From Rhodanobacter sp. DHB23 (lineage in GTDB: Bacteria; Pseudomonadota; Gammaproteobacteria; Xanthomonadales; Rhodanobacteraceae): DNA of 64,000 nucleotides. A model generated the notes under the pieces. That model was not told the origin of the DNA, did no database searches, and was given only the letters and a program-made list of their open reading frames with translations. The stretch's first letter is position 1; each line of letters begins with the position of its first letter. Made by a program: the position numbers and the translations under genes. Location: contig NZ_JACYXK010000025.1 of NCBI RefSeq assembly GCF_014842975.1, positions 124,001 to 188,000 of the forward strand, given 5' to 3'. Positions 1 through 64,000 of the stretch are shown piece by piece.

Positions 1-222
1 TACCTGCCCACCGACTACGTGATCAAGCTCGCCACCGACGCCGGCTTCAAGCTGGTCGGCCAGAGCGAGATCAATGCGAACCCGAAGGACGACAGGGATC
101 ATCCCAAGGGCGTGTGGACCCTGCCGCCCACGCTGGCGCTGGGCGACCAGGACCGGGCGAAGTACCTGGCCATCGGCGAGTCGGACCGCATGACGCTGCG
201 CTTCGTGAAGCCTGCGCACTGA
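1..222 (+). CDS. C-terminal fragment of a predicted class I SAM-dependent methyltransferase
   Basis: The reading frame is open from the first base and ends at TGA 220-222, so only the last 73 residues are present. The tail has a segment in the style [11 protein letters not shown], then [19 protein letters not shown] and a closing MTLRFVKP. This resembles the C-terminal end of the small exported methyltransferase-like proteins of the COG4798 type, recalled from family knowledge. The SAM-binding motifs lie outside the window, so the catalytic call cannot be verified here. The next gene starts 24 bases downstream on the same strand. Confidence 0.55.
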
Positions 223-245
223 GCCGGGGCGCGCATGCAACCGCC

Positions 246-779
246 ATGCTGATCGCGCTCAACAAGCCGTACGGCGTGTTGTGCCAGTTCACCAGCGACG
301 ACGGCCGGCCCACGCTGGCCGACTACGTGCGGCAGAAGGGCGTCTACGCCGCGGGCCGGCTGGACCACGACAGCGAGGGCCTGCTGCTGCTCACCGACGA
401 CGGCCGGTTGCAACACCGGCTGGCCGATCCGCGCCACAAGCAGCCCAAGACCTACCTGGTGCAGGTGGACGGTGCGATCGACGACAAGGCCATCGCGGCC
501 CTGCGTCGCGGCGTGGTGCTGAACGACGGCCCCACCTTGCCCGCGCCGGCCGAGCACGCCGACGAGCCGGAGTGGCTGTGGCCGCGCGATCCGCCGGTGC
601 GCTTCCGCAAGGCCATCCCCACCAGCTGGCTCACCATCACCCTGCGCGAAGGACGCAACCGCCAGGTGCGCCGCATGACCGCGGCGGTGGGTTTCCCCAC
701 GTTGCGGCTGATCCGCGTGCGCATCGGCGGGCATGGCCTCGACGGCCTCCTGCCGGGCGAGTGGCGGCGACTCGACTGA
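246..779 (+). CDS. rluE: RluE-type 23S rRNA pseudouridine synthase
   Basis: The protein has 177 residues and belongs to the RsuA/RluB/E/F family of pseudouridine synthases; RluE modifies U2457 of 23S rRNA. It opens with [15 protein letters not shown], then has the catalytic motif [17 protein letters not shown] (about residues 38-54), in which the Asp of GRLD is the nucleophile. The basic motif GRNRQVRRM follows near residue 137. There is no N-terminal S4 domain, which fits RluE rather than RluB or RluF. The start ATG 246 is chosen because the family begins directly with the LNKP motif. It may be co-transcribed with the preceding methyltransferase gene. Confidence 0.85.
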
Positions 780-957
780 GCGTCGCCGGCCTTGCCGCCC
801 GCCATCTCTCCCGCAGTGGCGTGGGCCGGCAAGGACGTAGCGACCCGGGTGCCGGCAGGCAACCGGAATCGTCCTGTCGCCTGCGAAGCGCGGGACGTCC
901 GCGCTGCAGGTTGAAAAGGGGCGGCGGAAATTCCGGGCAGGCCCAGTTAAAGCCCGC
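780..957. repeat. Intergenic copy of a GGCGTGGGCCGGCA repeat
   Basis: The spacer between the convergent rluE-like and ArsR genes contains a segment (about 818-905) with GGCGTGGGCCGGCAAGGA, then CCGGGTGCCGGCAGGCAACC. A clearly related segment occurs at about 42276-42340, upstream of gltB. The arms GGGCCGGCA and TGCCGGCAGG can pair. No gene was seen. Confidence 0.55.
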
Positions 958-1650
958 TCAATCGTCGAGGACGATGCCGAGCCGACGCAGCCCGCTGCGC
1001 CCGGGCGGTGTCAGCAGCAGCGCGCGCGAACCGTCATGGCGCCGCAGCCAGTCGCGTCGCACCAGTTGCTCGGTAACCGCCACACCCAGCGCGCCACCGA
1101 GGTGGAAGCGGCGCTCGGTCCAGTCCAGGCAGCCGCGGCCCGCCAGCACCTGCCCGGCGGTTCCGTGCGGCAGCAGGCCCGCCGCCTGCAGTGCCTCGGC
1201 ACCGGTGGTGCTGAGCCGCACTGCCTGTTCGCCCAGTTCGATCCAGGCCTGCCGGCGCAACCCCTCGTAGAACGCCACGCCCAGCCGCCCGGCGAGATGG
1301 CGGTAGCAGGTGCGCGCGAAAGCCAGCGGCCGCGTGTCGACCGCCGGCTCCGGCGCGCACGCATGCGGCACGCGCAACAGGGGAAGCGCTTCGAGCACCT
1401 GCGCCACGTGGTCGCTGGCCACGCGGAAATAGCGATGCCGCCCCTGCTCCAGCACCTGCAGCAGGCCGCCTTCGAGCAAGCGGCCCAGGTGCGCACTGGC
1501 AGTGCTGGGCGCGATGCCGGCCATGCGCGCCAGTTCACCGGCGGGCCGCGCCCGTCCATCCACCAGGGCCAGCAGGATCGCCGCGCGCGACGGATCGGCG
1601 AGCAGGCTGCCGATCTCGGCAAGCTGGTAGCGGGTGGGGGCGGCGTGCAT
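958..1650 (-). CDS. ArsR-family winged-helix transcriptional regulator
   Basis: The protein has 230 residues. Residues 8-85 form an ArsR-type winged helix: LAEIGSLLADPSRAAILLAL, then GELARMAGIAPSTASAHLGR as the recognition helix and LLQVLEQGRHRYFRV as the wing. The C-terminal 130 residues lack a recognised ligand domain but resemble other long ArsR-like regulators of this type. No obvious Cys-rich metal site was seen (CxC is absent around the recognition helix). It is divergent from the flavin-reductase-like gene at 1738, with 87 bases between them, so it may control that gene; this is inferred from position only. Confidence 0.8.
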   Translation of the reverse strand: MHAAPTRYQLAEIGSLLADPSRAAILLALVDGRARPAGELARMAGIAPSTASAHLGRLLEGGLLQVLEQGRHRYFRVASDHVAQVLEALPLLRVPHACAPEPAVDTRPLAFARTCYRHLAGRLGVAFYEGLRRQAWIELGEQAVRLSTTGAEALQAAGLLPHGTAGQVLAGRGCLDWTERRFHLGGALGVAVTEQLVRRDWLRRHDGSRALLLTPPGRSGLRRLGIVLDD

Positions 1651-1737
1651 GATGGATGCATGCTAGCGCGCCATCGCCGGCGACACTTCGCCGGCCGCCG
1701 AAACATGGCAGGGGCCGCTGCCGCGACGATGGCAGCC

Positions 1738-2364
1738 ATGCCGACGCCCATCCCCATCCGCGCCATCCAGCCGCGCATCCTCTATTTCGGCACGCCGGTG
1801 CTGCTGATCGCCACGCGCAACGAGGACGGCAGCGCCAACCTGACGCCGATGTCCTCGGCCTGGGCGTTGGCCGACCGCGTCGTGCTGGGCCTGGCCGAAG
1901 GCGGCCAGGGCCTGGCCAACCTGCGGCGCGAGCGCGAGTGCACGCTCAACGTGGCGGGGCCGGAACAATGGCGCGCGGTGGAGGCGCTGGCGCCGACCAC
2001 CGGCCGCGACCCGGTGCCGGACTGGAAGGCCGGCTATCGCCACGTGGCCGACAAGTTCGCCTTGGCCGGGTTGACGCCCTTGCCTTCGGAACGGGTGGCG
2101 CCGCCGCGCGTGGCGGAATGCCCGTTGCAGATGGAAGCACGCGTGGTGGCGTGGCACGCGCGTTCCGTCGATGGCTGGAAAGCCGACGCCGGCGGCTTCG
2201 TCACGCTGGAGACGGAAGTGCTGCGGGTGCACGCGCACGAGGAGATGGTCCTCGATGGCGGCAACCACATCGACCCGCAGCGTTTCCGCCCCCTGCTGTA
2301 CGTGTTCCGCCACTACGTCGGCGGCGGGCCGACGCTGGGGCGCACCTTCAAGGCCGAGGTGTAG
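1738..2364 (+). CDS. Flavin-reductase-domain protein (FMN-binding split barrel)
   Basis: The protein has 208 residues. It starts IQPRILYFGTPVLLIATRNEDGSANLTPMSS, the typical opening of the flavin reductase/DIM6-NTAB FMN-binding split barrel, in which the NLTPMSS stretch contacts the FMN phosphate. The motif GLANLRRERECTLNV follows near residue 60. Such proteins reduce or bind FMN in the cytoplasm, often with a partner oxygenase; no partner is adjacent. ATG 1738 is taken as the start; an in-frame ATG at 1729 would add MAA. Divergent transcription from the ArsR gene suggests regulation by it. Confidence 0.75.
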   Translation: MPTPIPIRAIQPRILYFGTPVLLIATRNEDGSANLTPMSSAWALADRVVLGLAEGGQGLANLRRERECTLNVAGPEQWRAVEALAPTTGRDPVPDWKAGYRHVADKFALAGLTPLPSERVAPPRVAECPLQMEARVVAWHARSVDGWKADAGGFVTLETEVLRVHAHEEMVLDGGNHIDPQRFRPLLYVFRHYVGGGPTLGRTFKAEV

Positions 2365-2400
2365 CCCGGCCACGAACGGGCACGCGAGTCCACGCGGTGC

Positions 2401-2479
2401 CCGGAGCACACCCTGTGCGCGAATGCCCTGATGCCTCGATCAGAGCCAAGAGCATTCGCGCACAGGGTGCGCTCCGGCG
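2401..2479. repeat. REP-like palindrome, copy 1
   Basis: Arms GAGCACACCCTGTGCGCGAA and TTCGCGCACAGGGTGCGCTC flank a centre that includes GATCAGAGCC. Related copies lie near 34762, 36098, 48522 and 52796. The element sits between the convergent flavin-reductase-like and tatD genes, where the hairpin could end or stabilise both transcripts. Confidence 0.85.
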
Positions 2480-2498
2480 GAAAATCTTGAACAGGCAC

Positions 2499-3299
2499 TC
2501 AGGCCGCGGCGGCGTCCAGCCCGAAGAAGCGGCAGGCGGTGGCGGTGGTCAGCGCCGCGGTCTGCCCGGCGCTCTCGCCGCGGTCGCGCGCGACCTCCGC
2601 GCAGATGTGCTGCAGGTACATCGGTTCGTTGCGGCGGTGGCTGGGCTGCGGGCGCACGGTGCGCGGCAGCAGGTAGGGCGCGTCGGTTTCCAGCATGAGG
2701 CGGTCGGCGGGGATCTCGCGCACCAGTTCGCGCAGGTGGGTGCCGCGGCGTTCGTCGCAGATCCAGCCGGTGATGCCGATGTGGCAGTCCAGCGCGAGGT
2801 AGTCGCGCAACGCTTCGCGGGTGTCGGTGAAGCAGTGCACTACCGCGGCCGGTACCTTGTCGCGCCAGCGCCGGAGCAGGGCGACGAAATCCCCGTGCGC
2901 GTCGCGCTGGTGCAGGAACAGCGGCTTGCCGAGGTCCGCCGCGATCGCCAGCTGGCGTTCGAACGCGTGCAGTTGCACGTCGCGCGGCGAGTAGTTGCGG
3001 TTGTAGTCCAGGCCGGCCTCGCCCACCGCGCGCACCGCAGGATCTTGCGCGAGCTCGCGCAGCCGCGCGTCGCTGGCGTCGTCGTAGTCGACCGCGTGGT
3101 GCGGGTGCACGCCGGCCGTGGCCCACAGCACGCCGGGATGCGCGTGCGCAAGCGCCAGGGCGTGCTCGCTGCCTTCGCGCGAGGCGCCGGTGACGATCAT
3201 TCTTGCCACGCCATGTTCTTGCGCGCGCCGCAGCACGGCATCGAAGTCGTGGCGGAAGGATTCGTGGCCGAGGTTGGCGCCGATGTCGACGAGCTGCAT
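2499..3299 (-). CDS. tatD: TatD-family metal-dependent hydrolase
   Basis: The protein has 266 residues, the usual TatD length (about 260). It opens MQLVDIGANLGHESF; the family normally has DxHxH here, and in this protein the second metal ligand region reads DIGANLGH, as in E. coli TatD (DIGVNLT) rather than YcfH/YjjV. Further ligands are seen in GEAGLDYNR (Glu, about residue 96), PLFLHQRDAH (His), VVHCFTDT (His) and LLETDAPYL (Asp, about residue 207). TatD proteins are 3'-5' exonucleases or DNases. The start at 3299 is chosen because longer forms add a non-conserved tail. It is divergent from gspE. Confidence 0.85.
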   Translation of the reverse strand: MQLVDIGANLGHESFRHDFDAVLRRAQEHGVARMIVTGASREGSEHALALAHAHPGVLWATAGVHPHHAVDYDDASDARLRELAQDPAVRAVGEAGLDYNRNYSPRDVQLHAFERQLAIAADLGKPLFLHQRDAHGDFVALLRRWRDKVPAAVVHCFTDTREALRDYLALDCHIGITGWICDERRGTHLRELVREIPADRLMLETDAPYLLPRTVRPQPSHRRNEPMYLQHICAEVARDRGESAGQTAALTTATACRFFGLDAAAA

Positions 3300-3496
3300 G
3301 GGGAACCCGGTGAAAAACCGCATTGTCACAGACTGGCGCGGGGCGGCAAACCGGCGTGCGTCGCGGACTTGCGGCGCCATGCTCGCCAGCCGCTCCGCCG
3401 ATGTGTTACCTATGTGCGTTCGTCGTGCGGCTTCGGGGGAGGGGCACGGTCGAAGACATCTACTTGGCGGTCGCGATGCGCGGACGGGGTGACGTT

Positions 3497-5230
3497 ATGT
3501 CGGCAGTAGTGCAGCCGGCGCGGGACGAGGGAGCGGCGACGGTGGACGAGCGCGAGGCGGCGGTGTGCGCCCTGCTGGTCGCGCGCGGCCGCCTGAAGGA
3601 TGGCGACCTGGTGCGGGCCCGGCGGCTGCACGAGGAGGCCAGCGAAGGCACGCTCACCGCATTGCTGGCGCGGCTGGGCCTGGTCAACGAACGCGAGCTG
3701 GCCGAGGCATGGAGCGAGCTGCTCGCCGTGCCGCTGCTGTCCGCCCGCGATGCGCCCGAGCTGGCGCCGCCGGACCTCGAACTCTCGCTGCGCTTCCTCA
3801 AGCAGCAGCACGTGGTGCCGGTGGCCGACGGCGGGCACGGGCTGGCGCTGGTGGTGGCCGATCCCGCCGACCCGTATCCGCTGCAGGCGGTGACGCTGGC
3901 GGCCGGCCGGCCGGTGGCGCTGCGCATCGGCCTGCGCTCGGAAATCGACGACCTGATCGAGCGCTATTACGGCAGCGGCCGCTCCGCGATGGGCACCATC
4001 GTGGAGAACATCGACGGCGGCGCCGCGGAAGTGGACGACGTGGAACACCTGCGCGACCTCGCCAGCGAGGCGCCGGTGATCCGCCTGGTCAACCTGATCC
4101 TGCAGCGCGCCGTCGAGCAGCGCGCCTCCGACGTGCACATCGAGCCGTTCGAGAACCGGCTCAAGGTGCGCTACCGCATCGACGGCGTGCTGCACGAAGT
4201 GGAGGCGCCGCCGGCCAGTTCGACCGCGGCGGTGATCTCGCGCGTGAAGATCATGGCCAAGCTCAACATCGCCGAGCGCCGCCTGCCGCAGGACGGCCGC
4301 ATCCAGCTGCGCGTGCAGGGCAAGGAGCTGGACCTGCGCGTGTCCACCGTGCCGACCAGCTTCGGCGAGTCGGTGGTGATGCGCATCCTCGACCGCGAGT
4401 CGGTGGTGTTCGACTTCTCCACGCTGGGTTTCACCGACAGCTTCCAGTCGCGCTTCGTCGAGGTGCTGGAACGGCCGCACGGCATCCTGCTGGTCACCGG
4501 CCCCACCGGCTCGGGCAAGACCACCACGCTGTACACCGCGCTGTCGAAGATCAACACGCCGGACGTGAAGATCATCACCGTGGAGGACCCGGTCGAATAC
4601 CAGATCGAGGGCATCAACCAGATCCAGGCCAAGCCGCAGATCGGGCTGGACTTCGCCGCGGCGCTGCGCTCCATCGTGCGCCAGGACCCGGACGTGATCA
4701 TGATCGGCGAGATGCGCGACCTGGAGACCTGCCGCATCGCGATCCAGTCCGCGCTCACCGGCCACCTGGTGCTGTCCACGCTGCACACCAACAGCGCGTC
4801 CGGCGGCATCACCCGGTTGCTCGACATGGGCGTGGAGGACTACCTGCTCGGCTCCACCGTCAACGGCATCCTCGCGCAGCGCCTGGTGCGCCGGCTCGAT
4901 CCGGCGACCGCGGTGCCCTACGAACCGTCGCCGGAGGTGATCCGCCAGTTCGAGCTGGAGAAATACGCGGACGGCAAGCCGATCCGGCTGTGGCGGCCCG
5001 GCTCCAGTGCGGCCAATCCCAGCGGCTACCGTGGTCGCCAGGCGATCATGGAATTCCTGGTGATGAGCGAGCCGCTGCGCCGCCTGGTGATGCAGAAGGC
5101 CGACGCCGGCGAGATCGAGAAGCAGGCGCGGGCCGAAGGCATGCGCACCATGTACGAGGACGGCATCGCCAAGTCCCTCGCCGGCGTCACCACGCTGGAG
5201 GAGGTGCTGCGTGTCACGCAGGAGGGCTGA
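3497..5230 (+). CDS. gspE: Type II secretion ATPase GspE (XpsE)
   Basis: The protein has 577 residues. It is the cytoplasmic ATPase that powers type II secretion. The order is an N1E-like domain (about 1-150), then N2E and RecA-like domains with Walker A GPTGSGKTTTLYTAL (near residue 335), the Asp box ITVEDPVEYQI, Walker B IGEMRDLET and the His box LSTLHTNSAS. The tetracysteine zinc motif usual in GspE between Walker B and the C-terminus is missing: the region after QRLVRRL reads DPATAVPYEPSPEVIRQF and has no Cys. The start ATG 3497 follows a GGGGTG stretch. It begins the operon that runs to gspD; no gspC precedes it, as in the xps system of Xanthomonas. Confidence 0.93.
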   Translation: MSAVVQPARDEGAATVDEREAAVCALLVARGRLKDGDLVRARRLHEEASEGTLTALLARLGLVNERELAEAWSELLAVPLLSARDAPELAPPDLELSLRFLKQQHVVPVADGGHGLALVVADPADPYPLQAVTLAAGRPVALRIGLRSEIDDLIERYYGSGRSAMGTIVENIDGGAAEVDDVEHLRDLASEAPVIRLVNLILQRAVEQRASDVHIEPFENRLKVRYRIDGVLHEVEAPPASSTAAVISRVKIMAKLNIAERRLPQDGRIQLRVQGKELDLRVSTVPTSFGESVVMRILDRESVVFDFSTLGFTDSFQSRFVEVLERPHGILLVTGPTGSGKTTTLYTALSKINTPDVKIITVEDPVEYQIEGINQIQAKPQIGLDFAAALRSIVRQDPDVIMIGEMRDLETCRIAIQSALTGHLVLSTLHTNSASGGITRLLDMGVEDYLLGSTVNGILAQRLVRRLDPATAVPYEPSPEVIRQFELEKYADGKPIRLWRPGSSAANPSGYRGRQAIMEFLVMSEPLRRLVMQKADAGEIEKQARAEGMRTMYEDGIAKSLAGVTTLEEVLRVTQEG

Positions 5231-5314
5231 GATTCGGGATGCGGGATTCGGGATTCGGCAAAGCGCATTCTCGCGAGCCCCTGGCTTTTGCGTATCCCGA
5301 ATCCCGTATCCCGG
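5231..5314. repeat. GGGATTCGGGATTC inverted repeat between gspE and gspF
   Basis: The left arm has two to three GGGATTCG units (GGGATTCGGGATTCGGC). The right arm has the complementary GTATCCCGAATCCCGTATCCCGG. The centre contains GCGCATTCTCGCGAGCC. Two further copies lie at 7143-7239 and 7677-7773 in the same operon. This one is the only copy outside a coding frame. Confidence 0.9.
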
Positions 5315-5362
5315 CTCTCAACAGACGAATGTCTGGTCATCCCGGCTTGCGGAGCAAGCCCC

Positions 5363-6580
5363 ATGAGCCAGTTCAGTTACAAGGCCATCAGCGACACCGG
5401 CGAAATGCTGCAGGGGCAGATGGAAGCGTCCAGCCTCGACGAGGTGGTGGCGCGACTGCAGGACCAGGGCCACACGCCACTGGAGGCGCGGCCCGCCGAC
5501 GCGATGGGCGGCGGCTCCGGTTTCGCGGCGCTGTTCAGGCGCGGTCCGTTCAACGGCGACCAGCTCGCGCAGTTCACCCACCAGCTGGCGACCCTGCTCG
5601 GCGCGGGCCAGCCGCTGGACCGCGCGCTGGGCATCCTGCTCGACCTGCCCGAGGGCGAGCGCGCGCAGAAGCTGATCGAGCGCGTGCGCGACCGCGTGCG
5701 CGGCGGCATGCCGCTGTCGCAGGCGCTGGACGAGGAACACGGCGTGTTCCCCAGGCTCTACATCGCGCTGGTGCGCGCGGGCGAGGCGGGCGGTTCGCTG
5801 GAAGAGACGCTGCGCCGCCTGGCCGATTACCTGGAACGCTCGCAGGCCCTGCGCGGCAGCATCGTCAACTCGCTGATCTACCCGGCCTTCCTGCTGGTTG
5901 GCGTCTTGGGTTCGCTGGTGCTGCTGCTGGCCTACGTGGTGCCGCAGTTCGTGCCGATCTTCGAGGACATGCAGGTGCCGCTGCCGTGGATCACCAAGGC
6001 GGTGCTGGCGCTGGGGCAGACCTTGCAGTCGTGGTGGTGGCTGATCGCGCTGCTGCTGGCCGGCGGCGTGTCATACCTGCGCGTGCGCCTGCGCGATCCG
6101 GCCGCGCGGCTGGCCTGGGATGCGCGCCTGCTGCGCATGCGCGTGGCCGGCCCGCTGCTGCTCAAGGTGCAGACCGCGCGCATCGCGCGCACGCTGGGCA
6201 CGCTGCTGAAGAACGGCGTGCCGCTGCTGGGCGCGCTGGCCATCGCGCGCCAGGTCGCCGCCAACCGCGCGCTGGACGCGGCGCTGGCGCAGGCGCACGA
6301 GCAGGTGAAGGAAGGCTCCGGCCTGGGCTTCGCGCTGGGTCAGTCGAAGCTGTTCCCGCGGCTCGCGCTGCAGATGGTGCAGGTGGGCGAGGAGGCCGGC
6401 GAGCTGGACACCATGCTGCTCAAGGTGGCCGACACCTTCGAGCTGGAAAGCCGTCGTTCCATCGATCGCCTGCTCGCCGCCCTGGTGCCCGCGCTCACCG
6501 TGGTGATGACCGTACTGGTGGGCCTGATCATGGCGGCGATCCTGCTGCCGCTGCTCAGCCTCACCAGCAATATCCAATGA
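5363..6580 (+). CDS. gspF: Type II secretion inner-membrane protein GspF
   Basis: The protein has 405 residues, the usual length. It is the polytopic platform protein of the type II secretion inner-membrane complex. It starts MSQFSYKAISDTGEMLQGQME, the family's canonical N-terminus. Two GspF domains follow: the first with FTHQLATLLGAGQPLDRALGIL (near residue 75), the second with IARTLGTLLKNGVPLLGALAI near residue 277. Membrane segments occur near 175-200, 225-245 and at the C-terminus (LTVVMTVLVGLIMAAILLPLLSL). The start at 5363 has a GGAG eight bases upstream. The E-F gap holds a palindromic repeat, so the coupling usual in these operons is broken here. Confidence 0.93.
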   Translation: MSQFSYKAISDTGEMLQGQMEASSLDEVVARLQDQGHTPLEARPADAMGGGSGFAALFRRGPFNGDQLAQFTHQLATLLGAGQPLDRALGILLDLPEGERAQKLIERVRDRVRGGMPLSQALDEEHGVFPRLYIALVRAGEAGGSLEETLRRLADYLERSQALRGSIVNSLIYPAFLLVGVLGSLVLLLAYVVPQFVPIFEDMQVPLPWITKAVLALGQTLQSWWWLIALLLAGGVSYLRVRLRDPAARLAWDARLLRMRVAGPLLLKVQTARIARTLGTLLKNGVPLLGALAIARQVAANRALDAALAQAHEQVKEGSGLGFALGQSKLFPRLALQMVQVGEEAGELDTMLLKVADTFELESRRSIDRLLAALVPALTVVMTVLVGLIMAAILLPLLSLTSNIQ

Positions 6581-6595
6581 AACGTGGAGAGTGTG

Positions 6596-7141
6596 ATGAC
6601 GTTGATGCAGAGAAAGGAACGGGGAATGGGGAACGGGGAACGTGATGGCGGGTTGCGCCCCGTATCCGCACGCTTCGGCCTGTTGCCCATGAAGAAGGCG
6701 GTCAATGCATCGCCGCGAGTGCTTCCCCGTTCCCCGCGCGTCATGCGTGCCAGCGGCTTCACCCTGCTGGAAATGCTCGCGGTGATCGTGCTGATCGCCA
6801 TCGTCGGAACGATGGTGGGGAGTCAAGTCATCAAGAACCTGGACAAGGGCAAGTACGGCGCGGGCAAGGCGCAGCTCACCACGCTCGGCCAGAAGGTGGA
6901 GAACTACGCGCTGGACAACGGCACGCCGCCGCAGCAACTGGAAGACCTGGTCAGCAAGCCCGCGAATGCGCCGAACTGGCAGGGGCCCTACGCGAAGGAT
7001 TCCGAACTGAAGGATCCGTGGGGCCACGCCTTCGGCTACAAGTATCCCGGCGAACACGGCAATTTCGACCTGATCTTCTACGGCCGCGACGGCAAGCCCG
7101 GCGGCGACGGCTACGACAAGGACGTGGGCAATTGGCAGTGA
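6596..7141 (+). CDS. gspG: Major pseudopilin GspG
   Basis: The mature domain is the major type II pseudopilin. The prepilin peptidase site is RASG|FTLLEMLAVIVLIAIVG, followed by the calcium-loop region near the end (FYGRDGKPGGDGYDKD). Start choice is open. ATG 6596 has a good GGAGA six bases upstream, right after the gspF stop, and gives a 54-residue leader that includes an inverted repeat. ATG 6689 would give a 23-residue leader, and ATG 6743 a 5-residue leader but without a clear ribosome-binding site. The mature part is about 127 residues, normal for GspG. The start at 6596 is preferred by spacing and by comparison with gspH and gspI, not proven. Confidence 0.9.
   Translation: MTLMQRKERGMGNGERDGGLRPVSARFGLLPMKKAVNASPRVLPRSPRVMRASGFTLLEMLAVIVLIAIVGTMVGSQVIKNLDKGKYGAGKAQLTTLGQKVENYALDNGTPPQQLEDLVSKPANAPNWQGPYAKDSELKDPWGHAFGYKYPGEHGNFDLIFYGRDGKPGGDGYDKDVGNWQ
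6616..6740. repeat. GGGGAACG inverted repeat in the gspG leader region
   Basis: Left arm 6616-6642 contains GGAACGGGGAATGGGGAACG. Right arm 6722-6740 contains CTTCCCCGTTCCCCGCGCG. The arms share a 12-base complementary core (GGGGAACGGGGA). It differs in sequence from the GGGATTC copies but has the same design: short tandem units forming a long hairpin. It lies within gspG if translation starts at 6596 or 6584. Confidence 0.75.
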
Positions 7142-7674
7142 AGCCGGGATTCGGGATACGGGATTCGGGATTTGGCAGAGCGCATTGTCGCGAGCTTGCG
7201 GCTTTTGCGAATCCCGTATCCCGAATCCCGAATCCCGGCCGGCGCCATGGCGCCGGCTTCACCCTGCTGGAAATGCTGGTGGTGATCCTGCTGGTCGGCA
7301 TCGCCGCGGCGGCAGTGTCGGTGTCGGTGACGCAGGGCCTGAAGAGCGCGCGCATCAACGCGGCCAGCGGCGAGATCGCCGCCGCGCTGCGCGCCACCCG
7401 CGCGCAGGCCATCGTGCAGGGCAAGCAGCAATACTTCGACGTGGACATCCGCAACGACACCTACAGCGACGCGAAGCGCAAGGACGTGCGCCTGCCCGCG
7501 GGCCTCAAGCTCTCCATCACCAGCGCGCTGGAAGACCGTCCGAACGACTACACCGGGCGCATCCGCTTCTTCCCCGACGGCAGCTCCACCGGCGGCCACA
7601 TCATCCTGACCAGCGGCAGCCGCCAGTGGCGCATCAACGTGTCGTGGCTCACCGGGCAGGTGGCGGTGCGATGA
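7138..7674 (+). CDS. gspH: Minor pseudopilin GspH with repeat-encoded leader
   Basis: The product is a minor pseudopilin of the type II secretion tip. The cleavage site HGAG|FTLLEMLVVILLVG is clear. The only in-frame start codon between the previous gene and the cleavage site is GTG 7138, which overlaps the gspG stop (GTGA). This gives a 40-residue leader, of which residues 2-34 are the translation of a GGGATTC inverted repeat (for example GFGIRDSGFG and SRIPNPG). The mature part has 138 residues with the GspH pattern IAAALRATRAQAIVQGKQQYFDVD. A leader this long and Pro/Arg-rich is unusual, but it is removed by the prepilin peptidase. Confidence 0.88.
   Translation: MKPGFGIRDSGFGRAHCRELAAFANPVSRIPNPGRRHGAGFTLLEMLVVILLVGIAAAAVSVSVTQGLKSARINAASGEIAAALRATRAQAIVQGKQQYFDVDIRNDTYSDAKRKDVRLPAGLKLSITSALEDRPNDYTGRIRFFPDGSSTGGHIILTSGSRQWRINVSWLTGQVAVR
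7143..7239. repeat. GGGATTCGGGATTC inverted repeat inside gspH
   Basis: The left arm starts GCCGGGATTCGGGATACGGG. The right arm ends CCCGAATCCCGAATCCCGGC. The centre GCGCATTGTCGCGAGCTTGC is shared with the 5231 and 7677 copies. The whole copy is in frame and encodes the GspH leader. Confidence 0.92.
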
Positions 7675-8168
7675 GGGCCGGGATTCGGGATTCGGGATTC
7701 GGGATTCGGCAGAGCGCGCCGCCGCGAGCTTGCGGCTCTTGCGAATCCCGTATCCCGAATCCCGAATCCCGGCAAAAAGGTTTCTCCCTGCTGGAAGTCA
7801 TCGCCGCGATGCTGCTGCTGGCGATCGCCTTCGCGGCCCTGATGCAGGTGGCGGGCGGCGCGATCCGGCTTTCGCGCAACGCGGCGGCGCACGACGAGGC
7901 GGCGCTGCATGCGCGCAGCCTGCTGGACAGCGCCTTCATCACCGAGCCGCTGGCGCCGGGCAGCAGCAACGGTCGTTTCGACGACGGCTACCGCTGGACG
8001 CTGGACGTGACGCCATGGCAGGCGCCCGGCGCGTCGCCCGGCGGCCCCCTGCAGTTGTACCGGCTGGACCTGGCGGTGCAATGGGGCAGCACCACGCATC
8101 CGCAGGTCGCGCACTTCGCCACGCTGCGCCTCGGCCGGCCGCAGGCGCCGCCGGGCGGTGCGCCATGA
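7671..8168 (+). CDS. gspI: Minor pseudopilin GspI with repeat-encoded leader
   Basis: The product is a minor pseudopilin. ATG 7671 overlaps the gspH stop (ATGA) and is the only in-frame start before the cleavage site RQKG|FSLLEVIAAMLLLAI, giving a 37-residue leader. Residues 3-34 are encoded by a GGGATTC inverted repeat. The mature part is 128 residues with the usual GspI body (ALHARSLLDSAF, DGYRWTLDVTPW, LYRLDLAVQW). The leader contains two Cys residues, which is odd for a prepilin leader. The next gene again overlaps by ATGA. Confidence 0.9.
   Translation: MRAGIRDSGFGIRQSAPPRACGSCESRIPNPESRQKGFSLLEVIAAMLLLAIAFAALMQVAGGAIRLSRNAAAHDEAALHARSLLDSAFITEPLAPGSSNGRFDDGYRWTLDVTPWQAPGASPGGPLQLYRLDLAVQWGSTTHPQVAHFATLRLGRPQAPPGGAP
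7677..7773. repeat. GGGATTCGGGATTC inverted repeat inside gspI
   Basis: The left arm GCCGGGATTCGGGATTCGGG holds four GGGATTCG units. The right arm reads GTATCCCGAATCCCGAATCC with CGGC after it. The arms pair almost perfectly. It is in frame, directly after the start codon, in the same position as the copy in gspH. Confidence 0.93.
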
Positions 8169-8833
8169 GGCGGCAGGACGGTTTCACCCTGCTGGAGGTG
8201 CTGGGCGCGCTGGCCCTGCTGGCCCTGCTGCTGGTGGCGGTGTACGGCGGCGTGCGCAGCGCGATCCACGCCGTGCATTCGGGCGGCGCGGCGATCAACC
8301 GCATCGACGAGATCGCCTCGGCGCAGCGTTTCCTGCGCAGCGAACTGTCGCAGGCATTGGCGCAGCCCATCGAGCACAACGACCATGGCCAGCCGGTCTA
8401 CTTCAGCGGCAGCGAACACGAGATGCGCTACGTCGCGCCGCTGCCCGGCTACCTCGGCAAGCTGGGGCCGCAGCTGCAGGTCCTGAAACTGGTGGATGGC
8501 GACCAGGGCGGGCAGCGGCTGGAACTGCAGCTGTCGCTGCTGCCGCCGGACGGCCAGCCGCCGAAGCCGCTGGGCGATCCGCAGGTGCTGCTGGACCACA
8601 TCGTGAAGGGCGGCTTCGACTATCGCGGCCGCGACGCGCAGAACCAGCCGTTGCCGTGGAGCAGCGACTGGGCCGACGGCACGCGCATGCCGCAGCTGGT
8701 ACGCATCCGCCTGCAGGCGCAGGGCGGTTACGACTGGCCCGAGTTGAGCGTGCCGCTGCGCGTCGATGCCGCCGCGGCCGGCGGGCACGTCGGCCTGTTG
8801 CCGGGCAGCATTCCCTACGGTGGCGCGCGATGA
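8165..8833 (+). CDS. gspJ: Minor pseudopilin GspJ
   Basis: The protein has 222 residues. It starts MRRQDG|FTLLEVLGALALLALLLVAVYGG, a normal short leader with a prepilin peptidase site and a hydrophobic helix. The body has the GspJ pattern IDEIASAQRFLRSELSQAL and PLPWSSDWADGTRMPQLVRI. With GspI and GspK it should form the pseudopilus tip. ATG 8165 overlaps the gspI stop, and its own stop overlaps gspK. Unlike gspG, H and I, it has no repeat in its leader, so it serves as an internal comparison. Confidence 0.92.
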   Translation: MRRQDGFTLLEVLGALALLALLLVAVYGGVRSAIHAVHSGGAAINRIDEIASAQRFLRSELSQALAQPIEHNDHGQPVYFSGSEHEMRYVAPLPGYLGKLGPQLQVLKLVDGDQGGQRLELQLSLLPPDGQPPKPLGDPQVLLDHIVKGGFDYRGRDAQNQPLPWSSDWADGTRMPQLVRIRLQAQGGYDWPELSVPLRVDAAAAGGHVGLLPGSIPYGGAR

Positions 8834-9690
8834 AGCGGCCTGCCGGCCAACGCGGGGTGGCCCTGTTGCTGGTGCTGTGGGCCTGCACCCTGCTGGCGAT
8901 CCTGCTCGGCGGTTACGCCATGCTCGCGCGCACCGCGGCGTTGCAGACGCGCTACCAGTTCGCGCAGGCGCGCGCGCACTACGCCGCCGAGGCGGGCGTG
9001 ATGCGCGCGCTGCTCGCCCTGCAGGACCCCGACCCCAGGCGGCGCTGGCTGGCCGACGGCCGCAGCTATCCGTTTCCGTTCGATGGCGCCACGGTGCAGG
9101 TGTCGGTGATCGACGAAGGCGGCAAGGTCGATCTCAATGCCGCCTCGCCCGAGGTGCTGCAGGCGCTGTTCGGCGCCGTGGGACTGGATGCGGTGGCCGC
9201 CGGCAAGCTTGCCGCCAACGTGGTGGAGTGGCGCAGCTTCGTCACCGATGCGGGGCAGGCGGACGCCGCGAACGCGGCCTACGCCGCCGCGGGGCGCGAC
9301 TATGGCCCGCGCCACGGCCCGTTCGCCACCCTGCAGGAACTGCAGCTGGTGCTGGGCATGACGCCCGCGCTGTACCAGCAACTGGAACCGCTCGTCACGA
9401 TCTGGTCCGGTCGCGCCATCCCCGACCCGAACACCGCGCCGCCACTGGTGCTGGCCGCGATTCCCGGGCTGCTCCCGCAGCAACTGCAGGCCCTGCTGGC
9501 CGCACGGCAGCAAAACGGCGGTGCCGGCACGTCGCCCATCGGCGGCGGGATCACGCATAGTATCCGTTCGCAGGCCGAGCTGGCCGACGGCACGCGCGCG
9601 GTGATCCGCGCCACGATCCGTCTGCAGCCGGGCTGGATGGGGTCGCAGCCGTACACCGTGCTGCGCTGGCAGGAGGGCGACGGGGAATGA
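8830..9690 (+). CDS. gspK: Minor pseudopilin GspK
   Basis: The protein has 286 residues and is the largest minor pseudopilin. It starts MKRPAGQRGVALLLVLWACTLLAILLG: the site is QRG|VALLLVLW, where GspK typically lacks the Glu at position 5 of the mature chain, as here. Further features are AEAGVMRALLAL and VIDEGGKVDLNAASPEVL, the family's alpha-domain start, then FATLQELQLVLGMTPALYQQL and DPNTAPPLVLAAIPGL. ATG 8830 overlaps the gspJ stop. The next gene is separated by an 85-base gap with a strong hairpin, the first break in the overlap chain after gspG. Confidence 0.92.
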   Translation: MKRPAGQRGVALLLVLWACTLLAILLGGYAMLARTAALQTRYQFAQARAHYAAEAGVMRALLALQDPDPRRRWLADGRSYPFPFDGATVQVSVIDEGGKVDLNAASPEVLQALFGAVGLDAVAAGKLAANVVEWRSFVTDAGQADAANAAYAAAGRDYGPRHGPFATLQELQLVLGMTPALYQQLEPLVTIWSGRAIPDPNTAPPLVLAAIPGLLPQQLQALLAARQQNGGAGTSPIGGGITHSIRSQAELADGTRAVIRATIRLQPGWMGSQPYTVLRWQEGDGE

Positions 9691-9717
9691 GTGCTGCAAC
9701 GACATCGCTGCGGTCAT

Positions 9718-9774
9718 GGGAACCCTCTCATGGCCTCCCGGCACGGAGGGTCCGGAGGCCATGAGAAGGTTCCC
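9718..9774. repeat. 21-bp inverted repeat between gspK and gspL
   Basis: Arms 9718-9738 (GGGAACCCTCTCATGGCCTC plus C) and 9754-9774 pair with one mismatch around a 15-base loop. The right arm ends one base before the likely gspL start at 9776. The hairpin could hide the gspL start region or be another inserted repeat. It is unlike the GGGATTC and CCCTCTCCC families in sequence. Confidence 0.85.
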
Positions 9775-9775
9775 C

Positions 9776-10924
9776 ATGGAGCGCCTGCGCGACGCCTGGC
9801 GCGCTTCGCCGTTGCCGGGCTTTTTCGCGTGGTGGGGCGGCGAGCTCGTCCCGCTGCTGCCGGCGCGCTGGTGCGCCGCGCTGGCCGCTGGCGCTGGCTG
9901 GCACCTGCTGCAACAGGCCGATGGCGACTGGCAGCTGCGCCGGGCCGGCCAGGCCGAACCGCTGGCGCGCTGGAGCGACGGCCTCGACGCCGTGGCGCAA
10001 CAGGCCGCCCTGGCCGCCGCATGGCGCGGCACCGATCCCGAGGATCGCCGGCTGGCCTTGCTGCTGCCGCCCGACACGGTGCTGCGCCGGGTGCTGCAAT
10101 TGCCGCTGGCCGCGCGCGGCAAGCTGCACCAGGTCGCCGGCTACGAGATGGACCGGCAGACGCCGTTCCACGTCGCGCAGGTGCATTACGCGGTGCGCGA
10201 GCTCGCCCAGCCCGCCGTCGCCGGCCGCTGCGCGGTGGAACTGCTGGTGGTCCGCCGCGACACGCTCGACCCGCTGCTGGCCCGGCTCGGGGCGCTGGGC
10301 ATCGCGGTGGATGCGGTGGACCTGCCACAGGATGCCGGCCGCCTGGGCATCGACCTGCTGCCGCCGGAACAGGCCGCGCGCCGCACGCGTCCGCGCCTGC
10401 GCCTGAACCTCGCGCTGGCCGCCGCCGTCGTCGTGCTGTCGCTGCTGGCGATGGGCAGCTGGCTGCACAACCGCGAGGATGCGCTGGCGCAGATGCAGGC
10501 GCAGGTCGATGCGATGCGCGGCGATGCGCAGCAGGTGGCCGCGCTGCGCAAGCAACTGCAGGACGATGCCGGCGCCGCGGGCTTCCTGGCGCAGCGCAAG
10601 GCGCAGCGCCCCACCGTGCTGGGCGTGCTGCTCGACCTCACCAACCGCCTGCCGGCCAGCGCATGGATGGAGCGCTTCAGCCTCGACGACGGCGGGCAGG
10701 TCGGCTTCCAGGGGCAGAGCCCGCAGGCGGCGAAACTGCTCGATGCGCTGAAGGGCTCGAACCTGCTCGACAACGCGAATTTCCAGGGCAGCATCCAGCC
10801 CGATCCGGCCAGCGGCAAGGAGCGTTTCTACATGGTGGCGCAGTTGCACAAGCCCGCGCCGGCGCGGACCGCCGCCGGCACGGGCGATGCGTCCCGGCCG
10901 GCCGACGGCGGGAGCGCGCCATGA
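9776..10924 (+). CDS. gspL: Type II secretion protein GspL (PilN-like C-terminus)
   Basis: The protein has 382 residues and is an inner-membrane assembly factor that recruits GspE. It has a cytoplasmic actin-like half (LALLLPPDTVLRRVLQLPLAARGKLHQVAGYEMDRQ near residues 96-131) with the conserved MDRQTPF motif. One membrane segment follows near 205-226 (LNLALAAAVVVLSLLAMGSWL), then a periplasmic PilN-like domain (AFLAQRKA-like stretch, LLDLTNRLPASAWMERF). The start ATG 9776 gives MERLRDAW; ATG 9761, inside the hairpin arm, would add MRRFP. The stop overlaps gspM. Confidence 0.88.
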   Translation: MERLRDAWRASPLPGFFAWWGGELVPLLPARWCAALAAGAGWHLLQQADGDWQLRRAGQAEPLARWSDGLDAVAQQAALAAAWRGTDPEDRRLALLLPPDTVLRRVLQLPLAARGKLHQVAGYEMDRQTPFHVAQVHYAVRELAQPAVAGRCAVELLVVRRDTLDPLLARLGALGIAVDAVDLPQDAGRLGIDLLPPEQAARRTRPRLRLNLALAAAVVVLSLLAMGSWLHNREDALAQMQAQVDAMRGDAQQVAALRKQLQDDAGAAGFLAQRKAQRPTVLGVLLDLTNRLPASAWMERFSLDDGGQVGFQGQSPQAAKLLDALKGSNLLDNANFQGSIQPDPASGKERFYMVAQLHKPAPARTAAGTGDASRPADGGSAP

Positions 10925-11574
10925 GGGCGCTGAAGCTCACCCCGCGCGACAGCCGCATCGCGGCCGTCGGCCTGCTGCTGCTGGCCCTGCTGCTGGCCTA
11001 CTTCCTGCTGCTGCACTGGTGGTTCGTGGCGCCGCTGCGCGACATCGATGCACAGATGGACGACCTGCGCGACACGCAGAGCCGCTACGCCGCCGCCATC
11101 GCCGAAAAGCCGCTGCTGGAGAAGCGCATCGCCGCGCTGGGTGCCGGCCAGGCCGCCAGCGACGCCTACCTGCCGGACGACGACCCGAACACCGCCGCCG
11201 CCGACCTGATGCAGCGCGTGGTGGACGCCGTGGCCGCGCATACCGAAGGCGGCAGCTGCAAGGTGACGCAGAAGATGCCGGTGGCCAATCCGCAAGCGGC
11301 CCCGGACGAGCCGTATCGCAAGGCCGCGGCCAGCATCAACCTCAGTTGCGACATCCAGCCCCTGGTGGCCGTGCTGCAGTCGCTGGAGCAGGGCACGCCC
11401 TACCTGTTCGTGGACAACCTCAACGTCTACCGCAGCCCGGTGCCGGTGCAGGGCAACGGGCTGCCGCTGGAAGTGCAGTTCACCCTGTCCGGCTACGTGC
11501 GCCCGGCCAACGGCGGCGCGGCCGCGCTGGCGACGCCCGCACCCGGCACGGGGCGAACCGGAGCGTCGCCATGA
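10921..11574 (+). CDS. gspM: Type II secretion protein GspM (XpsM)
   Basis: The protein has 217 residues. It has a short cytoplasmic N-terminus (MRALKLTPRDSR), one membrane segment (about 13-34, IAAVGLLLLALLLAYFLLLH), a coiled-coil region (DIDAQMDDLRDTQSRYAAAIAEKPLLEKRI) and a periplasmic PilO/GspM-like ferredoxin fold with VLQSLEQGTPYLFVDNLNVY. It should pair with GspL in the inner-membrane complex. ATG 10921 overlaps the gspL stop, and its stop overlaps the next gene. Confidence 0.88.
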   Translation: MRALKLTPRDSRIAAVGLLLLALLLAYFLLLHWWFVAPLRDIDAQMDDLRDTQSRYAAAIAEKPLLEKRIAALGAGQAASDAYLPDDDPNTAAADLMQRVVDAVAAHTEGGSCKVTQKMPVANPQAAPDEPYRKAAASINLSCDIQPLVAVLQSLEQGTPYLFVDNLNVYRSPVPVQGNGLPLEVQFTLSGYVRPANGGAAALATPAPGTGRTGASP

Positions 11575-12263
11575 ACGCCGCCAGCCAACGCCGGCTGACC
11601 ATGGTGCTCGCGGCGCTGGTGCTGTCGCTGGGCGTGCTGTGGCTGGCGCTGCTGTTCGGCTTCGGCCGTGGCGTGCGCTGGGACGCGCCGCGTGCCACGG
11701 CGCTGCCTTCCGCCGCCGGTCCGCGCGCGGGCCTGCCGGCGCCGGTGCCGCTGGCGACGTTTGCGCCGGTGTGGCAGCAATCGCTGTTCAGCCCGGACCG
11801 CAAGCCCGAGGCGCATGCCGCCAGCGGCGGCAGCAGCCTCGGCGACCTCCAGCTCACCGGCGTCATCCTCACCCCGCAGCTGCGCATGGCGCTGCTGCAC
11901 GACAACAGCGGCAACCGGGAACTGCGCGTGCGCGAAGGGCAGTCCCTGCCCGACGGCAGCGCGAGCGTGCTCGAGGTGCGGCAGCGCTCGGTGATCCTCG
12001 ATTCCCCGCAGGGCCGCACCGAATTGAAACTGCCGGCGGGCGCGACGATCGATATCACGCAATCGGCTGCTGCCGGCGGCACGCCGCCGCCGCCCATGCC
12101 GCCGTCGCGCGACGGCGGCATGGCGCGGCCGGTGCCGCACCTGCCCGGCCAGCGGCCGCCCCAACCCGGCCCGCAACAGATCGAGCGCATGCAGAAGCTC
12201 AAGGCGGCCGTACTGCAGCGCCGCGCCGCCAGCCAGTCCGCGAATCCCGAAGGAGTCCACTGA
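11571..12263 (+). CDS. gspN: Type II secretion protein XpsN (GspC/N-like)
   Basis: The protein has 230 residues. It has one N-terminal membrane segment (about 10-30, MVLAALVLSLGVLWLALLFGF), then a GspC homology-region-like beta domain: LGDLQLTGVILTPQLRMALL, LRVREGQSLPDGSASVLEVR and SVILDSPQGRTELKL. A Pro-rich tail follows. By position between gspM and gspD it is the XpsN of Xanthomonas, which takes the GspC role of linking the inner-membrane complex to the secretin. There is no PDZ domain. It overlaps its neighbours by four bases and one base. Confidence 0.85.
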   Translation: MNAASQRRLTMVLAALVLSLGVLWLALLFGFGRGVRWDAPRATALPSAAGPRAGLPAPVPLATFAPVWQQSLFSPDRKPEAHAASGGSSLGDLQLTGVILTPQLRMALLHDNSGNRELRVREGQSLPDGSASVLEVRQRSVILDSPQGRTELKLPAGATIDITQSAAAGGTPPPPMPPSRDGGMARPVPHLPGQRPPQPGPQQIERMQKLKAAVLQRRAASQSANPEGVH

Positions 12264-14695
12264 TGTCCCGCCAGCCTACCTCCATGCGTTCGCGGCAGCG
12301 TTTCCGCACGAAACTGCTGCATGCCGCCGTGCTGGCCGCACTCGCGGCGCTGTCCGGTTGCGCCGGCCAGTCGCCGCGGCCCGACGATGTTTCGCTGCAA
12401 CGCGAGGCGATGGCGGGTACGCATGCGCCGGTGCCGGCGCCATTGCCGCTCGACAACGACCAGACCACCACCAGCAACGCCGGGGTGCTGCCGCAGGTCA
12501 GCCGCGGCAGCGGCCAGTTCGTGCATGCCACGGGCCTGGCCACGCCGCGCGCGCCGGCGGGCGGCGCCAACGGCGTCACCTTCAACTTCGAGAACCAGCC
12601 GGTGCAGGCGGTGGTGAAGGCGATCCTGGGCGACCTGCTCAAGAAGAACTACACCATCGTGCCCGGAGTGCAGGGCAACATCTCCTTCTCGACCTCCGAA
12701 CCGGTGGACGCCAGCCAGGCGTTGCCGATACTGGAGACGCTGCTGTCGTGGACCAACAACGCCCTGGTCGTGCGCGGCGGCAGTTACGTGGTGCTGCCGG
12801 AGAAGGACGCGGTGGGCGGCAACCTGGTGCCCAGCCTGGGCGCCACGGCGCCGGCCGGCGGCCTGCAGGCGCGCCTGTTCCCGCTGCATTACATCGCCGC
12901 CGGCGAGATGCAGAAGCTGATCAAGCCGTTCGCGCGGCCCGACGCGGTGCTGCTGGTCGACACCGCGCGCAACCTGATCGTGATGTCGGGCACGCCGGAC
13001 GACCTGGCCAACTACCAGCGCACCGTGAGCACCTTCGACGTGGACTGGCTGCGCGGCATGTCGGTGGGCGTGTTCAACCTGCAGAACGCCGACGTCGACC
13101 AGCTGATGCCCAAGCTGGACGAGATGTTCGGCGCCAAGGGCGACACGCCGCTGGCCGGCATGGTGCGCTTCATCCCGATCAAGCGCACCAACGCGCTGGT
13201 GGTGATCAGCACGCAGCCGAACTACGTGGACGAGGTGGGCGGCTGGATCGCCCGCATCGACCAGGGCGGCGGCAACCAGCCGCAGCTCTTCGTGTACAAC
13301 GTGCGCAACATGAAGGCTTCGGACCTGGCCAAGTACCTGGGGCAGATCTACGGCAGCAGCTCGGGCGGCTCCGGCAGCGGTGGCGGCGAAGTAGGGCCGG
13401 GCCTCAGCGCCGGCACGCTGGGCAGCAGCGACAACGCGCGCGGTTCGGTCAGCGGCATGGGCAGCACCGCGGGCAGCTTCGGCAGCAGCAACACCGCGGG
13501 CGGCGGGCTGGGCGGCCTGAACGGCGGCGGCCTCGGCGGCACCAGTGGCGGCCTCGGCAGCACGGGGGGGCTGGGCAGCAGCCTGGGCAACGGCACGACG
13601 GGCGGCGCCGCTGCTTCCGGCAGTTTCGGCAATCCCAACGCCGCCAGCCAGGACCAGCAATACACCTCGCAGGACGGCAGCATCCACATCGGTTCGGTGG
13701 ATTCCAACAACCAGTTGCTGGTGCGCGCGCGGCCGTCGCAGTGGAACGAGATCGAGGCGGCGATCAAGCGGCTGGACAACGTGCCGCTGCAGGTGCAGAT
13801 CGAGACGAAGATCCTCGAGGTCGACCTCACCGGCCAGTTCCAGTTCGGCGTGCAGTGGTACCTGCAGGGCCTGGCCGACAGCACGCCCACCGGTACCGGC
13901 TTCAACGGCAACGGCGCCACCAGCAACTACCCGGGCGCGCATCGGGAGATCGCGCTGGGCCAGGGCACCAATGCCTATGGCGGCCAGCCTTTCTACTATT
14001 CCTTCCTCAGCAGCAACGGCAAGTTCCAGGTGGCGGTCAACGCGCTGGAGCAGAACGGCAACACCAAGACGCTGTCGGCGCCGTCGCTGGTGGTGCTCAA
14101 CAACCAGGTGGCGCACATCCAGGTGGGCAGCAATATCCCGATCAACCAGACCTCGTTCGTCGCCGGCGTGACCACCACCTCGGGCAGCAGCGCCACCGCG
14201 ACCAGCGTCCAGTACATGACCACCGGCGTGCTCCTCAACGTGCAGCCCCGGGTCAATCCCGGCGGCCTGGTCTATCTCGACATCGACCAGCAGGTCAGCT
14301 CGCCTCAGGGCAGCGCGAATTCGCAAGGCAACTACACCATCCAGAACCGCGAGATCGGCACCCAGGTGGCCGTGCAGAGCGGCCAGACCGTGCTGCTCGG
14401 CGGCCTGATCCAGGACGAGCAGGACAACACCGACACCGGCATCCCCGGGCTCAACCGCATCCCGATACTGGGACGCCTGTTCGGCAGCACCAGCCACACC
14501 CGCAACCGCACCGAGCTGATCGTGCTGATCACCCCGCGCGTGATCCGCAACAGCGAGGAGGCGCGCCAGATCACCGACGACTACCAGCAGGGCTTCGAAT
14601 CGCTGAAGCCGCTGTATGCCACGCCGGCGACTAGGGCGACGACGACTCCGGCGGTGCCGGCAGGTTCGACGCAGACGGTGCCGTTGCAGCATTGA
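12263..14695 (+). CDS. gspD: Type II secretion secretin GspD (lipoprotein)
   Basis: The protein has 810 residues and forms the outer-membrane secretion channel. The N-terminus has a basic stretch and lipobox LAALSGC, with Cys33 the likely lipidation site, so it may need no pilotin. N0-N3 domains follow (for example VTFNFENQPVQAVVKAILGDLL; LFPLHYIAAGEMQKLIKPF; VFNLQNADVDQLMPKLDEMF). A Gly/Ser-rich insert lies at about residues 364-452 in N3. The secretin core has VQIETKILEVDLTGQFQFGVQW and QTVLLGGLIQDEQ...PGLNRIPILGRLFGS...ELIVLITPRVI. ATG 12263 shares one base with the gspN stop. It ends the operon. Confidence 0.95.
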   Translation: MSRQPTSMRSRQRFRTKLLHAAVLAALAALSGCAGQSPRPDDVSLQREAMAGTHAPVPAPLPLDNDQTTTSNAGVLPQVSRGSGQFVHATGLATPRAPAGGANGVTFNFENQPVQAVVKAILGDLLKKNYTIVPGVQGNISFSTSEPVDASQALPILETLLSWTNNALVVRGGSYVVLPEKDAVGGNLVPSLGATAPAGGLQARLFPLHYIAAGEMQKLIKPFARPDAVLLVDTARNLIVMSGTPDDLANYQRTVSTFDVDWLRGMSVGVFNLQNADVDQLMPKLDEMFGAKGDTPLAGMVRFIPIKRTNALVVISTQPNYVDEVGGWIARIDQGGGNQPQLFVYNVRNMKASDLAKYLGQIYGSSSGGSGSGGGEVGPGLSAGTLGSSDNARGSVSGMGSTAGSFGSSNTAGGGLGGLNGGGLGGTSGGLGSTGGLGSSLGNGTTGGAAASGSFGNPNAASQDQQYTSQDGSIHIGSVDSNNQLLVRARPSQWNEIEAAIKRLDNVPLQVQIETKILEVDLTGQFQFGVQWYLQGLADSTPTGTGFNGNGATSNYPGAHREIALGQGTNAYGGQPFYYSFLSSNGKFQVAVNALEQNGNTKTLSAPSLVVLNNQVAHIQVGSNIPINQTSFVAGVTTTSGSSATATSVQYMTTGVLLNVQPRVNPGGLVYLDIDQQVSSPQGSANSQGNYTIQNREIGTQVAVQSGQTVLLGGLIQDEQDNTDTGIPGLNRIPILGRLFGSTSHTRNRTELIVLITPRVIRNSEEARQITDDYQQGFESLKPLYATPATRATTTPAVPAGSTQTVPLQH

Positions 14696-14733
14696 GCGCG
14701 GCAGACTCGTGCCGGCCGCTATCATCGCCGCGC

Positions 14734-17376
14734 ATGAATCCCGCGCCATCCAGCTTCCCGATCACCCCGCTGCTTCCCGACATCCGCGCGTCGCTCGCCG
14801 CGACGCCGCGGCTGGTGCTGGAGGCGCCGCCCGGCGCGGGCAAGACTACCCAGGTGCCGCTGGCGCTGCTTGACGCGCGATGGCTGGCTGGCCGGAAGAT
14901 CGTGATGCTGGAGCCGCGCCGCATCGCCGCGCGCGCCGCCGCGCAATTCATGGCGCGGCAACTGGGCGAGGAGGTGGGGCAGACCGTCGGCTACCGCATC
15001 CGCTTCGAGTCGAGGACGAGTGCGGCCACGCGCGTCGAGGTGGTCACCGAAGGCATCCTCACCCGGCTGATCCAGGACGATCCGGAGCTGGCGGGCATCG
15101 GCGCGATCCTGTTCGACGAATTCCACGAGCGCCATCTCGCCGGCGATCTCGGCGCCGCGCTGGCGCTGGACGTGCAGGCCACGCTGCGGCCCGATCTTCG
15201 CTTGGTGGTGATGTCCGCCACGCTGGATGGCGAACGCATCGCACGCTGGCTGGATGCGCCGCGGCTCGCCAGTCCGGGCCGCAGCTACCCGGTACGCATC
15301 GAATATCCGCCGGCGCGCACGCAGGAAAGCCTGGAGCATCACCTCGCGCGCGTGGCGAAGCAGGCGCTGTCGGAGAACGACGGCGACTTGCTGGCTTTCC
15401 TGCCGGGGCGGCGCGAGATCGCGCGGGCGCAGGCGGTGCTTGAAGAAACCGTCGCACGCGATGCCCCGCTTTCCCTCCCCGCTCCCGCTCGCGGGAGCGG
15501 GGCCGGGGGAGAGGGTTCGGCCAGCGCGCGAGGCCATGCTTCGCCCGTGCCCTCTCCCGCCCCTGTCGGGGCACCCTCTCCCGCAAGCGGGAGAGGGGAA
15601 GATGCGCACATCGAGATCGTGCCGCTGCACGGTGAGCTGTCCCTCGCGGAGCAGCAGTGGGCGCTGGCTCCTGCGGAGGCAGGCACGCGCCGCATCGTGC
15701 TGGCCACCAACGTGGCCGAGTCCAGCGTCACCTTGCCCGGCATCCGCGCGGTGATCGACAGCGGCCTGGCGCGCGAGCCGCGCTTCGATCCGAATTCGGG
15801 CTTCACGCGGCTGGAGACGGTGGGCATCTCGCAGGCCTCCGCCGACCAGCGCGCGGGCCGCGCGGGGCGCGTGGCGGAAGGCGTCGCGTATCGCCTGTGG
15901 CCGCAAAGCAAAAGGCTGGATCCCGCGCGCACCGCGGAGATCGCGCAGGCGGAGCTCTCCGGCCTTGCGCTGGAGCTGGCGGCATGGGGCAGCGACAGCT
16001 TGCCCTGGCTGGATGCGCCGCCGCCCGGCGCGCTGGCGCAGGCGCGCGAACTGCTGGCGAACCTCGGTGCGCTGGACGGCGACGGCCGCATCGCCGCGCT
16101 GGGCCGGCGCATGCTGGCCCTGGGCGCCACACCGCGCCTGGGCGCGGCCGCGTTGCGCGCGCCGGACGCGTTGCGCACATTGGCCGCCGACCTGCTTGCG
16201 TTGATGGAGGCGCGCTCGCCGCTGCGTGGCGAACAGTCGCGCAGCGACGACTTCCGCCTGCGCGTGGCGGCGCTGCATGCGTGGCGCGACCGCCGCGGCC
16301 ATGGCGCGGACGCCGGCGCGCTGGCCGCCATCGAACAGGCCGCCAAGGGCTGGCGCAGGCGCCTGGACGTCCGCACGCCCGCCAGCGGCACGCCCGACAG
16401 CCATGCCGTGGGCGACCTGTTGCTGCATGCCTTCCCCGACCGCATCGCGCGCCGCGACGAGGGCAATCCGCTGCGCTACACGCTGGCCAACGGCCGCGGC
16501 GCGCGCCTGCACGACAACACAGCCTTGCTGGGCGAGCCGTGGCTGGTGGCGCTGGACCTGCGCCACGAGGCGCGCGACAGCCTGATCCTCGCCGCCGCGC
16601 CGTTCGATCCGCGCGTGCTGGAGCGCGACTACCCGCAACGCTTCGTGCGCGAACGCGCGCTGCGCTGGAACGAGGCGCGCGGCGCGGCGGAGGCGTTCGA
16701 GGAACACCGCTACGCCGCCATCGTGCTGGAGCGCCGCAGCGTGCCGGTGCAGCCGGAGGATGCCTTGCCCGCCCTGCTCGCCGCGATCCGCGGCAAGGGA
16801 CTGGATGCGCTGCCGTGGAGCGAGCACGCGCGCCGCCTGCGCCTGCGCGTGCAGGCCTTGCGCGAGTGGATGCCGGAACTGGGCCTGCCCGACGTCTCCG
16901 ATGCGCACCTGCTCGCCACGCTGGACGACTGGCTGGCGCCCTGCCTCGGCGACAAGCACCGGCTGGATGCGCTGGATGCGGAAGAACTTTCGCAGGCGCT
17001 GTCCGCCCTGCTCGACCACGCGCAGCGGCAGGCATTGGACACCCACGCCCCGGATGCGCTGCGGGTGCCCAGCGGCCAGACGCGCCGGCTGGAATACGCG
17101 CCCGATGCGCCGCCGGTGCTGGCGGTGAAGCTGCAGGAGTTGTTCGGCCTGGCCGACACCCCGCGCGTGGGCGGCGGCCGCGTGGCGGTGACCCTGCACC
17201 TACAGTCCCCCGCCGGCCGACCGATACAGGTCACGCAGGATTTGCGCAGCTTCTGGGAGCGCACCTACCCGGAAGTGAGGAAAGAGCTGAAGGGCCGTTA
17301 CCCGAGGCATCCGTGGCCGGACGATCCCTGGACCGCCACGCCGACGCACCGGGCCAAGCCGCGCGAGCGGCGCTAG
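14734..17376 (+). CDS. hrpB: ATP-dependent helicase HrpB with an in-frame repeat insert
   Basis: The protein has 880 residues; E. coli HrpB has about 810-820. It is a DExH-box helicase of uncertain cellular role. Motifs: Walker A EAPPGAGKTTQVP (near residue 35), DEFHERH (motif II), SATLDGERI (III), FLPGRREI (IV) and ATNVAESSVTLPGI plus QRAGRAGR (V/VI). The C-terminal HrpB domain ends in the typical LKGRYPRHPWPDDPW. Between VARDA and HIEIVPLHG, about residues 245-290, the sequence is a low-complexity Pro/Ala/Gly/Ser stretch encoded by a palindromic repeat. The start ATG 14734 precedes the family N-terminus LPDIRASL. Confidence 0.93.
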   Translation: MNPAPSSFPITPLLPDIRASLAATPRLVLEAPPGAGKTTQVPLALLDARWLAGRKIVMLEPRRIAARAAAQFMARQLGEEVGQTVGYRIRFESRTSAATRVEVVTEGILTRLIQDDPELAGIGAILFDEFHERHLAGDLGAALALDVQATLRPDLRLVVMSATLDGERIARWLDAPRLASPGRSYPVRIEYPPARTQESLEHHLARVAKQALSENDGDLLAFLPGRREIARAQAVLEETVARDAPLSLPAPARGSGAGGEGSASARGHASPVPSPAPVGAPSPASGRGEDAHIEIVPLHGELSLAEQQWALAPAEAGTRRIVLATNVAESSVTLPGIRAVIDSGLAREPRFDPNSGFTRLETVGISQASADQRAGRAGRVAEGVAYRLWPQSKRLDPARTAEIAQAELSGLALELAAWGSDSLPWLDAPPPGALAQARELLANLGALDGDGRIAALGRRMLALGATPRLGAAALRAPDALRTLAADLLALMEARSPLRGEQSRSDDFRLRVAALHAWRDRRGHGADAGALAAIEQAAKGWRRRLDVRTPASGTPDSHAVGDLLLHAFPDRIARRDEGNPLRYTLANGRGARLHDNTALLGEPWLVALDLRHEARDSLILAAAPFDPRVLERDYPQRFVRERALRWNEARGAAEAFEEHRYAAIVLERRSVPVQPEDALPALLAAIRGKGLDALPWSEHARRLRLRVQALREWMPELGLPDVSDAHLLATLDDWLAPCLGDKHRLDALDAEELSQALSALLDHAQRQALDTHAPDALRVPSGQTRRLEYAPDAPPVLAVKLQELFGLADTPRVGGGRVAVTLHLQSPAGRPIQVTQDLRSFWERTYPEVRKELKGRYPRHPWPDDPWTATPTHRAKPRERR
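15474..15598. repeat. CCCTCTCCC palindromic repeat cluster inside hrpB
   Basis: There are three hairpins: CCCCGCTCCCGC (15477-15488) with GCGGGAGCGGGG (15491-15502); GCCCC with GGGGC (15559-15572); and CCCTCTCCCGC (15574-15584) with GCGGGAGAGGG (15587-15597). GAGAGGG at about 15509 also pairs with CCCTCTC at about 15550. Related intergenic copies lie near 25789 and 60370. Here the reading frame stays open through it. Confidence 0.93.
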
Positions 17377-17471
17377 CGGCCTGCAGCGCGGAACGAGGCC
17401 AGGATGGCCATGCATTCCCGCCGTTTGCGACGTAGCGGCCGGGCGGCGCAGGCATCGGCAGGAAACCGGAT

Positions 17472-20144
17472 TTGTCCACGCAGGGGAAAGGCGACAACGC
17501 GGACGCGACGCCTGCCGACGAGGCCGGCAACGCCGGGCCGGAGCGGCGACCGTCGCCGCACTGGCGGACGCCGGCTTGCCTGTGGAGCCTGCTGGCCCTG
17601 TTGCTGGGCCTGGCGCTCTCCCTGCTGGTGCAGAACCAGCAATGGCGGCGCGAGCAGGTGGAGCAGAGGTCGGCGCGCACCGAACTCGCCAACAAGGTCT
17701 ATGCGGGCCTGCAGGGCCGCCTGCAGTTGCTCGAAACCCTGATGCGCGCCACGCAGTCGCTGTACCTCGCCTCCGACTCGGTGGAACCCGGCGAATTCGA
17801 GGACTTCTACCGCAACATGCGGCCGGGCGAACGCTTCCCCGATCTGCTGGCGTTGTCCTATGCGTCGCGCACGCAGGATGCGGATGGCGTGCACTACGTC
17901 GTCCGGCTCACCGAGCCGCGCAAGGCGAATGCGATCCTGATCGGGCTGGACGAAGCCGGCCAGAAGGAGAATCTCGCCGGCCTGCTGCGCGCGCGCGACA
18001 GCGACGAAGTGACCATGTCGGCACCGATGCACCTGGTGCAGCCGGGCAATGGCGCCGGCAGCGAGCGGGGCGTCATCCTCAGCCTGCCGGTGTTCAGCCC
18101 CGGCGCCATCCCGCAGGACATCGTGGAACGGCGCGCACGCGAGCTGGGCACGGTATCCGCCTCGTTCCGCCTGAACAGCCTGATCGGCGACAGCGTGCCG
18201 GACGGCATGGCCCGCGTGCTGCGCCTGCGCGTGAGTGACGTCACCGACCCGGTGCCGCGGTTGTTGTACGACTCCGCGCCGGGCAGCGCGCTGCCGTCCG
18301 CCGCCGGCTATCGCTACGGGCGCACGCTGGTGCACGGCGGCCGCAAATGGGACGTGGCGATGTATCCGCTGGCGATCCGCGCCGACGCGTGGCACTGGGC
18401 CATCCTGCTGGCCGGCGCACTGGCCAGCGTGCTGCTGGCCATGCTGGTGTACGCCATCGTCGGCACGCGCCACCGCGCGCTGGAACTGGGCTGGCGCATG
18501 AGCCGCCGCTACCGCGAAAGCGAGGAGCGCTTCCGCACGCTCAACGAGCACCTTCCCGCGCTGGTGCTGCTGGCGAGCACCGACGGCGGCCGTATCGTCT
18601 ACGCCAACCAGGCTGCGCGCGCCCGGTTCGGTGCAGGCGTCACCGGGCACCGGCTCGCCGAATTGTTCGAGGACGCGCAGCCGGCGGCGCTGGCCGGCGC
18701 CGCCGCCGGGGAGCAGGTCGAGGCCGGCTTGATCGACGAAAGCGGCATGCGCTTCTGGGCCAACGTGGCGATCGCGCACGTCGCGACGCACGGCAGCGAC
18801 AAGCTGCTGATGGTGGCCGGCGACATCAGCGAACAGCGCCGGCTCACCGAGCGCCTGAGCTACCAGGCCAGCCACGACGCGCTGACCGAGCTGTACAACC
18901 GCCATGAATTCGAGCGGCGCCTGTGCGCCGCGCTGGCCGCGGCCGGGCCGGACATGCAGGCCGCGCTGCTGTACGTGGACCTGGACCAGTTCAAGCTCAT
19001 CAACGACACCTCCGGCCATCTCGCCGGCGACCAGTTGCTGGTGCAGTTGTCCGCGGTGATGCGCCGCCAGTTGCGCGACATCGACGTGCTGGCGCGCCTG
19101 GGTGGCGACGAGTTCGGCATCCTTGCCTTCGGCATGACCAGCCTGGCGGTCGCCGAGCAGATGGCAGAGCGCCTGCGCCGCAGCATCGACGGCTACGTGT
19201 TCACCTGGGAGCAGCGCAGCTACCTGGTCAGCGCCAGCATCGGCGGCGTGCTGGTCGATGGGCACGGCACGCAGGCCAAGGACCTGCTGTCGCAGGCCGA
19301 TGCCGCCTGCTACCTCGCCAAGGAACGTGGCCGCAACCGCGTGCACTTCCACTCCGAGCGCGACGGCGAGACACAGCGCCGGCGCGGCGAGATGGAATGG
19401 GCGCAACGCCTGCAGTGGGCAGTGGACGAGGGCCTGTTGCTGCTCGCCTACCAGGAGATCAGGCCGGTGCAGCCGGCGGCGGGCGACGGGATCTGCGCGG
19501 AACTGCTGCTGCGCTACCGTGATGAAAACGGCGCGTTGCTGCCGCCCGGCGTGTTCCTGCCCGCGGCCGAGCGCTACGGCCTGATGCCCACCATCGATCG
19601 CTGGGTGGTGCAGACCGCGCTGGCCCATTTCGACCAGTTGCACCCGGCGGGCGCGGCATTGTGCATGGTCTCGATCAACCTCTCCGGCGCCAGCATCGAG
19701 GACGCCGCGCTGGCCGACCAGATCGTCGACTGGCTGGGCTTCTACCGGGTGGATCCGCGGCGGGTGTGCTTCGAGATCACCGAGACCGTGGCGGTGCGCA
19801 ACCTCGCCGCGGTGGTGCGCTGCATGGGGCGCCTGCGCGCCGTCGGCTGCCGCATCGCGCTGGACGACTTCGGCGCGGGCATGTCCTCGTTCACCTACTT
19901 GAAGAACCTGCCGGTGGATGCGATCAAGATCGACGGCAGCTTCGTGCGCGACATGCTCACCGATCCGGTCAGCCGCCTGATGGTGCGCGCCGTCACCGAC
20001 ATCGCCCACCAGCTCGGCCTGAAGGTGGTGGCCGAATGGGTGGCCGACGATGCCACGGTGCAGGCGCTGGCCGAGCTCGGCGTCAATGCGTTGCAGGGCT
20101 ACTTCGTGCACCAGCCCGAGCTGGCGCCGTTCCATCGCGCTTGA
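17472..20144 (+). CDS. CHASE-PAS-GGDEF-EAL cyclic-di-GMP protein
   Basis: The protein has 890 residues. A membrane segment (about 37-57) is followed by a periplasmic CHASE-like sensor (about 65-300, with DLLALSYASRTQDADGVHYVV), a second membrane segment (about 313-335), a PAS-like region (about 350-455), GGDEF (intact GGDEF at 544-548) and EAL. The EAL signature reads AELLLRY, with Glu677 kept. The other phosphodiesterase residues are present: SINLSG, EITET, DDFGAG, IKIDGSFV, and VAEWVADD. Both domains could be active. TTG 17472 is used as the start: it has AGGA eight bases upstream and there is no better in-frame start before the first membrane segment. Confidence 0.87.
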   Translation: MSTQGKGDNADATPADEAGNAGPERRPSPHWRTPACLWSLLALLLGLALSLLVQNQQWRREQVEQRSARTELANKVYAGLQGRLQLLETLMRATQSLYLASDSVEPGEFEDFYRNMRPGERFPDLLALSYASRTQDADGVHYVVRLTEPRKANAILIGLDEAGQKENLAGLLRARDSDEVTMSAPMHLVQPGNGAGSERGVILSLPVFSPGAIPQDIVERRARELGTVSASFRLNSLIGDSVPDGMARVLRLRVSDVTDPVPRLLYDSAPGSALPSAAGYRYGRTLVHGGRKWDVAMYPLAIRADAWHWAILLAGALASVLLAMLVYAIVGTRHRALELGWRMSRRYRESEERFRTLNEHLPALVLLASTDGGRIVYANQAARARFGAGVTGHRLAELFEDAQPAALAGAAAGEQVEAGLIDESGMRFWANVAIAHVATHGSDKLLMVAGDISEQRRLTERLSYQASHDALTELYNRHEFERRLCAALAAAGPDMQAALLYVDLDQFKLINDTSGHLAGDQLLVQLSAVMRRQLRDIDVLARLGGDEFGILAFGMTSLAVAEQMAERLRRSIDGYVFTWEQRSYLVSASIGGVLVDGHGTQAKDLLSQADAACYLAKERGRNRVHFHSERDGETQRRRGEMEWAQRLQWAVDEGLLLLAYQEIRPVQPAAGDGICAELLLRYRDENGALLPPGVFLPAAERYGLMPTIDRWVVQTALAHFDQLHPAGAALCMVSINLSGASIEDAALADQIVDWLGFYRVDPRRVCFEITETVAVRNLAAVVRCMGRLRAVGCRIALDDFGAGMSSFTYLKNLPVDAIKIDGSFVRDMLTDPVSRLMVRAVTDIAHQLGLKVVAEWVADDATVQALAELGVNALQGYFVHQPELAPFHRA

Positions 20145-20247
20145 TGGCGGACGCCCATGCGGCGCAGTCGCCTGGCCAGCGGACACTGCGTGTATGGTTC
20201 GCGCGCGGCGGCATGGGTGCCACCGCGCGACCCGCCCCTTGCATCGG

Positions 20248-21183
20248 CTACTGCTTGCGCTTGAACAGCTTGCGGATCGCGGCGGCCACGGCGGCCACGC
20301 CGATGATGATGAACTTCTTCAGCGCCAGCAGCATCAGGCCGAGCTTGGCGAACAGGCCGGCCTTGGCGGCGATGCCGCCGGCGACCAGCGCGGCGATGCC
20401 GTAGGCGGCGAGCTTGTCGGTCCTGGCGTCGTAGTCGGCGTAGCGCTGGCCGGCGTCGAAGTCGGTCATCGCCAGCACGGCCGGCATGTCGGCGCGCACC
20501 TTGCCGAGTTCCTCGATCGGCGCCACTGCGTTGAGCGACAGGTAGCCGCGACGGCCCAGCACGCGGATCGCGTAGTTCAGCGTGTGGCCGTCCGCGCTGC
20601 CGTCGGGGCTCTTGAAGGCCAGGCTGCGCGCCCAGTACAGCTTGTGGCTGGCGGCGTCGTAGTGCGGCGGCTCGGCCCAGCCCAGCAGTTCGATCGTGGG
20701 ATAGCCCCGCTTGGTGCGCTCCTCGTTCTCCGCCTGCGTGGCCTTCTGCATGTTCTTGAGCAGGTCGTCGTAGTCGATCTTGCCGGCGTCCTCGTCGGAC
20801 ACGTAGCCGTCGTCGACATAGGTGACCACCACGGCCCAGGAATGCTCGTCCAGCACGACGGCGGGATCGGTGGAGGGCAGGATCATGCCCAGCACCTTGT
20901 CGTCCGGCGGGTTGTTCCACAGCTGGGTGAGCACGCGCCGGGCGTCGGCCGCCTGCAAATAGCCGTAGCCCGGCTTCAGTTGCAGGGTGGCCTGCGCCTC
21001 GGGGATGGCGACCTGGCCGGACACCGGGTGCAGGCTGTGCAGCACTTCCTCGACCCTGGCATGGGCGTCGGCGGCGGGAGCGGCGGGCGCCGACGAAGAC
21101 GCGGATGGCGCCTCGCCGGTGGCGTATGCGGGCGCCAGGCACACGGATGCGGCCAGCAGGACCAGCAGCAGTTTGCATTTCAT
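20248..21183 (-). CDS. DUF2167 family membrane-anchored exported protein
   Basis: The protein has 311 residues. It has a signal peptide (MKCKLLLVLLAASVCLAPAYATG), then a DUF2167 body with AVVVTYVDDGYVSDEDAGKIDYDDLL and ELLGWAEPPHYDAASHKLYWAR, and a C-terminal membrane segment (KFIIIGVAAVAAAIRKLFKRKQ) ending in basic residues. The function of the family is not known to me. It is convergent with the GGDEF-EAL gene and divergent from the long leader of the S53 protease. The start at 21183 is set by the signal peptide. Confidence 0.85.
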   Translation of the reverse strand: MKCKLLLVLLAASVCLAPAYATGEAPSASSSAPAAPAADAHARVEEVLHSLHPVSGQVAIPEAQATLQLKPGYGYLQAADARRVLTQLWNNPPDDKVLGMILPSTDPAVVLDEHSWAVVVTYVDDGYVSDEDAGKIDYDDLLKNMQKATQAENEERTKRGYPTIELLGWAEPPHYDAASHKLYWARSLAFKSPDGSADGHTLNYAIRVLGRRGYLSLNAVAPIEELGKVRADMPAVLAMTDFDAGQRYADYDARTDKLAAYGIAALVAGGIAAKAGLFAKLGLMLLALKKFIIIGVAAVAAAIRKLFKRKQ

Positions 21184-21756
21184 CGGTTGTATTCCCCCAG
21201 GTGTCGTCCATGGCGGCACAGCCGTCCGGTTGTGCCGTGGCGCCCTCGTCCGGTGCGCCGTACGGCTTTTTACAGGGTAGGTCGGCGCCGTGCCAGCGTG
21301 GTCGCGCGGAGCCGGGTGCAGGTGCGTGCCGTCATTGCTGTGCGATGGCCGATCCCGGGACTGCCATGGGAATGGCCGGATCGGCTGGATGGTTTGAAAC
21401 GACTGGATCGAGATAAATCGCCAGGGTGGTAATTCGTCAGATCGAAAAGCAATAACTTTCGATAATCGTGAATTATTGCATGGCGCTATGCGTCATCCTG
21501 TTGTGTGCCGCTGCCCTGCAATGTCCTGCGAAAGCGCAATCGCAAGGCGCTGCAGGCAATCTGCGGAGCCCGCGCGGATTGGCTGGCGTCGCATTTGTTT
21601 GCGAATGATGCAGGTCAATCCATTGAACGAACGTTTCAATATGAAATGGAAATGAACGACTAATGTGCGGGCGGTAAGGATTTGCAGTTCCTGATATTGA
21701 CGGGTGCAAATTCCGTTGCGTAGTTTCGACGGGTTCGCTGCGGGGAGCGCAGCGAA
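21184..21756. other. Long intergenic region with an AT-richer core
   Basis: There are 791 bases between the divergent DUF2167 and S53 protease genes. From about 21410 to 21720 the composition is visibly less GC-rich than the rest of the window, for example GAATTATTGCATGG and GAACGAACGTTTCAATATG. Short open frames here have no family features. A perfect hairpin (GTTCGCTGCG, loop GGGAG, CGCAGCGAAC) lies at 21733-21757. No convincing sigma70 promoter was found; TTGACG at 21697 has only a weak -10. Confidence 0.6.
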
Positions 21757-21868
21757 CGGTTCCGAGCGGCAACCGCGGGGGCGGTGGCTGTCAGGCAAAG
21801 CCTAGGGTCGGCCGTGAGAGGGAATCTGCACGGGGGAACGGCCACCGCAGAAGGGCGCCTGGGAACCG
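21757..21868 (+). promoter_or_regulatory. Predicted structured RNA leader of the S53 protease
   Basis: Nested helices can be drawn by eye: outer CGGTTCC (21757-21763) with GGAACCG (21862-21868); hairpin GCGG-CAA-CCGC (21766-21776); inner stem GCGGTGGC (21781-21788) with GCCACCGC (21841-21848); inside it AGGC-AAA-GCCT (21793-21803) and CCGTG (21812-21816) with CACGG (21829-21833). This is a closed multi-branch shape about 110 bases long and some 106 bases before the start codon. It matches no riboswitch I can name with confidence. Confidence 0.4.
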
Positions 21869-21950
21869 TCTGGCAAGCAGCAATTCCGGAGTCGCACGCA
21901 TGCGACATGTTCTTTGCCACGGGGTCATGCGGCCGCGTAGGGTCCGCTCG

Positions 21951-21966
21951 CCCCGAAAACTTGGGG
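21951..21966 (+). promoter_or_regulatory. Hairpin covering the S53 protease ribosome-binding site
   Basis: CCCCGA, loop AAAC, TTGGGG. The right arm holds most of the Shine-Dalgarno sequence GGGGAG (21963-21968), six bases before ATG 21975. Pairing would hide the ribosome-binding site, which would suit translational control by the upstream leader. This is seen in sequence; the regulatory effect is inferred. Confidence 0.45.
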
Positions 21967-21974
21967 AGTCATCC

Positions 21975-24362
21975 ATGCATCACGTTCGTTTGAAAGCACT
22001 GGCCGCCGCCATCGCCCTGGCTGCTGCCTCTTCTTCCGTCTGCGCCACCGGTGCGGTCGGCACAGCGCAGTTCGCTTCCATCCGCCATGCCACCACCCTG
22101 CAGACGGGGGACCGGGTCGTCGGTGCGCTGGACATTGCGCATCCGATGCGCGTCGCGGTATCGCTGAAGCTGCGCAACAAGGCGCAGCTGGATGCGTTCG
22201 TCGCCAATCCGCACCATCCCAACCTGACCCCGGCGCAGTTCAATGAGCTGTATGCGCCGACGCAGGAGCAGGCGCAGCAGGTGGCCGATTACCTGCGGCA
22301 GTCCGGTTTCAGCAACGTCACCGTCGAGCCGAACCGCCTGCTGGTGACCGGCGAAGGCCGCGCCGACACCGCTGCCGCCGCGTTCCGCACCTCGCTGGTC
22401 AGCGTGCACACGCATGACGGCCGCAATGCCTACGGCACCTCCAGCGACGTGCAGATCCCGGCATCGCTGCAGGGCATCGTGAACGAAGTGCTGGGTCTGC
22501 AGACCGTGCATACCTTCCACGTGCTGACGCCGGTGCATCCCAACGCGACCAGCGGCACCGCCAGCGCGCATGCGCCGACCGACTTCCCCACGATCTACAA
22601 CGCGGGCAGCACGGCGACCGGTTCGACGATCAACGTCGGCGTGATCACCTCCGGCAGCATGACCAACATCAAGACCGACTTCAGCTCGTTCCTCAGCCAG
22701 CATCCCAGCCTCGGCAGCATCCCGCTGAACGTGGTGACGGTGGACGGCGGCGGCACCAGCACCAGCGGCGACGGCGAGTGGGACCTGGACACCCAGGACA
22801 TCGCCGGCATGGCGGGTGGCGTGAAGGCGTTCTACCTGTACGACACCTCCAGCCTGGACACCCAGCCGCTGGTGGACGACTTCAACGCGGCAGTCACCGC
22901 CAACGTGGTGCGCATCATCAACGTCTCGATCGGCGGCTGCGAGACCGGCATGGAGACCAGCGGCGCGGCCACCGGCGACAGCATCTTCGAGCAGGCCGAC
23001 GCGCAGGGCCAGACCTTCTCGATCTCCTCCGGCGACAGCGGCGCGGACGAGTGCGGCACCGGTGGCATCGTGCCGAGCTGGCCGGCCGATTCGCAGTACG
23101 TGGTGGCGGTGGGCGGCACCGAGCTGTACACCTCGGGCACCACCTGGACCAACGAGACGGTGTGGAACAACCTCAGCGAGAACGAGGGCGCGACCGGCGG
23201 CAGCCCCAGCACCTTCGAGCCGCAGCCGAGCTGGCAGAGCGGCGTGGGCCAGAACGCGGGCAGCAAGTACCGCGGCCTGCCCGACGTGGCCTTCGACGCC
23301 AGCCCGGACAGCGGCGCCAACGTGATCGTGGATGGATCCAGCGAACAGATCGGTGGCACCAGCCTCGCCTCGCCGCTGTTCGTGGGTACCTGGGCGCGCG
23401 TGCTGGCGACCAAGTCCTCGCTGGGCTTCGCTGCGCCGCTGATCTATGCCGACGCCGCGTCGCATTACTCGACCGACTTCCATGACGTGACCTCCGGCAA
23501 CAACAGCGGCGAGACCGCCGCGGTGGGCTGGGATTACACCACCGGCTTCGGCTCGATCAACATCGCCAACTTCGTGGCCAATGTGGCCGGTAGCGGCGGC
23601 GGTACCACCGGTGGTACGCCGGTGGCCAGCTTCACCGACACAACGAGCGGCCTGACGGCGACGTTCACCAACACGTCCACCGACACCGGCGGCACGATCA
23701 GCACCTACTCGTGGACCTTCGGCGACGGCGGCACCTCGACCGCGGCCAGCCCGAGCCACACCTATACCGCAGCAGGCACCTACACGGTCAGCCTGACGGT
23801 GACCGACAACACCGGTGCCACCAGCACCAAGTCGGGCTCGGTGACGGTCACGTCGAGTGGCGGCGGCACGCCGACCCAGGTGCTCGGCAACACCGGCTTC
23901 GAAACCGGCACGGCTTCGCCGTGGACGATGAGCTCGGGCACGCTGTGCACCACCACCACCTCGTCGTCCAGCTACTGCGGCAGCGGCGAGAGCGCACATG
24001 CCGGTTCGTGGTTCGCCTGGCTGGATGGCTACGGCACCTCGCATACCGACACGGTGTCGCAGAAGGTGGCCATTCCCAGCGGCCACACCACGGCCACGCT
24101 GCAGTACTACCTGCACATCGACACCACCAAGAGCTCGGCGGTCGATACCTTCACGGTGCAGGTGCTGAACAGCTCGGGCTCGGTGCTGGCGACGGTGGGT
24201 TCGTTCACCAACGCCAACAAGAACACCGGCTATGCGCTGGAATCCGCCAACCTGTCCGCCTACATCGGCCAGACGGTGACCATCAAGTTCACCGGCAAGG
24301 AGACCTCGTCTTCCGGCAACACCGACTTCACGCTCGACGACGTCACGTTGAACGTGCAGTAA
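21975..24362 (+). CDS. Secreted S53 (sedolisin/kumamolisin) protease with PKD domain
   Basis: The protein has 795 residues. A signal peptide (MHHVRLKALAAAIALAAASSSVCA) is followed by a pro-kumamolisin prodomain (about 35-190) and an S53 catalytic domain. The Glu and Asp of the Ser-Glu-Asp triad fit GEWDLDTQD (near residue 265), the oxyanion Asp fits SSGDSGADECG and the Ser fits IGGTSLASPLF (near residue 460). A PKD domain follows (about 545-635, YSWTFGDGG...HTYTAAGTYTVSLTVTD), then a 160-residue C-terminal beta domain. S53 enzymes act at acid pH, and some members degrade collagen. It is a likely substrate of the type II system upstream. ATG 21975 has GGGGAG six bases before it. Confidence 0.9.
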   Translation: MHHVRLKALAAAIALAAASSSVCATGAVGTAQFASIRHATTLQTGDRVVGALDIAHPMRVAVSLKLRNKAQLDAFVANPHHPNLTPAQFNELYAPTQEQAQQVADYLRQSGFSNVTVEPNRLLVTGEGRADTAAAAFRTSLVSVHTHDGRNAYGTSSDVQIPASLQGIVNEVLGLQTVHTFHVLTPVHPNATSGTASAHAPTDFPTIYNAGSTATGSTINVGVITSGSMTNIKTDFSSFLSQHPSLGSIPLNVVTVDGGGTSTSGDGEWDLDTQDIAGMAGGVKAFYLYDTSSLDTQPLVDDFNAAVTANVVRIINVSIGGCETGMETSGAATGDSIFEQADAQGQTFSISSGDSGADECGTGGIVPSWPADSQYVVAVGGTELYTSGTTWTNETVWNNLSENEGATGGSPSTFEPQPSWQSGVGQNAGSKYRGLPDVAFDASPDSGANVIVDGSSEQIGGTSLASPLFVGTWARVLATKSSLGFAAPLIYADAASHYSTDFHDVTSGNNSGETAAVGWDYTTGFGSINIANFVANVAGSGGGTTGGTPVASFTDTTSGLTATFTNTSTDTGGTISTYSWTFGDGGTSTAASPSHTYTAAGTYTVSLTVTDNTGATSTKSGSVTVTSSGGGTPTQVLGNTGFETGTASPWTMSSGTLCTTTTSSSSYCGSGESAHAGSWFAWLDGYGTSHTDTVSQKVAIPSGHTTATLQYYLHIDTTKSSAVDTFTVQVLNSSGSVLATVGSFTNANKNTGYALESANLSAYIGQTVTIKFTGKETSSSGNTDFTLDDVTLNVQ

Positions 24363-24388
24363 GCGCAGCACGCGAGCTGCAAACCCGG

Positions 24389-24416
24389 AGCCCGGTCGCA
24401 AGGCCGGGCTCTTTTG
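24389..24416 (+). terminator. Rho-independent terminator after the S53 protease
   Basis: GAGCCCGG (24389-24396) and CCGGGCTC (24405-24412) form an 8-bp stem with an 8-base loop, followed by TTTT. It begins 26 bases after the protease stop codon. Confidence 0.9.
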
Positions 24417-24550
24417 ATTCTCGCGACCAGGGACGATTGCAAAGGTGCTCGAGAGTGTGGCCAAGGATGGCCACCTGTCTGATGCTCGCGATCGTGGATG
24501 ATCGCAACGATGCCGATGGAATATCCCGGCGCGCATGCGACCATGGGCGC

Positions 24551-25786
24551 ATGACGCAAGACTCTTCCCCGCGACTGGCCATCGTCGGCGGCGGTCCGGC
24601 CGGCCTGATGGCGGCCGAAGCCGCCTGCGCCGACGGCATCCAGGTCGATCTGTACGACGCCATGGGCTCGGTGGGGCGGAAATTCCTGCTCGCCGGCAAG
24701 GGCGGACTCAACCTCACCCACGGCGAACCGTTCGCACGCTTCGTCGAACGCTACGGCGAGCGCCGCGGGGAAGTCGCCCGCTGGCTGCGTGCCTTCGATG
24801 CCGATGCCTTGCGCGACTGGGCGCGCGGGCTGGGGGTGGAAACCTTCGTCGGCAGCTCGGGCCGCGTGTTCCCCGCCGACATGAAGGCCGCGCCGCTGCT
24901 GCGCCGCTGGCTGCATCGCCTGCGCGCGGCAGGCGTCACCTTCCACATGCACCATCGCTGGCTGGGCTGGACGGGCGGTGGCGCGCTGCGATTCGCCGCG
25001 GCGGAAGGCGAACGCATCGTCGCGGCCGATGCCGTGGTGCTGGCGCTGGGCGGCGCGAGTTGGCCGAAGCTGGGTTCCGATGGTGCGTGGGTGGCTCCCT
25101 TGTGCGACGCCGGCGTCGACATCGCACCCCTGCAAAGCGCCAACTGCGGCTTCGAGATCGCATGGAGCGAACACCTGCGTACGCGCTTCGCCGGTGCGCC
25201 GCTGAAGTCGGTGGTGGCGCATTGGCTGGATCGCCACGGCATCGCGCAGGCGCGGCAGGGCGAATGCGTGCTCAGCGAATACGGCATCGAGGGCAGCCTG
25301 GTCTACGCGATCGGCGCGGACTTGCGCGAACGCGTCGCGCGGGATGGCGGGGCGATGCTGCACCTCGACCTTGCACCGGGCATCCCCCGGGTCGCCCTGG
25401 CCGAGCGCCTCGCCGCGCCGCGCGGCAAGCACAGCCTTGGCGACTGGTTGCGTCGCCGCGCGCATCTGGATGCCGCGAAATGCGCGCTGGTGTTCGAGGT
25501 TGCCGACAAGGTTGCGCTTGCCGATCCGGTTGCGCTTGCCGCACGCATCAAGGCACTGCCGTTGACCTTGCGTGCGCCGCGTCCGCTGGGCGAGGCCATC
25601 AGCACGGCAGGTGGCGTCCGCCTTGAAGCGCTCGATGAACATCTGATGCTGCGCGCGCGTCCGGGCACGTTCTGCGCGGGCGAGATGCTGGATTGGGAGG
25701 CGCCGACGGGCGGCTACCTGCTGACTGCTTGCTTCGCCAGCGGTTTGCTCGCGGGGCGTGGCGCGGCACGTTGGCTCCAGCAGTAA
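24551..25786 (+). CDS. FAD-dependent oxidoreductase (HI0933-like, TIGR03862 type)
   Basis: The protein has 411 residues. It has an N-terminal dinucleotide fold (LAIVGGGPAGLMAAEAACADG) followed by GRKFLLAGKGGLNLTH, typical of the HI0933/YhiN flavoprotein family. Further motifs are ADAVVLALGGASWPKLGSDG and, near the end, ISTAGGVRLEALDEHLMLRARPGTFCAGEMLDWEAPTGGYLL, the second FAD contact. The substrate is unknown; members of the wider group include RNA-modifying and bile-acid enzymes. The leaderless-looking start ATG 24551 has no strong ribosome-binding site. It stands alone between the S53 protease terminator and a repeat-rich gap. Confidence 0.85.
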   Translation: MTQDSSPRLAIVGGGPAGLMAAEAACADGIQVDLYDAMGSVGRKFLLAGKGGLNLTHGEPFARFVERYGERRGEVARWLRAFDADALRDWARGLGVETFVGSSGRVFPADMKAAPLLRRWLHRLRAAGVTFHMHHRWLGWTGGGALRFAAAEGERIVAADAVVLALGGASWPKLGSDGAWVAPLCDAGVDIAPLQSANCGFEIAWSEHLRTRFAGAPLKSVVAHWLDRHGIAQARQGECVLSEYGIEGSLVYAIGADLRERVARDGGAMLHLDLAPGIPRVALAERLAAPRGKHSLGDWLRRRAHLDAAKCALVFEVADKVALADPVALAARIKALPLTLRAPRPLGEAISTAGGVRLEALDEHLMLRARPGTFCAGEMLDWEAPTGGYLLTACFASGLLAGRGAARWLQQ

Positions 25787-26167
25787 TCCCCTCGCCCGCT
25801 TGCGGGAGAGGGGTAGGGGAGCGGGGCTTTTGTTCATTGCGTCTTATCGCAAGTGACAAAGCGTTTCGAGCCGCTGCCGCGGCCCGAGTCACTTTTCTCT
25901 GTGTGGCCAGAGAAAAGTAACCAAAAGAGAGGCCACCCCGATGCGGCGCTCTCCGGGCATCCGGCCCTGCGAGTACGTGAGGCGTGGCCGGGCTTTTCGG
26001 CCGGACTCCTGTCCGGTCGAAAAGGCGAGTCCATCCATGGACTCGCCCGCTGCGCGGCCTGATCGTCCCCGCCTCACCGCCGCATAGGAGCCCCGGGAAA
26101 GCAGCGCGCTCCTGCGCGCAGAAGCAACGGCCAGAGCAAAGCCAAGCCAAACCAAGCAAATCGCCAG
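25787..26167. repeat. Repeat-rich spacer: CCCTCTCCC copy and a second repeat unit
   Basis: At 25789-25828 a CCCTCTCCC-family copy (CCCGCTTGCGGGAGAGGG, then TAGGGGAGCGGGG) follows the flavoprotein stop. From about 25888 to 26100 there is a different unit: CTTTTCTCT, loop GTGTGGCC, AGAGAAAAG, then AACCAAAAGAGAGGCCACCC and GATGCGGCGCTC, followed by GGCTTTTCGGCC and a CGAGTCCATCCATGGACTCG palindrome. Units of this kind recur in related genomes from memory and are often mis-called as small proteins. No real gene is seen. Confidence 0.7.
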
Positions 26168-27979
26168 TCAGCGGTAATCCCGCACGATCTCCAGCAAAGG
26201 CGCGAGGTGCGCCTCGAAATGCTTCCAGCGGGCCACCGAGGATCGATAGATCGGTTTGCGCACCTGGGCGATGCTGGCGGTTCGCACGATGCGCCCGTTG
26301 CGGTGGAAATCGAGGCAGCGCGCATCCCAGGGAAGTCCGAGGTAGTCGAGCAGGCGGCGTGCCTGGCCCTCGGTATCGGCGACCATGTCCTCGTAGCGCA
26401 GGTCCAGCACGGTGCCGGGCGGCAGCACGCGGTGCCAGTGCCGCATCAGTTCGATGTAGCGCACGTAGTAGCGGCCCAGGCTGCCCAGCTCGTAGCTGAA
26501 GTCGAGATTGCCACCTTCGAACAGGCGCGCGTAACAGGAGAAGCACGAATCCATCGGATCGCGCATCGCATGGATGATCTTCGCGTGCGGCAGCATGCGG
26601 TGGATCATGCCCACGTGCAGGAAATTGGCCGGCAGCTTGTCGGTGATGTGGGTCGCATGCGGGGCATGCCGCCACGCGCGTTCCACGTAGGCTTCGCCCA
26701 ATTGCCGGCAGGCCTCGGCGGAGAGCGTGGCGGCGATTTCCGGATAGGCGGACGCAGGTGTGTCGAAGGAGTGCACCACGTCATGCAGGTCGGTCAGCTC
26801 GCCGGCACCGTGGATGCCCGGATGGCTGGCCAGGATCTGCTCGATCAGCGACGTGCCAGAGCGCGGCATGCCGACGATGAAGATCGGCGTCCTGCCGGCC
26901 TGGGACGATGGTGGAGGGTTTGCGAAAAAGTCGGCATGGAAGATCGACCGCAGGCGCGCGGCCAGCGCCGCTTCGCGCGCCTCGTCGTGCGGGAAGCGCG
27001 TGCGCTGCAGGCGATTGCCTTCCGCATAGGCCGCGAAGGCGTCGTCGTGCCGGCCGGCATCCTCGCGCATCTTGCCGAGCGCGAACCAGTAGTTGACGCG
27101 CCCTGCCGGCGGCAGGCCGGGGAGCTGGTGCTGCTGCTCCTCGAGGATGCGCAGGTGCGGGTCGTCCGCGGCATGCGTGCGGAAGGGCGCGAGGTTGCAA
27201 TGCGCCTGCAGGAAGTCCGGCTTGAGCGCGATCGCGGCTTCGAAGCAGGCGCAGGCTTCCTCCACGCGGCCCTGCTTCTTCAGGCACAGGCCCAGGTTGT
27301 TGAGCGCCATCAGGTAGTCGGGCTTGATCGCCAGCGCGTGCCGGTAACTCTGTTCGGCCTCGTCCAGCCGCAGCTGGTCGCGCAGGATGTTGCCGAGGTT
27401 GAAGTGCGGCTCGGCGAAGCGGTCGTGGATGGCCAGCGCCTGCCGGTAGCTGGACTCGGCTTCGTCGCGGCGGCCCTGGTCGCGCAGGGCATTGCCCAGG
27501 TTGTTGTGCGCTTCGGCGTAGTCCGGCCTGATCGCCAGCGCGCGGCGGTAGCAGGCTTCGGCCTCGGCCAGCCGCGACTGTTCGCGGTACACGATGCCCA
27601 GGCTGTTGTGCGTGCCCGCGTCGCCCGGGCGTGCGGCCAGCACCTGCAGGAAGTGTGCTTCGGCTTCGGCGGGCCGATGGATCGCCAGCAGGGTATGGCC
27701 AAGCCTGGCATGCGCCTCGATGAAATCGGGCCTGATCGCCAGCGCCTGCCGGAAGCTGTCCGCGGCTTCGTCCAGCTGCCCCTGGGCTCCATGGGCATTG
27801 CCCAGCAGGTAGTGCGCTTCAAGGTGGTCGGGCTTGAGCGCGATGGCCTGCCGGTAACTGCGCGCGGCATCGGCCAAGGCACCCCGTGTCATCTGCGACT
27901 TGCCCCGGGCGACGAGGGCGTCCGCATCATGCAGCGGCGGCGATGCGCTTTCTCCGGGAGGCATGTCGTCGTGGGGCAT
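26168..27979 (-). CDS. TPR-repeat sulfotransferase
   Basis: The protein has 603 residues. Residues 20-300 carry about eight tetratricopeptide repeats (for example EAHNNLGNALRDQGRRDEAE, with the ALAIRPDYAEAH linker). The C-terminal half is a sulfotransferase domain: the 5'-PSB loop TPIFIVGMPRSGTSLIEQIL near residue 369 binds PAPS, and the 3'-phosphate site fits AKIIHAMRDPMDSCFSCY. No signal peptide was seen. The acceptor is unknown; TPR-sulfotransferases of this architecture are common in proteobacteria. The gene ends in the repeat-rich spacer and is followed upstream by dbpA on the same strand, 24 bases away. Confidence 0.88.
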   Translation of the reverse strand: MPHDDMPPGESASPPLHDADALVARGKSQMTRGALADAARSYRQAIALKPDHLEAHYLLGNAHGAQGQLDEAADSFRQALAIRPDFIEAHARLGHTLLAIHRPAEAEAHFLQVLAARPGDAGTHNSLGIVYREQSRLAEAEACYRRALAIRPDYAEAHNNLGNALRDQGRRDEAESSYRQALAIHDRFAEPHFNLGNILRDQLRLDEAEQSYRHALAIKPDYLMALNNLGLCLKKQGRVEEACACFEAAIALKPDFLQAHCNLAPFRTHAADDPHLRILEEQQHQLPGLPPAGRVNYWFALGKMREDAGRHDDAFAAYAEGNRLQRTRFPHDEAREAALAARLRSIFHADFFANPPPSSQAGRTPIFIVGMPRSGTSLIEQILASHPGIHGAGELTDLHDVVHSFDTPASAYPEIAATLSAEACRQLGEAYVERAWRHAPHATHITDKLPANFLHVGMIHRMLPHAKIIHAMRDPMDSCFSCYARLFEGGNLDFSYELGSLGRYYVRYIELMRHWHRVLPPGTVLDLRYEDMVADTEGQARRLLDYLGLPWDARCLDFHRNGRIVRTASIAQVRKPIYRSSVARWKHFEAHLAPLLEIVRDYR

Positions 27980-28003
27980 GGCGGCGCGGGGGCGGTTCGT
28001 GCG

Positions 28004-29383
28004 TCAGCCCAGCGGCCGCACGCGGAAATTGCGGCCCTTGATGCGGCCGGCACGCAACCTTTCCAGTGCCTTGTTGGCCAGCGCGCGCGTGATCGCCACG
28101 TAGGCGCGCGTGGCGAACACGTCGATCTTGCCGATGTCCTTGGCGTCGAGCCCGGCGTCGCCGGTCAGTGCGCCGAGGATGTCGCCGGGGCGCAGCTTGT
28201 CCTGCCTGCCGGCGTCGATCACCAGGGTTTTCATCGGCGCCAGGTGCAGCGTCTTGCCGCGTGGCGGCGCTGGCTTCAGCGTGCGCCACGGCAACGCCGT
28301 GCCCAGCGCTTCCTCGATGTTGGCCGCCTTGGGGCGCTCGCGCGGCGTGCACAGCGTGATCGCCAGACCCGATTCGCCCGCGCGGCCGGTGCGGCCGATG
28401 CGGTGGGTATGCGTGTCCGGGTCGTGCGCGATGTCGTGGCTGATCACCAGCGGCAACGCAGTGATGTCGAGGCCGCGCGCCGCCACGTCGGTGGCCACCA
28501 GTACCGAGCAGCTGCGGTTGGCGAAGCGCACCAGCACCTCGTCGCGGTCGCGCTGTTCCATGTCGCCGTGCAGGGCCAGTGCCGAGAAGCCGCGCCGGTC
28601 CAGCTCCTGCGCCACCGCGTCCACGTCCTTGCGCATGTTGCAGAACACCAGCGCATGCTGCCCGCGCTCGCCGGCCAGCAGTTGCGCCAGCGCGTCGAGC
28701 TTGTGTGCCGGCTCCACCTCGATGAACTGCTGCTCGATGGCCGGCCGGGCCTCGACTGGCGCGTCGACGGTGACTTCCACTGGGTCGTGCTGCACGCGCC
28801 CGCTCACCGCGCGGATCTCGTCGGCATAGGTGGCCGAGAACAGCAGGGTCTGGTGGTGCTTCGCGATGCGCCCCACGATGTCGTCGATCGCTTCGCTGAA
28901 GCCCATGTCCAGCATGCGGTCGGCCTCGTCCAGCACCAGCACCTGGATGCCGCCGCCGTGCAGGCTGCCGCGCTTCAGGTGTTCCTGCACGCGGCCGGGC
29001 GTGCCGACCACGATGTGCGGGTCGTGCGCGAGCGAGGCCAGCTGCGGCCCCAGCGGCATGCCGCCGCACAGGGTCAGCAGCTTCACGTTGGGGATGTTGG
29101 CGGCGAGCTTGCGGATCGCCTTGCTGACCTGGTCGGCCAGTTCGCGCGTGGGGCACAGCACCAGCGCCTGCAGGCGGATCGTCTCCACCTGCAGGGCCTG
29201 CAGCAGGGCCAGGCCGAACGCGGCGGTCTTGCCACTGCCGGTCTGCGCCTGCGCGATCACGTCGCGGCCCTCCAGCATCGGCGGCAGGCTTTGCTCCTGC
29301 ACCGGCGTCATGGCGGTGTAGCCCAGCGTTTCGAGGCTGGCGAGCAGGGCGGGTTTGAGCGGCAGGGTGGCGAAGGCGGTCAT
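28004..29383 (-). CDS. dbpA: DEAD-box ATP-dependent RNA helicase DbpA
   Basis: The protein has 459 residues, like E. coli DbpA (457). DEAD-box motifs: Q-motif region GYTAMTPVQEQSLP, AQTGSGKT (I), PTRELADQ (Ia), TPGRVQEH (Ib), VLDEADRML (II), FSATY (III), DVAARGLDI (V) and HRIGRTGRAG (VI). The C-terminal RNA-binding domain, with LRPGDILGALTGDAGLDAKDIGKIDVFATRAYVAI, recognises hairpin 92 of 23S rRNA in this family. The role is large-subunit ribosome assembly. ATG 29383 gives MTAFATLPL, matching the family start. Confidence 0.93.
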   Translation of the reverse strand: MTAFATLPLKPALLASLETLGYTAMTPVQEQSLPPMLEGRDVIAQAQTGSGKTAAFGLALLQALQVETIRLQALVLCPTRELADQVSKAIRKLAANIPNVKLLTLCGGMPLGPQLASLAHDPHIVVGTPGRVQEHLKRGSLHGGGIQVLVLDEADRMLDMGFSEAIDDIVGRIAKHHQTLLFSATYADEIRAVSGRVQHDPVEVTVDAPVEARPAIEQQFIEVEPAHKLDALAQLLAGERGQHALVFCNMRKDVDAVAQELDRRGFSALALHGDMEQRDRDEVLVRFANRSCSVLVATDVAARGLDITALPLVISHDIAHDPDTHTHRIGRTGRAGESGLAITLCTPRERPKAANIEEALGTALPWRTLKPAPPRGKTLHLAPMKTLVIDAGRQDKLRPGDILGALTGDAGLDAKDIGKIDVFATRAYVAITRALANKALERLRAGRIKGRNFRVRPLG

Positions 29384-29415
29384 GCGCCATGATCGCATGC
29401 CGTCGCCGCAAGCCC

Positions 29416-29826
29416 CTATTCCAGTGCGGAATCGATGTGGATCTCGCCGCTCAGCACCTTGTGGATCGGGCAGGCGTTGGCGATCTGCAGCAGGCGTTCG
29501 CGCTGTTCCCCGCTCAGCTCGCCGCGCAGGGCGATGCGGCGGCCGATCCGGTTGCTGCCGGGCGGCGGCGCGCCGTCGGGATTGAAGTCCAGCGCCACCT
29601 CGACGCCTTCCAGCGGCCAGCCCTTGCGCTCGGCGTACATTTTCAGCGTGATCGTGGTGCAGGCACCCAGGCTGGACAGCAGCAGCCGGTGCGGGTCGGG
29701 GCCGGTGTCGCCGCCGTGCAGGGTGGGCGGTTCGTCGCCCGCCCAGGCATGGCCGCGGTCGTCGGTCAGGCGTACGGCGTAAGGCGTGCCGGCGATGGTG
29801 GCGGTGACGGCGGGAGTCGTGCTCAT
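29416..29826 (-). CDS. OsmC-family peroxiredoxin-like protein
   Basis: The protein has 136 residues. OsmC/Ohr fold with the two expected Cys: [24 protein letters not shown] (Cys near residue 55) and [10 protein letters not shown] (Cys near residue 118). The [14 protein letters not shown] motif marks the general OsmC (YhfA-like) subgroup rather than Ohr. It likely reduces organic hydroperoxides or binds a redox-active partner in the cytoplasm. The start ATG 29826 fits the family length; a longer frame exists but is not conserved. It is divergent from folB, with 118 bases between them. Confidence 0.87.
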
Positions 29827-29944
29827 CGGTGTGCTCCGGTTGCGGTGGATGTGGTGTATCACGATTGCCCGCGGCCGGTGCGACTTGCATCCGCGGGCGC
29901 GGTCGCGGATCGTGTACGGCCCAAGGTTTCCGCCACGCCTCGCC

Positions 29945-30304
29945 ATGGACATCGTTTTCATCGAAGACCTGCGCATCGACGCCGTGATCGGCATCTACGA
30001 CTGGGAGCGCCGCGTGCGCCAGACCCTGGCGTTCGACATCGAGATGGCGTTCGACAACCGCGTACCCGCTGCCAGCGACGACATCGCGCACACGCTGAAC
30101 TACAAGGACGTGTCCAAGCGGCTGATCGACTACGTGGGCGCATCGAGTTTCGGCCTGGTGGAAACGCTGGCCGAGCGCTGCGCCGCGATCATCCGCGAGG
30201 AGTTCGGCGTGGCCTGGGTGCGGCTGAAACTCTCCAAGCCCGGCGCGGTGCGCGGCGCCAAGGCGGTGGGCGTGCGCATCGAGCGCGGCACGCGGCCGGA
30301 TTGA
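29945..30304 (+). CDS. folB: Dihydroneopterin aldolase FolB
   Basis: The protein has 119 residues, the family length. It converts 7,8-dihydroneopterin to 6-hydroxymethyl-dihydropterin and glycolaldehyde in folate synthesis. It shows [34 protein letters not shown], with the conserved GIYDWE; then [26 protein letters not shown] with the pterin-binding Glu, and [17 protein letters not shown] with the catalytic Lys. It is followed after two bases by folK, the next pathway step. Confidence 0.94.
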
Positions 30305-30306
30305 GC

Positions 30307-30795
30307 ATGGAGCGCGTCTACCTCAGCCTCGGTTCCAACCTCGAACCGCGGCGCTACCTCAACGCGGCATTGGACGAGCTGCGCGCGCGCTTCGGTGCCA
30401 TCGCCGTGTCGCCGGCCTACCGCAGCAAGTCGGTGGGTTTCGACGGCGCGGATTTCGTGAACCTCGCCGTGGCGCTGGACACCGAGCTCGAGCCCGAGGC
30501 ACTCAACGACTGGCTGCATGCGCTGGAAGACCGCCACGGCCGTCGCCGCGACGTGCCGCGCTATTCCGACCGCACGCTGGACGTGGACATCGTGCTGTAC
30601 GGCGAGCGCGTGATCGATGGCGCCGGCCACCTGCAGGTGCCGCGCAAGGAACTCCGGCACGCCTTCGTGCTGAAGCCGCTGGCCGACATCGCGCCGCAAG
30701 CGCGCCATCCGGTGAGCGGGCGGACGCTGGCCGAGCTGTGGGCGGCGTTTCCGCAGGAGAGCGAGCCGCTGCGGCTGGAGCCGCTCACACCGTAA
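30307..30795 (+). CDS. folK: 2-amino-4-hydroxy-6-hydroxymethyldihydropteridine pyrophosphokinase FolK
   Basis: The protein has 162 residues. It transfers pyrophosphate from ATP to 6-hydroxymethyl-dihydropterin. It shows VYLSLGSNLEPRRYLNAALDEL at the start, YRSKSVGFDGADFVNLAVALDT and the signature DRTLDVDIVLYGERVI with the two magnesium-binding Asp. LQVPRKELRHAFVLKPLADIAP completes the signature. It lies two bases after folB. Its last 11 bases overlap the convergent pteridine reductase gene. Confidence 0.95.
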   Translation: MERVYLSLGSNLEPRRYLNAALDELRARFGAIAVSPAYRSKSVGFDGADFVNLAVALDTELEPEALNDWLHALEDRHGRRRDVPRYSDRTLDVDIVLYGERVIDGAGHLQVPRKELRHAFVLKPLADIAPQARHPVSGRTLAELWAAFPQESEPLRLEPLTP

Positions 30796-31531
30796 GCGTG
30801 CGCCCGCCGTCCACGCGGATGATCTGGCCGGTCACGTAGGGCGCGTCGCGCAGCAGCCACAGCACGGCGCCGGCCACGTCCTGCGGCGAGCCGGCGCGCT
30901 GCAGGGGCGTACGGGCGAGCATCGCCTGCTGGTCGTCGTAGGGCTTGCCGTCGCTGGGCCACAGCACGGCGCCGGGCGCCACGCCGTTGACGCGGATGGC
31001 GGGGGCGAGGTCCAGCGCCAGCGCGCGCGTCATCGCCGCCAGCGCGGCCTTGGCCATGCAGTAGACCGGATGGTCCGCCAGCGCGCGCTCGGCATAGATG
31101 TCCACCAGGTTGACGATGGCGCCGCGCGCCGCGCGCAACGCCGGCGTGGCGGCTTGCGCGAGGAAGAACGGCGCCTGCGCGTTCGAGGCGAACAGCTCGT
31201 TCCATTGCGCGATGCCGGTCGCGCCGACCGGGGTGGGGAAGAACGCCGAGGCGTTGTTGACCAGGGCGTCGAGCCGGCCGAAGCGGGCGAGCGTGCCGTC
31301 CACCAGCCTGTCCGGCGCCTGCGGGTCGCCCAGTTCGGCTTGCAGCACGAGGGTGCTGCCGGCGCGGGCGTGCTCGAGTTCGGCCGCCAGTGCCATGGTT
31401 TCCGCCACCGAACGGCGACAGTGCAGGGCGAGGTCGTGGCCGGCGGCGTGCAGGGTGCGCGCGATCACCGCGCCCACGCGCTTGCCGGCACCGGTGACCA
31501 GGGCGACGGGGCGTTCATGGCGGGGCGGCAT
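30785..31531 (-). CDS. Pteridine reductase (short-chain dehydrogenase)
   Basis: The protein has 248 residues. SDR fold with cofactor motif TGAGKRVGAVIARTLHAAGHDLALHCRRS; the Arg-Ser at the end of strand 2 suggests NADPH. Then DALVNNAS, IVNLVDIYAERAL and the catalytic YCMAKAAL (Tyr-x-x-x-Lys). The Asp in NLVDIY where most SDRs have Ser is typical of pteridine reductases, which keep tetrahydropterins or folates reduced. The position next to folB-folK supports this. It converges on folK with an 11-base overlap, so the two 3' ends are antisense to each other. Confidence 0.85.
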   Translation of the reverse strand: MPPRHERPVALVTGAGKRVGAVIARTLHAAGHDLALHCRRSVAETMALAAELEHARAGSTLVLQAELGDPQAPDRLVDGTLARFGRLDALVNNASAFFPTPVGATGIAQWNELFASNAQAPFFLAQAATPALRAARGAIVNLVDIYAERALADHPVYCMAKAALAAMTRALALDLAPAIRVNGVAPGAVLWPSDGKPYDDQQAMLARTPLQRAGSPQDVAGAVLWLLRDAPYVTGQIIRVDGGRTLTV

Positions 31532-31593
31532 GCGGTGGTTCCTGCGCAGTTCGTGATGGCGAGAGCTTGCCGGATCGGCGCAAGCGCGTCATC

Positions 31594-32334
31594 TCACGCC
31601 TTGTCCGATGGCGGGCGCCGCTTGCGCGTGACCGCCTTGCGCGCCGCACCGGCCAGCTTGCGCACGCGCGAGGCCGGGCGCGCTGCGGGCGCGTCATCCA
31701 TTGCGTCGCCGCCTTCGTGCTCGATGCCGTGGCTGAACAGTTCGATGGTGGTGGCGGCCACTTGCCCGGTGTCGTAGTAGGCATAGGCGCCCACGCCCAG
31801 TGCGCCGATCACCGGCAGCCAGCGCGACAGGCCTTCGCCCACGGCGCGCTGGCTGAATTTCACGCCGAGCTGCTTGGCGATGCGTTCCACCACGGCGAAC
31901 GACATGCGGCGGAACAGCAGGCGGTCGCCCATGCGCACCACCAGGTCGCGGAAGGCCTGCGCCGCGGTATGGCGGAACAGGCAGTACAGCATTTGCTCGC
32001 GGCCCAGTTCGGCATGGCGGCCGTAGGCGGCGGCGATGTCGCTGACCATCTGCGCCTGGATCTTCCAGATCGCCATCAGCTCCGGCAGCACGGTGAGCCA
32101 GCCCAGCGGCCCCGGTGGCAGCGCCAGCGTGCCGGAGGTGAGCGCGGCGCGCTGGGCGGCGCGGCTGGCGATCTGGCGCGCCTTCGCCTGCGGATCGTCG
32201 GCGCCCTCCACCTTGCTGGCGGGGATACGGCTGATGAAGTCGAGGATCGCCTGGGTGACGCGGTTCGCCTCCTCCTGCCCACTGATCACGGCGGGAACCT
32301 GGCGGCTGCCGTCGGCCTTGCCGTTCTGGCTCAT
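31594..32334 (-). CDS. EcsC-family protein
   Basis: The protein has 246 residues. It has the EcsC pattern: ARQIASRAAQRAALTSGTLALPPGPLGWLTVLPELMAIWKIQAQMVSDIAAAYG, then an amphipathic stretch with GALGVGAYAYYDTGQVAATTIELF. The C-terminal 35 residues are basic (RKLAGAARKAVTRKRRPPSDKA). The molecular function is unknown; EcsC of Bacillus lies beside an ABC transporter, but there is none here. It is 62 bases from the pteridine reductase gene on the same strand and divergent from the TonB receptor. Confidence 0.8.
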   Translation of the reverse strand: MSQNGKADGSRQVPAVISGQEEANRVTQAILDFISRIPASKVEGADDPQAKARQIASRAAQRAALTSGTLALPPGPLGWLTVLPELMAIWKIQAQMVSDIAAAYGRHAELGREQMLYCLFRHTAAQAFRDLVVRMGDRLLFRRMSFAVVERIAKQLGVKFSQRAVGEGLSRWLPVIGALGVGAYAYYDTGQVAATTIELFSHGIEHEGGDAMDDAPAARPASRVRKLAGAARKAVTRKRRPPSDKA

Positions 32335-32461
32335 GGCGCAACTCCGTGCGATGCGGAGTGGCCAGTCTAGGGCGGCGGCATGAAGCCCGGATCAATGGCC
32401 GGAAAGCGAAACGAGCGCATGACACATGACTTGTGGCCCGCGCCTGGTGGGTCCGGTGTAG

Positions 32462-32479
32462 GTAATGTTATAACATTAC
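32462..32479 (+). promoter_or_regulatory. 18-bp perfect palindrome, Zur-like operator
   Basis: GTAATGTTATAACATTAC reads the same on both strands. It lies 59 bases before the receptor start, and TATAAC inside it can serve as a -10 element, so a bound protein would block the promoter. The half site TGTTATA is like Zur operators of proteobacteria (established for Zur in general; assignment here is inference). Confidence 0.6.
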
Positions 32480-32538
32480 AGTTCATGACCCGGCCGATGT
32501 GCCGGATCGCCGTCTCCCCGGAATCGGAATCCCGACCC

Positions 32539-34746
32539 ATGAAGCTTTCTCCACTTGCCCTGAGCCTCGTCACCGCATTGTGCGTGGCCTCCGTCCATGC
32601 GCGTGCCGATGACGTCACGCCCGTTCCCGCGCCTGTCACGACCGGTGCGGCGACCGGCAACGGGACGACGGATGGCGACGACAGCCAGCAGGCCACGCGC
32701 AACAAGCGTGCGCCGAAAGTGCAGGATCTCAACGGCATCAGTGTCTCGGCCGCGTTGGACCAGGCACGCAATGCGTTGTCGCCCGACACCGGCTCCAGCC
32801 AGTACGTGATCGACGCGAAGGACATCCAGGCGCTGCCGCTGGGCGCTTCCACGCCACTGAACCAGGTGGTGCTGCAGGCGCCGGGCGTGGTGCAGGATTC
32901 CTACGGCGGCCTGCACGTGCGCGGCGACCACGCGAACCTGCAGTACCGCATCAACGGCGTGATCATCCCGGAATCCATCTCCGGCTTCGGCCAGACGCTG
33001 GACGCGCGCGCGATCCAGAGCGTGAGCCTGCTCGACGGCGCGCTGCCCGCGGAATACGGCCTGCGCACCGCCGCCGTGGTGGACATCACCACCAGGAGCG
33101 GCGCCGACCTCGGCAACGGCGGCAGCATCGGCGTCACCGGCGGTTCGTTCGGCACCTTCAATCCGAACGTTTCGCTGTGGGGCAACAGCGGCAACTGGAG
33201 CGCCTACTTCACCGCCAACTACCTGCAGAACGACGTCGGCATCGAGAATCCCACCGCCAGCCGCACGCCGATCCACGACCACACCAACCAGGTCAAGGGC
33301 TTCGGCGACATCACCTACCTGATCGACAACGACACGCGGCTGAGCTTCATGTTCGGCTTCGCCAACAACCGCTTCCAGATCCCTGACAATCCCGACCAGA
33401 CCCCGCAGTTCGGCTACCTCGACGTCACCAACTTCGATTCCGCCAACCTGAACGAGCAGCAGGACGAGCAGACCCGCTTCGGCGTGCTCTCGCTGCAGGG
33501 CAAGCTGGGCGGCACCGACTACCAGGTCTCGCTGGGCCAGCGCTACAGCGGCCTGCAATACCTGCCCGACGACATCGGCGACCTGATGTTCAACGGCGTG
33601 GCCGGTGCCATCGACCAGACCGATCGCGCCAGCACGCTGCAGGCGGATTTCTCCACGCCGCTCGACGACAGCCACACCCTGCGCTACGGCGTGTACGGCA
33701 GCTACGACCGCGCCGGCACCAACACCGACTCGCTGGTGTTCCCCGCCGACGCCGACGACAACCAGGCCAGCACCACGCCGTTCGGCATCTTCACCAGCGA
33801 CCGGATCGTCGCCAGGACCTGGTCCGCCTACGTGCAGGACGAATGGAGCATCGGCGGGAACTGGACGGTGAACTACGGCCTGCGCGGCGACGAGTACAAA
33901 GCCTTCGGAGCCACCCAGAGCCAGCTCAGCCCGCGCGTCGGCGTGGTCTGGCAGGCCGGCGAGAACACCACCGTGCATGCCGGCTACTCGCGCTACTTCA
34001 CGCCGCCGGCGACCGAGATGATCACCGCCGCGAACATCACGGCCTTCGCCGGCACCACCAATGCGGTGAAGAACTACGGCGACAACGAGCCACTGGCGGA
34101 GCGCTCCAACTACTTCGACGCCGGCATCTCGCAGGACATCGGCAGCCACTGGACGCTGGGCCTGGACAGCTATTACCGCCAGGTGGACCGCCTGCAGGAC
34201 GAAGGCCAGTTCGGCACCGCGCTGGTCTATTCCACCTTCAACTACCGCCTCGGCCGCGTGGCCGGCACGGAGTTCACCGCCAACTACAGCGACGGCCCGT
34301 GGACGGGCTACTTCAACTTCGCCTGGAGCAAGGCGATGGGCAAGGACGTGATCACCAGCCAGTACAACTTCAGCCCGGTCGACCTGGCCTATATCGCCAA
34401 CAACTACATCTACCTCGACCACGACCAGAAATACACTTCCTCCGGCGGCCTCAGCTACGCGCTGGACGGCAACACCAAACTCGGCCTCGACTACCTGTTC
34501 GGCACCGGCCTGCGCCGCGACGGCGCGGTGCCGAACGGCGCCAGCATGCCGGCCTATTTCCAGCTCAACCTCAACGTCTCGCACGATTTCGACTTCGACA
34601 CCGTCGGCAAGCTGCACACCCAGCTCGCGCTGATCAACGCGCTGGACCGCACCTACGAGCTGCGCGACGGTACCGGCGTGGGCGTGGGCGCGCCGCAGTA
34701 CGGCCCGCGCCGCGGCTTGTACCTCAGCCTGCAGAAGGACTTCTGA
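32539..34746 (+). CDS. TonB-dependent outer-membrane receptor, possibly for metal
   Basis: The protein has 735 residues. A signal peptide (MKLSPLALSLVTALCVASVHARA) is followed by a short linker with a TonB-box-like ISVSA, a plug domain (LNQVVLQAPGVVQDSYGGLHVRGDHANLQYRINGVIIPE; LDGALPAEYGLRTAAVVDITTRSG) and a 22-strand barrel ending in Phe (YLSLQKDF). No His-rich or CxHD loop typical of ZnuD was noticed. The Zur-like palindrome over the promoter suggests zinc-linked control, so a role in zinc or another metal's uptake is possible but not shown. It stands alone; a REP-like palindrome follows. Confidence 0.88.
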   Translation: MKLSPLALSLVTALCVASVHARADDVTPVPAPVTTGAATGNGTTDGDDSQQATRNKRAPKVQDLNGISVSAALDQARNALSPDTGSSQYVIDAKDIQALPLGASTPLNQVVLQAPGVVQDSYGGLHVRGDHANLQYRINGVIIPESISGFGQTLDARAIQSVSLLDGALPAEYGLRTAAVVDITTRSGADLGNGGSIGVTGGSFGTFNPNVSLWGNSGNWSAYFTANYLQNDVGIENPTASRTPIHDHTNQVKGFGDITYLIDNDTRLSFMFGFANNRFQIPDNPDQTPQFGYLDVTNFDSANLNEQQDEQTRFGVLSLQGKLGGTDYQVSLGQRYSGLQYLPDDIGDLMFNGVAGAIDQTDRASTLQADFSTPLDDSHTLRYGVYGSYDRAGTNTDSLVFPADADDNQASTTPFGIFTSDRIVARTWSAYVQDEWSIGGNWTVNYGLRGDEYKAFGATQSQLSPRVGVVWQAGENTTVHAGYSRYFTPPATEMITAANITAFAGTTNAVKNYGDNEPLAERSNYFDAGISQDIGSHWTLGLDSYYRQVDRLQDEGQFGTALVYSTFNYRLGRVAGTEFTANYSDGPWTGYFNFAWSKAMGKDVITSQYNFSPVDLAYIANNYIYLDHDQKYTSSGGLSYALDGNTKLGLDYLFGTGLRRDGAVPNGASMPAYFQLNLNVSHDFDFDTVGKLHTQLALINALDRTYELRDGTGVGVGAPQYGPRRGLYLSLQKDF

Positions 34747-34761
34747 TCGAAATGCGGTCGC

Positions 34762-34836
34762 GGTAGGCGCACCCTGTGCGCGATGGCTTTGGTGCCTGAT
34801 CGAAGCCAAGAGCCATCGCGTACAGGGTGCGCTACG
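34762..34836. repeat. REP-like palindrome, copy 2
   Basis: Arms GTAGGCGCACCCTGTGCGCG and CGCGTACAGGGTGCGCTACG surround the core TGATCGAAGCCAAGAGCC. It lies between the TonB receptor and midA, both on the plus strand, and may act as the receptor's transcript end. Confidence 0.85.
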
Positions 34837-34900
34837 CGTATGCGGCGTGGCATGCGACGCTCGTCGCATCCGCTATGCTTGCCGCGCTTTCACTGCCGGC

Positions 34901-36100
34901 ATGCCCATGGCCCCCCGACTCCCCGAACCCGGCGCCGACGAGCGCGCGCATTCCGACCGCCTGCTGCAGCACCTGCGCGAGCAGATCGCCGCACACGGGC
35001 CGATGCCGTTCTCGCAGTTCATGGAGCGCTGCCTGTATGCGCCGGGGCTGGGCTACTACAGCGCGGGCAAGACCAAGTTCGGCGAGGCGGGCGATTTCGT
35101 CACCGCGCCGGAGCTGGGCGGACTGTTCGCACGCTGCGTGGTGAACGTGGTGGCGCCGGTGCTGGACACGCCGGGCGACCAGGCGACCTTCCTCGAGCTC
35201 GGCGGCGGCAGCGGCGCGTTCGCCGAGGCGGCGCTCAAGGCCTTCGCCGAGGCCGGCAGCCTGCCGCATCGCTACCTGATCCTGGAGCCCAGCGCCGATC
35301 TGCGCGAACGCCAGCGCGAACGCCTCGCCGCCGCGCTGCCGGCCGAGCTCAACGCGCGCGTGCGCTGGCTGGATGGCCCGCCCGAGCACGGCTGGCGCGG
35401 TGTGCTGTTCGCCAACGAGGTGATCGACGCGCTGCCCACCACGCGCATCGCGATGAAGGGCGGCGAGGTCTACGAGGAATACGTGGCGCTGGACGGCGAA
35501 GGCCGGCTGATGCGGGTGGACCGCCCGGCCGATGCGCTGGTGGCCGGCGCGGTGCGCCACGTCGAGCGCGACCTCGGCGAGGAGTTCGCCGACGGCTACC
35601 GCAGCGAGATCCTGCCGCAACTGCCGTACTGGCTGCAGGCCGTGGCCGGTTCGCTGGAAGCCGGCGTGATGCTGTTCGTCGACTACGGCTACGTGCGCGG
35701 CGAGTTCTACCAGCCCGGGCGCCGCGATGGCACCCTGATGGCGCATTACCGCCACCACGCGCACGGCGATCCGTTGTGGCTGCCCGGCTTGAACGACCTC
35801 ACCGCCTCGGTGGATTTCACCGCGCTGGCCGAGGCCGGCAACAGCGCCGGCTTCGGCGTGGCCGCCTACCTGCCGCAGGCGCAGTTCCTGGTCGCCAGCG
35901 GGCTGCAGGAAGCTTTCGAGACGGCGCACGGGCAAGCCGCCGATGAGGCGGCGCGCTATCGCCTGGCGCAGGAAGTGAAGCGGCTCACCCTGCCCGAGCG
36001 CATGGGCGAAAGCTTCCAGGCGATGCTGTTCGCGCGCGGGCTGGACATGCTGCCGCTGCCGGCGGAATTGCTGGAAGCGGACCAGGGCGGACGGCTGTAG
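34901..36100 (+). CDS. MidA/NDUFAF7-family SAM-dependent methyltransferase
   Basis: The protein has 399 residues. In mitochondria the family's NDUFAF7 methylates an Arg of complex I; the bacterial target is not established. It shows MPFSQFMERCLYAPGLGYYSAGKTKFGEAGDFVTAPELGGLF, the family signature, then SAM motif I FLELGGGSGAFAEAAL (near residue 95), LFANEVIDALPTTRI and VMLFVDYGYVRGEFYQPGR. ATG 34901 gives MPMAPRLPEP; ATG 34907 is an alternative. The stop codon TAG 36098-36100 is the first triplet of a REP-like element (TAGGAGCGC), so the native 3' end may have been altered. Confidence 0.88.
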   Translation: MPMAPRLPEPGADERAHSDRLLQHLREQIAAHGPMPFSQFMERCLYAPGLGYYSAGKTKFGEAGDFVTAPELGGLFARCVVNVVAPVLDTPGDQATFLELGGGSGAFAEAALKAFAEAGSLPHRYLILEPSADLRERQRERLAAALPAELNARVRWLDGPPEHGWRGVLFANEVIDALPTTRIAMKGGEVYEEYVALDGEGRLMRVDRPADALVAGAVRHVERDLGEEFADGYRSEILPQLPYWLQAVAGSLEAGVMLFVDYGYVRGEFYQPGRRDGTLMAHYRHHAHGDPLWLPGLNDLTASVDFTALAEAGNSAGFGVAAYLPQAQFLVASGLQEAFETAHGQAADEAARYRLAQEVKRLTLPERMGESFQAMLFARGLDMLPLPAELLEADQGGRL

Positions 36101-36172
36101 GAGCGCGCCCTGTGCGCGAATGCTTTCCGCTCTGATCGAACATCGGAGCATTCGCGCACAGGGTGCGCTCCT
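36098..36172. repeat. REP-like palindrome, copy 3, filling a convergent gene gap
   Basis: TAGGAGCGCGCCCTGTGCGC begins at the midA stop. GAGCATTCGCGCACAGGGTG and CGCTCCT end at the stop of the S41 protease gene. The element fills the entire 71-base gap and contributes the midA stop codon. Confidence 0.9.
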
Positions 36173-37542
36173 TACTTCGCCACCGGCGCGCCGCGTCCCA
36201 GCGCCATGCCTTTCAGCACGTTGAGCGCCTGCGCCAGCGCGTAGTCGCTGGTGGCGAGCTTGGCCTCGGCGGCGCTACCGTCGTTGTCGATGTTGCCGCC
36301 GGGCTTGGCGCTTTCGTTGGCGAGATGGTTGGGCAGGTCGGCCTCCGAGCTGATCAGCTCCGGCGCGGTGTCGGCCTTCTGCACGCTGAGGTCGGCCAGC
36401 GGGATGTCGGGCTTGATGCCTTCGGCCTGGATCGAGGTGCCGTTGGGCGTGTAGTAGCGCGCGGTGGTGATCTTCACCGCGTGGTCGGCGTCCAGCGGCA
36501 GCACGGTCTGCACCACGCCCTTGCCGAAGGTGCGCTGGCCCATCAGCAACGCGCGGTGGTTGTCCTTGAGCGCGCCGGAGACGATCTCGGCGGCGGAGGC
36601 GGTGCCGTGGTTCACCAGCACCACCAGCGGCGCGCCGTTGAGCAGGTCGCCGTGGTGCGCGCTGAAGCTCATGTTGGAGTCGGGCAGGCGTCCGCGCGTG
36701 GTGACGATGGTGCCGGAGTCGAGGAAATCGTCACTGACGCCCACCGCGGCGGTGAGCAGGCCGCCGGGGTTGTTGCGCAGGTCGAGCACGGCGCCGCGGG
36801 GTGCGCCGCCCTTGGCGATCAGCTCGCCCAGCTTGTGCTCGAGGTCGGGCGCGGTGTCGCTCTGGAACTGGGTGATGCGGATGTAGTCGTAGCCGGGCTC
36901 GAGCTGGCGCACCTTGACGCTGGTGACGTTGATGTTCTCGCGCACCAGGTGCATGTCCACCGGCTTGTCGCTGTCCTTGTGCACGATGGTCAGGGTGATC
37001 TTGCTGCCGGGCTTGCCGCGCAGCTTGTCGAACATGTCGTCCACGTTCTGCCCGTCGATCAGCGTGCCGTCGATCTTCACGATGACGTCGCCGGGCCGGA
37101 TGCCGGCGCGCGAGGCGGGCGTGTCGTCGATCGGCGTGACGATCAGCAGGCTGCCGTCCTGTTCCTCCACCTGGATGCCGAGGCCGCTGTACTGGCCGGT
37201 GGTGTCCTCGTCGAGCTGGGCCAGGCCGTTCTTGTCGAGGTATTCGCTGTGCGGATCGAGGCCGGCGAGCATGCCGGTGATCGCGTCGTTCATCAGGTCC
37301 TTGTTGCTCACCGGCTCCACGTAGGCCTGGCGCACGATGTCGTAGACGCGGCTGAAGCGGCGGATGTCGTCGAGGCTGGGCTGGTTGTCGGCGGCCTGGG
37401 CGGGCGCGTCCGCACGCACGTGGGTGGGCGGCAGGTCGACGGGCGGTTCGGGCGCGCTCGTGGCGGGTGCAGGCGCGTCCTGCGCATGCAGGAACGGCGC
37501 CGCCAGCAGCAGGGCGCACAGGCTGTAGGTGGGAAACCGCAT
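36172..37542 (-). CDS. S41 C-terminal processing protease (CtpA type)
   Basis: The protein has 456 residues. A signal peptide (MRFPTYSLCALLLAAPFLHA) is followed by a helical N-terminal region (FSRVYDIVRQAYVEPV), a PDZ domain (SGLGIQVEEQDGSLLIVTPIDDTPASRAGIRPGDVIVKIDG, about residues 118-158) and the S41 core. The catalytic Ser is in NHGTASAAEIVSGAL (near residue 316) and the Lys in MGQRTFGKGVVQT (near 341). Such periplasmic proteases trim C-termini, often of peptidoglycan hydrolases or their regulators. It lies 107 bases after envC on the same strand, which suits that role. Confidence 0.92.
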   Translation of the reverse strand: MRFPTYSLCALLLAAPFLHAQDAPAPATSAPEPPVDLPPTHVRADAPAQAADNQPSLDDIRRFSRVYDIVRQAYVEPVSNKDLMNDAITGMLAGLDPHSEYLDKNGLAQLDEDTTGQYSGLGIQVEEQDGSLLIVTPIDDTPASRAGIRPGDVIVKIDGTLIDGQNVDDMFDKLRGKPGSKITLTIVHKDSDKPVDMHLVRENINVTSVKVRQLEPGYDYIRITQFQSDTAPDLEHKLGELIAKGGAPRGAVLDLRNNPGGLLTAAVGVSDDFLDSGTIVTTRGRLPDSNMSFSAHHGDLLNGAPLVVLVNHGTASAAEIVSGALKDNHRALLMGQRTFGKGVVQTVLPLDADHAVKITTARYYTPNGTSIQAEGIKPDIPLADLSVQKADTAPELISSEADLPNHLANESAKPGGNIDNDGSAAEAKLATSDYALAQALNVLKGMALGRGAPVAK

Positions 37543-37649
37543 GGAACGACTCCGGGGAAGGGGGTGGAACCGCTGTGCAACCGGCAGGCTCCGACACTAC
37601 CAGCCTGCGACGACAAGGCGTTGCGCGTCAACGCCGGCGGGCCGGGCGA

Positions 37650-38855
37650 TCAGTGTGACTTCAGCCAGCTGCGCGGATCGACCGGCTGGATGCCGTGGCG
37701 CAGTTCGAAGTACGCGCCGGTATTGATGCCGGTTGGGGCGCTGGCGGTGCCCACGGCCTCGCCGGCCTTCACCGCGTCGCCCACGGCGTGCAGCAGGGTT
37801 TCGTTGTTGCCGTACATGCTCATCCAGCCGTTGCCGTGGTTGAGGATCAGCAGCATGCCGTAGCCGCGCAGGAAGCCGGCGTAGACCACGCGGCCGTTCG
37901 CCACCGCACGCACCTCGCTGCCGCCGGGCGCGCGGATCAGCACGCCGTTGCCGTAGCTGTGCACCTCACCGGAGGCCGGCCAGGGCAGGTTGCCGCGGAT
38001 GTCGGCGCCGGCGCTGCCCACTTCCAGTGGCGGCGGTGCCTTGCCGCCATGCTTGCGGGCGGCCGCCTGCTGGGCGGCGGCGCGGGCGGCGGCCTCGCGC
38101 ATCGCCTCGTCGATCTGCTGCTGCAGGCGGGCGACCAGCGAGTTCAGCGATTGCTCGTCCTGCTTCAGCGCGGCCAGCCGTTGCGACTGGTCCTGGTAGG
38201 TGGCGTCGGCTTCGGCGGCCAGCTTCTGCTGCGCGGCGCGCTGCTGCGCCAGCTGCCTGCTTTGCGTCTCGCGCTGGTCGCGCTGCGCCTGCAGCGCCTG
38301 CTGTTCGGCGGTGATCTGCTGCTCCAGCGCCTGCAGCTGGGCGAGGCCGGCCATCAGCTGCTGCACCTTCTGCAGGCGGTCCTGCTGGAAGTACTTCGAG
38401 TAGACCAGTGCGCGCGCGATGCGGTCCATGTCGTCGTTGTCCAGCAGCAGGCGCAGGTCCGAGCCGTGGCCCAGCGCGTAGCTGGCGCGCAGCAGGTCGG
38501 CGATGGCGGCGCGCTGGCTGGCGAGCTTCTGCTGCAGGTCGGCCCGCTGCTGCCGCAGTTGCCCGAGCTGCTGCTGCCTGGCGGCGATCTCGGCGTCGGC
38601 CTGGCGCAGGGCGCGGGCGGCGGCGGCCAGCGCGGTGGTCTGCTTCGCCAGTTCCGCGTTCAGCTCGTCGCGGTGCGCGGCGGTGGCGGCCTGCTGCTTG
38701 CCCAGCGCCTGCACCTCCTGGTGCACGTTGCTCAGCTTCTGCTTCGCCGCGGCCTGCTCGGCCTGGCTCTTGTCCTGCGCATGGAGGGGGGCGATGGCGA
38801 GCGCGGCGGCAAGCGCGGCGACAGGCAGGACGGGGACGCGGACGAGGCTGGGCAT
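37650..38855 (-). CDS. envC: EnvC-like murein hydrolase activator
   Basis: The protein has 401 residues. A signal peptide (about 1-26) is followed by two long coiled-coil stretches (about 28-120 and 165-265, rich in Gln and Ala, for example LQALEQQITAEQQALQAQRDQR) and a C-terminal LytM (M23) domain (about 290-401). The M23 metal ligands are missing: the sites read GNGVLIRAPGG and GAYFELRHG instead of HxxxD and HxH. That is normal for EnvC, which activates amidases AmiA/AmiB at the division septum instead of cutting itself. It is upstream of the S41 protease on the same strand. Confidence 0.9.
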   Translation of the reverse strand: MPSLVRVPVLPVAALAAALAIAPLHAQDKSQAEQAAAKQKLSNVHQEVQALGKQQAATAAHRDELNAELAKQTTALAAAARALRQADAEIAARQQQLGQLRQQRADLQQKLASQRAAIADLLRASYALGHGSDLRLLLDNDDMDRIARALVYSKYFQQDRLQKVQQLMAGLAQLQALEQQITAEQQALQAQRDQRETQSRQLAQQRAAQQKLAAEADATYQDQSQRLAALKQDEQSLNSLVARLQQQIDEAMREAAARAAAQQAAARKHGGKAPPPLEVGSAGADIRGNLPWPASGEVHSYGNGVLIRAPGGSEVRAVANGRVVYAGFLRGYGMLLILNHGNGWMSMYGNNETLLHAVGDAVKAGEAVGTASAPTGINTGAYFELRHGIQPVDPRSWLKSH

Positions 38856-38910
38856 CGACCGATTATCGCCGAGCCGGCGAACCGGGGCGAGCCGGCCGCC
38901 CCGGTGCCGT

Positions 38911-39612
38911 TCACAGGGGCGGCTGGCCCGGCAACGCGAGCGCCTGGCGCAGTTCCGCGCGTGCCGCCGCGTAATCGGCCCGCCACGAGGGATCGTCCAG
39001 CAAGCGCCCGCCGAGCACCGTGCCGGCGAGCCGGCCGGCCTCCACGTCGCTGGGGAAATGCGCGCCCATCACGATGCGGTGCTCGGCATAGAGATCCGCG
39101 CGCGCGAAGATCGCGGCGCGCTTCTCCGGCAGCATGTTGGCCAGCAGCACCGCCGAGGTATAGCCGAACGTGGCATGCCCGCTGGGGTAACTCCAGTCGC
39201 CGGGCTTCTCCGCCGCGAGCGGTTGCACCTGCGCGGACACCACCGCCGGACGCGGGTGCTGCCAGTAATCCTTGGCCTGCTTCACCTCGGCCTTGTCCAG
39301 CGCGGCCACCCGCTTGAAGAAGGCGGCGGTCCTTGGCAGCCGGCTGGCCTGCAGGTCCGATCCCAGCACATCCACGAGGCGGAACACGGACCGCTCCGCG
39401 TCCGCCTTGGCCGCCGCCGATTCGGCGGCGGTCCGGGCGTGTTGCGTGGCCAGCACCACATCCAGGTCGTGCCGCGCCCCGGTCGAACCTGCCGCCGGTG
39501 GCGGCGGCAGCAGGTCCACCAGTGCGACGGGTGTCGGCACGGTGTTGCCGTCGGCGGCCAGGGCGCCCTGGCCGGCCAGCAGCAGCGACAGCAGCAGCAA
39601 CGTGCGCTTCAT
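38911..39612 (-). CDS. Class A acid phosphatase (PAP2 superfamily)
   Basis: The protein has 233 residues with a signal peptide (MKRTLLLLSLLLAGQGALA). The vanadium-phosphatase motif is complete: KQAKDYWQHPRP (K-x6-R-P), SYPSGH with the His, and AEHRIVMGAHFPSDV (R-x5-H-x3-D). PhoN/PhoC-like enzymes release phosphate from organic phosphate esters in the periplasm. ATG 39612 shares its last base with the stop of the upstream TonB receptor gene, so the two are translationally coupled and probably take up and split the same phosphorylated substrate. Confidence 0.92.
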   Translation of the reverse strand: MKRTLLLLSLLLAGQGALAADGNTVPTPVALVDLLPPPPAAGSTGARHDLDVVLATQHARTAAESAAAKADAERSVFRLVDVLGSDLQASRLPRTAAFFKRVAALDKAEVKQAKDYWQHPRPAVVSAQVQPLAAEKPGDWSYPSGHATFGYTSAVLLANMLPEKRAAIFARADLYAEHRIVMGAHFPSDVEAGRLAGTVLGGRLLDDPSWRADYAAARAELRQALALPGQPPL

Positions 39613-41864
39613 CAGAACAGGTCCGCCGAGAAGGTGATGTTGTAGTTGCGCCCAGGGATGGTCCAGAACAACGGCGTGCCATCGGCCACGGTGGTGCCGG
39701 CCAGCGCGTTGATGTGCGTGTTGTTGAACAGGTTGTTGATCTGGAAGGCGACCTTGATGTCCTTCACGTCCGTCCGCTGCAGGTCGAAGCGGTAGCTGGC
39801 GGAGAAGTTGGTCACCGCATAGCCGCCGATCGGCGTGTCGTCGTTGGTGTTGGCGGTGTAGTAGGTCTTGCCGACGAACTTGTCCATCAGCGACGCGTAC
39901 ATCGGACCGTTGCGGTAGATCAGGCCCAGTGCGGCGGTCTTGTGCGGCGTGTTCGGGTTCCAGGTGTTGCTCTCGGTCTGGATCGCGCGGTTGAGCGAGC
40001 CGTTGGCGTAGATGCTGAAGCCGCCACCGACCATGTAGGTGCCTTCCAGTTCGAGGCCGGTGTAGTGCACGCCGCCGCCGTTGTAGAAGTAGGTGAGGCT
40101 GCCGATCTTCTGCTTCTGGATGAAATTGTTGAAGTCGATCTTGTAGACATCGCCGGACAGCGTCAGGTCGTCGCTGTTCCAGGTGGTGCCCAGCTGCCAG
40201 TTGGTGGTCTTCTCCGGCTGCAGGCCGCTGTCGGAGACGGCCGGGTCGGCCACGTAGAGCAGGTTGAGGTTGGGCGCCAGGAAGCCCTTGGCCCACTGCG
40301 CGTAGGCCGTCCAGTCCGAGGTGAACGAGTAGTGGAAGGCCAGCGAGGGCAGCGTGGCGTTCCATTTCGTCGAGTAGTCCAGCGGCGTGCCGGTCTTCTG
40401 GTTGTACTCGGCGTCGAGGTTGCGCTTGAAGTCGTCGTACTTCAGGCCGCCCACCAGCCAGGCGTTGTCGGTGATGTTCCACTGGTATTCGAGGAACGGC
40501 TGGAAGGTGGTCAGCGAGTCGGTCATCACGCGGTCGACCGGGCTGGCGCTGCCCTTGGTCGGCGCGCCGGTGGTATTGATCGCGGGCACGTCCAGCGTGT
40601 CGTCGAACTCGTATTCCCAGCGCAGGTTGTCCTGGTGGTCGAACCACGCGCCGGTGCGGATCTCGCCCGGGCCCAGTTCCTTGCTCACGCGGAGGATGTC
40701 GCCGAACGAGCGGTACCAGTTGCGCATGTGCTGGCCGGGAACGTCGTCCGGATCCTGGCAGTTGTTGCCATTCTTGTCGCAGAACGTGCCGTTCGGCGTT
40801 TCGCCGTTGATGTCCAGGCCGTTGAAGCCGAAGTGGTTGTAGGCGTAGGTATAGGCCTTGTTGTCGATGGTCCAGCCGTCGAACTCGGAGTGCACGCCGG
40901 CGTAGGCCATGTACGTGGTGATCTTGTCGGTGCTGTACTGGTAGTACGACTGGCTGTTCGGGTCGTTGTTCAGGCCGTAGTTCGGGCCGTATTCGGCGAT
41001 CTGCGCCTTGCTGGCGCCCCACGGCACGTGCTGGTTGATCTTGTTCCACATGCCGCCGAAGGTCAGCGTGGTGTTGTCGCCCAGCGGCTGCACCAGCTTG
41101 GCGAAGATGTTCTGGCGGCGCTGGCCGGAGTAGGTGAGGCGGCCATCCGAGTCGCTGTTCTGCACGTTGATCACGGCGGCGGTGCCGCTGTCGTCGAGCT
41201 TGCCGGTGTCGATGCGCGCGCCTTCCACCGCGGTCGCCCAGCTGCCGTAGCTGAGGTAGGGGTGGAGGTTGAATTCGTCCTTCGGATCGATCGACTCCAC
41301 CGTCACCGTGCCGCCGAAGGTGGCGTCGCCCAGCGTGCTGGCGGTACCCGGGCCGCGGTCCACGGTGACGCTGCTGGTGTCCTGGTTGGTGAAGTACGAG
41401 GTGGAGTGGTGGGTGAAGTCGTTCGAGTCGCCCCACGGGATGCCGTCGAAGGTGACGTTGTATTGGCCATCCTGGAAGCCGCGGATGCTGGCCACCGAGG
41501 TTTCCATCAGGCCCGAGCCGTTCGGCGCGATGGTGTAGGTGCTGGGCGAGATCGCGATGGCGTCGGTGTAGTCGCCGGTGGGCGCGATGTTTTCCTGCAG
41601 GTACAGGCTGCCGATGATCGATTGCGGCTCGACCGCCACCAGGGAGCCCTGCGTCGGCGCCGTCGTGGTCGCGTTGACGGTGCTGGCGTTCACCTGCACC
41701 TTGGCCAGCGTCTTGGGGTTGCTTTCCGTGGCCCCGGCGGCGCTCGCATCGGCGGTCGGTGCGGCGGACGGGGTGTTCGTGTCATCGGCACGAACCGGCG
41801 AGGCGAGGGCAGCGGCGATGGCAAGCGCGAGTACCGCGCGCAGGACGGGCATGGACTGGGTCAT
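39612..41864 (-). CDS. TonB-dependent receptor coupled to an acid phosphatase
   Basis: The protein has 750 residues. A signal peptide (MTQSMPVLRAVLALAIAAALASPVRA) is followed by a TonB-box-like LAKVQVNAS, a plug (METSVASIRGFQDGQYNVTFDGIPWGDSNDF; TVDRGPGTASTLGDATFGGTVTVES) and a barrel ending in Phe (ITFSADLF). The plug pattern with SYFTNQDTSSVTVDRGPGTAS is found in receptors of the outer-membrane family recalled from Xanthomonadales and Caulobacter. The substrate is unknown; the coupled phosphatase and the promoter repeats suggest a phosphate ester such as a nucleotide, sugar phosphate or phytate. Confidence 0.9.
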   Translation of the reverse strand: MTQSMPVLRAVLALAIAAALASPVRADDTNTPSAAPTADASAAGATESNPKTLAKVQVNASTVNATTTAPTQGSLVAVEPQSIIGSLYLQENIAPTGDYTDAIAISPSTYTIAPNGSGLMETSVASIRGFQDGQYNVTFDGIPWGDSNDFTHHSTSYFTNQDTSSVTVDRGPGTASTLGDATFGGTVTVESIDPKDEFNLHPYLSYGSWATAVEGARIDTGKLDDSGTAAVINVQNSDSDGRLTYSGQRRQNIFAKLVQPLGDNTTLTFGGMWNKINQHVPWGASKAQIAEYGPNYGLNNDPNSQSYYQYSTDKITTYMAYAGVHSEFDGWTIDNKAYTYAYNHFGFNGLDINGETPNGTFCDKNGNNCQDPDDVPGQHMRNWYRSFGDILRVSKELGPGEIRTGAWFDHQDNLRWEYEFDDTLDVPAINTTGAPTKGSASPVDRVMTDSLTTFQPFLEYQWNITDNAWLVGGLKYDDFKRNLDAEYNQKTGTPLDYSTKWNATLPSLAFHYSFTSDWTAYAQWAKGFLAPNLNLLYVADPAVSDSGLQPEKTTNWQLGTTWNSDDLTLSGDVYKIDFNNFIQKQKIGSLTYFYNGGGVHYTGLELEGTYMVGGGFSIYANGSLNRAIQTESNTWNPNTPHKTAALGLIYRNGPMYASLMDKFVGKTYYTANTNDDTPIGGYAVTNFSASYRFDLQRTDVKDIKVAFQINNLFNNTHINALAGTTVADGTPLFWTIPGRNYNITFSADLF

Positions 41865-41992
41865 GGGTGGGCACCGGAAGGGAAGAGGGCGTGGTACAGC
41901 GGCGCGGATGCTCGCCCTTGCGCGTGACATTTGTGCTGCAAAAGGAAGATGCGATTTGCGCGAAAAAATGCGGTTCCGCGGCGCAATTTGCT

Positions 41993-42033
41993 TCTCTTAG
42001 CGTTCTCTTAGGGGCTTCTTAGGTTTCTCTTAG
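41993..42033 (-). promoter_or_regulatory. Four 11-bp-phased direct repeats upstream of the TonB receptor
   Basis: On the plus strand TCTCTTAG, TCTCTTAG, CTTCTTAG and TCTCTTAG begin at 41993, 42004, 42015 and 42026, an exact 11-base step. Read towards the receptor gene the unit is CTAAGAGA. OmpR/PhoB-class response regulators bind direct repeats with this spacing; PhoB is a natural guess for a phosphatase operon, though the sequence differs from the enterobacterial CTGTCAT box. Confidence 0.65.
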
Positions 42034-42509
42034 TCCTTTGCACGAGAGAGTGGATTCCTGTCGGCGACAAAACGGTTTCACCCATCTTCCGGTGCGATGA
42101 CCGGGCTGTTGCGCTTCTGCGCGCACAGGAGAAAGCGGCTGGCAGTAAAGGCATCCGACGCGGCGCCCGTCGACCTTCCCGGGCGATCCTTCCCTCCGGG
42201 CGTCCCCCGATCGAATCCTGGGTCGGCACTGCCCTTTGCCTTCGGGCCGGCTCCGTTGTTCGCCATTGCCCGCCGCGATGGCGTGGGCCGGCAGGGATGA
42301 GAAGTGACTCGGGCGCCGGCAGGCGGCCGGAACGACCCGGTTCCCTGCGGGTTCCAGAAGCCCTTGCAGGCGAGCCGGAAACCCCGGGGCGAAGGCCCGC
42401 CCACAAGTCCCCGGCCCCGCCTCGCCGTCGAAGGTGAAACAGCCCTTCCGAACCGGGTTCCGCTCGATGCCTGCGTTGCTCCAGAGCCTGCGGCCGGCAA
42501 ATTTCATTT
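42034..42509. repeat. Gap upstream of gltB with a GGCGTGGGCCGGCA repeat copy
   Basis: From about 42276 to 42460 the sequence GGCGTGGGCCGGCAGGGATG and CGGGCGCCGGCAGGCGGCCG matches the segment at 818-905 and continues with CCGGTTCCCTGCGGGTTCC and GGGCGAAGGCCCGCCC hairpins. Small open frames here look like translated repeats. The rest of the gap shows no gene. Confidence 0.6.
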
Positions 42510-42554
42510 GGACGTATAGAAGTCTTTGACGCGACGCAGCAAGTGTGGTGTAGT
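42510..42554 (+). promoter_or_regulatory. gltBD promoter with a tandem met-box-like operator
   Basis: A sigma70-like promoter TTGACG (42526-42531), 17-base spacer, TGTAGT (42549-42554) lies 80 bases before gltB. Directly before its -35 are GGACGTAT (42510-42517) and AGAAGTCT (42518-42525), which match the MetJ box AGACGTCT at 6 and 7 of 8 positions. The promoter is plausible; control by MetJ is speculative. Confidence 0.4.
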
Positions 42555-42634
42555 CGAACCGTAATCCACGAAATCCAGCACGGCGCCTTGGCGCCGCTGG
42601 GCTTCCGTGCCCTGCCGTCCAGCGAGTGAGCAAG

Positions 42635-48513
<5,879 letters not shown>

Positions 48514-48521
48514 CGCCATCC

Positions 48522-48602
48522 CGTAGGAGCGCACCCTGTGCGTGAATGCTTTTGGCTTCGATCAGGCGCCAGAGCCATCGCGCACAGGGTGCGCTCCTGC
48601 GG
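48522..48602. repeat. REP-like palindrome, copy 4
   Basis: GTAGGAGCGCACCCTGTGCG starts the left arm. The right arm reads CGCGCACAGGGTGCGCTCCT, with the usual core CTTCGATCAGGCGCCAGAGCC. It ends the gltBD operon. Confidence 0.92.
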
Positions 48603-48707
48603 GGAATCCAGGCCTGGCATGGCGGATCCCTTCCTGCCCCGAAGGCGAGCGCATGACGGGTATGCTTTTCGCGTTGTCCTGGTCGAAACCTGCGAGAGGA
48701 TCACCCC

Positions 48708-49592
48708 ATGCGCCTCGGCCTAGCCGCCAACCAGTTGCACCACAGCCACGACGATGCGGCGCTGTTCCGCTGGCTGTCCGCCTGCGAGCAGGGCATCCGC
48801 GAACTCGGCATCGAACTGCACGCGGTGGGCCGCACCCACGACGCCATCATGCGCGCCGGCCTGCTGGCGAACTACGCGACCCTGCGCCGCTACCCCTACG
48901 GCCGCGCCGGCGGCCTGATGAAGCTGGTGGCCGAAGTGGTGGGCATGGACGGCGATGCGCGCACGCTGGACGGCGCGATCTATTTCATCGACCCGGTCGA
49001 CCCATCCTCGGTGTTCCCCGAGGCGGTGGCGCTCAAGCGCCAGTGCGTGATCCACGCCAAGCCCTTCCTCTCCACGGTGGCCTCGGCCCGCGACTGGATC
49101 GAGCTGGAGCGCATGCACGCCGGGCTGGCGCCCGATCCCGGCGCGGACGACCTGTACGCGCTGGAGTCGCAGACGCTGGCCCTGATCGCCCACGACGCGA
49201 TGAAGCCAGCGATGCTGGACTACGCCGCCCGCCACTTCGACGTGCTGTCGCGCTTCGCCCGCCGCGTGTCCACCGGCACCACCGGCCAGCGCCTCAACGA
49301 ACTGGCCTGGAGCCGCGGCTGGCCGCAGGGCAGGCCGTGGGTGGACCGCTACCAGAGCGGCCCGCTGGGCGGCGACGCGCAGATCGCCGACCTGGTGCTG
49401 GAACGCCGCTGCCACCGCGCGATCTTCTTCGAGGACCCGCACGTGGCGCGCCAGCACGAGGCCGACATCCAGTTGCTGGAGCGCGCGGTGACCACGCTCA
49501 CCGATGTGGCGGTGTGCATCACCACGCCGCGTGTGGCGGCGCGCTGGGCGGAGGCGGTGGAGTTGCGGCGGGGAAGGCGGGAGGCTGATTGA
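48708..49592 (+). CDS. Protein with two methylglyoxal-synthase-like domains
   Basis: The protein has 294 residues; normal methylglyoxal synthase (MgsA) has about 150. The C-terminal half (about 155-285) keeps the MgsA motifs: LIAHDAMK (His-Asp...Lys), STGTTGQRL (phosphate loop), SGPLGGDAQIADLV with the catalytic Asp, and IFFEDPHVARQHEADIQLL with His and Asp. The N-terminal half repeats the same pattern in weak form: LAANQLHHSH for the HD site, YGRAGGLMKLV for GGD, and AIYFIDPVDPSSVFPEAVALKRQC for the FFxDP region, without the catalytic residues. It probably converts dihydroxyacetone phosphate to methylglyoxal, with an inactive N-terminal partner domain. It starts with MRLGLAANQL and has no operon partner. 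Confidence 0.75.
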   Translation: MRLGLAANQLHHSHDDAALFRWLSACEQGIRELGIELHAVGRTHDAIMRAGLLANYATLRRYPYGRAGGLMKLVAEVVGMDGDARTLDGAIYFIDPVDPSSVFPEAVALKRQCVIHAKPFLSTVASARDWIELERMHAGLAPDPGADDLYALESQTLALIAHDAMKPAMLDYAARHFDVLSRFARRVSTGTTGQRLNELAWSRGWPQGRPWVDRYQSGPLGGDAQIADLVLERRCHRAIFFEDPHVARQHEADIQLLERAVTTLTDVAVCITTPRVAARWAEAVELRRGRREAD

Positions 49593-49626
49593 GTGTCAGT
49601 CTGGAAGTGAGTTCCCGGTTAGAGCT

Positions 49627-49670
49627 GTGAACTGCACTTGACAGCCATCATTGTGTGATCCACAGTTCAC
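49627..49670 (+). promoter_or_regulatory. Inverted repeat operator of the toxin-antitoxin pair
   Basis: GTGAACTG (49627-49634) and CAGTTCAC (49663-49670) are perfect inverted repeats. A TTGACA -35-like box (49638-49643) lies between them. The right arm ends three bases before the toxin start codon. This is the usual position for autorepression by the antitoxin. Confidence 0.55.
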
Positions 49671-49672
49671 AC

Positions 49673-49961
49673 ATGGTCGAAATCATCACGAGCAACGTGT
49701 TCGATGCTTGGTTCGCGGGCTTGCGCGATGCTCACGCAAAGCGACGGATTCAGGGACCGGCTTGCCGTGGGTAATCCGGGTGACGTGAAGCCGGTGGGCG
49801 AAGGCGTCAGTGAGCTGCGTATCGAGCACGGCCCCGGCTACCGGGTGTACTTCCTGCAACGTGGCATGGTGCTGGTGGTGCTGCTCTGCGGCGGCGACAA
49901 GCGCACGCAAGCGGCGGACATTGCCGATGCCAAGGCCATCGCCAAACAGTGGAGAGGGTGA
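49673..49961 (+). pseudogene. Frameshifted HigB/RelE-type toxin
   Basis: ATG 49673 opens the family N-terminus VEIITSNVFDAWFAGLRDAHAKRRIQ and then stops at TAA 49772. The continuation RLAVGNPGDVKPVGEGVSELRIEHGPGYRVYFLQRGMVLVVLLCGGDKRTQAADI is in another frame from about 49758. Intact family members have about four residues (such as ARID) between the two pieces, where only four bases (GGAC, 49754-49757) remain. This fits an 8-base deletion. The product of either piece should not be a working mRNA interferase. The antitoxin gene follows after three bases. Confidence 0.85.
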
Positions 49962-49964
49962 AAG

Positions 49965-50258
49965 ATGACTACCGCAACGTTTCGCAAATGGGACAGCGCC
50001 GAGCACCTGCGCACCGAGGAAGATATTGCCCTGTATCTGGATGCCTGCATGGAGGATGGCGGCGATGATCCGGCTTTCATCGCGCATGCGTTGGGCGTGG
50101 TGGCCCGCGCCCGCAACATGAGCCAGCTTGCCCGCGATACCGGCATGACGCGCGAAGGCCTGTACAAGGCCTTGTCCGGCGAAGGCAATCCCAGCTTCGC
50201 CACGGTCTTGAAGGTGGCTCGAGCGCTGGGGCTGAAGCTTGCGTTCCAGCCAGCGTAG
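49965..50258 (+). CDS. HigA-type addiction-module antitoxin
   Basis: The protein has 97 residues. It has the order typical of putative addiction-module antidote proteins: an N-terminal FRKWDSAEHLRTEEDIALYLDACMEDGGDDPAFIAHALGVVARARNMSQLA, then a helix-turn-helix (LARDTGMTREGLYKALSGEGNPSFATVLKVARALGLKL). In intact pairs it neutralises the upstream toxin and represses the operon. Here the toxin gene is frameshifted while this frame is intact. The ribosome-binding site is the GGAGAGGG just before the toxin stop. Confidence 0.9.
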   Translation: MTTATFRKWDSAEHLRTEEDIALYLDACMEDGGDDPAFIAHALGVVARARNMSQLARDTGMTREGLYKALSGEGNPSFATVLKVARALGLKLAFQPA

Positions 50259-50334
50259 AAGAAGCTGCTGATGGTTTCCTTCCTGTTGAGGAAGAAGACT
50301 GATGGGGCCATCGCCAAAGGAAAAAATGGCGAGG

Positions 50335-51714
50335 CTAGTCGCGACTAGATGGTTTCCACGCGCGCGCACCGCTTTGCTCTTTTTCCCGCCGCCGATGCTC
50401 CCCTTCAGCCATCGCCTTGAACCGGTTGAGCGATTGCAGCCATAGCGCGTTGTGTTCGGCTTCCTGTTCGCTGTCGCCATCGGGGATGCGGTTGAACGGG
50501 ATGCGCATCGGTGCGGCGTCGTGCTCCAGCGCGGCCTGCATGCCGCCGAAGTAGACCTTGTTGAGGCCGTATTTCGCGTTGATGCGATCCACCACGGCAT
50601 CGATCCTGTGCGTGTCGCCGCTGGGTGCGAACAGCGAGCCGCTGGTCTGCGTGCGCTCGGCGAGGCGCGTCAGGGTGACGCTTGCCGACAACGGCACGGC
50701 ACGCGCGGGGCCGGGCAGCGGGCGGTTGCGCACGCTGCCGGCGTCCAGCATCGCGGTGAGCAGGTGCAGCAGGTTGCGGCTGTCGTCGGTGGGGTCGAAG
50801 TTGATGCTGCTTTCCCAGCGCTGCTCGTAGCCGACGAAGCGGATGGCCACCGTCATCGCGCCGGCCAGCAGCTGCTCGCGGCGCAGGCGCATGGCGGCCT
50901 TCACCAGCAGCTTCTTCAGCACCGCCAGCGCGCCTTCGGGCGTACGCAGTTCGGGGCCGAGCACGTGCGAGTGGCCCAGCGAGCCACGCGTGGTCGCGGC
51001 GGCGGGCAGCCACGCGCCGCGCAGCAGGCCCCACATGCGTTCGCCTTCGATGCCGCCCCAGGCACGGCGCAGCACCAGTTTCGAGGCGGCGGTGAGTTGC
51101 GCCACGGTGGTGATGCCTTCGGCATGCAGGCGCGCTTCCATCGAGGCGCCGATGCCGCACAGGTCGCGCAGCTCCAGTCCGTGCAGCGCGTGCGGCAGGT
51201 CGGCCTGTTCGATCACCACCAGGCCGTCGGGCTTCCGCATGTCGGTGGCGGTCTTGGCGAGGAAGTCGTTGGGCGCGATGCCGACGGAGCAGCGGATCGC
51301 GCCACCGGGTGCGACCTTGGCGATCTCTTCCTTCACCTGCCGCGCGATGCGCTCGGCTTCCGCGCGCTGGCGCTGGCGGCCCACCAGTTCGCAGGCCATC
51401 TCGTCGATGGAGCCGACGTGGGCGATGGGGATGGCGTGGTCGATGGCTTCCTTCAGCCTGACGTGCCATTCCACGTACAGCTGTGGCCGTGCGGCGACGA
51501 TGGCGATGCCGGGGCACAGCCGCCTCGCTTCGCGCACCATGGTGCCGGTGGAAACGCCGTGCGCCTTGGCCTCGTAGCTGGCGGCGATCAGGCTGGTGGT
51601 TTCCGCCGCCACCGGCGCCACGCCCACCGGCCGGCCGCGCAGCTCCGGCCGCTCGTGCTGCTCCACCGAGGCGAAGTAGCTGTTGAAGTCGATGAACAGG
51701 CTGCGCAGGGTCAT
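50335..51714 (-). CDS. Y-family DNA polymerase (UmuC/DinB-like)
   Basis: The protein has 459 residues. It starts MTLRSLFIDFNSYFASVEQHERPELRGRPVGVAP, with the metal-binding Asp in DFNSYFASVEQ and the steric-gate region that follows. The second metal site is HVGSIDEMACEL (near residue 107). SVGIAPNDFLAKTATDMRKPDG and LCGIGASMEARLHAEGITTVAQL form palm and thumb helix-hairpin motifs. The length and C-terminal little finger differ from DinB (about 350) and are nearer to UmuC. No umuD was found beside it. It performs translesion synthesis. The ATG 51714 is chosen by family alignment; longer forms run into repeat sequence. Confidence 0.87.
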   Translation of the reverse strand: MTLRSLFIDFNSYFASVEQHERPELRGRPVGVAPVAAETTSLIAASYEAKAHGVSTGTMVREARRLCPGIAIVAARPQLYVEWHVRLKEAIDHAIPIAHVGSIDEMACELVGRQRQRAEAERIARQVKEEIAKVAPGGAIRCSVGIAPNDFLAKTATDMRKPDGLVVIEQADLPHALHGLELRDLCGIGASMEARLHAEGITTVAQLTAASKLVLRRAWGGIEGERMWGLLRGAWLPAAATTRGSLGHSHVLGPELRTPEGALAVLKKLLVKAAMRLRREQLLAGAMTVAIRFVGYEQRWESSINFDPTDDSRNLLHLLTAMLDAGSVRNRPLPGPARAVPLSASVTLTRLAERTQTSGSLFAPSGDTHRIDAVVDRINAKYGLNKVYFGGMQAALEHDAAPMRIPFNRIPDGDSEQEAEHNALWLQSLNRFKAMAEGEHRRREKEQSGARAWKPSSRD

Positions 51715-52044
51715 GGCGGATGTATAGCTTGTGCCTGTCGCGCGGGGCGAGACTTGGTTTGAGGCCTTTTCCTGCAAGGGCAGAGGGGGCGATGGCGTGG
51801 CGCCCATCGCCACTCTACGCCTCCCTTGCCGGGACCTGATTGGCGTCGAGTCCCAGTCGCGCCATGTTCTGTCTCCCTCCTTTGCGTGCAGGGGAGGGCC
51901 GGGGTGGGGTCAAGTGCTTGCGAAAGCCATCCATGAGCGTCTTTCGCCAGGGTTCACCCCCTCCCGACCTCCCCCTGCACGCAGGGGGAGGAGCAAATCA
52001 GCTCACCGCTGGGACTCGACGCTCATCAGGTTGCCGGGCCGGCG
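51715..52044. repeat. Repeat-rich spacer between polymerase Y and marC
   Basis: The gap holds GC-rich inverted segments: TCCCTCCTTTGCGTGCAGGG and the complementary CCCCCTGCACGCAGGGGGAG (51972-51992), with GTCCCAGTCGCGCC near 51850 and AGCGGTGAGC-related CACCGCTGGGACTCGACGC near 52010. The copies GGCGTCGAGTCCCAG... and CTGGGACTCGACGC form an outer inverted repeat about 170 bases apart. No gene is seen. Confidence 0.65.
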
Positions 52045-52713
52045 TCAGCCAAACAGCGCCTTGAGTCCGGTGGTGGCGATCTGCAGGCCGATGCAGAAGA
52101 TGAAGAACGCGATCAGCCGGTTGAAGATCTTCTCGCCCTGCGAGCCGAGGTAGCGCTCGATGCGCTGGGTGTTGAGGTAGAACACGGAGATCATTGCGCA
52201 CATCACCACGATGGCCAGCAGGATCGCCGCCATGTTGAGCGCCAGCTGGCGCAGGTCGGTATCCGCGCCATGCGCACTCAGAGTCAGCAGCACCGAGATG
52301 GTGCCCGCGCCGGTGGTCAGCGGGAACGTCAGGGGGTAGAACAGCAGGTTGTCGATGTTCTTGTGCTTCGGCTCGGCGACGTCGCCGCCGGTGTTGCTGT
52401 CGGCGCTGTCGTCCTTGTCGGAGGTGAGGAAACCCCAGCCCATCTTGCAGATCATGATGCCGCCGGCCAGCTGCACCACGGGGATCGACAGGCCGAACAG
52501 TTTCAGCACCCATTCGCCGGCGATCAGCGTGACCGTGCAGATGCAGAACGCGTACAGGGTGATCTTGCGCACCGCCTGCTTCTTGCCGGCCTTGTCCAGC
52601 GGCGCGAGGTAGGGCATCACCACGAAGGCGGTGCCGATGGGGTTCACCACCGGGAACAGCGCCACCACGCCGATGAAGAGCAGGTGGATGAAGGTGTGGA
52701 TTTCGGCGGCCAT
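52045..52713 (-). CDS. MarC-family integral membrane protein
   Basis: The protein has 222 residues, near the family's usual 200-220. It has six predicted membrane segments, including FIHLLFIGVVALFPVVNPIGTAFVVMPYL with the conserved NPIG, LAGGIMICKMGWGFL and LLFYPLTFPLTTGAGTISVLLTL, the second conserved half-motif (PLTTGAGTIS). MarC was once linked to multidrug resistance, but its function is unsettled. ATG 52713 (MAAEIHTF) fits the family; a start at 52767 would add 18 residues. Confidence 0.88.
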   Translation of the reverse strand: MAAEIHTFIHLLFIGVVALFPVVNPIGTAFVVMPYLAPLDKAGKKQAVRKITLYAFCICTVTLIAGEWVLKLFGLSIPVVQLAGGIMICKMGWGFLTSDKDDSADSNTGGDVAEPKHKNIDNLLFYPLTFPLTTGAGTISVLLTLSAHGADTDLRQLALNMAAILLAIVVMCAMISVFYLNTQRIERYLGSQGEKIFNRLIAFFIFCIGLQIATTGLKALFG

Positions 52714-52795
52714 GCGCGGCGGGTCCTCGGGCGGGATCTGGCTGCGCATTCCGCTGGGGACGGCCATGCGCGCCGGGTATGCATGATACCGCCCA

Positions 52796-52900
52796 TGTAG
52801 GAGCGCACCCCCGGATCAAGTCCGGGGCAGGCTCTGTGCGCGAATGCCTTGATGCTCGATCGGAGCAAGAGCCATCGCGCACAGGGTGTGCTCCTACGGC
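52796..52900. repeat. REP-like palindrome, copy 5, with an internal insertion
   Basis: GTAGGAGCGCACCC is followed by CCGGATCAAGTCCGGGGCAG, an extra small palindrome absent from the other copies. Then CTCTGTGCGCGAATGCC and CGCGCACAGGGTGTGCTCCT complete the element. Read on the minus strand, its terminal GTAGGAG contains the TAG stop of the GH42 gene. Confidence 0.85.
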
Positions 52901-55032
52901 TGCTTCCACACCAGTACGCTTGCCGGGACCAGCGGCGTTTGCCCGTGCACGATGTTGGCCGAAGCCGGCAGCCGGACGTCGTAGGGCATGGGGTTGTAGT
53001 TCACCATGAAGTCGTAGCCGCCGCGCCACTCGTGGAACACGCCGGTGGGCAGGTCCTCGATGGCCACGCCCGCGCGCTGGTAGACGCTGCGCACGATCGC
53101 GCGCTCCAGCGCGCCGTCGTCGGTGGAGACGCCGATCATGGTGACCGTGCCCTTGCCCAGCTTGCGCGTGGTGGCGGCGGCCTTGCCGGCGTAATAGTTG
53201 TTGGCGTAGGTGGCGAGCACTTCGGTGCCGGGGCGCGGCACGAGGATGTCGGCCCAGCGGTGCCAGGCGTGCGTCTGGCCGTCGGCCTTCACTTCGCCGT
53301 CCGCCCCCTTGCCATCGGTATTGGGCGGCAGCATGTCGAAGCCGTCCACGTCGTCGCCGATCAGGTCGAGGATGGGTGCGTACCACGGCCCTTCGGGGAA
53401 ATGGCCCAGCTCGTTCTTCTGCCCGGTGCGGCTGGTCAGGATCAGGTGGCCGCCCTGTTCCACGTAGCGCTTCCACTTCGCCACCAGCGCGGGGCTGACC
53501 ATCTGGTAGGCCGGCGCGATGAGGAAGGGGTAGCGCTCGAAGTCGTCGCTTTCGCGGATGAAATCCATCGGCGCGCCGGTGGTCTTCACCGCCAGCGTGT
53601 AGCCGTTGCGGTAGGCCCAGCTGTGCCACAGCGTGGTCTGCGGCTGGATCTCCAGGTCCCAGAACACGTCCTGGCTCCACAGGTAGCCGGTGTAGCGCGC
53701 GGCGAGCCGTGCGGGCAGTTTGGCGTTCAGGTCGAGTTTCGCTTCCAGCGCCTTGATGTCGCGGATGGTGGCTACGTATTCGCGGCCGGTGCGCGAGGGC
53801 GTCACGCCGTCGGTGCCCACGATGCCCTCGTGGTACATCTCGCTGCCGCTCAGCGGGTGGCGGTAGCGGTAGGTGGCGACCAGCGAGGCGCCGGAGGCGA
53901 ACGCGTGCCACAGCCACATGCCCACCGTGCCGGGCATGGGCTGCGGATTGATCCCGGCCCAGTTCACCTGGCCGGGCTGCAGCTCCATCACGCCGAAGGT
54001 GCCGTTGATGGTGCGGAAATACGCCGCGGCTTCCATCAGGTTCGCCGGCTTGCCGATGGCGTAGCTGTCGCCGCCCAGCACGTTGGTGCCGGCCACCGGG
54101 TAGAGCGTGAAGGTGGGGAAGTCGAGGTCGCGGGTGCGGCGCGGGTCGGTGTCGGTGCTGACGTTGGTGTAGTCGGTGGTCACCCACTGCCGGTTGCCGG
54201 CGTACCGGTGGATGATGTCGGCCTGGTCGTCGAGGAATTGTGCCTGCGTGTCGGCGCGGAAGCGCGCGAGGTCGAGCACGGCGTGCGGGCTCAGCTTGTC
54301 CTCGGCGGCCAGCGTGGTGTTGGGCAGCAGCACTTCGTCGAAGCTGCCGTAGCGCGTGCTCCAGAACGAGCCGCCCCAGGCCGCGTTCATCGCGTCGATG
54401 CTGCCGTATTTCCTGCGCAGCCAGGCCTGGAACGCTTTGCGCGCGCTGTCGCTGAAATCGGGGAAGGTGCTGGGCTCGTTGTCGATCTGCCAGCCCCACA
54501 CGCGCGGGTCGTGGCCGTAGCGCTCGGCCATCGCGGTGACGATCTTCGCCACGAAGGCCTTGTAGGTGGGATCGGTCAGCGACACCTCCGCGCGGATGCC
54601 GTGCTCGTGGCGCTGGCCGTGCTCGTCCACGCGGTAGACCTGCGGGTAGCGCTGGCCCATCCAGCTCGGCACCGCCGCCGAGGGCGTGCCGAGGATCACG
54701 CGCAGGCCGGCCGCGTGGGCCAGTTCGATGGCGTGGTCCAGCCAGCGGAAGTCGTACTGGCCTTCCTTCGGCTCCAGGTAGGTCCAGCTGAATTCGGCCA
54801 TGTGGGTGAACTTGAAGCCGAGCTTGGCCATGCCGTCGAAGTCGCGCTGCCACTGCGCCTGCGGCCACTGCTCCGGGTAGTAGTACACGCCGAAGCTGGT
54901 CGGTTCCGGCTGGTGCAGCAGCGCCGCGCCCTGCAGCTGCGAGGGCTGCCAGTGGCCGGTATCGGCGGGAGCGGCAGCGGCGGCGGTCGTCGCGAAGGCA
55001 GCGAGCAGGGCCGTCAGCAGGGACTTGCGCAT
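52894..55032 (-). CDS. Periplasmic GH42 beta-galactosidase
   Basis: The protein has 712 residues. A signal peptide (MRKSLLTALLAAFATTAAAAA) is followed by a GH42 TIM barrel: SFGVYYYPEQWPQAQWQRDF, EFSWTYLEPKEGQYDFRWLDHAI and WGWQIDNEPS with the acid/base Glu (near residue 205). FGVMELQPGQVNW carries the nucleophile Glu (near 370). An A4 trimerisation-like domain (about 450-640) and a C-terminal beta domain follow. Export is unusual for GH42, which is often cytoplasmic, so it acts on galactosides after outer-membrane import. The stop TAG lies in a REP-like element. It is divergent from the kinase/lyase genes with a shared promoter region. Confidence 0.9.
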   Translation of the reverse strand: MRKSLLTALLAAFATTAAAAAPADTGHWQPSQLQGAALLHQPEPTSFGVYYYPEQWPQAQWQRDFDGMAKLGFKFTHMAEFSWTYLEPKEGQYDFRWLDHAIELAHAAGLRVILGTPSAAVPSWMGQRYPQVYRVDEHGQRHEHGIRAEVSLTDPTYKAFVAKIVTAMAERYGHDPRVWGWQIDNEPSTFPDFSDSARKAFQAWLRRKYGSIDAMNAAWGGSFWSTRYGSFDEVLLPNTTLAAEDKLSPHAVLDLARFRADTQAQFLDDQADIIHRYAGNRQWVTTDYTNVSTDTDPRRTRDLDFPTFTLYPVAGTNVLGGDSYAIGKPANLMEAAAYFRTINGTFGVMELQPGQVNWAGINPQPMPGTVGMWLWHAFASGASLVATYRYRHPLSGSEMYHEGIVGTDGVTPSRTGREYVATIRDIKALEAKLDLNAKLPARLAARYTGYLWSQDVFWDLEIQPQTTLWHSWAYRNGYTLAVKTTGAPMDFIRESDDFERYPFLIAPAYQMVSPALVAKWKRYVEQGGHLILTSRTGQKNELGHFPEGPWYAPILDLIGDDVDGFDMLPPNTDGKGADGEVKADGQTHAWHRWADILVPRPGTEVLATYANNYYAGKAAATTRKLGKGTVTMIGVSTDDGALERAIVRSVYQRAGVAIEDLPTGVFHEWRGGYDFMVNYNPMPYDVRLPASANIVHGQTPLVPASVLVWKQP

Positions 55033-55063
55033 GGTGGTTCGCCTTGAACTGGATGGGTGTTTA

Positions 55064-55078
55064 TTTGTAATACTATAT
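55064..55078. promoter_or_regulatory. TTGTAATAC operator in the GH42/kinase divergent promoter
   Basis: TTGTAATACTAT (55065-55076) lies between the two divergent starts. The same motif, TTGTARTAY, occurs twice before the TonB receptor at 57796. It is near-palindromic around TTGTA-N-TACAA, the pattern bound by FadR-type GntR regulators. Confidence 0.5.
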
Positions 55079-55105
55079 GCCTTCCCGCCATCAGGGTGTG
55101 CACCC

Positions 55106-56128
55106 TTGCCTGCATTGACTCCCGAAGCCGCACTGGCGCTGGCCGACCGGCATTGGCGCATCCGGGGCGTGGTGCGCGCGCTACCCTCGTATGCCGACCA
55201 GAACTTCCGCATCAGCGGCGAGCAGGGCGACTACGTGCTCAAGGTGGCACATCCCGCGTGGGCCGGCGCCGACCTGGACCTGGAAAACCAGGCCATGCTG
55301 ACGCTGGCCGCACGCGAACCCGCGCTGCAATGGCCGCGCGTGATGCCCAGCGTGGGGGGCGAACACCTGCTGGCGCTGCCCATGGAAGGCGGCGTGCGCC
55401 ACGTGCGTCTGCTGAGTTTCGTTCCTGGCATGACCTATGCCGTGGCCATCGACGCGGTGTCGCGCCAGCATCGCCCGGCATTGCATGAAAGCCTGGGCCG
55501 CGCCGTGGGCCTGCTGATCCGCGGCCTTGCAGGTTTCCGGCATCCGGCTGCCGCTCGCGCGCAGGACTGGAACCTGATGAGCCTGCCCGACGTGCGAGAC
55601 GAGACCGACCACATCGAGGACGCCGCGCTGCGCGCCATCGTGGCGGCGCAGGTGGAATCGTTCTGCGCGCAGCTGCCTGCGTGGCGCACGCAGTTGCCGA
55701 TCACCGTGCTGCACAACGATGCCAACGACCTCAACGTGATCGTGGCGCTGGACGGCGAGGGTGGTGGCGGGGTCAGCGCGGTCATCGACTTCGGCGACAT
55801 GTGCACCAGCTTCCGCCTTTGCGAACTCGCCATCGCCTGCACCTACGCGATGCAGCACGAGGCCGATCCGGTGGCCTGCGCGCAGGCCATCGTGTGCGGC
55901 TGCCTGGAACTGTGCCCGCTGCAACGGGTGGAGCTGGAACAACTGCACGCCTTCATCCTCGCGCGCCTCTGCCACAGCGTGCTGATGGCCACGCGCGCGC
56001 ACCGCGAGCAGCCGGACAACCCCTTCGTGCTGGTCTCGCAGCAGGGCGTGCGCGCCTTGCTGCGCACGCTGGCCGGCACCGATCCCCACGCCATCGTCGC
56101 CCCTTTCCTGGAAGCCTGCCATGAGTGA
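55106..56128 (+). CDS. Hydroxylysine-kinase-like phosphotransferase (APH fold)
   Basis: The protein has 340 residues with an aminoglycoside-phosphotransferase/choline-kinase fold. [24 protein letters not shown] carries the nucleotide Lys, [12 protein letters not shown] the HxDxxxxN catalytic loop and [11 protein letters not shown] the DFG metal site. The order and wording closely follow human hydroxylysine kinase HYKK/AGPHD1 (recalled: LPSYDDQNF, ILDFGDM, SRFCQSLVMA; here [10 protein letters not shown]). That enzyme phosphorylates 5-hydroxy-lysine with GTP. Start: no ATG is in a suitable place; TTG 55106 has AGGG nine bases upstream and fits the family N-terminus, TTG 55115 is an alternative. 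It overlaps the phospho-lyase gene by eight bases. Confidence 0.8.
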
Positions 56129-57455
56129 TCGCACCGTCGCCGAAACCGTCCTTGCCGGCGTGCCCGAGCGCGGCAATGCCGAGCTGCTGGACCTGCGCAA
56201 GCGTCATCTCAATCCCACGCTCAGCGTGTCCTACCGCGAGCCGCTGAAGATCGTGCGCGGCGAAGGCGTGTGGCTGTACGACCAGCACGGCGAGGGCTAC
56301 CTCGACATGGTCAACAACGTCTGCCACGTCGGGCATTGCCATCCACGCGTGGTGGCGGCCGGGCAGGCGCAGATGGCGCTGCTCAACACCAACACGCGCT
56401 ACCTGCACGACAACATCGTCGAGTACGCGATGCGGCTCGTGGCGACGTTGCCGTCGCCGCTGTCGGTGGTATTCCTGACCAACTCGGGCACCGAGGCGAA
56501 CGACCTTGCGCTGCGTTTGGCGCGCGCCCATACCAAGCGGCGTGGCGTGCTGGTGCTCGACCACGCCTACCACGGCCATTCGCCGTCCATGGTCGAGTTG
56601 AGTCCGTACAAGTTCAACGGCAAGGGCGGCGAAGGGCAGGTGCCGCATGTCGGCGTGGTCGGCATGCCGGACGTCTACCAAGGTGAATTCAGCGATGCGG
56701 CCACGGCGGGCAGGCAATACGCCGACCAGTTGCCGGCGGAGATCGCGGGGCTGCGCAAGCGTGGCTTCGATCCGGCGGTGTTCTACTGCGAATCGCTGCT
56801 CGGCTGCGGCGGCCAGATCGTGCTGCCGGACGGTTACCTGCGCGCAGCCTATGCGACCGTGCGCGCCGCCGGCGGCGTCTGCCTCGCGGACGAGGTGCAG
56901 GTGGGCTTCGGCCGCGCGGGCGAGCATTTCTGGGCGTTCGAGCAGCAGGGCGTGGTGCCGGACATCCTCACCATCGGCAAGCCGATCGGCAACGGCCACC
57001 CCATCGGCGCCGTAGTCACCACGCCGGAGATCGCCGCCAGTTTCGTCACCGGCATGGAGTACTTCAACACCTTCGGCGGCAACCCGGTGTCCAGCGCGAT
57101 CGCGCTGGCCGTGCTTGACGTGATCCACGAGGAAGGGCTGCAGGAGAATGCGCGCGTGGTCGGCAACCTGCTGATGGACGGCCTGCGCGAGCTGCAGCAG
57201 CGCCATGCCTGCATCGGCGACGTGCGCGGCTGCGGCCTGTTCATCGGCGCCGAACTGGTCAGCGATGCCGCGGCGCGCACGCCCGACCGCGCCAGGGCGA
57301 AGCAGGTGGTCGAGGCGATGAAGGCCCGCCACATCCTGCTTTCCACCGAAGGCCCTGCCGACAACGTGCTGAAGATCAAGCCGCCGGTGGTATTCAGCGG
57401 ACGCGACGCCGCGGAGTTCCTGGAAAAGCTCGACGCGGTGCTGCGCGAAGGCTGA
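56121..57455 (+). CDS. PLP-dependent phospho-lyase (PHYKPL/ETNPPL type, class III aminotransferase fold)
   Basis: The protein has 444 residues. It closely resembles the human AGXT2L1/AGXT2L2 pair, which remove phosphate and ammonia from phosphoethanolamine and 5-phosphohydroxylysine: [65 protein letters not shown]. The PLP Lys is in [11 protein letters not shown] (near residue 290) and the PLP Asp in [11 protein letters not shown]. The overlap with the kinase gene suggests that the two make and break the same phosphate ester. Whether the substrate is phosphohydroxylysine or phosphoethanolamine cannot be told by eye. A terminator follows. Confidence 0.85.
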
Positions 57456-57482
57456 GCGGGCGGCTGCCGGGCGAAAGAAAGC

Positions 57483-57506
57483 ACGGGGCCGCAAGGCCCC
57501 GTTTTC
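57483..57506 (+). terminator. Rho-independent terminator after the phospho-lyase gene
   Basis: ACGGGGCC (57483-57490), loop GCAA, GGCCCCGT (57495-57502) and TTTC. It begins 28 bases after the stop codon. Confidence 0.88.
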
Positions 57507-57795
57507 GTCGGAGGCGCTTGGCCCCTGGCCGCCCCGCTTGATTCCGGCAATCGCGAAATGGCTGTCCGGTTCCGGCTTTCCATTCGTCTCCGAATGGAGG
57601 TTTCCGCACGTGGCGCTTGACTATTTTCATATTGTAGTATGAATAAACATTTTGTAATACGATGGGTCCACAGGCGTGGACTTCGCGTTCGAGCCGACCG
57701 CTCAAAAGAGGCAACGAGCCCGGTGAGCAGGTCCGCATGGGAAGGCGCCTGAGCAGCAACCAAGGCCAACATTCACTCCGGTAGGGGAGATCGAC
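57507..57795 (+). promoter_or_regulatory. TonB receptor promoter region with two TTGTARTAY operators
   Basis: TTGACT (57617-57622) is a candidate -35 box. TTGTAGTAT (57632-57640) and TTGTAATAC (57652-57660) are two copies of the operator-like motif exactly 20 bases apart, in a locally AT-rich stretch. The remaining 130 bases up to the start codon are a leader with GTAGGGGAGA as the ribosome-binding region. No gene is seen in this stretch. Confidence 0.55.
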
Positions 57796-60348
57796 ATGAA
57801 GCACCACCCGCAAATCAATCGACGCGCCTTGGCGGCCGCCATCAGCTTCATGCTGCTGTCGGGCGCTGCGGTCGCGCAGGACGCCACCACGCAGCCCGCG
57901 ACGCAGCAGGCCGCGCCGGCGAAGACCAGCAAGGCCAAGCCGCAGCCGTCGGACACGAAGTCCGCGCAGACGCTGGACCAGGTCGTGGTCACCGGCACTC
58001 CCTCGGTCGGCGGCATCCGCAAGATCGACGCCAGCTACTCGATCACCACGGCGAGCAGCGAACAGATCCGCGAACTCAATCCGGTCAGCACGGCCGACCT
58101 GCTGAAGCTCTCGCCCGGCGTGTACCCGGAATCCTCCGGCGGCGAGACCGGCGCGAACATCGAGGTGGCCGGCTTCCCGTCGGACAGCGGCGCGCCCTTC
58201 GTGACGCTGCAGATGAACGGCTCGCCGCTGTTCCCGAAGTGGGATTACTTCACCGACGCGATGTTCCGCATCGACGACACCATCGACCGCGTCGAAGCGG
58301 TGCAGGGCGGCACCTCGGTGCTGTACGGCAACGGCCAGCCCGGCCTGATCGCGAACTTCATCCTGAAGGAAGGCTCCTCCAAGCCCGGCGGCGACATCGG
58401 CATCACCTACGGCTCGGAAGGCATGGAGCGGCTGGACGGCTTCTACGGCTTCCCGCTGGGCGCGAACAGCGGCTGGTACGCCAGCGTGGGCGGCTTCTGG
58501 CGCAAGTCCGACGGCGTGCGCGATCCGCAGTTCGCCTCGGACAAGGGCGGCCAGCTCAGCGCCACGCTCAGCCACGACCTGGAGCATGGCTCGCTGATGT
58601 TCTACGCGCGCGACCTCAAGGACAAGAACCAGTGGGTCACCGACACGCCGATCTACAACCCGTCCGCGGGCAAGTTCACGCCCTATCCGGGGTTCAACCC
58701 GCTCACCGGCACCTTCGGCAGCAATGCTGACCGCTACCAGTTCCTGCAGACCACGCCCTGCTTCACCAGCGGCTGCACGCCCGGCGGCGTGAACATCGAC
58801 ATGGCCAACGGCCAGGGCGGCGACATGCACGTGGTCGGCGCCAACCTCGACCTGGACTTCGACAACGGCTGGTCGCTCTCCGACAAGGCGCTGCTGGTCG
58901 GCGGCGACATGGACACCACGGCGTTCTTCAGCACCGGCGCCAACCCGAGCTCGCTGGGCGACTTCATCACCAGTTCCGCCGAAGGCTTCGGCCTGCCCGC
59001 CGGCGGCACCGCCACCGCGGTCTACACCAACAACGGCCAGGCGGCGGACCTGAACCAGAACGTCACGGTGCAGAACCCGGAGTACATCCACAAGCGCATC
59101 CACTCGATCAGCAACGAGTTCCAGCTGAGCAAGGAGATCTTCGAGGGCAACACGCTGACCTTCGGCAACTACACCGCGGTGTACGGCATGGACCACTCGG
59201 AGGACGACGGCCTCAACATGCTGTTGCAGGCGAAGAGCAACCCGACCCCGATCGCGGTGAACTACAACGTCGGCGGCACCGTCTACCAGCTCACCGACAG
59301 CCAGGGCCTGTTCTGGGCGCCGGGCCCGGCCTCGTGGATGGCGTTCAACGAGCACTGGCATGCCACCACGACGGCGTTCTACCTCGCCGACAACTGGACC
59401 GTGGGCCAGTGGCGCTTCGACGGCGGCGTGCGCTGGCAGCACGACAACATCGGCGGCAACTTCCAGAACACCACGTCGGGCGACCTCGACGACAACCCCC
59501 TCACCGTCTACAACAACCAGGCCGAATACCTGGTCGACAGCTGGACCCACTACGGCCAGAACCGCGGCGCGGCTTCCTGGACGCTGGGTGCCAACTACGA
59601 GCTGGCCAGCAACATGAGCGTGTACGGCCGCGTCAACAACGGCGCGTTCCTGCCCAGCTTCGACGACATCGTGAACCTCGGCAATCCGCCGACCGAGCAC
59701 ATCCACAACTATGAGATGGGCTTCAAGTACCAGGCGCCGTGGATCTACGCGGACATCGGCGTGTACCACCGCCAGTTCATCGGCGTGCCGTACTCGATCC
59801 AGTTGAGCACGGGCCTGGTCAGCCTGGTCTACGGCTCGATGACCAACGGCGTCAACGCGCAGGTGATGCTCAAGCCGTTCGAGAACTTCACGCTCGCGCT
59901 CAGCGGCAACTACATGCACGGCCACTACAACCGCTACTCGGGCTGCGTGACGTACCAGGCGCAGGACGGCAGCTACCTGTGCAGCAGCATCAACGGCATG
60001 CAGGTGGACCGCCAGCCGGAAATCCAGTACCGCGTGACGCCGGCCTACGAAGTGCCGACCCGCTGGGGCAGCCTGAAGTTCTGGGCCACCTACGAACACA
60101 TCGGCGACCGTTACAGCGACCAGTTGCAGCAGCAGCCGATGGGCAGCTACTACGACCTGAGCTTCGGCGCCAACGCCAACATCGGCGAAAAGTGGGTGCT
60201 GAGCCTGCGCGGCACCAACATGACCAACCAGATCGGCATCACCGAAGGCAATGCGCGCCTGTTCGGCTTCGCCAGCGAAGGCGGCGTGATCCTGGCCCGC
60301 TCGATCGAGGGCCGCGAGGTGAACTTCCAGGTCAAGTACAAGTTCTGA
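57796..60348 (+). CDS. TonB-dependent receptor of the GH42/GH63 cluster
   Basis: The protein has 850 residues. A signal peptide (about 1-27, ending SGAAVAQ) is followed by a TonB box-like LDQVVVTGT, a plug (LLKLSPGVYPESSGGETGANIEVAGFPSDSGAPFVTLQMNGSPLF; RVEAVQGGTSVLYGNGQPGLIANFILKEG) and a barrel ending in Phe (VNFQVKYKF). The plug is of the kind seen with carbohydrate-type receptors of Xanthomonadales and Caulobacterales. Two Cys pairs in extracellular-type loops (CFTSGC; CVTYQ...YLC) are noticeable. Gene context suggests import of a small glycoside, perhaps a glycosylated amino acid. Confidence 0.9.
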   Translation: MKHHPQINRRALAAAISFMLLSGAAVAQDATTQPATQQAAPAKTSKAKPQPSDTKSAQTLDQVVVTGTPSVGGIRKIDASYSITTASSEQIRELNPVSTADLLKLSPGVYPESSGGETGANIEVAGFPSDSGAPFVTLQMNGSPLFPKWDYFTDAMFRIDDTIDRVEAVQGGTSVLYGNGQPGLIANFILKEGSSKPGGDIGITYGSEGMERLDGFYGFPLGANSGWYASVGGFWRKSDGVRDPQFASDKGGQLSATLSHDLEHGSLMFYARDLKDKNQWVTDTPIYNPSAGKFTPYPGFNPLTGTFGSNADRYQFLQTTPCFTSGCTPGGVNIDMANGQGGDMHVVGANLDLDFDNGWSLSDKALLVGGDMDTTAFFSTGANPSSLGDFITSSAEGFGLPAGGTATAVYTNNGQAADLNQNVTVQNPEYIHKRIHSISNEFQLSKEIFEGNTLTFGNYTAVYGMDHSEDDGLNMLLQAKSNPTPIAVNYNVGGTVYQLTDSQGLFWAPGPASWMAFNEHWHATTTAFYLADNWTVGQWRFDGGVRWQHDNIGGNFQNTTSGDLDDNPLTVYNNQAEYLVDSWTHYGQNRGAASWTLGANYELASNMSVYGRVNNGAFLPSFDDIVNLGNPPTEHIHNYEMGFKYQAPWIYADIGVYHRQFIGVPYSIQLSTGLVSLVYGSMTNGVNAQVMLKPFENFTLALSGNYMHGHYNRYSGCVTYQAQDGSYLCSSINGMQVDRQPEIQYRVTPAYEVPTRWGSLKFWATYEHIGDRYSDQLQQQPMGSYYDLSFGANANIGEKWVLSLRGTNMTNQIGITEGNARLFGFASEGGVILARSIEGREVNFQVKYKF

Positions 60349-60369
60349 CGCCAGTCGTCGCGTGGAATG

Positions 60370-60476
60370 CCTGAGCCCCTCTCCCGCATGCGGGAGAGGG
60401 GTTGGGGAGAGGGGCTCTTCGCGGCAAGTCGTACCCTCTCCCCCAACCCCTCTCCCACAAGTGGGAGCGGGGAGTC
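60370..60476. repeat. CCCTCTCCC palindromic repeat between receptor and GH63
   Basis: CCCCTCTCCCGCATGCGGGA, GAGGGGTTGGGGAGAGGGGC, then the complementary CCCTCTCCCCCAACCCCTCT and CCCACAAGTGGGAGCGGGG. It is a pair of head-to-head units of the family also found inside hrpB (15474) and at 25789. Confidence 0.9.
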
Positions 60477-60506
60477 ATTGCTTGCCTCAAGCGGAGACAC
60501 GGCTCC

Positions 60507-62501
60507 ATGCGTCCATTCATCAAGCCTCTGCTGCTTGCCGCGGCCATGGCCGCGGCATTCGCCGTGCAGGCAGGCCAGCCTGCCGCGCCATACCAGGACC
60601 TGCTCGATTTCCACGGCTCGCCGCGCACGGCGGCGGACCGCAGCTTCAACATCTTCTTCGACATGGGCGCGTGGCAGGGCTACAGCCTGCCGCGCGCCGG
60701 CGATGCGGGCACGGGTTTCTCCGGCCCCTTCGTGCACAGCCTCGGCGCCGGCCAGTGGGCGGGCGTGCGCCTTGCCGCGCTGTCCTTGCGTGATGCCAGC
60801 GGCGACATCGCGCTCAAGGACGTGGCCAGCCATGCCATGCCGGGTGCGCTGGAGCGCGAGTTCTCGGCGCAGGGCCTGGACGTGCGGCAGACGCTGTTCT
60901 TCGCGGACTCGTGGCACGCGCTGGTGCGCATAGAGCTGGAGGCGGGCAAGGCGCGCGACGTCGAGCTGGCGATCGGCGGCAACACGATGCCGCTGCCGGG
61001 CAGCCACCTTGCCAGCGATGGCGCCGCGGTGACGCAAGGCTTCGCCGGTTCGCCTTCCACGCTCACCACGCAGTTGCACGCGGATGGACTGGCGGCGGAC
61101 CACGCCAGCGTATCGGGCAACGACTATCGCATTGCGCTGGACCAGCCGCTGCATCTCGAAGCCGGCAAGCCCGTCACGCTCTACTTGGTGCAGACGCTGC
61201 GCTACGACACGCAGGCGCAGCCGCCCGCCATCGACTACGCCCACGCGTGGGACGCGAATCGCGCGCGCTGGGCGGCCTACCTGAAATCCGCGGACACCAG
61301 CCATCTCGCCGGCCTGCCCGACGACGTGGCGCGGCGCGTGGCCGCCAAGGCCGTGGTCACCCTGATCGGCAACTGGCGCGCAGCGCGCGGCGACCTGCAC
61401 CACGACGGTGTGATCCCCTCGTATTCCAATCCGGACTTCAACGGTTTCTGGGCCTGGGATTCGTGGAAGCACGCGGCGGCGCTGGCGTGGTTCGCGCCGG
61501 ATCTCGCGCGCGCGCAGATCCGCGCCATGTTCGATTACCAGGGCGCCGACGGCATGGTGCCCGACTGCATCTACCTCGACCACGCCGACGACAACTGGCG
61601 CGACAGCAAGCCGCCGCTGGCGACCTGGGCGGTGATGCAGGTGTATCGCGCCACCGGCGACCGCGCCTTCCTCGCGGAGATGTACGACAAGCTGGTGCGC
61701 TACCACCGCTGGTGGTTCGCCGACCGCGACCACGACCACAACGGCCTCGCCGAATTCGGTTCCACCGACGGCACGCGCATCGCCGCGGCATGGGAGAGCG
61801 GCATGGACAACGCCGTGCGTTTCGACGGCGCGAAAATGCTCAAGAACAGCGAACACGCGTGGTCGCTGGACCAGGAATCCGTCGATCTCAACGCGTACCT
61901 CCAGCGCGAGGCGGCGGAACTGGCGCAAATCGCCGGCGTGCTGGGCAAGCCGCAGGACCAGCGGCAGTGGCAGGCCCAGGCCGACGCGATGAAGGCCGCG
62001 ATCCAGTCGCGCATGTACGACGCCAAGCTGGGCTGGTTCTTCGATGCCAGGCTGGGCAAGCCGGACCTGGTGCGCGTGTACGGTTCGGAAGGCTGGGCAC
62101 CGCTGTGGGCCGGCGTGGCGACGCCCGCGCAGGCCGCGGCGGTCGAAAAGACCATGATGGATGCGCGCAAGTTCGCCACCACCATGCCGTTCCCCACGCT
62201 GGCCGCGGACGATCCGCACTTCTCGCCGATCAAGGGCTACTGGCGCGGGCCGGTGTGGATGGACCAGTCGCTGTTCGGCGTCGAGGCGCTGCAGCGTTAC
62301 GGTTACACCAGGGAAGCCGATGCGATGGCGCGCCGGTTGGTACTGAACGCGAAGGGGCTGGCGGCAGGGCAGGCGACGTTCCGCGAGAACTACGACCCGC
62401 TGACCGGCAACGGCTACCAGTCGCAGAACTTCAGCTGGTCGGCGGCGAGCTATCTGTTGTTGCTCGGAGACAAGGACGATACTGCGCCAAGGATTCAATG
62501 A
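60507..62501 (+). CDS. Periplasmic GH63 alpha-glucosidase (YgjK-like)
   Basis: The protein has 664 residues. A signal peptide (MRPFIKPLLLAAAMAAAFAVQA) is followed by a beta-sandwich N-terminal domain (about 25-270) and an (alpha/alpha)6 barrel. GH63 motifs: NPDFNGFWAWDSWKHAAALAWF, DGMVPDCIY, the catalytic acid Asp in AAWESGMDNAVRFDG (near residue 437) and the base region FRENYDPLTGNGY followed by NFSWSA near the end. Bacterial GH63 enzymes such as E. coli YgjK release glucose from alpha-glucosides; I recall work linking YgjK to the disaccharide Glc-alpha-1,2-Gal. It is downstream of the TonB receptor across a repeat. Confidence 0.88.
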   Translation: MRPFIKPLLLAAAMAAAFAVQAGQPAAPYQDLLDFHGSPRTAADRSFNIFFDMGAWQGYSLPRAGDAGTGFSGPFVHSLGAGQWAGVRLAALSLRDASGDIALKDVASHAMPGALEREFSAQGLDVRQTLFFADSWHALVRIELEAGKARDVELAIGGNTMPLPGSHLASDGAAVTQGFAGSPSTLTTQLHADGLAADHASVSGNDYRIALDQPLHLEAGKPVTLYLVQTLRYDTQAQPPAIDYAHAWDANRARWAAYLKSADTSHLAGLPDDVARRVAAKAVVTLIGNWRAARGDLHHDGVIPSYSNPDFNGFWAWDSWKHAAALAWFAPDLARAQIRAMFDYQGADGMVPDCIYLDHADDNWRDSKPPLATWAVMQVYRATGDRAFLAEMYDKLVRYHRWWFADRDHDHNGLAEFGSTDGTRIAAAWESGMDNAVRFDGAKMLKNSEHAWSLDQESVDLNAYLQREAAELAQIAGVLGKPQDQRQWQAQADAMKAAIQSRMYDAKLGWFFDARLGKPDLVRVYGSEGWAPLWAGVATPAQAAAVEKTMMDARKFATTMPFPTLAADDPHFSPIKGYWRGPVWMDQSLFGVEALQRYGYTREADAMARRLVLNAKGLAAGQATFRENYDPLTGNGYQSQNFSWSAASYLLLLGDKDDTAPRIQ

Positions 62502-62522
62502 TCAGGGGAGTTTGGACGCTGG

Positions 62523-62692
62523 TCATTCCGGTGCAGGCCGGACAAGCGCGAAGTGCACAGAACACCCATAGGGCGGCCCCGCAGGGGCGGGCGCAGCGAG
62601 TCATCCAGTAACGACGACGCCTGCTCGAGCTGTACGGCCACCGGACGACCAGCTTCGCTGTTGTGACGCGTCTCCGGCCTGTGCCGGAATGA
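62523..62692. repeat. MITE-like inverted repeat (TCATTCCGG ends)
   Basis: TCATTCCGGTGCAGGCCGGA (62523-62542) and TCCGGCCTGTGCCGGAATGA (62673-62692) are 20-bp inverted ends with two mismatches, enclosing about 130 bases. The inside includes GAGTCATCCAGTAACGACG and codes for nothing visible. The size and ends resemble a small non-autonomous mobile or repeat element. Confidence 0.7.
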
Positions 62693-62726
62693 TGGGCAGT
62701 CGGGTTTTCCCCAGGGGGCATCGCGC

Positions 62727-64000: not shown

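Follow-up and report, generated by a model that had tools for sequence, protein, structure and literature searches.

Dispersed palindromic repeats beside stop codons and in frame within the cleavable leaders of pseudopilin genes in a Rhodanobacter type II secretion operon

Why should long palindromic repeats stand in frame between the start codon and the prepilin peptidase site of consecutive pseudopilin genes? The locus that raises this question lies in a 64,000-nucleotide stretch of the Rhodanobacter sp. DHB23 genome (hereafter the window, meaning the whole stretch analysed) and is an xps-type secretion operon with the gene order gspE-F-G-H-I-J-K-L-M-N-D, whose nearest named relative is that of Rhodanobacter sp. 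7MK24 (GspF identity 96%). All pseudopilins of this type II secretion system (T2SS) operon carry the prepilin motif G/FxxxE (the slash marking the cut) and belong to the T2SS pseudopilins. In profile searches mature GspG scored above the cut-off of TIGR01710, and the best matches of GspH and GspI were XpsH and XpsI, both below cut-off. Leaders of prepilins are cytosolic and variable in length, and are cleaved after Gly or Ala (PMC10191384). The features discussed below are collected in Table 1.

Table 1. Genes, leaders and inverted repeats of the gsp operon, in window coordinates
Feature	Position	Strand	Remarks
Heptamer inverted repeat, untranslated, gspE-gspF intergenic	5228..5313	.	directly after gspE stop
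gspF (XpsF-like)	5363..6580	+	NCBIfam GspF TIGR02120, above cut-off
gspG N-terminal region	6596..6757	+	candidate starts ATG 6596, ATG 6605, ATG 6743
Inverted repeat, GGGGAACG/GGGAATG-type (also GGGGAAC-type), gspG leader region	about 6620..6735	.	
gspH (XpsH-like minor pseudopilin)	7138..7674	+	NCBIfam XpsH, E 8.6e-35, under its cut-off
gspH leader	7138..7257	+	40 codons, VKPGFGIRDSGFGRAHCRELAAFANPVSRIPNPGRRHGAG; GTG start overlaps gspG stop; first V read as Met
Heptamer inverted repeat, 97 nt, read as translated within gspH leader	7143..7239	.	sequence and fold
gspI (XpsI-like minor pseudopilin)	7671..8168	+	NCBIfam XpsI, E 7.6e-29, under its cut-off
gspI leader	7671..7781	+	37 codons, MRAGIRDSGFGIRQSAPPRACGSCESRIPNPESRQKG; ATG start overlaps gspH stop
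Heptamer inverted repeat, 97 nt, read as translated within gspI leader	7677..7773	.	sequence and fold
gspJ	8165..8833	+	ordinary 6-residue leader MRRQDG; site empty in this genome
gspK	8830..9690	+	leader MKRPAGQRG

The in-frame repeats inside the gspH and gspI leaders are confirmed as a real feature of this DNA. As an earlier note on the window had claimed, both genes start within the preceding stop codon, the gspH GTG (7138–7140) overlapping the gspG TGA (7139–7141) and the gspI ATG (7671–7673) overlapping the gspH TGA (7672–7674), and the frames run open through an inverted repeat of 97 bases to give leaders of the 40 and 37 residues that had been read there. The two copies are 93% identical, their arms are 39 nt long with a complementarity of 85–92%, and the hairpins begin 1–5 nt past the stop, within the start region. 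Chance inverted repeats were ruled out by the excess of GGGATTC in the window (22 occurrences vs 5.1 expected), by inverted-repeat scores of 24 and 30 for the gspH and gspI copies when the best shuffled sequence reached 9–10, and by predicted RNA folding energies of −67 and −79 kcal/mol, respectively. A known RNA family was also considered and rejected, the only matches being to microRNA hairpins, all sub-threshold and reflecting a generic hairpin. Compared with the empty six-codon leader of the MRRQRG kind found in two relatives (L033, L035), the gspI repeat is an insertion of 93 nt, or 31 codons.

In-frame translation of these two repeats is the reading that agrees with frames and starts, since neither gspH nor gspI offers an in-frame ATG, GTG or TTG between the repeat and the cleavage site. 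The claim that the overlapping codons are the only usable starts holds on this downstream side but is slightly too strong upstream, where TTG 7132 (gspH) and GTG 7644 (gspI) lie in frame inside the preceding genes; these are immaterial, because it is the absence of a start downstream of the repeat that matters. For gspG, said to have the same layout with a different repeat, the different repeat type is indeed present, but whether it is translated is ambiguous from the sequence: the in-frame ATG 6743 follows the repeat and would yield a five-residue leader (MRASG), and translation of the gspG repeat is therefore not required, while ATG 6605 (MQRK...) falls, in the alignment, at the conserved MQ[YH][KR] sequence that opens the leader in the relatives (MQYK). 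The gspJ leader, as previously read, is of normal length and free of repeats in the window, although gspJ leader repeats are present in ten relatives. Between gspE and gspF the heptamer copy fills much of the spacer, and the region 5228–5362 has a predicted fold of −76 kcal/mol. Downstream of gspK, ahead of the probable gspL start, is a different strong hairpin (GGGAACC...GGTTCCC, 9691–9775, −54 kcal/mol), the gspK-gspL spacer measuring 85 nt in the window vs 29 nt in most relatives.

The earlier picture of repeats in leaders was sound as far as it went, but it missed a genome-wide family sitting directly after stop codons. With at most one mismatch the 15-mer CGGGATTCGGGATTC has 155 matches across the genome, and its reversed control has none. 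A survey based on pattern matches and on 36 regions of this genome plus the window, with genes called by a home-made codon-usage finder, found 47 arm-bearing elements, laid out as tandem CGGGATT heptamer arms, G-rich first and C-rich last, about a core such as CAGAGC...GCTTTTG. Of 300 genomes sampled from the order, 23, spread over two families, contain the strict repeat pattern, which all four other genomes sampled from this genus lack; the repeat is a hairpin-forming, dispersed palindrome of the Rhodanobacteraceae and Xanthomonadaceae, the family names being taken from the loci. An edge lies at most 8 nt from a stop codon in 36 of the 47 elements (mode 4 nt, n = 17). Between tandem genes 29 of 32 elements are no more than 6 nt from the upstream stop, against the 14.4 expected from uniform placement within the spacer (P 6e-12), and only 10 of 32 lie that close to the next start. 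TGA, TAA and TAG are all found beside elements, and the stop therefore seems to be no part of the element itself. At gspG/H and gspH/I, where start and stop overlap, the position after the stop is therefore the leader.

Copies also lie in frame inside genes reading as NadE, PurL, PurM and UvrD/Rep helicase (L126, L130, L129 and L136), to which they contribute 12–41 residues; these names, like GuaA, LipB and TrpA below, come from reading the translations and not from a profile search. At three further sites (L119, L112, L139) the 3′ repeat arm appears to provide GuaA-, LipB- and TrpA-like genes with their start codon and N terminus. At four others (L118, L125, L131, L138) the repeat fills the spacer from stop to start, with an ATG about 10 nt past the last arm and mostly no evident Shine-Dalgarno sequence, and here the hairpin may join stop and start. 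Among 30 intergenic copies the distance from the stop to the next start, as placed by the crude gene finder, is 1 mod 3 in 17 (about 10 expected).

For comparison, 80 Rhodanobacteraceae gsp loci were gathered by GspF and set beside the window, the spacing between each upstream stop and the prepilin motif was taken with no frame assumed, and a leader was counted as repeat-bearing when it held a strong inverted repeat (score at least 12). Repeats counted in this way occur in 14 gspG, 28 gspH, 16 gspI and 10 gspJ leaders, gspH being the most often occupied (28/70). Empty gspI and gspJ leaders often have six codons (11 nt past the stop), and occupied ones are longer by roughly 70–220 nt. All 26 repeat-bearing gspI and gspJ leaders are in frame of the overlapping start, and stop-to-motif distances are 2 mod 3, the frame of the ATGA overlap, for all counted gspJ genes and for every gspI save that of L098, an exception that is not an insert. 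The earlier note had named initiation after the repeats, or a frameshift across them, as evidence that they are not translated; as described, no start follows the gspH and gspI repeats, and of the 68 repeat-bearing leaders among the compared loci 67 can be read through the repeat without meeting a stop codon. About 73–82% of frames through any repeat copy are open, so that openness alone is weak evidence, and it is the matching frame and the control junctions that carry the argument.

These counts bear on the reading that the repeats are untranslated, intergenic sequence, with GspH and GspI initiating past them at a non-canonical codon. Elsewhere the same repeats do separate a stop from a start that follows them by about 10 nt, and the gspG ATG 6743 does follow its repeat; yet an in-frame ATG, GTG or TTG after the repeat, lacking in gspH and gspI of the window, is found in only five of the 68 leaders and in none of the other 63, and every gspI and gspJ insert keeps the frame of the overlapping start, which makes this reading highly improbable.

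Control junctions are provided by the same operon. At gspL>M and gspM>N the genes mostly meet in 4-nt ATGA overlaps like those of gspH>I and gspI>J, and the downstream product lacks a cleavable leader. Inserts measuring 60 nt or more occur at 22 of 76 H>I and 13 of 75 I>J junctions, vs 0 of 72 at L>M and 0 of 40 at M>N, or 35/151 vs 0/112 when pooled (Fisher P = 7e-10, a significance that is overstated because the loci are related by descent and the pooled test ignores relatedness). The proposal that cleavable leaders are permissive sites agrees well with this distribution, the frame being kept in all gspI and gspJ inserts and no insert standing before gspM or gspN. Cleavage is not sufficient, as gspK also has a prepilin leader and its junction carries an insert in 1 of 75 loci, so that something beyond cleavage limits this gene. 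None of nine other prepilin genes read in this genome, two more being unread, contains a repeat.

It may be asked here whether the element simply picks stops and overlaps through its own insertion chemistry, the leader being a by-product and its cleavability irrelevant. Such chemistry would account for the tight spacing of 0–6 nt to stops genome-wide, but not for the lack of inserts at all 112 gspL>M and gspM>N junctions despite their mostly equal ATGA overlaps. Moreover, in 13 of 14 cases the gspG repeat lies 25–47 nt past the gspF stop, within the leader and not beside the stop, and the leader therefore matters beyond the stop. We consider this explanation unlikely.

The history of the sites was followed on a tree of GspF and GspG from 79 loci, on which a minimum of 11 changes of repeat state is needed for G, 20 for H, 12 for I and 6 for J. 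These values are close to the means obtained with shuffled labels (13.0, 22.1, 14.6 and 9.5, respectively), so that at this depth the presence of a repeat hardly follows descent; indeed, the leaders of the window's sister, the 7MK24 locus (L031), are empty. The independent landings suggested earlier are thus borne out by the changes at gspH and gspI, and the comparison of related genomes that had been called for found repeats absent, present or of a different unit at the same leaders. Units vary by genome and sometimes between neighbouring leaders (GGGATTC, GGGAATG, GGGAACG, GGGACTC), as expected for separate arrivals. The gspH leaders of L041, L105, L046 and L042 appear to hold repeat-like inserts that have no heptamer arms, and more than one repeat family therefore uses the leader sites. 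Insertion is recurrent, and its placement tracks stops genome-wide and discarded leaders within the gsp operon. In a Rhodanobacter denitrificans bin (L038, 7986–8845) an 860-bp run of several palindromic repeats separates gspI from the gspJ prepilin motif.

This pattern weighs on the idea that the hairpins are retained to tune expression, whether by shielding the upstream mRNA, by stalling or gating ribosomes at the overlap, or by setting the ratio of major to minor pseudopilins. The hairpins are very stable and begin 1–5 nt after the stop, within the start region, gspH has the highest occupancy and stands right behind the gene of the major pseudopilin, gspG, and a genome with a repeat in one of G, H, I and J tends to have repeats in others of the four. 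Against this, such co-occurrence would follow just as well from genome-wide repeat activity, the same repeat family follows the stops of many unrelated genes, the nearest relative is wholly without leader repeats, and changes of state are distributed nearly randomly over the tree. With the sister locus empty and presence scattered almost randomly, the suggestion that the hairpins set subunit ratios as a conserved function is not upheld, and expression tuning at large is quite unlikely.

We hold it probable, instead, that mobile palindromes settle beside stops and, where operons are tightly coupled, persist only if the peptide they encode is discarded. The repeat would come to rest directly after a stop codon, and if the following gene has its start within that stop (GTGA or ATGA), the copy would fall in the following gene and have to be translated. 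At overlaps the repeat persists only in frame, and in the gsp operon almost only before the pseudopilins G, H, I and J. In these, the prepilin peptidase would cut the cytosolic leader after the Gly preceding FTLLE or FSLLE, so that the repeat would be tolerated, mature GspH and GspI would be unchanged and the insertion would be near neutral. Ribosomes ending the upstream gene may melt the hairpin base and restart at the overlapping codon, keeping translational coupling, and the heptamer arms, stop-free in every frame, may ease in-frame survival. With the leader discarded and the frame survivable, the leader would thus offer a selfish or near-neutral repeat a safe place to settle.

A more tentative thought, to which we give only a small chance, is that a hairpin 2–5 nt after an ATGA overlap acts as a coupling lock, such that only just-terminated ribosomes initiate there and free 30S subunits cannot. 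A mobile repeat would then make loosely coupled neighbours strictly coupled, with prepilin leaders as protein-neutral insertion places. Liang, Rudd and Deutscher reportedly found in 2015 that ribosomes stall at E. coli REPs located no more than about 15 nt from a stop. The literature searched contained nothing direct on REP/stop-codon stalling or on Rhodanobacter palindromes.

Among known systems, the closest in kind are the Rickettsia palindromic elements, and the closest in placement the REP elements. REPs of Pseudomonas, Stenotrophomonas and Xanthomonas lie mostly within 20 bp of the 3′ ends of upstream ORFs, and some lie inside ORFs, including those of UvrD/REP helicases (PMC3733652). Like them, the present repeats are dispersed palindromes near gene 3′ ends, some inside genes; unlike them, they are without the GTAG/CGTC tag, end in (G)AGCCGGG...CCCGGCTC, span about 65–150 bp rather than 20–40 bp and have tandem heptamer arms. 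No heptamer occurs within about 1.5 kb of the genome's sole full-length Y1_Tnp gene (L147), and a canonical RAYT-mobilised REP was rejected on the lack of the tag and of repeats flanking the Y1 transposase, though an enzyme acting in trans may still be involved. MITEs are defined by terminal inverted repeats and a target-site duplication; the present elements do have inverted arms, and no such duplication was seen by eye at the empty gspI sites of L033–L035. Enterobacterial repeat units (ERIC/RU) differ in offering a single predicted case that gives the signal itself, as opposed to the recurrent lengthening of prepilin leaders seen here.

Rickettsia palindromic elements, roughly 100–150 bp long, are in-frame insertions in unrelated protein genes (PMC10969869, PMC3733652), and R. 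conorii proteins carrying an N-terminal RPE-1 have been reported to be expressed in vivo (PMC3733652). The present palindromes resemble them in standing in frame in gspH, gspI and NadE-, PurL-, PurM- and UvrD-like genes, and depart from them in their heptamer-array arms, in that most copies adjoin stops, and in their repeated convergence on a single class of dispensable peptide, the prepilin leader. No prior report of repeats translated as prepilin leaders was found in the literature searched, in which few subscription journals were covered. Variable and in some cases very long leaders are known from type IVb and Streptococcus sanguinis pilins (PMC10191384); unlike these, the leaders described here owe their extra length to a mobile palindromic repeat that one sister strain has and another lacks. 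For annotation this means that gspG-J starts in these bacteria should not be shifted past the repeat, and more broadly protease-removed peptides are suggested as refuges for mobile repeats in compact genomes. The old question, raised by in-frame palindromes generally, of whether they are tolerated or useful thereby acquires a natural experiment that brings its own controls: a single operon, with similar overlaps that do and do not precede a discarded N-terminal peptide, sampled across 81 genomes.
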